A stretch of DNA of 43,430 nucleotides from a virus: the IMG/VR virus record IMGVR_UViG_3300034159_000046, positions 1 through 43,430 of that record; one strand, given 5' to 3'. Below, one piece after another: positions 1-43,430 of the stretch. Positions within the stretch are counted from its first letter, which is position 1. Each line of letters begins with the position of its first letter. A model generated the notes under the pieces. That model ran no database searches. It had not been told where the DNA came from and worked only from the letters and a program-made list of their open reading frames with translations. A program made the position numbers and the translations under genes.

Positions 1-47
1 CTACTATTGGTTTTTATGGTAGCTTGCTCGAATTATCAAGGGGTTAA
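1..47 (+). CDS. C-terminal end of third tandem fibre-like protein (continues from 42680-43430)
   Basis: Bases 1-12 duplicate the last 12 bases of the window. Continuing the frame of the gene that starts at 42680 through the join gives residues FYGSLLELSRG and a TAA at 45-47. This parallels the short hydrophobic C-terminal ends of the two paralogues upstream (FLALCYGES and FALMGDYYVY). The joined protein is about 261 residues, matching its 269- and 256-residue siblings. That match supports a circular or terminally redundant molecule rather than chance. Confidence 0.8.
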   Translation, partial: TIGFYGSLLELSRG

Positions 48-51
48 TTAG

Positions 52-1890
52 TTGTTAATAGCTCAGCTTGCAATAGATCAAAAAATAATTTATATGATAC
101 CGCATTTACCTTTTGTAATGAAAGTTAATGTTTCCAATTATTCAATAGCGAGTTACTGGAAAACATGGACAGGTATTGACGAATCAAAATCTGGAGCTGT
201 AAATATTACATCTTTTGTTAGGGATTCACTATATAGATACTCAAAAGTAGAATCTGTTAATGATTGCTTTACGGATGAGCAGACGTTCTATTTTGATATA
301 GCAACACAGATATTATACGTACATTTTGAGCATTTATTCCATATTTATGGAAATAATTATAGCTATGGTTTGTTTTTTGGATATTCAAATAAAACTGTAT
401 TCTATCTAGATAATATTGAATATTTGCCGCTTATACAAAATAGCCCTAAAGTTTCAAGCTCTCAGGATTTTAACGGATATGACAAGCTTACATTTCAAAA
501 TTCATCGCTTGAATTATTGAACCTTGACGGCATTTTAGACCAATTGCTGACGCTAGATATTTATGGTAATACGGTCAATATACTTTTTGTGGACGAATAC
601 CTGTTGACTATTGGTAATATTTACGGCGGTCCAGTGCTGCCGCTGGCCTCATTTTTCATTGAAGATTATACTATAAGCAATCAGCAAATACAATTGAGCT
701 TGCAAGATTTGCGAAAATCATTAACAACAAAAATTCCAAGAAATCTTTTTAATGATACTCAATACCCAAATATTGAAGACGGAAACAATGGAAAGTCAAT
801 ACCGTTTTTATATGGTCAAGTCAGGGAAATACCCGCGTATGTTACAAACGGTAAAGTTACAAGCGGAAATGTAACATATAGGGCCGCAGAATTTCTAACT
901 CAATTGTCATTGGACGGCAATGTATTTGTTAAAAATGGTGATATATGGGCCGCTGTTACCCCTATATCAATAGACCTTTCTACTGGCTCTTTTACACTAT
1001 CGGCGGCAAGCGCAAGGAATGGAGAAACGCCGCTTAAATGCAAAATTGTAGGCCCTATAGGCTTTGTTATAAATTATACATCGGACATAATAAAGGATAT
1101 TAATAGTAGATTTCTAGGCATACCGTTTACATCGTCTAATTATAACCTGGACGAATGGACAAATGAAGAATCACAACTAACAAGCGGCGGTATATTGTTT
1201 GAAAAATTAACAGATTCTTACGAAGCATTTAGAATAGTACAAAATGAATCAGTCAAGGGATTTAGATACGAATTTAATTCAAGCGGAAAGCGCACTATAA
1301 GAATTGACGATTTCAATAGAATAGTATCAAGAAATATATCAAATGTTGACATATTAAATATTGATGACATAGAGGTGGAAAACGATCCACAATATGTATT
1401 CGCAGAAATACAAATAGGGTATTCGAAAAGCTATTTTGATAATGAATATCAGCAATATTTAGATAATTCTAGACTTGATTCTGTAAGAACAAAATTTAAG
1501 CAACAAATTCGATATACACCAAATACTATTCTGGTAAATAAAACAAATGCAATTTTAAGGGCCAATAATGACGTTGATAAATATTCTGAAATAAGGCCAA
1601 TTAATAAATTTCAATTATTTGGCCGTGAGTATTTCGACATAAGAATATATGATATTGTAAATATTGAGATAACAAGGGGATTTGTAGACCTTGAAAGAAA
1701 TATTATAAAAGGCAGACAATTCTATGGAATTAAAAAATGTCAAGTTATAAAAATTGACCCAAGGGACGAATCAGGTATAAACTACATAGGGGCGGTAATC
1801 ATAGGAGATTACGATTTTGATGTATTGCTTATAACGCAAGAAGCTGATTATATACAAACTAATGACGGCTACGAAATAGCGTTTAATTAA
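52..1890 (+). CDS. Tail-tip / baseplate hub-like protein (612 aa)
   Basis: Starts at TTG 52, five bases after the stop of the preceding fibre gene; the AAGGGG at 38-43 is a good ribosome site for it. The protein is mostly beta-rich, with no signal peptide or membrane segment. I do not recognise a specific domain with certainty. Its place after the tape measure (36557-40387), the distal-tail-like protein (40403) and three fibre-like paralogues, and before the large fibre, is where siphoviruses encode the central tail-tip hub, often near 600 residues. That role is inferred from position and size. Codon use is strongly AT-rich, like 40403-42690. It could instead be an upper fibre or adhesin. Confidence 0.6.
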   Translation: MLIAQLAIDQKIIYMIPHLPFVMKVNVSNYSIASYWKTWTGIDESKSGAVNITSFVRDSLYRYSKVESVNDCFTDEQTFYFDIATQILYVHFEHLFHIYGNNYSYGLFFGYSNKTVFYLDNIEYLPLIQNSPKVSSSQDFNGYDKLTFQNSSLELLNLDGILDQLLTLDIYGNTVNILFVDEYLLTIGNIYGGPVLPLASFFIEDYTISNQQIQLSLQDLRKSLTTKIPRNLFNDTQYPNIEDGNNGKSIPFLYGQVREIPAYVTNGKVTSGNVTYRAAEFLTQLSLDGNVFVKNGDIWAAVTPISIDLSTGSFTLSAASARNGETPLKCKIVGPIGFVINYTSDIIKDINSRFLGIPFTSSNYNLDEWTNEESQLTSGGILFEKLTDSYEAFRIVQNESVKGFRYEFNSSGKRTIRIDDFNRIVSRNISNVDILNIDDIEVENDPQYVFAEIQIGYSKSYFDNEYQQYLDNSRLDSVRTKFKQQIRYTPNTILVNKTNAILRANNDVDKYSEIRPINKFQLFGREYFDIRIYDIVNIEITRGFVDLERNIIKGRQFYGIKKCQVIKIDPRDESGINYIGAVIIGDYDFDVLLITQEADYIQTNDGYEIAFN

Positions 1891-1903
1891 AGGAATAGAA
1901 AAA

Positions 1904-3970
1904 ATGCCAGTAAAAAGAGTACAAGATTTAGACCCAATAACAAAGCCAATAGAGCAAACCGACATTACCCACATTGTCGCCGATGGTCTTTTGGGAAAAG
2001 AGGACCATTTCGCTACAATGGCTGAAATAATGCAAGCTGTTGGTCATCCGTTTAATATAAGCTACGATAGCTTGCATGAATATGTTTTATATGAGCAAAC
2101 TTTTTACAATGGAATTCCTTATAGGTCATTGTCGGCAACAAATTTGGGAAATCAGCCCGATACAAGCCCGACATTTTGGGAAGTAACAGGCGGTGGCTCC
2201 GGCGGCGGTGGTACTAACTTTATAAAAAACACGTTGCAAAAGGCCACTACGGCCAATTGGGCGAAAGGCTCTGGCTCATATGTAACAGCGCCTTCGTGGT
2301 CAGCTTCCCAAAACATATATGCTGGCGGCGCTTTGTTGCTGGCTTTTACCACAGGCGCTAAAACAGCCAATGATTATTTTGAAACCGATTTTTCAGAAAT
2401 AATGCAAAGTATGGTCGGCATTAGTTGGAAAATAAAATTTACCATGTTCATTGACACTGGGGCAACATTTGTGGCCGATGATATAGCAGTAAATTATTTT
2501 GATGGTACTAATGAAGTACCGATAAATTATATACCTATTTCAGTGTTAAATAATTTTATAATTTTTGAATCAGCATTAATACCTTCTAATGTAATTGGAA
2601 CCAGTTCAAAGTTACGCTTTAGGTCAAAATTAGGGTCAACAACTTGCGTAGGTAATTTGCGGATTGCTGATATATCGGTTGCCCCGCAATTGTTTGTGTC
2701 TATTCCTAAGCGGTCAGATTGGATCGGCTATACCCCAACATTTCAGGGTCTTGGCACAGTTTCAGGGCTTCAGGCAGAATATGCTTTTGATGCAGGGGAT
2801 TTGATAGGGCAAGTAAAGGTTACGGCGGGAACGGTAACGGCAGCCGAAATGCGCTGTGATTTACCTTCCCCATTTACTAGCCGATCAAATATACCAACAA
2901 TACAAATTGCTGGTGAAATAATAAGAAGTGCAGCCGGGTCCGGTGCATTTTATGCTTTAATTGAAGCATCAAAGGGTTATTTGGTATTTGGAAGTCAAAC
3001 AGCGTCAGCCGGTGGATTAACAAAGCAAAACGCCAGCGCAATGTTTGGGAATACTGAGACATTTACAATAAGATTCAGAATACCTTGCGCTCAATTATCG
3101 GCAAATATTAATTTAGCAGGTTTGACAGACCCAATGTATTTAAGCAATTCTGAATCAGTGGCAAACACTAATGGAGTAACCGGAAAATCATTTTATGGGA
3201 TAGAGGGTATGCAGATTCCTGCAAATACAGCAGTAACATATTACGATATTATTTTGCCAAGACCAATGCAGCCTGACGAATTCCCGCAAATACAAATTAG
3301 GTCGGTAATTGATAAATCATGGTTGCCAATAAACGAAGCCGCAATACCTAGCTTATTTGTGGCTGGAATTGGTTCACATGTAGAGGTTGCGGCAGCTTAC
3401 TATTTAAGAAATATAATAATCGCAAAAATAACCGCAAATCAAATAAGGATTATATTACCGGCTGGATTGAATGGCGGGGCCTCAGCTTGGGATGGTACGA
3501 CGTCAACGCTTAGGACATGGGCAGCAGCAGCATCAGCCGCCGATGGCTTTGATAGATTACGGGTGAAAATAGCTAAAAATTCAGCCCAGGAAATACCGCA
3601 ACCAGTAGAGGTGAACGCTAGAAGGTCAGTAGCGCAATCTATTACAGCAAATTCGACATTATTCAGCTTTGATCAAAAGCCAGTAGATACGCACGGGGCA
3701 TTTGATGGTACAGTATTTATTGCGCCTTATTCCGGATGGTATCTCGCTTGTGCTGGCCTGTTTTATACCTCCACAACCGTAGTAAGCCCAAGATTATTGG
3801 CAGTTATAAATGGAGTACAGCAAGGTAAAACAATCTCAATGATGAGCAGCAGCTATGTTGGTGGAGGGTCAAGACCTTTTTATCTTAAGGCAAAGGATCA
3901 ATTAACATTTCAATCAGATTCTTCTTTTGTTCTATTCGCTGGTTTTGAGATTGATATAATTAAATTATAA
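1904..3970 (+). CDS. Large tail fibre with C1q/TNF-like C-terminal domain
   Basis: 688 residues; AAAGGA lies eight bases before the ATG. The N-terminal ~80 residues look like a virion-attachment part. A small domain follows (residues ~65-90, with SPTFWEV), then a Gly/Ser linker at ~92-99 that marks a domain boundary. The middle is beta-rich. The last ~85 residues (GAFDGTVFIAPYSGWYLACAGLFY ... FAGFEIDIIKL region) have the hydrophobic and aromatic pattern of C1q-like trimerisation domains found at phage fibre tips. It probably binds the host surface as a trimer. It is the last structural gene before the lysis genes. The fibre role is confident; the C1q assignment is by pattern only. Confidence 0.7.
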   Translation: MPVKRVQDLDPITKPIEQTDITHIVADGLLGKEDHFATMAEIMQAVGHPFNISYDSLHEYVLYEQTFYNGIPYRSLSATNLGNQPDTSPTFWEVTGGGSGGGGTNFIKNTLQKATTANWAKGSGSYVTAPSWSASQNIYAGGALLLAFTTGAKTANDYFETDFSEIMQSMVGISWKIKFTMFIDTGATFVADDIAVNYFDGTNEVPINYIPISVLNNFIIFESALIPSNVIGTSSKLRFRSKLGSTTCVGNLRIADISVAPQLFVSIPKRSDWIGYTPTFQGLGTVSGLQAEYAFDAGDLIGQVKVTAGTVTAAEMRCDLPSPFTSRSNIPTIQIAGEIIRSAAGSGAFYALIEASKGYLVFGSQTASAGGLTKQNASAMFGNTETFTIRFRIPCAQLSANINLAGLTDPMYLSNSESVANTNGVTGKSFYGIEGMQIPANTAVTYYDIILPRPMQPDEFPQIQIRSVIDKSWLPINEAAIPSLFVAGIGSHVEVAAAYYLRNIIIAKITANQIRIILPAGLNGGASAWDGTTSTLRTWAAAASAADGFDRLRVKIAKNSAQEIPQPVEVNARRSVAQSITANSTLFSFDQKPVDTHGAFDGTVFIAPYSGWYLACAGLFYTSTTVVSPRLLAVINGVQQGKTISMMSSSYVGGGSRPFYLKAKDQLTFQSDSSFVLFAGFEIDIIKL

Positions 3971-3981
3971 AGGCGGATTTT

Positions 3982-4272
3982 ATGGCTGACTTATCATATG
4001 AACAAAAAACTGACCGGCTTATGTACACTGTTTATGGAAACGGTGAAATAGGATTATGTGAAAAGGTGGAAGATATGCAAGAATTAATAAAGGATATTCA
4101 AACACATCATGCAAAAGAACCGTTTTTAATTGAAACAGCAATAGCCGCTGCATTTGAAAATCGTTTTGGGAAAAAGAATTCAAGCATACTGCTAGTTGTG
4201 GCTATATGCAGTTGTATAACAGGTATTGGCGGGCTAATATTAGGCGTCATTACATCATTACCAAAAATATAG
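3982..4272 (+). CDS. Small C-terminally membrane-anchored protein, holin-like (XhlA-like layout)
   Basis: 96 residues. A soluble, charged N-terminal two thirds is followed by one hydrophobic segment at ~70-90 (SILLVVAICS... region) and a short tail. This layout, in front of another membrane protein and a spanin-like pair, resembles XhlA-type accessory lysis proteins. A purine-rich AAAGGCGG site lies before the ATG, 11 bases after the fibre gene stop. Holin function is inferred from topology and position only. Confidence 0.5.
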   Translation: MADLSYEQKTDRLMYTVYGNGEIGLCEKVEDMQELIKDIQTHHAKEPFLIETAIAAAFENRFGKKNSSILLVVAICSCITGIGGLILGVITSLPKI

Positions 4273-4284
4273 GAGTGTATAAAA

Positions 4285-4644
4285 ATGAGTGATCAAAACA
4301 CAAATACCGTTACGGCAACGGCGACGACTACTCTAGAAATTGATCAAAGCGGCGTAATCGACGGTGGAGATTTTTTCAAAGGTTCAGACGGTAAAGTGTC
4401 AATTCGCCGGGTTATAGGATTTGTACTTATTGCATTTTCTATAATTTCATTATTTGCAGCAATGTTTTTTGTCATTAGTTTAGCAATTAGCATGATTTCA
4501 GACCCTTCAAAAATAAATTTATATGGTGTATTGCTATGCGCTGTCTTCTTTATTCCGGGGTCAATTATGTTAATTAGTGGGCTATTAATTTTAAAGCAAA
4601 TAACATCCCAAAATATAGCGGCAATTACCGGAAAAAAAGATTAA
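4285..4644 (+). CDS. Two-helix membrane protein, putative holin
   Basis: 119 residues. A polar, Thr-rich N-terminus (~1-45) is followed by two strong hydrophobic segments at ~46-70 and ~80-103, then a short charged end (GKKD). AGGAG sits eight to nine bases before the ATG. Two closely spaced helices in a gene directly before a spanin-like pair fit a class II holin, but no holin motif can be recognised. The stop is immediately followed by the ATG at 4645. Confidence 0.5.
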   Translation: MSDQNTNTVTATATTTLEIDQSGVIDGGDFFKGSDGKVSIRRVIGFVLIAFSIISLFAAMFFVISLAISMISDPSKINLYGVLLCAVFFIPGSIMLISGLLILKQITSQNIAAITGKKD

Positions 4645-5052
4645 ATGAATGCAAAAAATATTATTACTACTTGCGTTATTTGCTTTTTCGCTGGCGCTAT
4701 ACTCGCAGGAGTCGCCGGATTCGCAATTAACGCAGGATCAAATAGACGAAATGCTGAGCAACTCGCTTACCAACTTGCAAAATACTCTGCTAATAGCGCA
4801 GAGCTTTCAGGAGCAAAAACAAAACTTGCTGAATCAGATAGAAAGCTTGATGAAGCAACGCGAAGTTATGGAATTGCAAGGGAAGAAAGAAACGCAAGCA
4901 TACAAGGAATTGATAAAGCAATTAGAGGACTATCAGACGCAAGTATTATATTATCAAAAGAAAGCGGAGATATTGTTGGCCAATTACGTGTCAGTATTGA
5001 AATTGTCACAAAAGTACAAAATAGCCTTAGACAACTCAGAAACATTAAATAG
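4645..5052 (+). CDS. Inner-membrane spanin-like (Rz-like) coiled-coil protein
   Basis: 135 residues, starting one base after the previous stop. An N-terminal membrane helix (~5-28) is followed by a long Lys/Glu/Ala-rich helical region (~33-135) with coiled-coil character. That is the architecture of Rz-type i-spanins, which disrupt the outer membrane in Gram-negative hosts. A second, longer frame (4649-5128) covers almost all of it in +1. First codon positions here are G-rich and third positions A/T-rich, as in neighbouring genes, supporting real coding. Function is inferred from topology and lysis-cassette context. Confidence 0.6.
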   Translation: MNAKNIITTCVICFFAGAILAGVAGFAINAGSNRRNAEQLAYQLAKYSANSAELSGAKTKLAESDRKLDEATRSYGIAREERNASIQGIDKAIRGLSDASIILSKESGDIVGQLRVSIEIVTKVQNSLRQLRNIK

Positions 5053-5128
5053 AATTCTAGGTGTCAGCGCTGTTGTTTTATTGCTTGCTGTAATTGCAGA
5101 AACTTATATAATTGCAAATCATAAATAA
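4649..5128 (+). CDS. Overlapping-frame protein with signal peptide, coiled coil and C-terminal membrane helix (spanin-partner candidate)
   Basis: 159 residues. Its ATG overlaps the ATG of the 4645 gene (ATGAATG), and it shares ~400 bases with that gene in the +1 frame. It has a cleavable-looking signal (residues 1-19, ending near YSQE), a Gln/Glu/Leu-rich coiled coil (~25-125) and a C-terminal hydrophobic helix (~137-155). No lipobox cysteine is visible, so it is not a classical Rz1. The ~76 bases beyond the partner's stop have normal codon bias, which argues that this frame is also translated. It could be the outer partner of the i-spanin or a fusion-type spanin. Confidence 0.55.
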   Translation: MQKILLLLALFAFSLALYSQESPDSQLTQDQIDEMLSNSLTNLQNTLLIAQSFQEQKQNLLNQIESLMKQREVMELQGKKETQAYKELIKQLEDYQTQVLYYQKKAEILLANYVSVLKLSQKYKIALDNSETLNRILGVSAVVLLLAVIAETYIIANHK

Positions 5129-5130
5129 AA

Positions 5131-5152
5131 ATAGGGGCCAATTGGCCCCTAT
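5131..5152. terminator. Bidirectional rho-independent terminator between converging operons
   Basis: A perfect 22-base palindrome (ATAGGGGCCAA / TTGGCCCCTAT), with A-rich sequence on the left and TTAAAA on the right. It lies three bases after the last lysis gene and just before the stop of the oppositely oriented SSB gene, so it can end both transcription units. Confidence 0.75.
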
Positions 5153-5154
5153 GG

Positions 5155-5586
5155 TTAAAATGGAATGTCGCCCTCTAACGAAGGCCCGCTACTGCCCATC
5201 TCCGGAGCACTCGCTTGGTACTCTGATTCTGTCGCCGGTGAATTTATGGCATTTGTAGCCCTTGACGATGGCACCGGAGGGGCCGACAATTTGAACATTA
5301 CCCGGCTATGTTGCGTTTGGCCGTCTTCACTGCTCCAGCGCTGTTGTACCGGTTCAGCCTCAACCGTAACGCCCGCGCCTTTTTTCAATTGCTGTAGCCA
5401 ATAGTCAGGCTTTTTTGTCCAGTATTCGCAATCAAAAAAATGCGGGCGGTCCTTAAAAGTACCGTCAGCTTGTTTTACACCTTCATTGCAAGCGATTGAA
5501 AATTTAATTACACGCCATTCACCGACTATTACCATCTCTGGCTCGCGTGTTAAATTTCCCTGTAGAAATGCCTTTCTAATCCCCAT
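5155..5586 (-). CDS. ssb: Single-stranded DNA-binding protein (SSB 1)
   Basis: 143 residues. An OB-fold SSB domain occupies ~1-105 (start GIRKAFLQGNLTREPEM; later KKGAGVTVEAEPVQQRW). A Pro/Ser-rich linker follows, then an acidic tip ending DIPF, the usual SSB tail that recruits partner proteins. It starts 11 bases inside the end of the SbcDC-like gene, so it is translationally coupled to it. It would coat ssDNA during phage replication and recombination. The genome carries a second, tail-less SSB at 22233-22556. Confidence 0.9.
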   Translation of the reverse strand: MGIRKAFLQGNLTREPEMVIVGEWRVIKFSIACNEGVKQADGTFKDRPHFFDCEYWTKKPDYWLQQLKKGAGVTVEAEPVQQRWSSEDGQTQHSRVMFKLSAPPVPSSRATNAINSPATESEYQASAPEMGSSGPSLEGDIPF

Positions 5587-8500
5587 TACTTTGCAACCCC
5601 TTTACATCTATTGAATTTGCTATGTGCCCCGCTCCCTTATGGGAAACAATAAGCACCTTTGCATTAAGACCATTAAAATATTCTTCTTGCATTCGATAAT
5701 ATATCTGTATTGATTCCGATTCTATTGGCGCGTCGGCCTCGTCCATTATTATAGGGCTATATGATCGGTGTTGCCTTTCGTTTCTCTTCCTAATTAATGC
5801 TTTGGTATAAGCGTCTGCAAAAAATGCTTTGTGCCCAGGGTTCTTTTTAAAAAAACTTGTTTCGGTTGCGCTTTCACTATCATAGATTATAATGTCGAAA
5901 CCGTCTACGGCATTTGTTTTAATTGTGTATTGACCATCATTAAATGGGTATATAATTTTATTTGCTTCGTAGTCAATGGAAGATAAAACCATTTCTAGCT
6001 CAAGTGCGGGAATATTTGACGGCTGAAAAGCCCTTGCTATATATGACCAGTCATTTAAATCGGAATTCAATATTTCAATTTCTTTTCTAATGGCATCAAT
6101 TTTTATTTTATTCTGCTTTATTTCTTCTATCTTCTTTGAAATAGATTCAAAATTATGTTCAACCTTTAATATTTCTTTTTCTTTTTCAGAATATTTTACG
6201 CGCATTTGTTGATATAAATTTTTAGCTTCGTCCAATTTTACGCTAATAAATCCGTCAACATTAAAAGTTATAGATTCCAGGCGGATAATCTCATTATTAT
6301 AATCGATAATATTTTTTTGATCAGCCTCTGCCTTGGCTATGCTGTCGCGCAAGTAAGTCTCGTTATATTCTATTTTTATAATTATCTTAAGTGCGGGACA
6401 AGTCGGCCTAGGTTCGCCTATTTCCATGGCATCCGGTAGGTAATGCGGCATTTCCGGAGGCACTGGGGCCGCCATGGCTGGCTTTTGTGGGTAGGCAATG
6501 GCCGCTAACTCTGCTTTTGCTGATTCGGCGTCGATAGCGGCATTTTGGAGCTTTTCTGCAATGTCTGGGGACGTATACCCGCATTTCGGGCAACTGTTGG
6601 CGGTAACGCTTTGACTTGACTCAATTATAAATTCAAGTCTTCGCTTTTTTTGGTCAATTTCAGCCAAGACCGTATTATATGCTATTAATTCCCTATTATG
6701 CTGTAGTATATTTTCATTGTGTATAGCTACGTCATTATTATAATCTGATCGTATGGCGTTATTTTTTTGGTCAATATCAGCTTGCGCTTTTTGTAGCTTC
6801 GCTATATATTCGTTCTCCAGTCTATTAAAATCATTTTTAATTTTCTGGTTTTCTATTTCGTTTTTATTGTTTTCTGTTACTTGTAAAAGCATTGCCTTAT
6901 ACTTATCAATGTTATTTACAATATTTTCTAGGCTTTCTTTCTTTTGATTTAATTCTGATATTGCTTGGTTATTTCGTAATAAATCAGCTTTTATCTTTTC
7001 GTTTTCGTCAAATTGCTTTTGCAAATCATCGACAATAGCGGATGACTTCTTTCCGTCAATAAGAATTACAGATAATTCGGCGTGCAATGTATCTTTTAAT
7101 TGTAAGATTTCAATAATGCTATTTTCTAAATTTTCACTATCACCAATAAATGCCGATGCGCCATTTATAAATGATTGCTTTTCATCTATCAACTTTATGC
7201 ATTCGCCTTTTTTATCAAGCGCAAATCGGCTTTCTTGCTCTCTATTTATTCCAGCTATAGCTTGCACTACGTTTCTAGCGTCAACTTTTTTTGACGCCAT
7301 AAGTCCAGGGCCTTGGCTTGATTGTAGCGGCTGTATATAAAATGTTGTCAGCAAATAGTCAGAATATAGCCCGTATAATTCTTGGCACTTTGTAAACATT
7401 TCATCGAAACTAGTAGTGTCAAGTTGATTTATTCCATCGATATATAGAAAGCATTCGGTTTTGGCAGTCTTTGTATGAGCGGCTTTAATGGTAATTAAAT
7501 GACGATGCTTGACTCCATTTTTTGATATAATCTTTTCTATCTTTGAGTCTTGACCATTAAAGAATTCTTTAATTGCAGAATCTCGCCCGCTTTCCGTGTC
7601 CTTTCCAGCAATGACAGGGTACGGGGTGCAAAACCCAAGTAGGCTAGATTTACCGTCGCCCATGCGCCCGGACATTCGAGAAACTCCAAAAGGCTGGCTT
7701 TCTATATCAAATTTTATATTTCCACCTTTCCAGAAAATACAGCCATTAATTTCTACGCTATCGACAGTTACATTAATAGGATCAATTTTATTCTTTTTAA
7801 TGCTCTCTGTAATAGTTTCAACTTTTAACAATACAGAATTTGAGACTTCCTTATCAAATGCCATGAAAATTTCAGACAATCCCATTTCATCGTTAATTTC
7901 TGTTATATTTTCAATGCGTTCCGTAGGCTTGTGGGTGATTCTATTCCATGCGTGTCCAATTGGCGTTTCATCGTCCGGATTATCAGAGTCAAGCCAATAG
8001 GCTATATTGGATTCATATGACGGAAGGGCTTTTAATATCTTTCGGCGCTCTGGCGTACCATACGGTAATCGGGTAATTACGGGTGAAATTCCAGGGGCTT
8101 TAATATCAATTGAATTAATGCAAGGCTTGAATCCGGTTTTACCATATGGATTATCGTCTATTCCAGTAAATCCGGCATATCCAGCGCTAATAATTTTGCT
8201 TTCCCATGGCATATGGATATGGCCAAGGCCCCACCGATCAACATTGGCAACGCTTAAAACTTCTGTCCTAATAAGTATGTCAGAAGCTTTTAAAATAATG
8301 TCCTGTGTATTTTCTCGGCGTGAGTCGGTAACGTTTCCATGCAATAGGCCAACCGCTACACGGTCAGAATATTTAAGGCGCATTGGGGCCACAAATTCGG
8401 CTATATAATCGGATAACATTTGCTCAGTTTCAGCGTTTGCCTTTTCTGCTCCAATGCTAAGACCTGAATTTATAATGTCTTTATTTAATTCTGGAATTCC

Positions 8501-8842
8501 AAAAATAACATATCCAGGAATTTCCAAATATACTTCACCAAATTTCAATAGATGCAATCCGCAATCTATTAACGGCTCATAAGAGCCGGGCGCGTCATGG
8601 CTTGGTGTTCCCTCAATTGCAATTACCGGGCATACCTTGGACCATTTTTTAATAATTGCCCTTGCTTCATTTATTCCGCCGCTATCAGAGGCTAAAACTG
8701 GCCTATTCCAAAAGTCGCCAATTACGGCGATAAAATCGGCTTTTGTTTGTATTGCATGGCCTGCGACAGAATCGGCGCACAGTTTTGATGTGTCAATCCA
8801 TCGCTTGTCAAAATGAAAATCAGGAACCTCTAAAAATTTCAT
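5576..8842 (-). CDS. Fused SbcD-SbcC (Mre11-Rad50-like) nuclease/ATPase
   Basis: 1088 residues. Residues ~1-260 are a calcineurin-type phosphoesterase: DFH (D8, H10), GD (42-43), a variant TPSHD near 79-83 where GNHD is usual, LLHGN (~173) and GHIH (~208). An ABC ATPase follows with Walker A GDGKSS (~395-400), a long coiled coil split by a zinc-hook CPKC (~750), a second coiled coil, Walker B IIMDEADAP (~1030) and an H-loop VSHK (~1068). SbcD and SbcC are normally separate polypeptides; here both lie in one chain. The ABC signature is degenerate: a NPGHKAFF-type sequence replaces the SGGE-type motif. The complex processes DNA ends and hairpins. It leads its operon from a leaderless promoter. 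Confidence 0.85.
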   Translation of the reverse strand: MKFLEVPDFHFDKRWIDTSKLCADSVAGHAIQTKADFIAVIGDFWNRPVLASDSGGINEARAIIKKWSKVCPVIAIEGTPSHDAPGSYEPLIDCGLHLLKFGEVYLEIPGYVIFGIPELNKDIINSGLSIGAEKANAETEQMLSDYIAEFVAPMRLKYSDRVAVGLLHGNVTDSRRENTQDIILKASDILIRTEVLSVANVDRWGLGHIHMPWESKIISAGYAGFTGIDDNPYGKTGFKPCINSIDIKAPGISPVITRLPYGTPERRKILKALPSYESNIAYWLDSDNPDDETPIGHAWNRITHKPTERIENITEINDEMGLSEIFMAFDKEVSNSVLLKVETITESIKKNKIDPINVTVDSVEINGCIFWKGGNIKFDIESQPFGVSRMSGRMGDGKSSLLGFCTPYPVIAGKDTESGRDSAIKEFFNGQDSKIEKIISKNGVKHRHLITIKAAHTKTAKTECFLYIDGINQLDTTSFDEMFTKCQELYGLYSDYLLTTFYIQPLQSSQGPGLMASKKVDARNVVQAIAGINREQESRFALDKKGECIKLIDEKQSFINGASAFIGDSENLENSIIEILQLKDTLHAELSVILIDGKKSSAIVDDLQKQFDENEKIKADLLRNNQAISELNQKKESLENIVNNIDKYKAMLLQVTENNKNEIENQKIKNDFNRLENEYIAKLQKAQADIDQKNNAIRSDYNNDVAIHNENILQHNRELIAYNTVLAEIDQKKRRLEFIIESSQSVTANSCPKCGYTSPDIAEKLQNAAIDAESAKAELAAIAYPQKPAMAAPVPPEMPHYLPDAMEIGEPRPTCPALKIIIKIEYNETYLRDSIAKAEADQKNIIDYNNEIIRLESITFNVDGFISVKLDEAKNLYQQMRVKYSEKEKEILKVEHNFESISKKIEEIKQNKIKIDAIRKEIEILNSDLNDWSYIARAFQPSNIPALELEMVLSSIDYEANKIIYPFNDGQYTIKTNAVDGFDIIIYDSESATETSFFKKNPGHKAFFADAYTKALIRKRNERQHRSYSPIIMDEADAPIESESIQIYYRMQEEYFNGLNAKVLIVSHKGAGHIANSIDVKGLQSNGD

Positions 8843-8848
8843 GGGTTA

Positions 8849-8877
8849 ATTATCCTGTATTATGCGGATTGTGTCAA
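8849..8877 (-). promoter_or_regulatory. Leaderless leftward promoter for the SbcDC-SSB operon
   Basis: Minus strand: TTGACA (8877-8872), 17-base spacer beginning CAATCCGCAT, GATAAT (8854-8849), then six bases to the ATG at 8842. It belongs to the leftward family with TCCGCA three bases after the -35 box. Confidence 0.75.
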
Positions 8878-9473
8878 GATTTATCCTTAGCGCTTAATAT
8901 ATATTTCTGGCAATCAATATAATGAATTGTCGCCGGTCCTTTATGGGCCTTGTCCCAAATATACCAAGCGTAAACTTGCATTCCGGTTTTATATTTTCCA
9001 TCATCGCGCAATTTATCGCCAAGCATTGGAAACCGTGAAAATACATGAATACGCGCATGGGAAAATTCTTCGTCTTGCCATACTTTTTTAAGCCTGGTTT
9101 GGCCGTGTAGGTAGGTAATTGGAAGCAATAACGCGAATTTTTCCTTTGCAATTTTCTTACATTGGAAAATGAATTCAAGCGCAAGTGAAAATGGCGGATT
9201 GGTTATAATGTAATCATAACGTTTTTTTATGTCGGCTTCTAAAAAATCATATCCGTTTGAAATATCGCCATGATCAACAAAATCGAATCCGTTTTGATTT
9301 AAAACCTTAATAATGGCACCGTTACCGGATGACGGTTCAAGTATCAATTTATTTTGCTTGAATTTTTCATTGTCTAAAAGTTGCTGAGTCATGCTATACG
9401 GCGTTTCATAGAAATCGCTTTCTTTTCTGAATCCTGTGTTATTTTTGCTGTAATTTTTGCCTAGCCCTGACAT
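8874..9473 (-). CDS. DNA N6-adenine methyltransferase
   Basis: 199 residues, with AAGGA before the ATG. An AdoMet-binding motif (ILEPSSGNGAI, ~41-51) is followed ~45 residues later by the catalytic NPPF (~95-98), the order seen in adenine N6 methylases. No target-recognition domain and no neighbouring endonuclease are visible, so it is an orphan phage methylase, likely protecting phage DNA from host restriction or marking replicated DNA. Its stop overlaps the -35 box of the next promoter. The start lies inside the 3' end of a small gene (9439-9603). Confidence 0.85.
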   Translation of the reverse strand: MSGLGKNYSKNNTGFRKESDFYETPYSMTQQLLDNEKFKQNKLILEPSSGNGAIIKVLNQNGFDFVDHGDISNGYDFLEADIKKRYDYIITNPPFSLALEFIFQCKKIAKEKFALLLPITYLHGQTRLKKVWQDEEFSHARIHVFSRFPMLGDKLRDDGKYKTGMQVYAWYIWDKAHKGPATIHYIDCQKYILSAKDKS

Positions 9474-9603
9474 TTATATATTCCTTTTCCTTTTCAATTC
9501 CGCCAATAATAATACAAGTTAGCCGAGGGCGTAAGTCTCCCCGCAGGTATTTTGACCAAAGCCTTTCTATTGCCAGTGAACAGCTTTTAACTACGCGTTT
9601 CAA
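9439..9603 (-). CDS. Small basic protein (54 aa), unknown
   Basis: Starts at a TTG forming a TTGA overlap with the stop of the gene before it (the same arrangement as 30034), and ends 35 bases inside the methylase gene. The 54 residues are basic at both ends with a central hydrophobic patch (LTCIIIGG). Codon use is coding-like and no other frame fills this 126-base gap. I do not recognise a family. Confidence is limited by the TTG start and short length. Confidence 0.45.
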   Translation of the reverse strand: MKRVVKSCSLAIERLWSKYLRGDLRPRLTCIIIGGIEKEKEYINVRARQKLQQK

Positions 9604-9788
9604 GATATTCTTACCAACATTGTAGTATTTTGCTGAGACTTACAGCATTCCTCGCATAAATAATATTTACCTTGATAAATATATTTCGCTGGTTTTCCGC
9701 ACAAATACGGCTGATTTGTTTTTTTATTTACCCATTCAAAGCAACAAGTTTTTTGTGTTTCTTTTGGTTTTTTTCGCTTGTTAAACAT
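9600..9788 (-). CDS. Small zinc-ribbon-like protein (62 aa)
   Basis: Starts at the ATG with the upstream GGGGGGAT site; an earlier in-frame ATG lacks one. Cysteines at ~16-17, 30, 45, 48 and 49 form a CC...C and CEECC pattern suggesting zinc binding. The N-terminus is Lys-rich (NKRKKPKE). It overlaps the preceding gene by eight bases. Small zinc proteins in phage early operons are often host-takeover or DNA-binding factors; the role here is unknown. Confidence 0.65.
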   Translation of the reverse strand: MFNKRKKPKETQKTCCFEWVNKKTNQPYLCGKPAKYIYQGKYYLCEECCKSQQNTTMLVRIS

Positions 9789-10047
9789 TTCTATGTATCC
9801 CCCCGATGCCGCAAGTATCATGACCATATAAAAGCAACCCGGATGGATTGCCTTTAATTCTGTTGTCTATTTCTTCTTGCGTTGTGATATATCCATACCT
9901 CAACATTAATTTAGACTGATTTAAAAGCAATCTATCAAGCTGAGACTCACCGGCACACATTTCAAGGGCCTTTATTTTTCGCAAAGGCCCATTGTCATTT
10001 ATTGCTTTTAATATTTTTTTATATACCTTACTATCTCGTGAGTCCAT
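9781..10047 (-). CDS. Conserved-looking hypothetical protein (88 aa)
   Basis: The ATG at 10047 is chosen because GAGGGG lies ten bases before it, inside the end of the annealase-like gene; an upstream TTG (10083) has no good site. The first ~60 residues look helical and may form a small helix-turn-helix (KILKAINDNGPLRKIKALEM ...). The tail is Gly-rich. Position in the recombination operon is the only functional hint. Confidence 0.6.
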   Translation of the reverse strand: MDSRDSKVYKKILKAINDNGPLRKIKALEMCAGESQLDRLLLNQSKLMLRYGYITTQEEIDNRIKGNPSGLLLYGHDTCGIGGIHRNV

Positions 10048-11137
10048 GAGAAATTCGCCCCTCGCCTGGTATTTTTGACTCAATCAAATTTAAAGTATCA
10101 ATTACATTTGGCCAGTATTGTGATTCGTTCGGATGAATAGTCTGCCTTTCTGCCCATTCAACTATTCTTTTGGCGTCTGGTATATCGTCAGGGTGAATAG
10201 ATTTATTATTTATATATGCGTTAATGGTAGATATTAAACAGCCCTTAATATCAATTGATACCGGCTTTTCTGATGATTCTACTGATTTTGGCTCTGGCAA
10301 GAATTCAACCTTACCGGGAATATCAAAAAGTTTTGGCCTTTCCCATTCCTTAGACATTGCGCTGAGCCGCGCCGCCGTTTCAAGTTTAAGGATTTGGCTT
10401 GACCGCTGGATTCTTACGAATACTAAAAAACCGTCCTTTAAATCTTCTTTTTTATATCCGGTCATTAGCCCTGCTAATTCTCTGATTGTCTTACCGTGGG
10501 CTTTTGATTCAGCCTTTGCCCCCGCGAATTTCATTTCATTGTCAAAATGGGCTTGACGTTGCCACCGTGTACGATATTTTATACCGAATGCGTAGCTACC
10601 TCGCATATAATATTCGCCCCAAAAATCCTTGTCTTTTATTTGGTATTTTCCGTTTTTAATTTCAACAGTATAGCCGTTTGTTGCCTGTTCCTCATCTGAC
10701 CAAGCGATTGAACAGCGTTCATATGCGTTATAGCTAACAGAACAAATACTAGATCGTCGCTCTGTTCCGTCTTCTTTTAAAATGACTGAATATTTTTTAA
10801 CGATTCGCCCCACGTTCATTTTTACCATATTTGGCGGCGCGTTCAACTCTGCTCTTATTCTGTTTAGGTCGGCAAATTCTATTAAGGGCTCATGTATAGA
10901 GTTATCACCCCCGGAAATTCCGCAAGCGTCTGCTATATTATATAAAATCTCTGGCTTTGGCATAAATGTATTATTTCCAATATCGTACCAGTCTGACGCG
11001 GTATATTTTAATTCTGTAATATGGGCTTCAAATTCATCGGGCAACATTTCTATTGCGTCAAAATTAACGTGATTCCATTTATCATTGGGACCGGCCTTAC
11101 GGACTTTTTCTATAGTTTCTTTGTTTCCCTTAATCAT
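10031..11137 (-). CDS. Putative single-strand annealing protein (RecT/Redbeta-like)
   Basis: 368 residues; GAGG lies ~10 bases before the ATG. The central segment (~195-245: GAKAESKAHGKTIRELAGLM then YKKEDLKDGFLVFVRI) has the Ala/Glu/Lys helix, as in AESKA...IREL, seen in phage annealases. The region before it (~110-185) is beta-rich, as in the annealase core. The neighbours (SSB, SbcDC-like nuclease, VRR-NUC nuclease) are the usual partners. It would anneal ssDNA for recombination or recombination-dependent replication. The fold is inferred by pattern, so it could be another operon protein. Confidence 0.5.
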   Translation of the reverse strand: MIKGNKETIEKVRKAGPNDKWNHVNFDAIEMLPDEFEAHITELKYTASDWYDIGNNTFMPKPEILYNIADACGISGGDNSIHEPLIEFADLNRIRAELNAPPNMVKMNVGRIVKKYSVILKEDGTERRSSICSVSYNAYERCSIAWSDEEQATNGYTVEIKNGKYQIKDKDFWGEYYMRGSYAFGIKYRTRWQRQAHFDNEMKFAGAKAESKAHGKTIRELAGLMTGYKKEDLKDGFLVFVRIQRSSQILKLETAARLSAMSKEWERPKLFDIPGKVEFLPEPKSVESSEKPVSIDIKGCLISTINAYINNKSIHPDDIPDAKRIVEWAERQTIHPNESQYWPNVIDTLNLIESKIPGEGRISHGLTR

Positions 11138-11324
11138 TTGATATGGCCTCTAATATTTTTAGCCCCTTTGCCTCTGCGGTTTCACGCGCCAAATCAATAG
11201 CTTTAGAAAGCATAAGCGCTGAAATTTCTGGCGTTTCATATTCCGCAGTAATGTCTAATTTAATTTTTCCCTTTGCGTCCTGCGCGAAATTAATTCTACA
11301 CCGGCCTATATTTACGTTATCCAT
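11130..11324 (-). CDS. Small protein (64 aa), unknown
   Basis: The ATG at 11324 has AAGGGG ten bases upstream. An earlier in-frame ATG at 11348 overlaps the -10 box, so it cannot be on the mRNA. The protein has a beta-like first half and an Ala/Glu-rich helix (SKAIDLARETAEAKG). It overlaps the annealase-like gene by eight bases and is the first gene from the promoter at 11375-11347. Confidence 0.6.
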   Translation of the reverse strand: MDNVNIGRCRINFAQDAKGKIKLDITAEYETPEISALMLSKAIDLARETAEAKGLKILEAISND

Positions 11325-11346
11325 TTTATTTAATCCCCTTGGATTC

Positions 11347-11375
11347 ATTATCTATTGTAATGCGGATTATGTCAA
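11347..11375 (-). promoter_or_regulatory. Leftward promoter for the annealase-methylase operon
   Basis: TTGACA (11375-11370), 17-base spacer containing TAATCCGCATTA, GATAAT (11352-11347). Here the predicted start (~11340) leaves a ~16-base leader with an AAGGGG site, unlike the leaderless promoters of the same family. It lies inside the 3' end of the Topo VI-A-like gene's operon boundary. Confidence 0.7.
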
Positions 11376-11377
11376 GC

Positions 11378-12262
11378 TTATTTATTTGCCAAATTTAATA
11401 ACCAGTCACGGCCTTCATTTTCTCTTTCTAAATCTGATTCCCATGTATCAGGATCGATTAGGTCGATGATTTCACCATTTATTAATTCTTTGATATATTT
11501 TGGATCAAGAGCGTCTAGTTCCCATGAACTATCACCAAATAATTGACGATACCCATAATATCGGGAATCAGTTGATTTTGCTGGATTTTCAGGCGGGTTA
11601 TATTGCTCTACTTGGTCCATGTTAAGGGCAAGACGCTTTAGTATAAAATTTTCTTCGTCACTTGTCCTTCCAATGAACATTTTTAGCCTTTCCGTATTAT
11701 CCCTTGTCATGTCGATACCGCTGGGGTCATGATCCCCCAAATGAAGAATATAAACCATTTTCCCATGGTCTATCTGCCTTGCTATTCTCATCCCTGCGGC
11801 CCATTGCTCAGACTGGCTAGTATAACCACGACAAGAGAAATAAGGAACCCTGTGCTCGTCACAGGCATCGGCAATTACGCCAGAAAGGGCTTCTTTTTCC
11901 ACCCAAACTTCTACATAATTGCGCTGGTTTTCCCACATATCAACGGAATATCCATAAGCGGCTGACCGTAAAATTGACTGCGGATTTTCCCAGCTTGACG
12001 GCTTATATAAATTTCTTGTCCTGTCTTCCAATGAATCCCAATCAATTAAACCGGCAAGCCTTGCCGCGTTGATTGTATTGCCGAGTTTCTTATATTCCTG
12101 TACAGTATTTGCAATTAAATCCCTGGACACAAATTGATAATATAATTGGCGCAGTGTAAGCGTTAAACTCATTGCGCTATATTCGTTTATTATTTTATTT
12201 GCTTGATTAATTACTATTTGTGAATCGTAATTAAAACGTCTTTCAATATAACAGATTTTCAA
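11378..12262 (-). CDS. Topoisomerase VI subunit A / Spo11-like protein (orphan)
   Basis: 294 residues. The N-terminal part has LTLRQLYYQFV (~35-46), resembling the catalytic-tyrosine motif (R-x-x-Y-Y) of the Topo VI-A/Spo11 winged helix. A Toprim domain follows with WVEKEAL (Glu ~122) and LGDHDPSGIDM (Asp ~177 and 179), the metal-binding acids of Topo VI-A. No B subunit (GHKL ATPase) is encoded, so it is an orphan A subunit, like the Mini-A group known from mobile elements. It could nick or break DNA, or relax it with a host partner. It starts four bases inside the preceding gene. Confidence 0.75.
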   Translation of the reverse strand: MKICYIERRFNYDSQIVINQANKIINEYSAMSLTLTLRQLYYQFVSRDLIANTVQEYKKLGNTINAARLAGLIDWDSLEDRTRNLYKPSSWENPQSILRSAAYGYSVDMWENQRNYVEVWVEKEALSGVIADACDEHRVPYFSCRGYTSQSEQWAAGMRIARQIDHGKMVYILHLGDHDPSGIDMTRDNTERLKMFIGRTSDEENFILKRLALNMDQVEQYNPPENPAKSTDSRYYGYRQLFGDSSWELDALDPKYIKELINGEIIDLIDPDTWESDLERENEGRDWLLNLANK

Positions 12263-13254
12263 AGCATTGCCTCCAATGCGTCGTCCTCATCGGCTATAAT
12301 TATTTCATCACCCGGTGTTATGACTTCCCGGTCTATTGCCGTCTGCTTAATTATTTTGTACTTACCAAGCGGAAAACCGCCTCTTGTACTATAAAATTCC
12401 ATAAAACTTGATTGGCTTAATATTTTGCTTGTTTTGTTTGTTTTTAATCCAATCCAATTTGCTGATATAAATTTTTCTATATCCTCTAATTCTATTTCAG
12501 TATTATTTTTAGAGCCAACTGGGCGGCCTTTTTTGCTAACTGTCTTTCTATTAATAAATTTTTCAAGAAGTTTAATTATTATATTCTTTTCTTTTGGCTC
12601 ATATTCATATAGAGCGAAAACTATCATTCCTTGTAAAATACAGGCTATCATAAAATACATAAATAACTGTAAGTATCTTTTATTTTCACTAAAGATAGCA
12701 TCTGGTATAGCCTTAAATATTTTATCGGCGGTGATTTGTTCGGATATAACCAATCCCGATTCAACGGCATTAAATCTATCTAATCGCTTTTGCTCTTTTG
12801 TTGCCTCGTCTTCTATTGCTTTATTAACTCGCCTTTCAAGGGATTCCATGGTCTTGGCCGTAATTGTTGGATCATGTAGGCCATCTGAATAGTCTTTATT
12901 TGCAAGCGCCAATCCATCGCTTGCGGCTTTTTTATCAGCCGTCAACCCCGCCAATTCGGCGTCATTTTCTATGGTTACATTGGTTTCTTTTAATTCAGTT
13001 GTGGCCAATAAATAGCTAGTATCGAAAAACACGGCAACCGTAACAAGGGCAAGCCAGAATTTACGCGCTTTGTCTTCATAGGCCATTGGGATAAGTGCTA
13101 CAATAGCAATACCAATTGCGCCAAATGCAACGCGAGCCAGAGGGTCAACGGCTTGGCTTGTAAAGCAAGCATAAAGCATTATTCCATCGGCACCGGCCCC
13201 AAGGGCTAACGCTAAAATTTTAATGATTCTTTTAAGTAGCGGCGGTAATCTCAC
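12259..13254 (-). CDS. Membrane protein with cytoplasmic AT-hook-like segment
   Basis: 331 residues from a GTG start (GTGA overlap with the previous stop; GGAGAG upstream). Three hydrophobic segments at ~8-30, 38-57 and 65-84 are followed by a charged helical region (~95-195), a fourth membrane segment (~200-222), and a C-terminal domain beginning with a Lys-rich stretch and KKGRPVGSKN, which resembles an AT hook (core GRP). The last ~70 residues look like a small folded domain. It may anchor DNA or the recombination machinery to the inner membrane. No family is recognised. Confidence 0.55.
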   Translation of the reverse strand: MRLPPLLKRIIKILALALGAGADGIMLYACFTSQAVDPLARVAFGAIGIAIVALIPMAYEDKARKFWLALVTVAVFFDTSYLLATTELKETNVTIENDAELAGLTADKKAASDGLALANKDYSDGLHDPTITAKTMESLERRVNKAIEDEATKEQKRLDRFNAVESGLVISEQITADKIFKAIPDAIFSENKRYLQLFMYFMIACILQGMIVFALYEYEPKEKNIIIKLLEKFINRKTVSKKGRPVGSKNNTEIELEDIEKFISANWIGLKTNKTSKILSQSSFMEFYSTRGGFPLGKYKIIKQTAIDREVITPGDEIIIADEDDALEAML

Positions 13255-13625
13255 TTTATTCTCTCCGATATTATTTTTATAGTACCGTCTTTTTTCTCTT
13301 TCCAGATTTCAGAAATTCCGCCCTCGTCTATAATAAAGTTATGCCATTTTTTTTGATTTGGTTTTAATGTATCATTAATTGTTTTTTCTTCAATATTTAA
13401 AATAATTGCAACGGTTTGGCCGACCATTTCAGGAGTTATAACAACTTGCCTAAATCCAATCCTATCGCCTCCGGCCATATCTTGATCATCTTCACGGCGT
13501 CCATGCGGCGGCGGCGGCAATCCATAGGCTATATAATGGCCTTTTACTATCGCGCTTCCACGATAATTTTTCCAGGTGCAAGGATTTGCAATCCATGCGG
13601 CGTCATCTAGCTTTTGTATACTCAT
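13251..13625 (-). CDS. VRR-NUC domain nuclease
   Basis: 124 residues. GGDRIGF (~52-58), then ITPEMVGQTVAI and a beta strand with IEEKT (~77-81), followed by LKPNQKKWHNFIIDEGG, match the D...E-x-K...Q core of phage VRR-NUC (PD-(D/E)XK) proteins. In these the active site usually reads as an aspartate, E-x-K and a helix Gln. Such proteins are structure-specific nucleases or Holliday-junction resolvase-like. A four-base ATGA overlap couples it to the HTH gene before it and a GTGA overlap to the membrane gene after it. Confidence 0.8.
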   Translation of the reverse strand: MSIQKLDDAAWIANPCTWKNYRGSAIVKGHYIAYGLPPPPHGRREDDQDMAGGDRIGFRQVVITPEMVGQTVAIILNIEEKTINDTLKPNQKKWHNFIIDEGGISEIWKEKKDGTIKIISERIK

Positions 13626-13978
13626 TTCCTAGAGTGTTTCCTAAGCTTTAATATATCAGTTTCACTAATTGCGACGCGCCTTTCTTGATCACGTCTGGGG
13701 TCGGCCATTTTCTGGACCCTATCAACGTGTTTCCCGATTATTGTAGCCGCTTGCTGGTAGGTAAGCCCAAGCTCAGACAGTAAAGAAATAAAAGCCCGGC
13801 GCATTATCCCAAAAGACTCGCGCTCCGGTTCTATTCCGATTGCGTCTAGAAATATTTTTGGCGTTGGCTTTTCTCCGGCCATGAATTTTTCAATCATTCG
13901 GTGGCCGTACCCGGTAATTTCTACAACGTCTTGAACCCTAAAATTTTTTCTAATCATTAATGCTTTTAATTCTGTCAT
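13622..13978 (-). CDS. Helix-turn-helix DNA-binding protein, candidate regulator
   Basis: 118 residues. The start at 13978 is chosen because the promoter -10 box ends seven bases before it; the frame is open further upstream but would run through the promoter. Residues ~1-40 (MTELKALMIRKNFRVQDVVE ...) and ~65-95 (LLSELGLTYQQAATIIGKHV) both look like helix-turn-helix units. The C-terminus is basic. As the first gene of the recombination operon and the only clear HTH in the early region, it is the best candidate for a protein acting on the shared promoter element; this is inference. Confidence 0.65.
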   Translation of the reverse strand: MTELKALMIRKNFRVQDVVEITGYGHRMIEKFMAGEKPTPKIFLDAIGIEPERESFGIMRRAFISLLSELGLTYQQAATIIGKHVDRVQKMADPRRDQERRVAISETDILKLRKHSRK

Positions 13979-13985
13979 AATGGAG

Positions 13986-14014
13986 ATTATGACACAGCGT
14001 GCGGAGCACGTCAA
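13986..14014 (-). promoter_or_regulatory. Leaderless leftward promoter for the HTH / VRR-NUC / Topo VI-A-like operon
   Basis: TTGACG (14014-14009), 17-base spacer containing CTCCGCACG, CATAAT (13991-13986), then seven bases to the ATG at 13978. It lies in the 38-base gap after the helicase gene. Confidence 0.65.
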
Positions 14015-14016
14015 TA

Positions 14017-15408
14017 CTATGCTTTTCGTAAATATACGTGCCATATTTTATCCACTAATTCGGGACTTGCCCCAAGCTGTCTGCCTATTGTGTAAGCGGT
14101 TTCTTTTTTTCTTGCCCCTCTGGCTATTGCTAATAAAACTTTATTAATTTCCGCTTTATTTCCCGAATTAATATTTATTAAATTTCCGTCTTTTTCCTTT
14201 ATTGGTTCCCTAACTGCGGCCCTTTTCATAAATACATAGCCGCAAGCGGGACAAATCATATCGAATTTTAATACCGGGCGCTGGCAGTCTGGACAGCGTT
14301 TATATAAACTTTCATCTTTTTCTTTTTTCTTTGGCGTGTCCAATGTCCATTCGTATGGATCGTCTGGCAATCCGTGGCGCTGATAATTACTGACGAAATC
14401 AAGGATTATAGCCCGCTTTCCCGATTCTTCAATGGCCGATAATCTTCCTTGTTTGGTGCTTAAATCATGGCCCTTCGCCCAATCAGCCCGTAAAACCCGT
14501 CCGGTATGTTGGCGCTTAATAACCATTGATTCCGTAGGCCTGGCGTCAATTTCAACTGAAATTCCTTTTATGTCTACACCTTCCCCAATCGCATCGCAAC
14601 TTGAAATCAATTTATTATTCATAATAGATTCGTGTAAATCATCTTTCATTTTTGAATGAACGGCTTTCATAGGATAGCCCGCTCCGGTAAAAATTCCTGC
14701 TATACGTTCGGCGTCTTCAATATCAACGCCAAAGCTAATTCCTGGTTTGTCTTTTCCGAATTCCTTATATGATTTAACGAAGCTTGAAATTCTTATTTTC
14801 TTTAAGTCTTCGCGCGAAAAATCACCCATTGAATGATGAAATTTAGAAGTGTCCAATTCTTCAGGTATAAAATAATCATAATTAGCTAAATACCCTTCGT
14901 CAATAAACCATTTAACAGGTGGAGAAACTAACATATGCTCATACATAGAAAGCGGCGTACCATCAGGGCGCTTTGGCGTGGCACTTTGTCCGAATAGTTT
15001 TGAATTTGGCCAAAATTCAAGCGGCTTTTTGAACATATTAGTCGTGCTATGGTGGGCCTCTTCATAAAGTAAATAACCTGGCTCATCTAATAAATGGTAC
15101 CTTGTCGATAATGATTGAACCGATATTACTTGTACCCTATATCTAACAAATGGAAAACCGGGGGCTATAATTCCATGCCTTATGCCTATTTCTGTCAAAT
15201 GCTCAGAAAATTGGCGCATTAAAAGTTTGCTATGGGTTAAGAAATAAATTGGCCTTGATTGGTTCGACAATGCCCAATCAATAAAAGATTTAAATACTAT
15301 TGATTTTCCTGTACCTGTTGGCATTTGGTTTATTAAAGCCCGCCCGCCATGGGTGAAAAAATCTATAGCCAAATCTCGTGCATTTATTTGGAAGTCAAAA
15401 AGATTCAT
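14017..15408 (-). CDS. SF2 DEAD/DEAH-box-type helicase
   Basis: 463 residues. Motif I is MPTGTGKS (~29-36), motif II YEEAHH (~134-139, a DEAH variant), motif III QSATP (~155), and motif VI QHTGRVLRAD (~300). Near ~385-400 lies a four-cysteine zinc ribbon, CPDC...CPAC, followed by a basic C-terminal domain. The order matches phage RecG/UvsW/type III-like SF2 helicases that remodel forks or recombination intermediates. It overlaps the small gene before it by 14 bases and follows the structured-RNA locus. Confidence 0.85.
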   Translation of the reverse strand: MNLFDFQINARDLAIDFFTHGGRALINQMPTGTGKSIVFKSFIDWALSNQSRPIYFLTHSKLLMRQFSEHLTEIGIRHGIIAPGFPFVRYRVQVISVQSLSTRYHLLDEPGYLLYEEAHHSTTNMFKKPLEFWPNSKLFGQSATPKRPDGTPLSMYEHMLVSPPVKWFIDEGYLANYDYFIPEELDTSKFHHSMGDFSREDLKKIRISSFVKSYKEFGKDKPGISFGVDIEDAERIAGIFTGAGYPMKAVHSKMKDDLHESIMNNKLISSCDAIGEGVDIKGISVEIDARPTESMVIKRQHTGRVLRADWAKGHDLSTKQGRLSAIEESGKRAIILDFVSNYQRHGLPDDPYEWTLDTPKKKEKDESLYKRCPDCQRPVLKFDMICPACGYVFMKRAAVREPIKEKDGNLININSGNKAEINKVLLAIARGARKKETAYTIGRQLGASPELVDKIWHVYLRKA

Positions 15409-15685
15409 TTATATAGTCTATAATTTCTTGAACGCTTTTTAATGTTTTTTGCGACTTATCAATTGGAGTTTCTTTATATGTATTGTGTAATACAAAAATT
15501 GATATTATTATTAATATCCCGATAATTGCCAATATTATTTGTATTATTTTTTTAAAAGAGTCTTTTACTTTTTCGTTAAAAATTTTCTTTTGCTCTTTTT
15601 TCCCTGGATTAACAAAGTCTATTTTATCTTCTACGCAATCCCAACATTCATAGCCTAAAATTTGTGACGTCGGTTTATTTGTCAT
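15395..15685 (-). CDS. Small single-pass membrane protein (96 aa)
   Basis: AGGA lies seven bases before the ATG. The N-terminal ~35 residues contain CWDC, possibly a metal or redox pair. A hydrophobic helix at ~47-67 (IIQIILAIIGILIIISIFVL) is followed by a helical C-terminus. The ATG comes only 12 bases after the terminator-like hairpin at the end of the structured RNA, so expression may depend on read-through of that terminator. No promoter of its own is visible. Confidence 0.65.
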   Translation of the reverse strand: MTNKPTSQILGYECWDCVEDKIDFVNPGKKEQKKIFNEKVKDSFKKIIQIILAIIGILIIISIFVLHNTYKETPIDKSQKTLKSVQEIIDYINESF

Positions 15686-15696
15686 TTGTTAATCCT

Positions 15697-15732
15697 AAAA
15701 AATCCGGCCCGCAGCTTAGGACCACGGACCGG
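15697..15732 (-). terminator. Rho-independent terminator at the 3' end of the structured RNA
   Basis: Minus strand: CCGGTCC pairs with GGGCCGG around a 15-base loop, then ATTTTTT. It lies 12 bases before the ATG at 15685, so it either ends the RNA or acts as an attenuator for the helicase operon. Confidence 0.7.
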
Positions 15733-15813
15733 AAAGCAATCTCTGGTATCGTGTCCGGATACCTCTTATTAAAGAACATGACGCGCCTAAATATCCAACG
15801 GATACCGGCCAAT

Positions 15814-15874
15814 CTACGGTATCGGGGATTTGAACCCCGCGCCAATTGGCGTATTCCAGTGCAAGCACTTAAAT
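15814..15874 (-). other. tRNA-like acceptor and T-arm element inside the structured RNA
   Basis: Minus strand: ACGGTAT pairs with ATACCGT (7 bp), and the T-arm CGGGG-TTCAAAT-CCCCG directly precedes the 3' acceptor strand, exactly as in tRNA. But only ~33 bases separate the 5' acceptor strand from the T-arm, about eight fewer than needed for D plus anticodon arms. They form AGTGC/GCACT and GTATT/AATAC hairpins and a CGCCAATTGGCG palindrome instead. No CCA follows. It is not a functional canonical tRNA. Confidence 0.55.
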
Positions 15875-16252
15875 ACCGTACGCAGCTTAAAGCTAAGTTG
15901 CCACTCGATAAGGCACGCCCCGTTTGACTGGCCAGCGTGCCAAGTGGATTTTTTCGCGCCAATTGCTGGACCCGCAGCAACGGGATTGACCGGCTATTTC
16001 ACCTTAACCACATGGTGTTAGACTTTTTTGCAGGGCGGCCGGTAATGGCCCGGCGGCGTGGCTGGCTATGATTGGCACGCCCACGCTACATTATCCGCAA
16101 CTTTGCGGCCTTCGCCCCGGAGGCATTAGGCTTGCACTGTCCAAACCAGTGCGCCAGATTTTATCTGCCCCCTGAATCCTGATTTAATTTGGCAATTTTC
16201 GCATGGACTGCCTAACCAAACAATTGAAACCATTTTCTTGCCTCTTTCGCTA

Positions 16253-16281
16253 ATTATCATGCCTAATGCGGATCGTGTCAA
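16253..16281 (-). promoter_or_regulatory. Leftward promoter of the structured RNA
   Basis: TTGACA (16281-16276), 17-base spacer containing CGATCCGCATTA, GATAAT (16258-16253). Predicted start is near 16246. It is the one strong member of the family not followed by a start codon, consistent with an RNA product. Confidence 0.75.
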
Positions 16282-16293
16282 GCATCAGGAGAT

Positions 16294-16320
16294 AAAAAAG
16301 GCCAGCATTTTTGCATGGCC
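16294..16320 (-). terminator. Rho-independent terminator after the primase operon
   Basis: Minus strand: GGCCA...TGGCC with an inner GCA/TGC, followed by TTTTTT. It lies 14 bases after the stop of the small gene at 16334 and just before the RNA promoter, insulating the two units. Confidence 0.75.
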
Positions 16321-16333
16321 TTTCCCGCAGTTA

Positions 16334-16513
16334 TTAGGCGCTGGCGGTCTTGGTAATGGTAAACGATACCTTGGCAGTACCATCTTCGTTTACCACGGCT
16401 TTAACTTCACTGGCACGCTTTGCGCCAGCGGCGGAAATTACTGCATCCAAAACGTCCTGCTTTGACAATTCGACGTCAACGGTTTTGGAAAGGGAACCAA
16501 TAACTTTCTTCAT
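16334..16513 (-). CDS. Small protein (59 aa), HU-like N-terminus
   Basis: The start at 16513 is chosen for the GAGG site upstream. Residues 1-25 (SLSKTVDVELSKQDVLDAVI) and a following helix look like a small alpha/beta fold, with a Thr-rich strand at the end. The opening loosely recalls the first helices of HU-type proteins, but the length is far short. It is the last gene of the primase operon, directly before the terminator. Function unknown. Confidence 0.6.
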   Translation of the reverse strand: MKKVIGSLSKTVDVELSKQDVLDAVISAAGAKRASEVKAVVNEDGTAKVSFTITKTASA

Positions 16514-16538
16514 TTCTGTACCTCGCTTAATTAGCATC

Positions 16539-16796
16539 TTAAATTGAACGTAAAAAAATGTCAACTGTTTTTACATCTTTTTTTTCATGGTCAAGTTCAG
16601 TTACCCATTTTGCAACTATTTCCGCTTGCTCTTTTGTTATTATCCAACCGCAAGCCAAATTATAGATATACCATGCCGGTGTAGTATCAATACCATTCCT
16701 CTGGCAATACCCAATCCAGTTATCAGAAATTTTCTTTACTTCGTCAGAAGGGCGGATTATCCTGTTTTTCGGTTTCTCCAATTTCGTATCCTCCAT
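16539..16796 (-). CDS. Hypothetical helical protein (85 aa)
   Basis: Overlaps the 3' end of the primase-helicase gene by 53 bases, with GGAGA-like sequence before the ATG. Predicted mostly helical, with two Trp-containing segments (SDNWIGYCQRN, AKWVTELDHEKK). No motif is recognised. Tight overlap with the primase-helicase suggests co-translation and perhaps a replication accessory role. Confidence 0.6.
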   Translation of the reverse strand: MEDTKLEKPKNRIIRPSDEVKKISDNWIGYCQRNGIDTTPAWYIYNLACGWIITKEQAEIVAKWVTELDHEKKDVKTVDIFLRSI

Positions 16797-19203
16797 AATT
16801 TTCTATTTGTAGCGTTTTTTTATCCTCTGCGCTCAGGGTTGGAATTTCAAATTCACACAATACCAATCTGCCCGTCGACGTCCGCTTTATTTCTATATTT
16901 TCACCGGGCAATGCTTGGTAAAATTCATTTCTTTTTATTGTCCTATTTTTATACCCTGATATTTCAGCCCATTGCTTATAGTAAGCGTATACTATTGCCC
17001 TATCATACCATATTTTTTTATTAGGCTTGCGCATTTCGCTAAAAAACATTGCAATGCTATTGTTAGTTTCAAGCCATTCCTTTTGGTTATCAACTGCCCA
17101 TGACGGTTTGTCAAATTCATAATTATTGGCAATAAATCCAGGCAATACTTCCAGTACTAAATTCATAATAGCCGCGCGCTCATCATTAAAGCCCGGTATT
17201 TTACCGAACATTTTTTGCATATGTAGCGCGTCTTTTGGTTCCTTGCTTGAATAGTGCATAATTATCGCCCGTCTACCGTGGCCGTCTGATCCGGTTGTCG
17301 CCGGTGGCTTATTACCGCACATCCAAGGGGCAATATTTAATATTGCCTGGAAATGGGCTTGGCGCTTTTCATTAATCATTACCTCTTTATTTCCAGCTAG
17401 CTTTTTTATTTCGGCTGGCAAAATATAATCATCGGGCAAATCATCGTCATATGCTATTAATTTTCCTACTAGGCTAGACTTTCCAAATTCCTGAAATATT
17501 TCCTTCATTGCTTTATCAATAAAATAATTTCCGGCAAGCTCTTTTAATACCGTAACTAGCGAAGATTTCCCGGACCCTTGCAGTCCATAAATAACGAAGT
17601 AATACGGCACAATTTTTATAGGCAACAATGAATAAGCAAACGTTTGTAAAATAAATTTCAATCCGGCTTCGTTTTTGTGGCCGTCCGGCAATAGCCTATT
17701 TACCGTCGATTTAAATAGTGGACATCCTATGGCATCGGGGTCATAATCAAATCCCATGCAACCCATCGGGTATTTATCCATGAAAAACTGTTCAGTATTT
17801 TTACTTCTGGAAAACCATGTTATACCGTCTGTTTTTATTTCAAGCATACCGTTTGGAAAATTCCAATATGGTCTTACCTCTTTTAATTGTGAAAATGGAT
17901 TTTCTGTACCAATTGCCCGCGCGCCTCTATATGACTTTAAATTCCTGGCCGCTCTTTCGCTTATCACTTGCGGATCAAGTTGTTTACTTTCTTTTTCCTG
18001 TGTTAAATTATGTTCTAAAATTATGCGCTTAAATGTACCGGGGCTATGGTATGCCCATTGGTTGAATTCTTCAATTATAGAATTTATCCCCCTTGATTCC
18101 CAGTAAAGACCATTCCATGTATAAGCGTTTGAATCGTAGCAAAAATATCCGCCATTCGGGTATTTCTCGGAAATAAAAACCTCATGCAATGTTGTATTGT
18201 CAAGATAGTCAGGCTCTTCAAATTTTCCAAGGCTAACCCCGCGCTGCTCACTTGCGGGAATTTTCCAATTGTCTAAATGCGCCCTTATTTTTTCGCTATC
18301 CCACCCGTCGGAAATTGCGTCCGCTAAATCCCACCCTTTAGCGCAGCCAATTGGTGGGTAAACAGGATGGACCCTTATATCAAGGTCTGAAAGTGTTTTT
18401 AAAACCTTGCGCCCGGCCAAGTCAGCATCAAATGGGAATATGACTTCCCGGCCTCGCAATGGCTCTAAATTGGTAAGCTCAATATTACCGGCCCCGCCAT
18501 ACCATCCGACAATAACAAATTCTTCTTCAAATTCTGGTAATTTTTCAAGACGGCTTGGTACTTTTTGCCCTTCGCACAAAATAACCATATCATTAGGTCG
18601 GTCAATCAATTTTTCATGATTATATAGAGGGTATTTTGTATCCTTAACGCCACAGGCCCGCCATTTGAATTCACCGCCCTTTGTCCACAAGGTAAACGGG
18701 CGGTCAAATTTCTTTTCACCTGGCTTTTGAAATCGGACTATCCAGGCTACTACGTTTCGGTCAATAAGCGGCCAGCGCTCTATATCTGGCCCCCATTCCG
18801 TTATTTTGCGGGCTGATATTTCAAGCGGTGGCGCATTTTTATTACCTTTGGTGCAAAGCCTCCACCCTTCCCAAAACTGACCGGCCTTGTCCTTTGGCTT
18901 AGGCGTGGCGGCCTCAAAATAGTCCGGATGCTTTGCCTTTAATATTTCCCTGGCAGCTTCGCTTTGCGTCATTCCGTTTATATAAGCATACAGACTTACC
19001 GCGTCGCCGCCCTTATCGCCTGGCCGTGCGTTATCAATCCAAGCACCTGTTACTATGTTAAAATTAAAATTTCCAGCCCTTGAGTCTTCCGGCCTTGTCG
19101 GGTTTCTTGTCCCGTATTCTGTTGCCGTTACCATTTCGCCAGGTGGAAGCATTCCCAAAATTTCAGGCAGTATTAAGTCGGAAGCAAGTTTAAAGTCAAT
19201 CAA
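16744..19203 (-). CDS. Primase-helicase (D5-like, SF3 helicase)
   Basis: 819 residues from a TTG start preceded by AAAGGG. The N-terminal ~100 residues resemble the zinc-less N domain of phage primases (GAWIDNARPGDKGGDAVSL). A Toprim-like region lies at ~195-300 (VILCEGQK; FPFDADLAGRK). The C-terminal SF3 helicase has Walker A IYGLQGSGKSS (~545-555), Walker B LIAYDDDLPD (~585-595) and motif C near LNIAPWMCGNKPP (~625). It would prime and unwind phage DNA; no phage polymerase is present, so host polymerase is presumably recruited. It lies next to the candidate origin region. Confidence 0.85.
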   Translation of the reverse strand: MIDFKLASDLILPEILGMLPPGEMVTATEYGTRNPTRPEDSRAGNFNFNIVTGAWIDNARPGDKGGDAVSLYAYINGMTQSEAAREILKAKHPDYFEAATPKPKDKAGQFWEGWRLCTKGNKNAPPLEISARKITEWGPDIERWPLIDRNVVAWIVRFQKPGEKKFDRPFTLWTKGGEFKWRACGVKDTKYPLYNHEKLIDRPNDMVILCEGQKVPSRLEKLPEFEEEFVIVGWYGGAGNIELTNLEPLRGREVIFPFDADLAGRKVLKTLSDLDIRVHPVYPPIGCAKGWDLADAISDGWDSEKIRAHLDNWKIPASEQRGVSLGKFEEPDYLDNTTLHEVFISEKYPNGGYFCYDSNAYTWNGLYWESRGINSIIEEFNQWAYHSPGTFKRIILEHNLTQEKESKQLDPQVISERAARNLKSYRGARAIGTENPFSQLKEVRPYWNFPNGMLEIKTDGITWFSRSKNTEQFFMDKYPMGCMGFDYDPDAIGCPLFKSTVNRLLPDGHKNEAGLKFILQTFAYSLLPIKIVPYYFVIYGLQGSGKSSLVTVLKELAGNYFIDKAMKEIFQEFGKSSLVGKLIAYDDDLPDDYILPAEIKKLAGNKEVMINEKRQAHFQAILNIAPWMCGNKPPATTGSDGHGRRAIIMHYSSKEPKDALHMQKMFGKIPGFNDERAAIMNLVLEVLPGFIANNYEFDKPSWAVDNQKEWLETNNSIAMFFSEMRKPNKKIWYDRAIVYAYYKQWAEISGYKNRTIKRNEFYQALPGENIEIKRTSTGRLVLCEFEIPTLSAEDKKTLQIENYGGYEIGETEKQDNPPF

Positions 19204-19244
19204 AACAAATAGCCCTTTGCCCCTATTTTATGCTTAAAAGCGGG

Positions 19245-19277
19245 CCAGCGGTCGGATAAGGGCATTCCAACCGCTGG
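19245..19277 (-). promoter_or_regulatory. Strong hairpin in the primase mRNA leader, possible attenuator
   Basis: Between the predicted start (~19310) and the TTG at 19203, the minus strand has CCAGCGGT and ACCGCTGG (8-bp perfect stem, 17-base loop) followed by CCCGCTTTT. GCGGGC further upstream can pair with GCCCGC over the 3' arm, giving two exclusive structures. This could be an attenuator or mRNA-stability element. Confidence 0.45.
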
Positions 19278-19316
19278 TTATATTGTTTTCTGACCGTCGC
19301 CAGCCCGCAGCCGTAG

Positions 19317-19345
19317 ATTATTGCATAGCGTGCGCTATACGTCAA
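19317..19345 (-). promoter_or_regulatory. Leftward promoter of the primase-helicase operon
   Basis: TTGACG (19345-19340), 17-base spacer with TAGCG-CA-CGCTA (a 12-base inverted repeat), AATAAT (19322-19317). The spacer keeps GCGCA where others have CCGCA. Unlike the leaderless members it has a ~107-base leader. Confidence 0.6.
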
Positions 19346-19793
19346 TAGATAGAGATTTTTTACTTTTATCAAGTGTATTTCTCTAATCATGTCCGAAAAA
19401 AAAGTAAACTACATATAACGGTATTTTTTAATGATAAATTAATTAAAAAACGATTTACTTTTTTAATAGTGACAGATAGCTCTGTCATTTGTGACAGGCT
19501 AGTGACAGATAGTACTTTCTTCTAATTATATATATTATATATAGTTACAAGATTAGTGACAGCAGTGACAAGTAAAACAAACTTGAGTCTACTAGAGAAG
19601 AAAAGTAGAAAAGTAGAAAAGTAATACTTTTTCAGTTTTTTACTTTTTCACTCTATACAAGTCAAGTTGAAAAATGCTGTCACTCCTGACATTTTGTTGT
19701 TAAATTGTTTTATTATAAGTAATTAGACCTGTCACGCTATCTGTCATTCGTGACAGCGCTATCTGACACGGAAATTTTATAATAAATGACATA
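19346..19793. other. Intergenic region with CTGTCA palindromes and AT-rich repeats, candidate origin/operator
   Basis: No gene is visible. Two nearly identical palindromes, CTGTCA-tttg-TGACAG (19482-19497) and CTGTCA-ttcg-TGACAG (19741-19756), lie 243 bases apart. Additional TGACAG/CTGTCA copies occur at 19470, 19503, 19557, 19677 and 19729, several flanked by GATAG or CTATC. AAAAGTAG is repeated in tandem near 19597-19623, and TTTACTTTT-like runs occur at several points. The position between divergent replication and packaging operons, next to the primase gene, fits an iteron origin or multi-operator control region. Confidence 0.55.
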
Positions 19794-19822
19794 TTGACAT
19801 ATAAAAATATGTAAATTATCAT
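19794..19822 (+). promoter_or_regulatory. Leaderless rightward promoter for the packaging operon
   Basis: TTGACA (19794-19799), 17-base spacer, TATCAT (19817-19822), then six bases to the ATG at 19829. One CTGTCA palindrome ends 38 bases upstream of the -35 box. Confidence 0.7.
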
Positions 19823-19828
19823 TGTGTC

Positions 19829-20236
19829 ATGGTAGAAAAAATTACAGTGTTAATGCTAAAACACGCTGAAAACGTTCCAATTATAGAAATTAATAACGAT
19901 ACATACTTTAATAATAAAAAAGAGCTATGTAAATTTTACGGTATCGAAGAAATAGAAATTGATAATAAAAAATTTAGATTTGCCACAAGTGAAGAAATAG
20001 AATTTGTTAAAAATCATTTTATAGAAAATGATTACGGAATTATGCTTTTTTATTTACTGCCTAATTTATCAGGTAAAGTTTTAAGGTCTAGTGTCTATGA
20101 ATTATATATTGAATTTTGCAATGAAAAAAATATATCATGTCAAAGTAGAAACAAATTATATAAATTTCTAATTTCATTAGGAGTAAAAGAGCATAGACAG
20201 CCAAATGGACGGTATTTGGTTTTTGATGTAAAATAG
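19829..20236 (+). CDS. Orphan winged-helix protein resembling the primase (D5) C-terminal domain
   Basis: 135 residues. The last ~60 residues (SSVYELYIEFCNEKNISCQS ... FLISLGVKEHRQPNGRYLVF) follow the pattern of the winged-helix domain at the C-terminus of phage/plasmid D5-family primase-helicases. Here it is a stand-alone protein divergently transcribed from the primase. The N-terminal ~60 residues are unassigned. It could bind the repeats in the adjacent intergenic region. No ribosome site is present, consistent with a leaderless start. Confidence 0.6.
   Translation: MVEKITVLMLKHAENVPIIEINNDTYFNNKKELCKFYGIEEIEIDNKKFRFATSEEIEFVKNHFIENDYGIMLFYLLPNLSGKVLRSSVYELYIEFCNEKNISCQSRNKLYKFLISLGVKEHRQPNGRYLVFDVK
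20206..20234 (+). promoter_or_regulatory. Candidate leaderless promoter for terminase genes
   Basis: TGGACG (20206-20211), 17-base spacer, TAAAAT (20229-20234), then six bases to the ATG at 20241. The spacing is identical to the other rightward promoters, and no ribosome site precedes this ATG. The -35 box is only 4/6. Confidence 0.45.
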
Positions 20237-20240
20237 CATT

Positions 20241-20756
20241 ATGGCAAAAGAAAAAGTTAAAAACCCAGGCGGCCGTCCAAGCAATTACAATGAAAAATTC
20301 CATTGCAAGCTGGCGCACGCTTTGGCGGCGCGTGGGTTGAATGATTTGGAGATTTCGGAAGAATTAGAGATAACAGATAGAACCTTCTATCGTTGGATAA
20401 AAGACAAGCCAAAGTTTTGTCAGGCAATTTTGTCTGCCAGAAATGACCCTGTAAGTGTTGTAAAAAATGCGTTATTTGAAAGGGCCAAAGGTTTTGAGTA
20501 TACCGCAGTTAAGCCGATGGTTGTATCAAATGGCACTGGCCTAGGCTCTGATATAGAATATGCTGAATATACAGAACGCGTTTTACCAGACGTCAACGCC
20601 ATTAAATTCTACCTAACAAACCGTGACCCGGAAAACTGGAAGAATCAACAGGATGTAAACCACTCCGGGGAAATCAATATACCGCCTCCCATGACTAGGG
20701 AAGAAAGGGAAGCGCGCAAGAAAGAGCTTTTGGATAAGGCGGCTAAGAAGGAATGA
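20241..20756 (+). CDS. terS: Terminase small subunit
   Basis: 171 residues. A basic N-terminus with GGRPSNYNEKF leads into a helix-turn-helix (~30-55: LNDLEISEELEITDRTFYRW), the DNA-recognition domain of phage TerS. A central oligomerisation helix follows, then a Lys/Glu-rich tail. It recognises the packaging site and loads TerL. The stop overlaps the TerL ATG by four bases (ATGA). Confidence 0.85.
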   Translation: MAKEKVKNPGGRPSNYNEKFHCKLAHALAARGLNDLEISEELEITDRTFYRWIKDKPKFCQAILSARNDPVSVVKNALFERAKGFEYTAVKPMVVSNGTGLGSDIEYAEYTERVLPDVNAIKFYLTNRDPENWKNQQDVNHSGEINIPPPMTREEREARKKELLDKAAKKE

Positions 20757-22249
20757 CCGACGAAGAAATAAGAGAGCTTGAACAGATATTGGCCCGCGAA
20801 CGCCACCTTGAATTTATGCGTCATTGCTGGATTAAAGGCAGCCTTGACCCGTTTATGGTCGGATTTCATACTCGAAAGATTTGCGAAGCCATTGATAATG
20901 CAATGGAAAAATTCGCAAATGGTATTTCTAGTTTTTTGTTGGTATCGGTCCACCCTCGCGCCGGGAAAAGCGATATTGTAAGCCGTTATTTAGGCCCACA
21001 CTTTCTTGGCGAATTCCCTGATAAAGAGGTAATGCAGGTTACCTATGCCGCAACGCTTGCGGCGTCTTTTTCTACATTTTCGCGAAACATTTTGCGATCA
21101 GAAAAATATAGACAACTATATCCGCATATATTTTTATCAAGTGAAACCAACCAAAAGGCCAATCTTGCAATAGCTGACTATAAAGACAGGCCAACAGGTG
21201 GTCGAATATATGCGGCTGGCTTGCAATCTGGATTAACTGGCAATGGTTTCCACCTTGGAATATTGGACGATTATTTTAGCGGACGAGCTGAGGCAGAAAG
21301 CCTAATACAGCGTAACAATGCATGGGACGCTTTTGTCAATGATTTTATGACGCGCAAAGCCCCGGTTTCTATCGTAATTGTTTTGGCTACACAATGGCAT
21401 ATTGACGATATAAACGGGCGTATTAAAAAGCAAATGAAGATTGACCCCAATTTTCCACAATTTGACGTGCTTAGTTTTCCGGCTAAGGCAGAACATTACA
21501 AAGGCGATGGGAAATATCCTAATAAATACCTATTTATGGAAAGATTTGACGAAACATATTACTTGCAGCAATATGCTTTATTGGGCCCTTATTCATCTGC
21601 GGCTTTGCTTGATTGCGATCCAACCGTGAGGACTGGCGGACGGTTTAACCTTGATACCATCGATTATTATGATACCAATTTCGGACCGTTTGATAAAAAA
21701 TGGGTTAGGGTTTGGGACTTAGCCCATACAGCCGCACAGCGAAAGGGTGATGACCCGGACTATACTGCGGGGTCTAAAATCTGCTTTGAATATGTACCGG
21801 GCGACGTTGTGCCACATTTGTGGATTGATCACGTATTTAGGACAAGGGACAACGCCGGAGAGCGTGATCCAAAAATAAAAGCAATTGCCGACATGGACGG
21901 GCCATATATTGCGCAGTACATAGAAAATTCACTTGATTCAAAAGATGCTTATCAATATATCAAAAATGCTATGCCTGAAATTTCCTGGAATGAATTGATA
22001 TGCAATGGCGACAAGGGCGCGCGCGCTACGCCATTGGAGACTATATTTTTGGCACCTGGGCACGTACACATAAAACGCGCTGATTGGAATAACGATTTAA
22101 TAAGCGAATTAATGGCATTTGACGGGACAGGTAAGGCTCATGACGACCAGGTAGATAATATTAGCGCCGCCTATCAAGTGCAAATAGGCGACGCTTCTAT
22201 TATGGACGAAAAGTTACAAGAGCAAATGGCGGCTAGGCGGAGGGCTTGA
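20753..22249 (+). CDS. terL: Terminase large subunit
   Basis: 498 residues. ATPase: Walker A HPRAGKS (67-73), Walker B LGILDDY (~168-174), coupling motif near VLATQWH (~210). RNase H-like nuclease: VWDLAHTA (Asp ~320) and HDDQVDNISAAY (~462-473). It powers DNA packaging and cuts concatemers. The last 17 bases overlap, tail to tail, the oppositely oriented SSB 2 gene. Confidence 0.95.
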   Translation: MTDEEIRELEQILARERHLEFMRHCWIKGSLDPFMVGFHTRKICEAIDNAMEKFANGISSFLLVSVHPRAGKSDIVSRYLGPHFLGEFPDKEVMQVTYAATLAASFSTFSRNILRSEKYRQLYPHIFLSSETNQKANLAIADYKDRPTGGRIYAAGLQSGLTGNGFHLGILDDYFSGRAEAESLIQRNNAWDAFVNDFMTRKAPVSIVIVLATQWHIDDINGRIKKQMKIDPNFPQFDVLSFPAKAEHYKGDGKYPNKYLFMERFDETYYLQQYALLGPYSSAALLDCDPTVRTGGRFNLDTIDYYDTNFGPFDKKWVRVWDLAHTAAQRKGDDPDYTAGSKICFEYVPGDVVPHLWIDHVFRTRDNAGERDPKIKAIADMDGPYIAQYIENSLDSKDAYQYIKNAMPEISWNELICNGDKGARATPLETIFLAPGHVHIKRADWNNDLISELMAFDGTGKAHDDQVDNISAAYQVQIGDASIMDEKLQEQMAARRRA

Positions 22250-22556
22250 ATTTAATCTCTATATGCTCTGCCACTATGATAACTTTGGAAATGTCTTTTT
22301 TTTCAGCGTTTTTCCATCGCTTTTGTTTAAGCCTACCGACAACGCGAACCCCCGAACCTTTTCGCAATTCATTTGCGCATTTTTCTGCCAGCCCCTGCCA
22401 GGTTTCAATTTCAAAGAAGCTTACTTCTTTTTCTTTGTTAAAATACCTATCAGACGCAACGGTAAAATAGCAAATCATTTTACCGGTATTTGTGAACCTT
22501 GTCTCAGGCTCTTGTGTTAGGTTTCCCTCTAATAAAACGCTGTTTAAGCTGTTCAT
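22233..22556 (-). CDS. ssb: Second single-stranded DNA-binding protein (SSB 2), no acidic tail
   Basis: 107 residues of a single OB-fold SSB domain: NSVLLEGNLTQEPETRF at the start, VSFFEIETW in the middle, RKGSGVRVVGRLKQKRW and KVIIVAEHIEI at the end. The Pro/Gly linker and acidic DxPF tip of normal SSBs are missing. The VRVVGRLKQ-x-RW and IVAEH-x-E features recall, from memory, spirochaete SSBs; this is the main host clue. It lies in a two-gene minus-strand cassette inserted between TerL and portal, coupled by ATGA overlap to the gene before it. Confidence 0.85.
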   Translation of the reverse strand: MNSLNSVLLEGNLTQEPETRFTNTGKMICYFTVASDRYFNKEKEVSFFEIETWQGLAEKCANELRKGSGVRVVGRLKQKRWKNAEKKDISKVIIVAEHIEIKFKPSA

Positions 22557-22738
22557 ATTTCCTCGTAATTGGTTATTGATTTGCGAATGAGCATTGGTAA
22601 TGTGTTTCCCGCAGCCTTCCTGACGATTATTTCAAATTGTGCCTTTTGCGGCGTTAATTCTCTGGTTTCATTTTCAAAAAACCATTCTCCGCTTTCGTTT
22701 CGGGATTCAACCCGATAAAAAACCAGTTTTCTTTTCAT
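22553..22738 (-). CDS. Small accessory protein (61 aa)
   Basis: Lead gene of the SSB 2 cassette, with a leaderless start six bases after the -10 box. Basic N-terminus (KRKLVFYRVESRN) and a C-terminal helix. The length and a short beta-hairpin-like start give no family. It may regulate or accompany SSB 2. Confidence 0.6.
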   Translation of the reverse strand: MKRKLVFYRVESRNESGEWFFENETRELTPQKAQFEIIVRKAAGNTLPMLIRKSITNYEEI

Positions 22739-22744
22739 TTGTTT

Positions 22745-22804
22745 ATTATCAATGCAAGTGCGGATTGTGTCAACTATTTACAGGCATTTATTTTATGCTA
22801 TAAT
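22745..22804. promoter_or_regulatory. Bidirectional promoter module 1 (SSB 2 cassette / portal)
   Basis: Left: TTGACA (22773-22768), 17-base spacer with CAATCCGCAC, GATAAT (22750-22745), six bases to ATG 22738. Right: TTTACA (22777-22782), 16-base spacer, TATAAT (22799-22804), six bases to ATG 22811. The two -35 boxes are three bases apart. Confidence 0.75.
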
Positions 22805-22810
22805 CACAGC

Positions 22811-24193
22811 ATGGCTATATTTGACTGGTTTAAAAAGAAATCCCAACAGGACACAGAAAACCCTTTAATGCGAACAAGGCAAGCCCCTTTTTCTGTCGAT
22901 ATGACTGAAAATATAAAAATAAACGGCGAATTAACGCGCGCTATTTTGCATAATACATACCCAGGGGTTAAGCTTGCCGGGGCGCTTGCATATGCTCCAA
23001 TAATGACACCGGTTTCGATTATGGGAATTCCGATACCTGAGACAGAAAACGAAGCATTAAAAAAATTACTTGACGATTTTATACAATCGAATATTTCAAA
23101 ATTTGATAACGTGCATTCATCGTCACATTGTGACGGTACAATATGGGTATGGCCATTTTACAACGCAATTAAAAAAAGCGCCGATATTGAAATTATATTG
23201 GATGATAAAATTTCTGATATTATAGTCGATATTTACACAGGGGAAATAGTTGAGGTTATAAGCTCCGAACAAATTACCATACAGGAATCATACGGAAAAA
23301 CAAAGACCGCAACTAGAATAAGGTCATGGAAAAAAGACATAATCACCGATTCAATTGACGGAATAAATCGGATGGTAAAAAATCCGCTTGGCATTATTCC
23401 TATCCATTTTTCTAATGAGCCAGATATAGGAAGAATACGCGGGCATTCTGACCTTGAAAGAATACTGCCAGACCTTAAAGCCTATCACGATGTAAAATAT
23501 CAATGGTCTGTCGTTTTATCGAAAATGAAACCTTTTTTAAAACAAAGTACAAGCAAGGTCAGCGAATGGTTAAAAAATAACGGCATAGGAAATCTGAGCG
23601 ATATTAATATTAATAATATGGATTTCGTAGTAAATAAATTCGGAGAAGAGGACACGGCATTTGTATTTCCGCAAGGGGCTGGCCAGGAATACGAAAAATT
23701 CTTGACAATTTCATTCTATGCCATAGTGCAAGGTTCAAGCATACCAGAAATTGCCTGGGGACTTGTATCAACTGGAAATCACGCTAGCTCAGAAGAGCAA
23801 ATAGAGCGACTTATGAGCTATTGCCGAAAAAAACAGCGCCAAGCCACCGGGCCTTGGCTTAAGGTATTCCAGGCATTAAGCGCTATTTTTACGACACTAA
23901 ATATCATGCCGCCTGAAAATAATGTAACAATTTCATGGAATCGCCTTGACTCGCTAAGTGAGTCAACTAAATCTGAAATATTTGCAAAGATTGCTGACGC
24001 AATATCAAAAATGACTAGCTCCGGCGTACCGGGTGAAATAATACATTCAAAACTAAAAGAATTTTACCCTGAGTCAACCATAGCAAGCTATGAAGAATTC
24101 AGGAAATCAAGACAGGAAGCGGCTAAGTTTAAACAGTTTAATGACGCAACATATTTGGACGCATTGGACGCAGAGGGCCAAAACGGGTTATGA
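22811..24193 (+). CDS. Portal protein
   Basis: 461 residues; the start at 22811 is set by the promoter (an earlier in-frame ATG would lie upstream of the transcription start). MAIFDWFKKK at the N-terminus and the central helical core (~200-330) with SSIPEIAWG(L)...NHASSEEQ are typical of siphovirus portals (phage portal / SPP1 gp6-type). The dodecameric portal is the DNA gate at the head vertex. It is followed with a four-base overlap by the MuF-like gene. Confidence 0.85.
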   Translation: MAIFDWFKKKSQQDTENPLMRTRQAPFSVDMTENIKINGELTRAILHNTYPGVKLAGALAYAPIMTPVSIMGIPIPETENEALKKLLDDFIQSNISKFDNVHSSSHCDGTIWVWPFYNAIKKSADIEIILDDKISDIIVDIYTGEIVEVISSEQITIQESYGKTKTATRIRSWKKDIITDSIDGINRMVKNPLGIIPIHFSNEPDIGRIRGHSDLERILPDLKAYHDVKYQWSVVLSKMKPFLKQSTSKVSEWLKNNGIGNLSDININNMDFVVNKFGEEDTAFVFPQGAGQEYEKFLTISFYAIVQGSSIPEIAWGLVSTGNHASSEEQIERLMSYCRKKQRQATGPWLKVFQALSAIFTTLNIMPPENNVTISWNRLDSLSESTKSEIFAKIADAISKMTSSGVPGEIIHSKLKEFYPESTIASYEEFRKSRQEAAKFKQFNDATYLDALDAEGQNGL

Positions 24194-25137
24194 CCGCAAC
24201 TGAATATAAAAGAGCCTATATTCGTGCGCGCGGAAAATGGGGGAGCTTAATAAAATCCTCATTATCAGAAATAAGCAAGGCATATAAACTTGCTGCCAAT
24301 GAAATAGCAAAGGCAATATTAGACGCCGACGGATTAAATGCCGATAATTTAAATTTGCTTTCAATTCAATTGCAGAAATCAACCGGGATAATTCAGGAAA
24401 GAATACTAGAAGAAATTCCGGCTTCCATTAATAATGGACAGAATCTCTATAATGAGATAGACGAAACACTTTTATCTGAATTATTTGCCGGTAGTGATAA
24501 GGTTACTCCAAACGGAATTCATAAAATGATAAACGGAATAAATGCGCGGCTAATTTCCGTTACTGTCAATCGAATGTATCAAGACGGCTATACTTTATCC
24601 AATCGCGTTTGGCAATTATCAAGCGATTACCAAGCACAAGTTACCCAATTGATAAATTCGGGGCTTGCGCAGGGCCTATCAATACAGGACATTGCAAAGT
24701 CAGTGCAAAGCTATACGATTGGCGGAGTTGAGCGCCTTGCAGAGGATTTCCCCAAGGCAAAATGGGGAAATATAACCATAAAGAATTTAGATTGGCGAGC
24801 GCTGCGCTTGATACGAAGCGAATTTAGCGCATCTATGAAAACTGGGGCGGTTATGGCCGGAGAAATGAATCCGGCTAGTACAAAGCTTTATGAGTGGGTA
24901 AGGATAAACACGCAGCAACATGATTGTGAATGTCCGGGCCTTGCAGCCGGTGGACCGTATACGGCAAACAGCATACCGGCGCAACCGCATCCTAATTGTA
25001 TGTGTCAGGTTAGGGCTATATTGCGCGATTTAAAAGACTTTACAGCCGATTTAAAGCGATGGAATAGCGGCGAATATGTACCAGAAATTGACAAATGGTA
25101 TAACGAATATTATTTAACGGCGCAGAATTCTGCTTGA
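24190..25137 (+). CDS. MuF-like head morphogenesis protein (SPP1 gp7 family)
   Basis: 315 residues. Mostly helical N-terminal part, then the C-terminal MuF domain: RSEFSASMKTGAVMAG (~213-228), YEWVRINTQQHDCECPGL and the diagnostic HPNCMCQVRAI near 263-273. Such minor head proteins are packaged inside the capsid and associate with portal. ATGA overlap with the portal gene. Its last 28 bases overlap the 3' end of a minus-strand gene (25110-25268). Confidence 0.85.
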   Translation: MTATEYKRAYIRARGKWGSLIKSSLSEISKAYKLAANEIAKAILDADGLNADNLNLLSIQLQKSTGIIQERILEEIPASINNGQNLYNEIDETLLSELFAGSDKVTPNGIHKMINGINARLISVTVNRMYQDGYTLSNRVWQLSSDYQAQVTQLINSGLAQGLSIQDIAKSVQSYTIGGVERLAEDFPKAKWGNITIKNLDWRALRLIRSEFSASMKTGAVMAGEMNPASTKLYEWVRINTQQHDCECPGLAAGGPYTANSIPAQPHPNCMCQVRAILRDLKDFTADLKRWNSGEYVPEIDKWYNEYYLTAQNSA

Positions 25138-25268
25138 GCGTCAATGTCATTTTTCAATATCTTTAGACTCATGCCGTCATTTCCGGGAAGTTTAATAGGC
25201 AATTTATCATCATATTTGCGCTTTTTAAGCCTTAATTTTCTGTTTCCGTGTTTGTAAGTTTTAGACAT
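25110..25268 (-). CDS. Small very basic protein (52 aa)
   Basis: Strong GGAGG site ten bases before the ATG, and a TAATG overlap with the preceding stop. The first 25 residues are Lys/Arg-rich (KTYKHGNRKLRLKKRKYDDK), suggesting nucleic-acid binding. It reads on into the MuF-like gene on the other strand (28-base tail-to-tail overlap). No family is recognised. Confidence 0.65.
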   Translation of the reverse strand: MSKTYKHGNRKLRLKKRKYDDKLPIKLPGNDGMSLKILKNDIDAQAEFCAVK

Positions 25269-25519
25269 TAGCGTATTTCCTCCAAATATTTATTAAGCTT
25301 TTCAAAATATTCTTCATGATTTGCCGTCTCGGTTCTTATTAACTCAAAATTATAGCCGCCACCTGGTCCACCTGACGAAGTTATTTGTTTGTTATTAAAT
25401 CCGTCTTGTTGAATCTTGATAATATCAAATTCAATATAATTAAATGAATTAATCAAATCCTCTAATGAATCTGCCCCGATTTTTAGAATCATTTCATACG
25501 GGCGCTTAGGTGATTCCAT
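25268..25519 (-). CDS. Small accessory protein (83 aa)
   Basis: GGGGG lies before the ATG, which overlaps the stop region of the preceding gene. Alpha/beta pattern with a Gly-rich loop (SSGGPGGGYNFEL, ~48-60) and a charged C-terminal helix. Second gene of the 25710-25110 cassette. Function unknown. Confidence 0.65.
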   Translation of the reverse strand: MESPKRPYEMILKIGADSLEDLINSFNYIEFDIIKIQQDGFNNKQITSSGGPGGGYNFELIRTETANHEEYFEKLNKYLEEIR

Positions 25520-25710
25520 TACATTTGCCCCCTTATCTTAAACAATTCTGCGCCATATATCCTAATAATTTTAATTAAATAATCGTAATCAATTCCTACT
25601 TTAATAGCTATATATTGATAGCCCCATTGTATTGAATCAAAATCATGTTTCAATAAACCGAATACTACCGAATGATTTTTTATTGCTATTGCTTGCTCTG
25701 TCGTTATCAT
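25519..25710 (-). CDS. Small accessory protein (63 aa), possible HTH
   Basis: Lead gene of the second minus-strand cassette, leaderless (six bases from the -10 box). Helical; residues ~30-55 (YQYIAIKVGIDYDYLIKIIR) can be read as a helix-turn-helix. No other motif. Function unknown. Confidence 0.6.
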   Translation of the reverse strand: MITTEQAIAIKNHSVVFGLLKHDFDSIQWGYQYIAIKVGIDYDYLIKIIRIYGAELFKIRGQM

Positions 25711-25716
25711 TCAATA

Positions 25717-25777
25717 ATCTTAGCCCCTAATGCGGTATATGTCAACGCTTGACGATTAATTTTTTACGATTCATAAT
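25717..25777. promoter_or_regulatory. Bidirectional promoter module 2 (accessory cassette / prohead protease)
   Basis: Left: TTGACA (25745-25740), 17-base spacer with TATACCGCATTA, TAAGAT (25722-25717), six bases to ATG 25710. Right: TTGACG (25749-25754), 17-base spacer, CATAAT (25772-25777), six bases to ATG 25784. The -35 boxes are three bases apart. Confidence 0.7.
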
Positions 25778-25783
25778 ATTGAT

Positions 25784-26917
25784 ATGAAAAATTTGCGTTG
25801 GACTGGTGACATTGGATATAGGGACGAGGTAAACAAAACTGGAATTTCCCTGTCGTTTGTTGAATCTGAATTACTTGCGGCTGGCGGCGATGCTATTACT
25901 GTTGAGTTAGACAGCCCAGGCGGCGACTATTTTGTCGGTATCCAGATTATGACCATGCTAAAGGCATATAAGGGATTTAAGACCGTCTACTATGGCGCAA
26001 TTGTCGCAAGTGCGGCAACAGCCGTTGCAATTGGATTTGATAAACGCATAAATCGCAAGACATCATCATTTATGATACATAATGCCCAGTCTGGAGAATG
26101 GGGCGACCAAAACGAATTGCGAAAAATGGCCGATCAGCTTGAAGGTTGGTCAAACATTATAGCAGAGGCTTACGCTGAAATTACCAAAAAGCCAATTGAA
26201 GAAATAAAGCAATTAATGGACGCTGAAACATGGCTTTTCGGTCAGGAAATACTTGACTATGGTTTTTCCGATGAAATGGACGGGGCTGTAATTTCCGGGC
26301 CTGAAAATAAGACCGCAGCAATTGCAATGTATGCAAAAAAAGTAAAAAATAAAGCCGCTGAAATAAAAAAGCGGCCTGAGACAGTGCGAGAATTTGAGGG
26401 TATGTTAAGGGATTTAGGATACCCAAAAAATCAAGCAATCGCTATTGCTTCCGTGGGATTCGGGGCAGCGAATAAAACAGGAGACAAAAAAGTGACTAAG
26501 GAAGAAATTCTATCCGAGGTTAAGACCCTTAAAGAAAATAACGGCATAACCTTAAAAGAGGTGGCCGCAGCCATGGGCCTTGAATCTCAATTGGTTGACG
26601 AAAAGTTGATCGCCGAAAATGTAAGCATGAAAACCACGCTTGCAAGTCTTGATGGTGAACGCCTGGCGATTTCACTTGATAAGGAATTCGGCCCGCAATC
26701 GGAGGAAAACCTTGTACGTGCGCAAGCATCCAAGATTTTCCAAAAGATGGCTGACATTACCCCTGAGTCAGTCGAAGCTTTCAAAAAGGACAAAACTACC
26801 GTTGCCCTTGCTGCGGCTTCCGTTGATCATAACCATAAAGTAAATTTGCGCCACGAAGATGGCGGCAAAGCGCCAAGCAAAAAAACCGTAGGCGGCGTTA
26901 CCGTCTTGGAGGTATAA
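25784..26917 (+). CDS. ClpP-like (S14) prohead protease with C-terminal scaffold region
   Basis: 377 residues. The N-terminal ~185 residues are a ClpP-fold protease: DSPGG (43-47, oxyanion region), nucleophile Ser76 in IVASAAT, His99 in MIHNAQ, and a probable aspartate near 145. The remaining ~190 residues are helical and charged, like a scaffold, with an internal start at 26492. Protease-scaffold fusions cleave themselves and the capsid assembly intermediates. Leaderless first gene of the capsid operon, followed by decoration and capsid genes. Confidence 0.85.
   Translation: MKNLRWTGDIGYRDEVNKTGISLSFVESELLAAGGDAITVELDSPGGDYFVGIQIMTMLKAYKGFKTVYYGAIVASAATAVAIGFDKRINRKTSSFMIHNAQSGEWGDQNELRKMADQLEGWSNIIAEAYAEITKKPIEEIKQLMDAETWLFGQEILDYGFSDEMDGAVISGPENKTAAIAMYAKKVKNKAAEIKKRPETVREFEGMLRDLGYPKNQAIAIASVGFGAANKTGDKKVTKEEILSEVKTLKENNGITLKEVAAAMGLESQLVDEKLIAENVSMKTTLASLDGERLAISLDKEFGPQSEENLVRAQASKIFQKMADITPESVEAFKKDKTTVALAAASVDHNHKVNLRHEDGGKAPSKKTVGGVTVLEV
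26492..26917 (+). CDS. Predicted nested scaffolding protein (in-frame internal start)
   Basis: A GTG at 26492 (residue 237 of the protease) is in frame and preceded by AGGAG with seven to eight bases spacing, rare inside a gene. The product would be 141 residues: VTKEEILSEVKTLKENNG ... ending in a Lys-rich tail. This is the lambda C/Nu3 arrangement, where a scaffold is made separately from the 3' part of the protease gene. Confidence 0.55.
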   Translation: MTKEEILSEVKTLKENNGITLKEVAAAMGLESQLVDEKLIAENVSMKTTLASLDGERLAISLDKEFGPQSEENLVRAQASKIFQKMADITPESVEAFKKDKTTVALAAASVDHNHKVNLRHEDGGKAPSKKTVGGVTVLEV

Positions 26918-26920
26918 AAA

Positions 26921-27694
26921 ATGTCTAAAATTTTTATAAGCAAGCCAGAAGGCGAAAGCATTGCGATGATAAACACGTCCGGCGCTGACGTTATCCAATT
27001 CCAATTCCTGGTATTGGGTGGCCGCGCCCTTGCGGCTGACGAAGCTATTGCGGCAAATGCCGTTGGCGGGTTTACCGATTTGGAAGATATGGAAATCGAA
27101 ATCGATGATTTCGTTACCTCCGAGGGGACATTCTCCGCCGCCAATGCCAAGGTCTTTTGGGACCCCGCAACCGGAAAATTCTCGGACACTGAAACCGTGG
27201 GATATTGGCTCATTGGTTATACAAAGGCAGCCAAAAGCGGTACCTTTATCAAGGCAATCGTATGCGACGCTGACTACGTTGGCGACAATCAGGAATTAGG
27301 CGGGCGCGTTGTTACCGTTACCGCAGACTTGACCGCCGCCGCCGCTGGCACCGCCGTGCACCTCATTCCGGCCTCACAGGTTCCAGCCGGTAAGAAAGTC
27401 TACATTGTGGACTTTTTGCTGAACGTCGGAGGCGCTACCGCCTGGACCGATGCGACCGCAACCATCGTAAAACTGCAAGATACCGCCGCAAGCCCCGTAG
27501 TGGCAGCCACCATTGCCAAGGCCCAATTGACCGGTAATGCAAACCTTGCCAAGCTGTCAACTGGCGTAACCCTTGGCGCTCCAGTCCTTACCGGGGCAGG
27601 ACTTACCGCCGCCAAGGGCTTGGATATTGTGGCCGACGCTGTTTTCGGCGCTGGTTCTACCATACACGCTACTGTCGTAGCGGTAATCAAATAA
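26921..27694 (+). CDS. Capsid decoration protein (DUF2190-like N-terminus)
   Basis: 257 residues; GGAGG before the ATG. Residues ~1-110 (GGRALAADEAIAANAVGGF ... FWDPATGKFSDTETVGYWLIGYTKAAKSGTFIKAIV) match the DUF2190 pattern of head decoration proteins found just before capsid genes. The C-terminal ~140 residues are an extra Ala/Thr-rich beta domain. It would stabilise or display on the capsid surface. GC-rich at third positions, as in highly expressed virion genes. Confidence 0.7.
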   Translation: MSKIFISKPEGESIAMINTSGADVIQFQFLVLGGRALAADEAIAANAVGGFTDLEDMEIEIDDFVTSEGTFSAANAKVFWDPATGKFSDTETVGYWLIGYTKAAKSGTFIKAIVCDADYVGDNQELGGRVVTVTADLTAAAAGTAVHLIPASQVPAGKKVYIVDFLLNVGGATAWTDATATIVKLQDTAASPVVAATIAKAQLTGNANLAKLSTGVTLGAPVLTGAGLTAAKGLDIVADAVFGAGSTIHATVVAVIK

Positions 27695-27707
27695 GGAAGG
27701 TTAAAAA

Positions 27708-28883
27708 ATGTTAAAGGTTTATACAAACGAAGCCTTGCTGTCTGAGCGCAAGGAAAAAGCCAAGACCGTTACCGCCCATATTTTCGAGGGTGACAGAAAA
27801 ATGGTCAAAGATTCGGTTTCCCGGCCATACCTGACCGTTACCACTCAAAAAACCAAGGAACAGAACTTGGCAGAGCTGGAGGAAATGCGCGGGGAGCTTA
27901 GCAAGCGCATTGAAAACGCCGCGCAGCCGCCAAGTGCCGCAGAGCTTGAAGCTTTTTTCGGTAAATTCTTCATTGAAGTTACCCGCCAGGCTATGGAATC
28001 CCCGGACCTTACCAGTCTGATAGCCAATGAAGTTACGAATTTTGAATTCCCTTCCATTGTCTATTTGCGCGACGTAAAGAAATTCAGGGGCAAAATGGGC
28101 CTTGTCCAAGGAACAAATGACCCGGTGAACCTGATTGAGCAAAACACCGGCAATAACAACACGGTCGAAATCTACATCAAGGCCCTTGGCTGGAAAGATT
28201 CGTTAATGAATTTGCTTTTCAACAAATTCTTTACCATGGATAAGGTAGTCCAAGCCGCAGTAGACGCCTATATTGATGAGCGAAATACTGCCACCGCTGG
28301 CGTCATGATCGGCGCAACCTATGTTGCAAGCCAGCAACAAGCCGCCGTAGCTACTGCCGGACTTACCCTGGACGAAAAGACCTACGAAACCATGCTGGCT
28401 GGTAATAAGCTTGTCCGTAGCCTCAAAGACCCACAGACCGGTAAAAAAATTGCCGTTCCTTCGCTGTCGGTGCTTTGCAATTCCGCCGACACATGGCAGA
28501 TTGAGAATGTCATCCGGGGCCAGTTGAACGGCGACGGATCGACCGCCCGCGTAAGCAATCGTCCAGGCCTTCCCATTGGCCAGGTTATTGAATATGACGG
28601 CGGAATCAATAACGGTATTACCATTGGCAAGGAAACTATCAGCATCCCCGGCGTAACCGCTGGCAAGTGCTACCTTTTCGTGCCAAAGGTCCTTGACGTC
28701 TTGGTAAAGCGTCCATTGACCATGGAAACCGGGCGCGGCTCTGTGCTTTCCTTATCCACCGAAGAAAGGGCCTGGTACATGGCGCAAGGTGAATATACCA
28801 AGGATTTGCTTGGATCAAGCTATCCTGGTACAGCCCTTGGCGCTGGCTATGGCGCTGTGATTGAAATTACCTTGCCAAGTTAA
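27708..28883 (+). CDS. Major capsid protein
   Basis: 391 residues, with AAGGAAGG upstream. An N-terminal charged helical region (~30-80, possibly removed by the protease) is followed by an HK97-like alpha/beta body. Assigned mainly by position, length and strong codon bias, consistent with the most abundant virion protein. A terminator follows 21 bases after the stop. Confidence 0.8.
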   Translation: MLKVYTNEALLSERKEKAKTVTAHIFEGDRKMVKDSVSRPYLTVTTQKTKEQNLAELEEMRGELSKRIENAAQPPSAAELEAFFGKFFIEVTRQAMESPDLTSLIANEVTNFEFPSIVYLRDVKKFRGKMGLVQGTNDPVNLIEQNTGNNNTVEIYIKALGWKDSLMNLLFNKFFTMDKVVQAAVDAYIDERNTATAGVMIGATYVASQQQAAVATAGLTLDEKTYETMLAGNKLVRSLKDPQTGKKIAVPSLSVLCNSADTWQIENVIRGQLNGDGSTARVSNRPGLPIGQVIEYDGGINNGITIGKETISIPGVTAGKCYLFVPKVLDVLVKRPLTMETGRGSVLSLSTEERAWYMAQGEYTKDLLGSSYPGTALGAGYGAVIEITLPS

Positions 28884-28903
28884 TGGAATCGATTTAAGAA
28901 ACC

Positions 28904-28930
28904 AAAGGCCCTCTTATTTGAGGGCCTTTT
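28904..28930. terminator. Bidirectional terminator after the capsid gene
   Basis: AAAGGCCCTC (28904-28913), six-base loop, GAGGGCCTTT (28920-28929), then T-run on the plus strand; usable on both strands. The minus-strand gene at 28914 stops within the loop. Confidence 0.8.
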
Positions 28931-29240
28931 CTATTGCATTTAATAACAAGTAGAATTTATTATATCTAACAAATCCGTATTTATTACATTTATATTTTAT
29001 ATTATTATGACATAATATAATAATATTTGATTCGCTTATTATATCTTTTATTGCAATCATGTAAATAGCGTCTCCATCTATTCTTGGTATAAACGTTGGC
29101 TTATTTTCAATTATTCTCATTGCCTTATTTCGCAATTCGTTAGACTTGCGAATCCATACCGCCCACATCTTGGCTGATTTGCATCCCTCTGCCGCGAAAA
29201 AGCATAAATCACGTTTTTTCATTAATTCATCGTGTGACAT
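28914..29240 (-). CDS. Accessory protein (108 aa), unknown
   Basis: AAGGA precedes the ATG, which lies 19 bases inside the preceding gene. N-terminal charged helix (SHDELMKKRDLCFF) with two cysteines, then a beta-rich C-terminal half. Second gene of the third minus-strand cassette. Its stop is inside the capsid terminator. No family is recognised. Confidence 0.65.
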   Translation of the reverse strand: MSHDELMKKRDLCFFAAEGCKSAKMWAVWIRKSNELRNKAMRIIENKPTFIPRIDGDAIYMIAIKDIISESNIIILCHNNIKYKCNKYGFVRYNKFYLLLNAIEKALK

Positions 29241-29485
29241 TTTTCTATTCCTTTTTTAAGTATTTTTAGGCGTGGCCTATTTTCCATTACAACATTAATT
29301 TCCATTTGTATTACCTGTATTGTAATTTTATAAATCATGCATACAAATTTATTTTCTTCATTAAATGTTTTTTCATGGTCATTTACATATTGCAAATATT
29401 CGGTTGCAATTTTTAATTTCTGGTCAGATAATTCTTTTATTCTTTTATTGTAATTTTTAACCAGTGTATAAAAATTATTTACCAT
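29222..29485 (-). CDS. Coiled-coil accessory protein (87 aa)
   Basis: Lead gene of the third minus-strand cassette, leaderless. Almost entirely helical and charged (LVKNYNKRIKELSDQKLKIA ...), likely a coiled coil. Function unknown. Confidence 0.6.
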   Translation of the reverse strand: MVNNFYTLVKNYNKRIKELSDQKLKIATEYLQYVNDHEKTFNEENKFVCMIYKITIQVIQMEINVVMENRPRLKILKKGIEKCHTMN

Positions 29486-29491
29486 TCCAAT

Positions 29492-29557
29492 ATACTAATA
29501 CTGTAGTGCGGATTATGTCAAGCCTTTATTTACAATATATTTGCACGGTGTTATAAT
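29492..29557. promoter_or_regulatory. Bidirectional promoter module 3 (accessory cassette / head completion)
   Basis: Left: TTGACA (29521-29516), 18-base spacer with TAATCCGCAC, TAGTAT (29497-29492), six bases to ATG 29485. Right: TTTACA (29529-29534), 17-base spacer, TATAAT (29552-29557), six bases to ATG 29564. -35 boxes are seven bases apart. Confidence 0.7.
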
Positions 29558-29563
29558 AATTTC

Positions 29564-30037
29564 ATGGCTACTTTTGCAGAAATCAAGGCAGTGCGCCTTA
29601 CATTAAATGACCCGGCTGATTTTATCGATTTAAAATCTGTAGCAACTAGCGCAGATTTGCCAGTATCAGCGCCTAAAAACGTTGCATATAAAATAATCGA
29701 TTATGATTCATACGTTTATTTTAATGTAACCTGGATTAATTTAGACGATATGCAAATTTCTGATTCAAGAATTTCTGATTGGATAGACGTGTACCAAGTA
29801 TCTGGGGCGGTTATCCGTGGATTTGACGCGATCATTCAGCGCCTTGGCCAAAAATTGCAAATGTCTAAGAATTCAGACGGCGCAGAATCAACCGAATACA
29901 CAAGCCTTGATTCCATGCTTAAGTATTATAGGCAGATTAAATCAGACTATGCGGCTTTAACTGCGTCTGAGGTCAAGCAAGACACAGGAATTTATGGGCA
30001 TATTTCAGATAAAGAAATATCCGGGGGCTTGGTTTGA
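29564..30037 (+). CDS. Head-tail connector / head completion protein
   Basis: 157 residues. Acidic, with a helix (~3-20, FAEIKAVRLTLNDPADFI) and a C-terminal helical part (LDSMLKYYRQIKSDYAAL). Position directly after the capsid gene matches gp6-like adaptors that dock on the portal. The family assignment is from gene order. TTGA overlap with the next gene. Confidence 0.6.
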   Translation: MATFAEIKAVRLTLNDPADFIDLKSVATSADLPVSAPKNVAYKIIDYDSYVYFNVTWINLDDMQISDSRISDWIDVYQVSGAVIRGFDAIIQRLGQKLQMSKNSDGAESTEYTSLDSMLKYYRQIKSDYAALTASEVKQDTGIYGHISDKEISGGLV

Positions 30038-30405
30038 ATAATCGTTTATTATTAAAGCAAGCGCGCGACGGCATAAAAAAACATATAGAGCAATCACCTT
30101 TTGCAATAACAGTAACAAGGCGCGCATTGATTGACAATGGTTTCGGCGGACAATGCGAAGACCCGGAGGGGATACCGGCAACAGTAAATATAATGGGCAG
30201 AATGTCCAGGGAATCTAGGATAGTTCAAGCAATCGCCGCAAATTCAGCCGGGATGGATACCAGCGCAACCATGTATTTAATTATTTCACATAATGATACT
30301 ATTTTTGAGGGAGACCAGTTTCCCGGCTGGCGCGTTGGTAGGGTTACGCCATTGAATAAATTTGAAGGTGTAATAGCGTTTGAGGCGGCGCTATATCCGG
30401 CATGA
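30034..30405 (+). CDS. Head-tail joining protein (stopper-like)
   Basis: 123 residues from a TTG overlapping the previous stop (TTGA), with GGGGG nearby. Central IMGRMSRES and later ISHNDTIFEGDQFPGWRVGRVTPLNKF resemble the beta-barrel of head-closure (stopper) proteins, where F-x-x-W-x-V patterns are common. ATGA overlap with the next gene. Confidence 0.6.
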   Translation: MNNRLLLKQARDGIKKHIEQSPFAITVTRRALIDNGFGGQCEDPEGIPATVNIMGRMSRESRIVQAIAANSAGMDTSATMYLIISHNDTIFEGDQFPGWRVGRVTPLNKFEGVIAFEAALYPA

Positions 30406-30773
30406 GCGCAAAAGATGACGCCCGCAGCGTTAGCCAATCTATAAAAGACCATTACGGGCCACGGTTTAAGGCAAGTCTTGAGGCTATGGCACTGGCTCAT
30501 CTTGGCGCTGCGCTTGACCATTTCGCAAGAGTACAGCGAACTGGCCCCGGAAATCCTGGACGGTTTTGGAATAATCAAACCGGGCAGACAGCCGAACGTG
30601 TATTCGGTGAATCTTTCAAAGATGACAAATCGGTTGGGTTCTTTATGGCTCACGGCGTAAAATGGGGCATTTATTTAGAGATTGCAAATAATAGGCAAAA
30701 TGAATCATTGCGCCCATTGATAGAAATATATGGTAATTCATATATAGTAGCAGTTAGGGAGTTAATGAAATGA
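30402..30773 (+). CDS. Tail completion / HK97 gp10-like protein
   Basis: 123 residues; helix-rich start with FGESFKD and a YLEIANNRQNESLRPLIE segment, the pattern of HK97 gp10-type neck proteins. Four-base overlaps on both sides make it part of the tightly coupled connector set (29564-31126). Confidence 0.6.
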   Translation: MSAKDDARSVSQSIKDHYGPRFKASLEAMALAHLGAALDHFARVQRTGPGNPGRFWNNQTGQTAERVFGESFKDDKSVGFFMAHGVKWGIYLEIANNRQNESLRPLIEIYGNSYIVAVRELMK

Positions 30774-31126
30774 TTGATTTGGTAGTATCTAAGCTTAAAA
30801 CAGGCGCTTGGAAAAATGTGATACCGTTTGGTTTTACTATTCCGGCTTCCCCTTATCTTGTAGTAAAAGAGGAACCAACGGCGCTAAGCTATACCAGATG
30901 GCGAATAATTGGACACGCTAAACCAGACCAATTAATGGTATTGCGTAAATATATGCGCAAAGAAGTCCGCGCACTTATGCTTGGCGCTATCGCTGGAATT
31001 GGAACAGATAAAAGGTATATGGTAATAGAGGAATTGCCAGGGGAAACAATGGGTAGCTTGTCTGTTGTCTCGGACGATGGTACAATATCACTAGAATCAG
31101 TTTTTAGGCAATCTATTGCCCTATAG
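30770..31126 (+). CDS. Tail terminator-like protein
   Basis: 118 residues. Contains PASPYLVVKEEP (~24-35) followed by RWRIIGHAK, a signature reminiscent of tail-terminator/tail-completion proteins near the tube gene. Position is immediately before the tail tube. Assigned by context. Confidence 0.55.
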   Translation: MIDLVVSKLKTGAWKNVIPFGFTIPASPYLVVKEEPTALSYTRWRIIGHAKPDQLMVLRKYMRKEVRALMLGAIAGIGTDKRYMVIEELPGETMGSLSVVSDDGTISLESVFRQSIAL

Positions 31127-31138
31127 GAGTATAAGAAA

Positions 31139-32077
31139 ATGTTAAGAAATACGGATGCAAGATTTCTTGGTCCCGTTACTATGGCGCGCGTTCGCGCCGT
31201 AAATCCGGATGGCGGCTATCCTTTTGTTAGTCGTCAAGTTTCAATGGTAGGCCCTTTCAATTTTAGCGCCGCCGCTGTTCCCGCTGCGGTAACTATTACG
31301 GCCAAGACCGACAACGGTTCAGAGGTTGCCGATACGGTTGACCTTTCCGGAGTTGGCAGTATTGCAGCCGTTACCGCCGCAGAATTGGCCGCAGCCATTA
31401 CCGCATCCGCAGTAACCAACCTGACAAGCGCCGTAGAAGCTGGCACCGGACGGGTAAAACTTTCCCTTACCACCCCAGCGTCTGCCAAATACCTGCAAAT
31501 TGGCGGAGAGGTTGCGAAATTCGCCGGTTTTGGCTACGGATTTGGGACTCAATTTACCAAAATTGAAACCGTCCAAAGCTTGGCCCAGGAGGCAGTGCAA
31601 AAGGAATCTGAACGCCTGGAAGTACTGGACAGCGCCGGGCGACCTACAGCCATTATTACCCGCAGCTACCGGACCGGCTCTACACTCACTTTGGTTGATA
31701 CTGCCTTTGATATTAACATCCGAGCAAAGCTTGAGGGTGGTTCATTTCGGGATGACGGGTACACCGATGATGCATACATTGTCCCAGGCCCCAATGACCC
31801 ACGCCCCACAATCGAGGCCGAATGGTTCCATGGCGTCTATGCCAAGGACGACAATCAAGAAGATACCCGCGTTGGCTATTTGTGGATGAAATGCCGCAAT
31901 GCAAAGCTGACGCAATCACCCGGCACCGCTGGGGACCGGAATGTCCAGACCGGTACATATACCTTGGCCGTTACACCATACAAAGACCCGCTTAGCTCTC
32001 TTGCTGATGAAAAAGACACCATCATGCAATTCTTGACTGTTTCGGAATACGACGCGCTACACGTTCTAAGCGTGTAA
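31139..32077 (+). CDS. Major tail tube protein
   Basis: 312 residues; TAGGAG before the ATG. The C-terminal half (~190-312) resembles a tail tube fold. Residues ~40-150 hold an Ala/Thr-rich inserted domain (FNFSAAAVPAAVTITAKTDN ...), the type of extra domain often found in tube proteins. High GC at third positions fits abundant expression. A terminator follows at 32086. Confidence 0.75.
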   Translation: MLRNTDARFLGPVTMARVRAVNPDGGYPFVSRQVSMVGPFNFSAAAVPAAVTITAKTDNGSEVADTVDLSGVGSIAAVTAAELAAAITASAVTNLTSAVEAGTGRVKLSLTTPASAKYLQIGGEVAKFAGFGYGFGTQFTKIETVQSLAQEAVQKESERLEVLDSAGRPTAIITRSYRTGSTLTLVDTAFDINIRAKLEGGSFRDDGYTDDAYIVPGPNDPRPTIEAEWFHGVYAKDDNQEDTRVGYLWMKCRNAKLTQSPGTAGDRNVQTGTYTLAVTPYKDPLSSLADEKDTIMQFLTVSEYDALHVLSV

Positions 32078-32083
32078 TAAAAA

Positions 32084-32254
32084 TTAAGCCCCGGATTTCC
32101 GGGGCTTTAATTTTTTGTGGCCGATATGCCAAAACCCGCAGCATGGGCAGACATAAGCGTGTAATGCCTTTTTATTTGTCCTTTTTACTGACCGCTTGGC
32201 TTCCTTTTTTGTAGGCCAAGCAATTTTTCGCAAGCAGTTTTCCAAGTCGGTCAT
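32084..32254 (-). CDS. Zinc-finger-like small protein (56 aa)
   Basis: Four-base ATGA overlap with the gene before it. Basic N-terminal half, then CPCCGFWHIGHKK, a C-x-x-C...H-x-x-H cluster common in tiny phage proteins. Its last codons read through the terminator hairpin, ending two bases before the stem. Final gene of the largest minus-strand cassette. Confidence 0.7.
   Translation of the reverse strand: MTDLENCLRKIAWPTKKEAKRSVKRTNKKALHAYVCPCCGFWHIGHKKLKPRKSGA
32086..32116. terminator. Bidirectional terminator after the tail tube gene
   Basis: AAGCCCCGG (32086-32094), ATTT loop, CCGGGGCTT (32099-32107), then TAATTTTTT; the minus strand also has a T-rich tail. It overlaps the end of a minus-strand zinc-finger gene. 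Confidence 0.8.
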
Positions 32255-39500: not shown

Positions 39501-40387
39501 AATCGGCGTCAATAACTCAATACGCAGCCGACCAGTCGGCAAAGATTGAATCAGATTCATTTGAGGCTAGGCTTTCCCGGGTGTCTGATTTTGTGGGAAA
39601 AGTAGGCAATGTTTTTAACGGTCTTTTGTCTGCCCTTGGCTCTCTATATGAAGCGATGAATCAGGCGCAGCTTGATAGTCTGGATGTACAATATCAGCAA
39701 AATTTAGACGCACTAGACGCCGATACACAGGCAAAGCTTGAGGCAGCCGGTCTTGCTGAACAGTCAGACATGGAAAAAGCACAGGCAAAACTTGATGCTG
39801 CAATAGCATCTAATGATGCCGAGGCAATAAGCGACGCCGAAAAGGAATTGAAAAAACAGCAAATTTTAAAAGAAGCCGCTGACAAAAAAATTGCCATAGA
39901 AAAAAAATACGAAAAAGAAAAAGCGCAATTACAATATAAGGCGAGTTTAGAGGCATGGAATTTGCAAATGCTCAGCGCAATAGCCGGAACTGCCTTGGCC
40001 GTTATAAACGCACTCCAAACGCAGCCAGTTTGGCTTGGTATCGTATTGGCGGCGGCGGCTGGCGTTACTGGCGGGATTGAGATAGCCGCAGTCAACGCAG
40101 CAAAGCCGCAGCCACCTGCATTGGCAACCGGAGGAATAGCAATACCACAAGCTGGCGGACAAGGTGCCAAGGTTCTAATGGCAGAGAATGGCAGCCCAGA
40201 GCTTGCCCTGAATGGCGGGGCCTCCGGAGAGCCATTCCTTAACGCTTTTGCCGATAAGGTTGCAAAAAGAATAGGGGCAGTTGAACAAGGTAAGGACATA
40301 ACGTTAATATTGCAAATTGACTCGACTGTACTGTCAAAAGTTGTAGCAAAGGACATTAACAACGGCATTGTCAAAATAACATTGTAA
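36557..40387 (+). CDS. Tail tape measure protein (TP901-type)
   Basis: 1276 residues. Helical N-terminus, then a TP901 tape-measure core at ~165-420 (SAALAGVQAATRASADEMAQ; EALQGIEALSKAGVSTADII; AAGIMTQFGKTGAD; FKTFLQRLNPVSDEARALME). Hydrophobic segments lie at ~470-560. Long coiled coils fill ~590-1130, and a C-terminal membrane-active-looking region contains IAGTALAVINALQTQPVW. It sets tail length: at ~0.15 nm per residue this predicts roughly a 190-nm tail. Leaderless start. Confidence 0.9.
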   Translation: MNEDAGNIYSEVRIRLDKLQSDITQAVNKLNNFGSTVVDMGNTASNLFSNSYGKSINNVKTYLASLDDAVKAGAITQKQAIEQSIAVRKQELAFIQATAAKKGGYTTQEINDLKATQSALSKLESQYKQVSKESENAGKSASNFSAASVAAVAVVAVAFRSLVTSTSDYSAALAGVQAATRASADEMAQLTKAADETAQQFGKTNTEALQGIEALSKAGVSTADIIGGGLAGALALAAAGEMSVGDAAEAAAGIMTQFGKTGADVTHIADLLAAAAGNAIGEVSDFTMAFKQVGLVANSTGLSIEDTTAVLAQFAAGSLLGSDAGTSFKTFLQRLNPVSDEARALMEKLGFSAFDAKGKFVGISSVAEQLKTKLGGMSDAQKQAALTTLFGSDATRAAIELMKGGAAGIEKWTELTNQQGFAAETARIKMDSLAGDLGKLDAATTNAAASIGTAATPALRGLTQIATAVLNAITALPGPVKAAITTIGLLTGGIIAFAAAGPSVIGVIKGIGIAAATSLGPFGLIASAVGVLAIGIGAAAVSAGAFEDSTTRLIRNNNELINATKSANAEFTNIVGPVNDATKSNKLSADQIDKLKKLYPELTGVMDLNKATIQDVTEAQKKLNSARNSEIIAQINKQIAENNDLIKKSTEVTSQSKNAQNQNTEALIRNDRALVSSYESVKNHTQSETDAYNLAKKRLSQLDDQGKFQEKNLLTSERTATKLKEQNNVLQAQIRELDGTADAARKAQAVKDEAAAKEKSNEDARKQAIEQEKQARQNSANDYAKTLAVFKQLRADDLVSEEEYQKKIISLASDRINQIQSQAVKDGALSQASKKQIADEINIRNEAQKKLDLITASKKEAADREKDLQSALGKTIESMIAERDELAKTGAMTREQAELYDELSKKIAKAQEDEKNAVAKNQEEIRKAQELTANFRSAYSDGLIDSIDADSTKKKAALTKEIADLREANALMLKSDKEYADQSASITQYAADQSAKIESDSFEARLSRVSDFVGKVGNVFNGLLSALGSLYEAMNQAQLDSLDVQYQQNLDALDADTQAKLEAAGLAEQSDMEKAQAKLDAAIASNDAEAISDAEKELKKQQILKEAADKKIAIEKKYEKEKAQLQYKASLEAWNLQMLSAIAGTALAVINALQTQPVWLGIVLAAAAGVTGGIEIAAVNAAKPQPPALATGGIAIPQAGGQGAKVLMAENGSPELALNGGASGEPFLNAFADKVAKRIGAVEQGKDITLILQIDSTVLSKVVAKDINNGIVKITL

Positions 40388-40396
40388 AGGTATAAT
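40368..40396 (+). promoter_or_regulatory. Leaderless promoter of the tail-tip/fibre/lysis operon
   Basis: TTGTCA (40368-40373, inside the end of the tape-measure gene), 17-base spacer, TATAAT (40391-40396), six bases to ATG 40403. It would read through the genome join to the terminator at 5131. Confidence 0.7.
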
Positions 40397-40402
40397 GACA
40401 CT

Positions 40403-41110
40403 ATGCGCATTTTGTTTAATAATTCATTTCTAGATTCTGTCATGAGTGCGACGGCTTCTAGTATTAATTATCCTATTGAAAATGTAACGCATAGATTCAT
40501 GAAAAAAAGATTTCAAAGCCTTCTATCAAATAGCACAATAACGTGTATTTTTAATACAGTAAAAGAAATTAATTGCATTTTTTATGGTTATCATACTTTA
40601 AACAGTTTTAATTATACGCTTTATGATTCAAGTAATAATGTTTTATTAACTGGAAGTGATACGCAGTTACTAGATATAGGTGTTATATACTTTAACAAAG
40701 TAGTTAATGTAAAAAAAATAATAATTTCATGCACTGCAATAGATAATTTATTTATCGGTGTATTATGGGCTGGCGTTTATGACCAAATGAATCTACCGAT
40801 GAATAATCTAGAAGTCAATATAGATGATCAAACAGTCGTAAAGTCTAGCCCTGACTTCCAATTTTCTCAATTATATAATGAATCAGGTTTGGAATTTTTA
40901 ATTACTATACCAACACTTGATAATGACCAGAAAAATTATTTAAATAATACTTATATACAAAAGGGTAAGGGCTCTCCATTATTTATTGATTTTTACGAAG
41001 ACAATAGACCATATCAAGAGCCAAAATATGTCGTTTTTTCTGATAAAATAAACCTTGTAAGAAAAGGCATTGAATTTGAAGCTACTATAAAATTAAAGGA
41101 AGCTAGATAA
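40403..41110 (+). CDS. Distal tail-like protein (235 aa)
   Basis: First gene after the tape measure, the place of distal tail proteins that ring the tube end. Beta-rich with IENVTHRFMKKRFQSL early and a second half (DDQTVVKSSPDFQFSQLYNE ... IEFEATIKLKE) that could be a galectin-like fold. No clear sequence motif, so the assignment is positional. AT-rich codons. Confidence 0.55.
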   Translation: MRILFNNSFLDSVMSATASSINYPIENVTHRFMKKRFQSLLSNSTITCIFNTVKEINCIFYGYHTLNSFNYTLYDSSNNVLLTGSDTQLLDIGVIYFNKVVNVKKIIISCTAIDNLFIGVLWAGVYDQMNLPMNNLEVNIDDQTVVKSSPDFQFSQLYNESGLEFLITIPTLDNDQKNYLNNTYIQKGKGSPLFIDFYEDNRPYQEPKYVVFSDKINLVRKGIEFEATIKLKEAR

Positions 41111-41920
41111 ATGGCAATAGTAAAAATAATATTGCCCAATATTGTCCCCGAAACCGTAGAAGACTATAAGGCACAAAATAATCTATTAATAGAATTAATA
41201 AGAAATTTATATCCTAAAAATATAGTGATAGGTTCATTTATTACTAAAGGGTCATTAATTAATATTTCCGGGTCAATTTATATGGTAGATAATGATACCG
41301 CAATAACTGGCACGCCTTCTAAATACGTTAAAATTACACCGTCATCAGACGGCGGCACTTGTCTTCCTTCGTTTGTCGCAAGCCTTTCTGGCGTTTCTTG
41401 GGATAATGTTAAAAATGGATATTATGATATATCCGGTAATTTATATATTTTTAATGAATCAAGAGCAGTATTTGACGGACAAATATCTCAAGCCTATACA
41501 TTATTTGGCAGACAGTCATACAATAATAATGTTCTATACCCAAGTGATACCATAGAAAATATTATTACTTCTAAATATTTTATTAATTACCCACTAGACG
41601 ACGGATATAGTACTGGAACAAAAAAAATTATAATTGAAGGCAGCGGGATAGTTAGAGTAAAAGCGGCTTCATTTATTCAAAATAGTGTTGTTAATAATTA
41701 TAGTATAAGAATATTTAAGAATACAACAAAAATAATAGAGCGGTCTTATGATACGGTAAATATTTCAGGTAGCTTCTGGCTTGGGCAAAATACAACGCAA
41801 ATGGATATTATATGTAATAAAAACGATACTTTTTATGCGCAAATGAAATTTACTGGTCCTGACCCTGGATTTCAATACAGGGGGATTCCATTTCTAGCAT
41901 TATGCTATGGTGAATCATAA
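41111..41920 (+). CDS. Tandem fibre-like protein, paralogue 1 (269 aa)
   Basis: AAGGAAG before the ATG. Residues ~1-125 are shared with the next two genes (YKAQNNLL; GTPSKYVKIT; SDGGTCLPSF; NGYYDISGNLYIF). The C-terminal ~140 residues are unique and beta-rich, probably a host-binding or interaction domain. Three such proteins in a row suggest a multi-subunit receptor-binding complex. Shares a 46-base identical stretch with paralogue 2. Confidence 0.7.
   Translation: MAIVKIILPNIVPETVEDYKAQNNLLIELIRNLYPKNIVIGSFITKGSLINISGSIYMVDNDTAITGTPSKYVKITPSSDGGTCLPSFVASLSGVSWDNVKNGYYDISGNLYIFNESRAVFDGQISQAYTLFGRQSYNNNVLYPSDTIENIITSKYFINYPLDDGYSTGTKKIIIEGSGIVRVKAASFIQNSVVNNYSIRIFKNTTKIIERSYDTVNISGSFWLGQNTTQMDIICNKNDTFYAQMKFTGPDPGFQYRGIPFLALCYGES
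41294..41339 (+). repeat. 46-base direct repeat copy A (paralogue 1)
   Basis: Identical to 42106-42151; encodes the shared GTPSKYVKIT segment. Flanking sequence diverges. Confidence 0.85.
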
Positions 41921-42690
41921 TGTCAATTATATTAATACCAAACCCACAAACAAGCCCTAGCGCGTCTATTTCAGATTATCAAAAGCAAAATGATTTACTT
42001 AAATATTTATTAAATAATATAAATTACCCTGAAATAGTTATTGGGTCAAATATAAAACAAGGTTGCTTGTTAAGTGTTAAGGGACTATTGTATTTTACAA
42101 ATTCAGATACCGCAATAACTGGCACGCCTTCTAAATACGTTAAAATTACACAATCCGGTGACACTCTTACTTGCTCAGCTTCTTTTGTAGCAAATCTAAC
42201 AGGTGTTATATGGAATGATACATATAATGGGTATTACGATGCGTCAAATAATTTATATATTTTTAACGAATCGATTGCCATATATGATGGATTAATAACA
42301 GATAGCAAAACAATACTTAGCAATAAGTATAATTCAAAATATAGAATTTCAAATTCAAATAATATTATAAAGCAAATTCAGTTTTCAGTTAATAGTTATT
42401 ACAATCCGAATAAAAGCGGAAATTTCCCATGGATTCTAAAACCTTCAGCTAGCGGCGATGTTAAAATTCAGCTTATTTATATGTCGAGTCCCGGTGGTAC
42501 TGGTTTAAATATAAAAATATATAAAAATAATGACATTATTTTAGATAAAAATGTAGATACAACAAATTCAGTACAATATCAGGAAATATTAATAGAAGAT
42601 TGCATAGATTATGACGAATTTTCATTTGAATTGCAAAGCAATCTTTATCCTATTAGCTTTGCTTTAATGGGTGATTATTATGTCTATTAA
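41920..42690 (+). CDS. Tandem fibre-like protein, paralogue 2 (256 aa)
   Basis: ATG overlaps the preceding stop by one base. The same N-terminal domain (YQKQNDLLKYLL; GTPSKYVKIT; NGYYDASNNLYIF) with a different beta-rich C-terminal domain (~130-256). Overlaps paralogue 3 by 11 bases. Receptor-binding role is inferred. Confidence 0.7.
   Translation: MSIILIPNPQTSPSASISDYQKQNDLLKYLLNNINYPEIVIGSNIKQGCLLSVKGLLYFTNSDTAITGTPSKYVKITQSGDTLTCSASFVANLTGVIWNDTYNGYYDASNNLYIFNESIAIYDGLITDSKTILSNKYNSKYRISNSNNIIKQIQFSVNSYYNPNKSGNFPWILKPSASGDVKIQLIYMSSPGGTGLNIKIYKNNDIILDKNVDTTNSVQYQEILIEDCIDYDEFSFELQSNLYPISFALMGDYYVY
42106..42151 (+). repeat. 46-base direct repeat copy B (paralogue 2)
   Basis: Identical to 41294-41339. 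The corresponding stretch in paralogue 3 differs at many synonymous sites. Confidence 0.85.
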
Positions 42691-43430
42691 TAAAATAGTG
42701 CCGCCAAATCATTACCCGGTAAATGCAAGCGATTACCAAGCACAAAATAATCAAATTAATGAAATTATAAATAGAATTTCTTTGCAAAAGCCAGTTTTAG
42801 GGTCATTTGTAAAAAAAGGTTTTATTTTTAATTTCGCTGGGGTTTTATATAAATCTAATTCTGATACAGCAATATCTGGCACACCATCCAAGTATGTAAA
42901 GATAACACCATCTTCCGACGGTTCTACCTGCTTGGCTTCATTTTCGGCTAATCTTGATGGTGTTTATTGGAATAATTCACACAATGGATATTATGATGAA
43001 TTTGGTAATTTGTTTTTATTTGATGAAATAGAAGCGGTAAATTCACTTAAATTTTATACATTAAATCAATTGCACTGTGAATCATTTATTGCAAAAAATA
43101 CAGCAATAGCCGGTGGCAATGTATTTTACTCTTTGCGTTTAGATTATCCAATTTTAAATTATGTTTACCCGTCATATAATCTGATAAATACATTATCAGG
43201 ACCAATAAAATACATTAGCAAATACAGCGGACAAATAAGGTCTATGCTAGAATTTACAGGAAGTCAACAAAATACATATTATAGAATACTTAAAAATTCA
43301 GTACAAATATACGAGTATTTAATACCATATTTATACCCTACATCAGCTACAATCCAATATGATATATCTTTAAACGTTGGCGATATTATTACGTTTCAAG
43401 TAAGAACCAATAACGGTACTACTATTGGTT
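42680..43430 (+). CDS. Tandem fibre-like protein, paralogue 3 (continues at 1-47)
   Basis: Starts 11 bases before the stop of paralogue 2. Encodes 250 residues to the window edge, with YQAQNNQI, GTPSKYVKITPSSDGST, NGYYDEFGNLFLF, then its own C-terminal domain. The frame continues without stop across the end; joining to base 1 completes a 261-residue protein. Of the three, it is the most divergent at the nucleotide level. Confidence 0.8.
   Translation, partial: MSINKIVPPNHYPVNASDYQAQNNQINEIINRISLQKPVLGSFVKKGFIFNFAGVLYKSNSDTAISGTPSKYVKITPSSDGSTCLASFSANLDGVYWNNSHNGYYDEFGNLFLFDEIEAVNSLKFYTLNQLHCESFIAKNTAIAGGNVFYSLRLDYPILNYVYPSYNLINTLSGPIKYISKYSGQIRSMLEFTGSQQNTYYRILKNSVQIYEYLIPYLYPTSATIQYDISLNVGDIITFQVRTNNGTTIG
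43419..43430 (+). repeat. 12-base terminal overlap with bases 1-12
   Basis: CTACTATTGGTT occurs at both window ends, and joining the ends keeps the reading frame of the fibre gene. Best read as a circular-assembly overlap or terminal redundancy. Confidence 0.75.

Follow-up and report, generated by a model that had tools for sequence, protein, structure and literature searches.

We found that the minus strand of the window, by which we mean the whole 43,430-nt stretch of phage DNA analysed here, carries a predicted RNA of about 550 nt which we hold with high confidence to be a real, conserved noncoding RNA gene, and which very probably represents a new phage RNA family with two known members, kin in kind to GOLLD and ROOL and a member of neither. 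The second RNA lies in IMG/VR contig 3300034965_000047 (hereafter L029), which was reached through the topoisomerase of the window. The RNA unit and its neighbours are, in the order of transcription:

16334..16513, minus strand: upstream neighbour, a 59-aa protein (p59), kept in L029 (39%)
16294..16323, minus strand: terminator-like hairpin, as read from the sequence, which closes the p59 gene and sets the RNA unit apart
16253..16281, minus strand: sigma-70-type early promoter, TTGACA-N4-CCGCA-N8-GATAAT, with a predicted start near 16246
15697..16246, minus strand: predicted noncoding RNA, about 550 nt, with promoter and terminator, without conserved ORFs, and with 3'-third homology and synteny with L029
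15697..15733, minus strand: intrinsic terminator, stem 15733-15703 and then T6
15395..15685, minus strand: downstream neighbour, a 96-aa membrane-type protein, with its SD directly past the terminator T-run
14017..15408, minus strand: helicase, the second gene past the RNA in the window and in L029

A first nucleotide profile match in L029 was weak (E = 0.0048). The identities between the two records in primase (65%), topoisomerase (67%), terminase (68%) and p124 (78%) indicate that L029 is a genuine relative of the window phage. In both, the genes run primase - p85 - p59 - RNA - small membrane gene - helicase - p140 - p124, with a lipoprotein-like 122-aa gene in L029 instead of the 96-aa membrane-type gene, and the matching slot of L029 is occupied by a gene-free RNA of about 615 nt with a promoter and a terminator. 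L029 was the sole relative found in protein-based and DNA-pattern scans that took in all eight parts of IMG/VR, the other pattern matches being coding or chance, and likewise when 87 records of related phages, and 80 contigs with topoisomerase relatives, were searched with models. Two scans of genome contigs found no relative, and a two-sequence covariance model gave nothing above noise in 53 other records. Among named phages no DNA similar to the window RNA was found, blastn with either RNA returning nothing beyond chance matches and isolated ones to tRNA-Ser.

The RNA promoter (TTGACA-17-GATAAT, 16281-16253; 11/12 matches) belongs to a phage-wide family. Seven copies of TTGACA-N4-CCGCA without a mismatch stand in the window, each of them on the minus strand, against 0.03 expected:

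35170, 29521, 25745, 22773, 16281, 11375 and 8877, minus strand: TTGACA-N4-CCGCA copies, with a GATAAT-like -10

Several genes behind these promoters have their ATG only 6-9 nt past the -10 and are apparently leaderless. A promoter of the same family stands at the RNA in L029 (L029 16211). A second gene-free gap, of 625 nt (window 19204-19828), lies between divergent early operons and has promoter-like sites on both strands.

A coding function of the segment was rejected, since none of its ORFs matches L029, although the flanking genes do match. One ORF was considered separately:

16126..16233, minus strand: possible ORF of 35 codons, read from the sequence, at the 5' end of the RNA and with an SD-like AGAGG; about five codons in L029

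It is probably not a gene, because it is unconserved in L029. The GC content of the RNA segment is about 0.52, compared with about 0.39 for the window, and in the segment we counted seven local hairpins with a perfect stem of 5 bp or more, dinucleotide shuffles having 2.9 (2/200). The minimum free energy of the whole RNA has a z of -2.87, which comes from the tRNA-like domain and the terminator; the first 366 nt alone (z = 0.07) are no more stable than shuffles, so that folding energy by itself is no proof of structure in the core. The first-pass annotation had described a GC-rich, gene-free segment with its own early-type promoter, its own terminator and at least nine stems, all of which agrees with these results, the number of stems being a fair one when the seven hairpins, the terminator and the longer-range helices are counted. 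It had not given the strand, and three things described below had escaped it, namely a tRNA-like domain, a boxA and a connection with the downstream genes.

The sequence likeness between the two RNA units exceeded all 300 shuffles at the promoter and in the 3' third and did not in the core, the 5' two thirds of the RNA having no significant likeness to L029. The 3' third contains, upstream of the terminator:

15815..15880, minus strand: degenerate tRNA-like domain with an 8-bp acceptor, UACGGUAU/AUACCGUA
15767..15777, minus strand: boxA, GTTCTTTAATA, a perfect match to GYTCTTTAANA and a putative NusB/S10 site
15745..15763, minus strand: 3' hairpin, GGUAUC-CGGACAC-GAUACC, with a hairpin of other sequence at the same place in L029

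In a search over 1.19 Mb, a covariance model made with window 15880-15697 alone recovered L029 16665-16854 with 39.4 bits (E=3.7e-7), the next best match having 11.6 bits (E=2.5), and it gave no other match in 34 full records. In the resulting alignment 98.6% of the pair cells were paired and nine base pairs were changed on both sides, compared with 0-2 two-sided changes when the structures were slid by 1-3 columns as controls; these counts lean towards the window structure, because the sequences were aligned by fitting them to the model made from the window. ARAGORN independently calls the homologous domain of L029 a tRNA-Ser. When the window and L029 were considered as a family, homology at the same locus together with compensatory changes was found for the 3' third, and weakly for the core junction.

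The tRNA-like domain has one 4-bp arm, a variable-arm-like CGCC-AAUU-GGCG and a canonical T-arm (CGGGG-UUCAAAU-CCCCG), and it has neither an anticodon loop nor CCA. ARAGORN and Rfam found no tRNA in it, the acceptor and T arm being present and the anticodon arm not canonical, and its best Rfam match, to mascRNA, stayed below the threshold with 21.6 bits and E=0.1. Five of the eight acceptor pairs are changed on both sides in L029, where the homologue is a tRNA-Ser(UGA) predicted by ARAGORN (L029 16665-16748). Earlier in the same L029 RNA, ARAGORN predicts a tRNA-Val(UAC) at L029 16346-16417, which scores 48.2 bits with the Rfam tRNA model. Both read as unusual in sequence, the tRNA-Val having A33 in the anticodon loop AATACGT and the tRNA-Ser a very short D loop. 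The window domain is probably the remnant of a once fuller tRNA that is still present in L029, and its probable role would be that of a stable module for folding and processing, with RNase P-type recognition. The sequence CGCGCCAATTG is repeated at window 15838-15848 and 15955-15965, and the copy in the tRNA-like domain includes the self-complementary CGCCAATTGGCG, by which dimerisation of the RNA is conceivable; this element is unconserved in L029.

The boxA consensus is GYTCTTTAANA (PMC5725501), and L029 has a second perfect match, GTTCTTTAAAA, at the aligned place. The motif occurs once in the 45.5-kb L029 record, at the RNA, and twice in the window, where the copy in the RNA is about 35 nt upstream of the terminator stem. 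The terminator heptaloop UCCUAAG (15721-15715) is identical in L029, and its stem has compensatory changes. The loop region GGUCCUAAG (window 15723-15715, and the L029 terminator) is identical to the highly conserved 23S rRNA segment that includes the I-CeuI site, which may be chance; the terminator loop as a mimic of the 23S rRNA GGUCCUAAGG segment was rejected, one short match being too weak. In another record, L118, a phage tRNA array (2341-2470) has the boxA-like sequences AGTTCTTTAA and AGTTCTTTGAA around its tRNAs.

Within the core, a junction was chosen after inspection:

16032..16118, minus strand: predicted four-way junction with the closing stem GGGGCG/CGCCCU and three hairpins, partly conserved at L029 16480-16565 (86 nt)

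With a model of the window junction alone, the L029 counterpart was the best match in a syntenic stretch of 4.9 kb (17.6 bits, E=0.0012), a score which is at noise level, and not significant, in a background of 1 Mb. Three of the six pairs of the closing stem are changed on both sides in L029, and we regard the four-way junction as likely. The structural alignment of the whole core to L029 was not above shuffles (40/100), and a MAFFT alignment of both RNAs at full length, which misplaces the 5' half, was left out of the structure work. What we say of core structure is provisional, as it rests on two sequences.

None of the Rfam 15 families reached threshold with the window RNA, the only matches being mascRNA, Thr_leader and eeev_FSE, all of them below it (E up to 10). 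The GOLLD and ROOL covariance models gave no match to the window RNA or the L029 RNA at the gathering threshold or at E up to 10, those of OLE and HEARO gave none to the window RNA, and neither ARAGORN nor Rfam found a tmRNA in it. The first-pass annotation had proposed a structured phage RNA of no known class, perhaps a divergent member of ROOL or GOLLD, and had called for these searches and for a search for compensatory substitutions in related phages. The lack of an Rfam match and the syntenic relative with its two-sided changes bear out the structured RNA of no known class, and divergent membership is not supported, neither class having appeared. The likeness in kind turned out to be stronger than that annotation knew, because the L029 RNA has predicted tRNAs, the window RNA has a tRNA-like domain and tRNAs are sometimes found inside the GOLLD linker (PMC12286853).

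Like the two RNAs described here, GOLLD is a large structured noncoding RNA of phages and prophages with a conserved 3' and a variable 5' region, and it is often near tRNA islands (PMC12286853). The present RNAs are shorter (about 550-615 nt, GOLLD often exceeding 800), have the tRNA-like domain just before the 3' domain, and combine a boxA with an early promoter. A 14-mer nanocage is a feature of GOLLD; the window RNA is known here from sequence alone. ROOL is also a large structured RNA encoded by phages, often near tRNA islands (PMC12286853), whereas the window RNA has a tRNA-like domain and a boxA and is without a covariance-model match to ROOL. The mascRNA/menRNA family (MALAT1) likewise has a reduced tRNA-like fold, close to where a long noncoding RNA ends, but this is an animal family and the likeness is one of convergent tRNA mimicry and not of membership. 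Lambdoid nut/put and boxA leaders similarly have a GYTCTTTAANA boxA upstream of an intrinsic terminator; in the window, however, a 550-nt RNA has the boxA at its 3' end, and no boxB or N-like protein was identified.

We propose that RNA polymerase would start at the early promoter and make a multi-domain RNA, consisting of a 5' part, the four-way junction, the tRNA-like domain and the boxA-bearing 3' domain, in this order. At the terminator with the conserved loop most polymerases would stop and set free a stand-alone RNA, and some would read through, perhaps with NusB/S10 on the boxA, feeding the small membrane-protein gene and the helicase. Probably the RNA is a product and at the same time the leader of the helicase genes, because the terminator stands directly before the ribosome-binding site of the next gene and, in the window as in L029, the stretch from the RNA to the helicase has no further family promoter. 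The promoter family, the terminator, the synteny, the homology and covariation of the 3' third and the boxA match are shown here; transcription, release of the RNA, its processing, Nus binding and its role are inferred. Against the proposal speak the 5' two thirds, with their lack of significant likeness to L029, of excess stability and of a significant structural alignment. As a whole, this mechanism of an early structured stand-alone RNA with read-through seems to us about evenly balanced between right and wrong.

The main rival is that the RNA serves mainly as a long, attenuator-bearing 5' leader, in which the terminator and boxA would set the entry of polymerase into the membrane-protein and helicase genes, and the tRNA-like domain and alternative pairings would act as a sensor or switch. 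The position of the terminator directly before the SD and ATG of the next gene in both phages is also expected of such a leader and thus speaks against the stand-alone reading; the absence of another family promoter before the helicase fits it too, as do boxA, an antitermination or regulatory element (PMC5725501, PMC10250234), and several mutually exclusive helices, such as that of GAUACCG, the 3' strand of the tRNA-like domain, with the downstream CGGUAUC. However, the first gene is not the same in the two phages, a leader of 550-600 nt holding whole tRNAs would be unusual, and host boxA complexes are known mainly for acting against Rho and not against intrinsic stops, and we consider a pure leader possible but rather doubtful.

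More clearly improbable is that an ordinary two-tRNA unit, as in L029, has degenerated in the window and that the remainder is spacer. The predicted tRNA-Val and tRNA-Ser in the L029 unit, which recall phage tRNA clusters or array units, the lack of an anticodon loop in the window domain and the shuffle-like stability of the core would fit such a decay, but the pairing of acceptor and terminator has been kept through two-sided changes, conservation extends to the promoter, the boxA and the loop of the terminator, hairpins are in excess (2/200) and the junction is partly conserved. The tRNAs of L029 are themselves odd, and the window differs from phage tRNA clusters in having a single degenerate tRNA-like domain, a long structured core and a conserved terminator loop. 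A role as decoy or reservoir for host factors directed at tRNAs, such as tRNA-cleaving anti-phage nucleases, with the tRNA-like parts as bait, agrees with the early promoter and with the discussion of tRNA loci as anti-defence elements in two papers (PMC13096335, PMC12803027), but it is very improbable, as the window domain, without an anticodon loop, would be no bait for anticodon nucleases.

A stand-alone RNA with leaky read-through is favoured over a pure leader or a decayed tRNA cluster, because the RNA has been kept while the first downstream gene was exchanged. GOLLD and ROOL are thought to act as stand-alone particles or scaffolds. Tentatively, the RNA of the window may belong to a new class of large phage RNAs with covalently joined tRNAs or tRNA-like domains and a boxA for Nus factors. 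Such an RNA would work as a stand-alone particle or scaffold and engage the host machinery of translation or transcription early in infection, and in the window version the tRNA would have given up decoding and kept its acceptor and T-arm for structure.

To our knowledge, phages have so far yielded very few large noncoding RNAs, whose functions have yet to be settled. If the present reading is true, a further, unrelated large phage RNA with an early promoter, a boxA and a tRNA link would suggest that the link to tRNA is functional and not incidental, and the RNA unit offers concrete elements for mutation.
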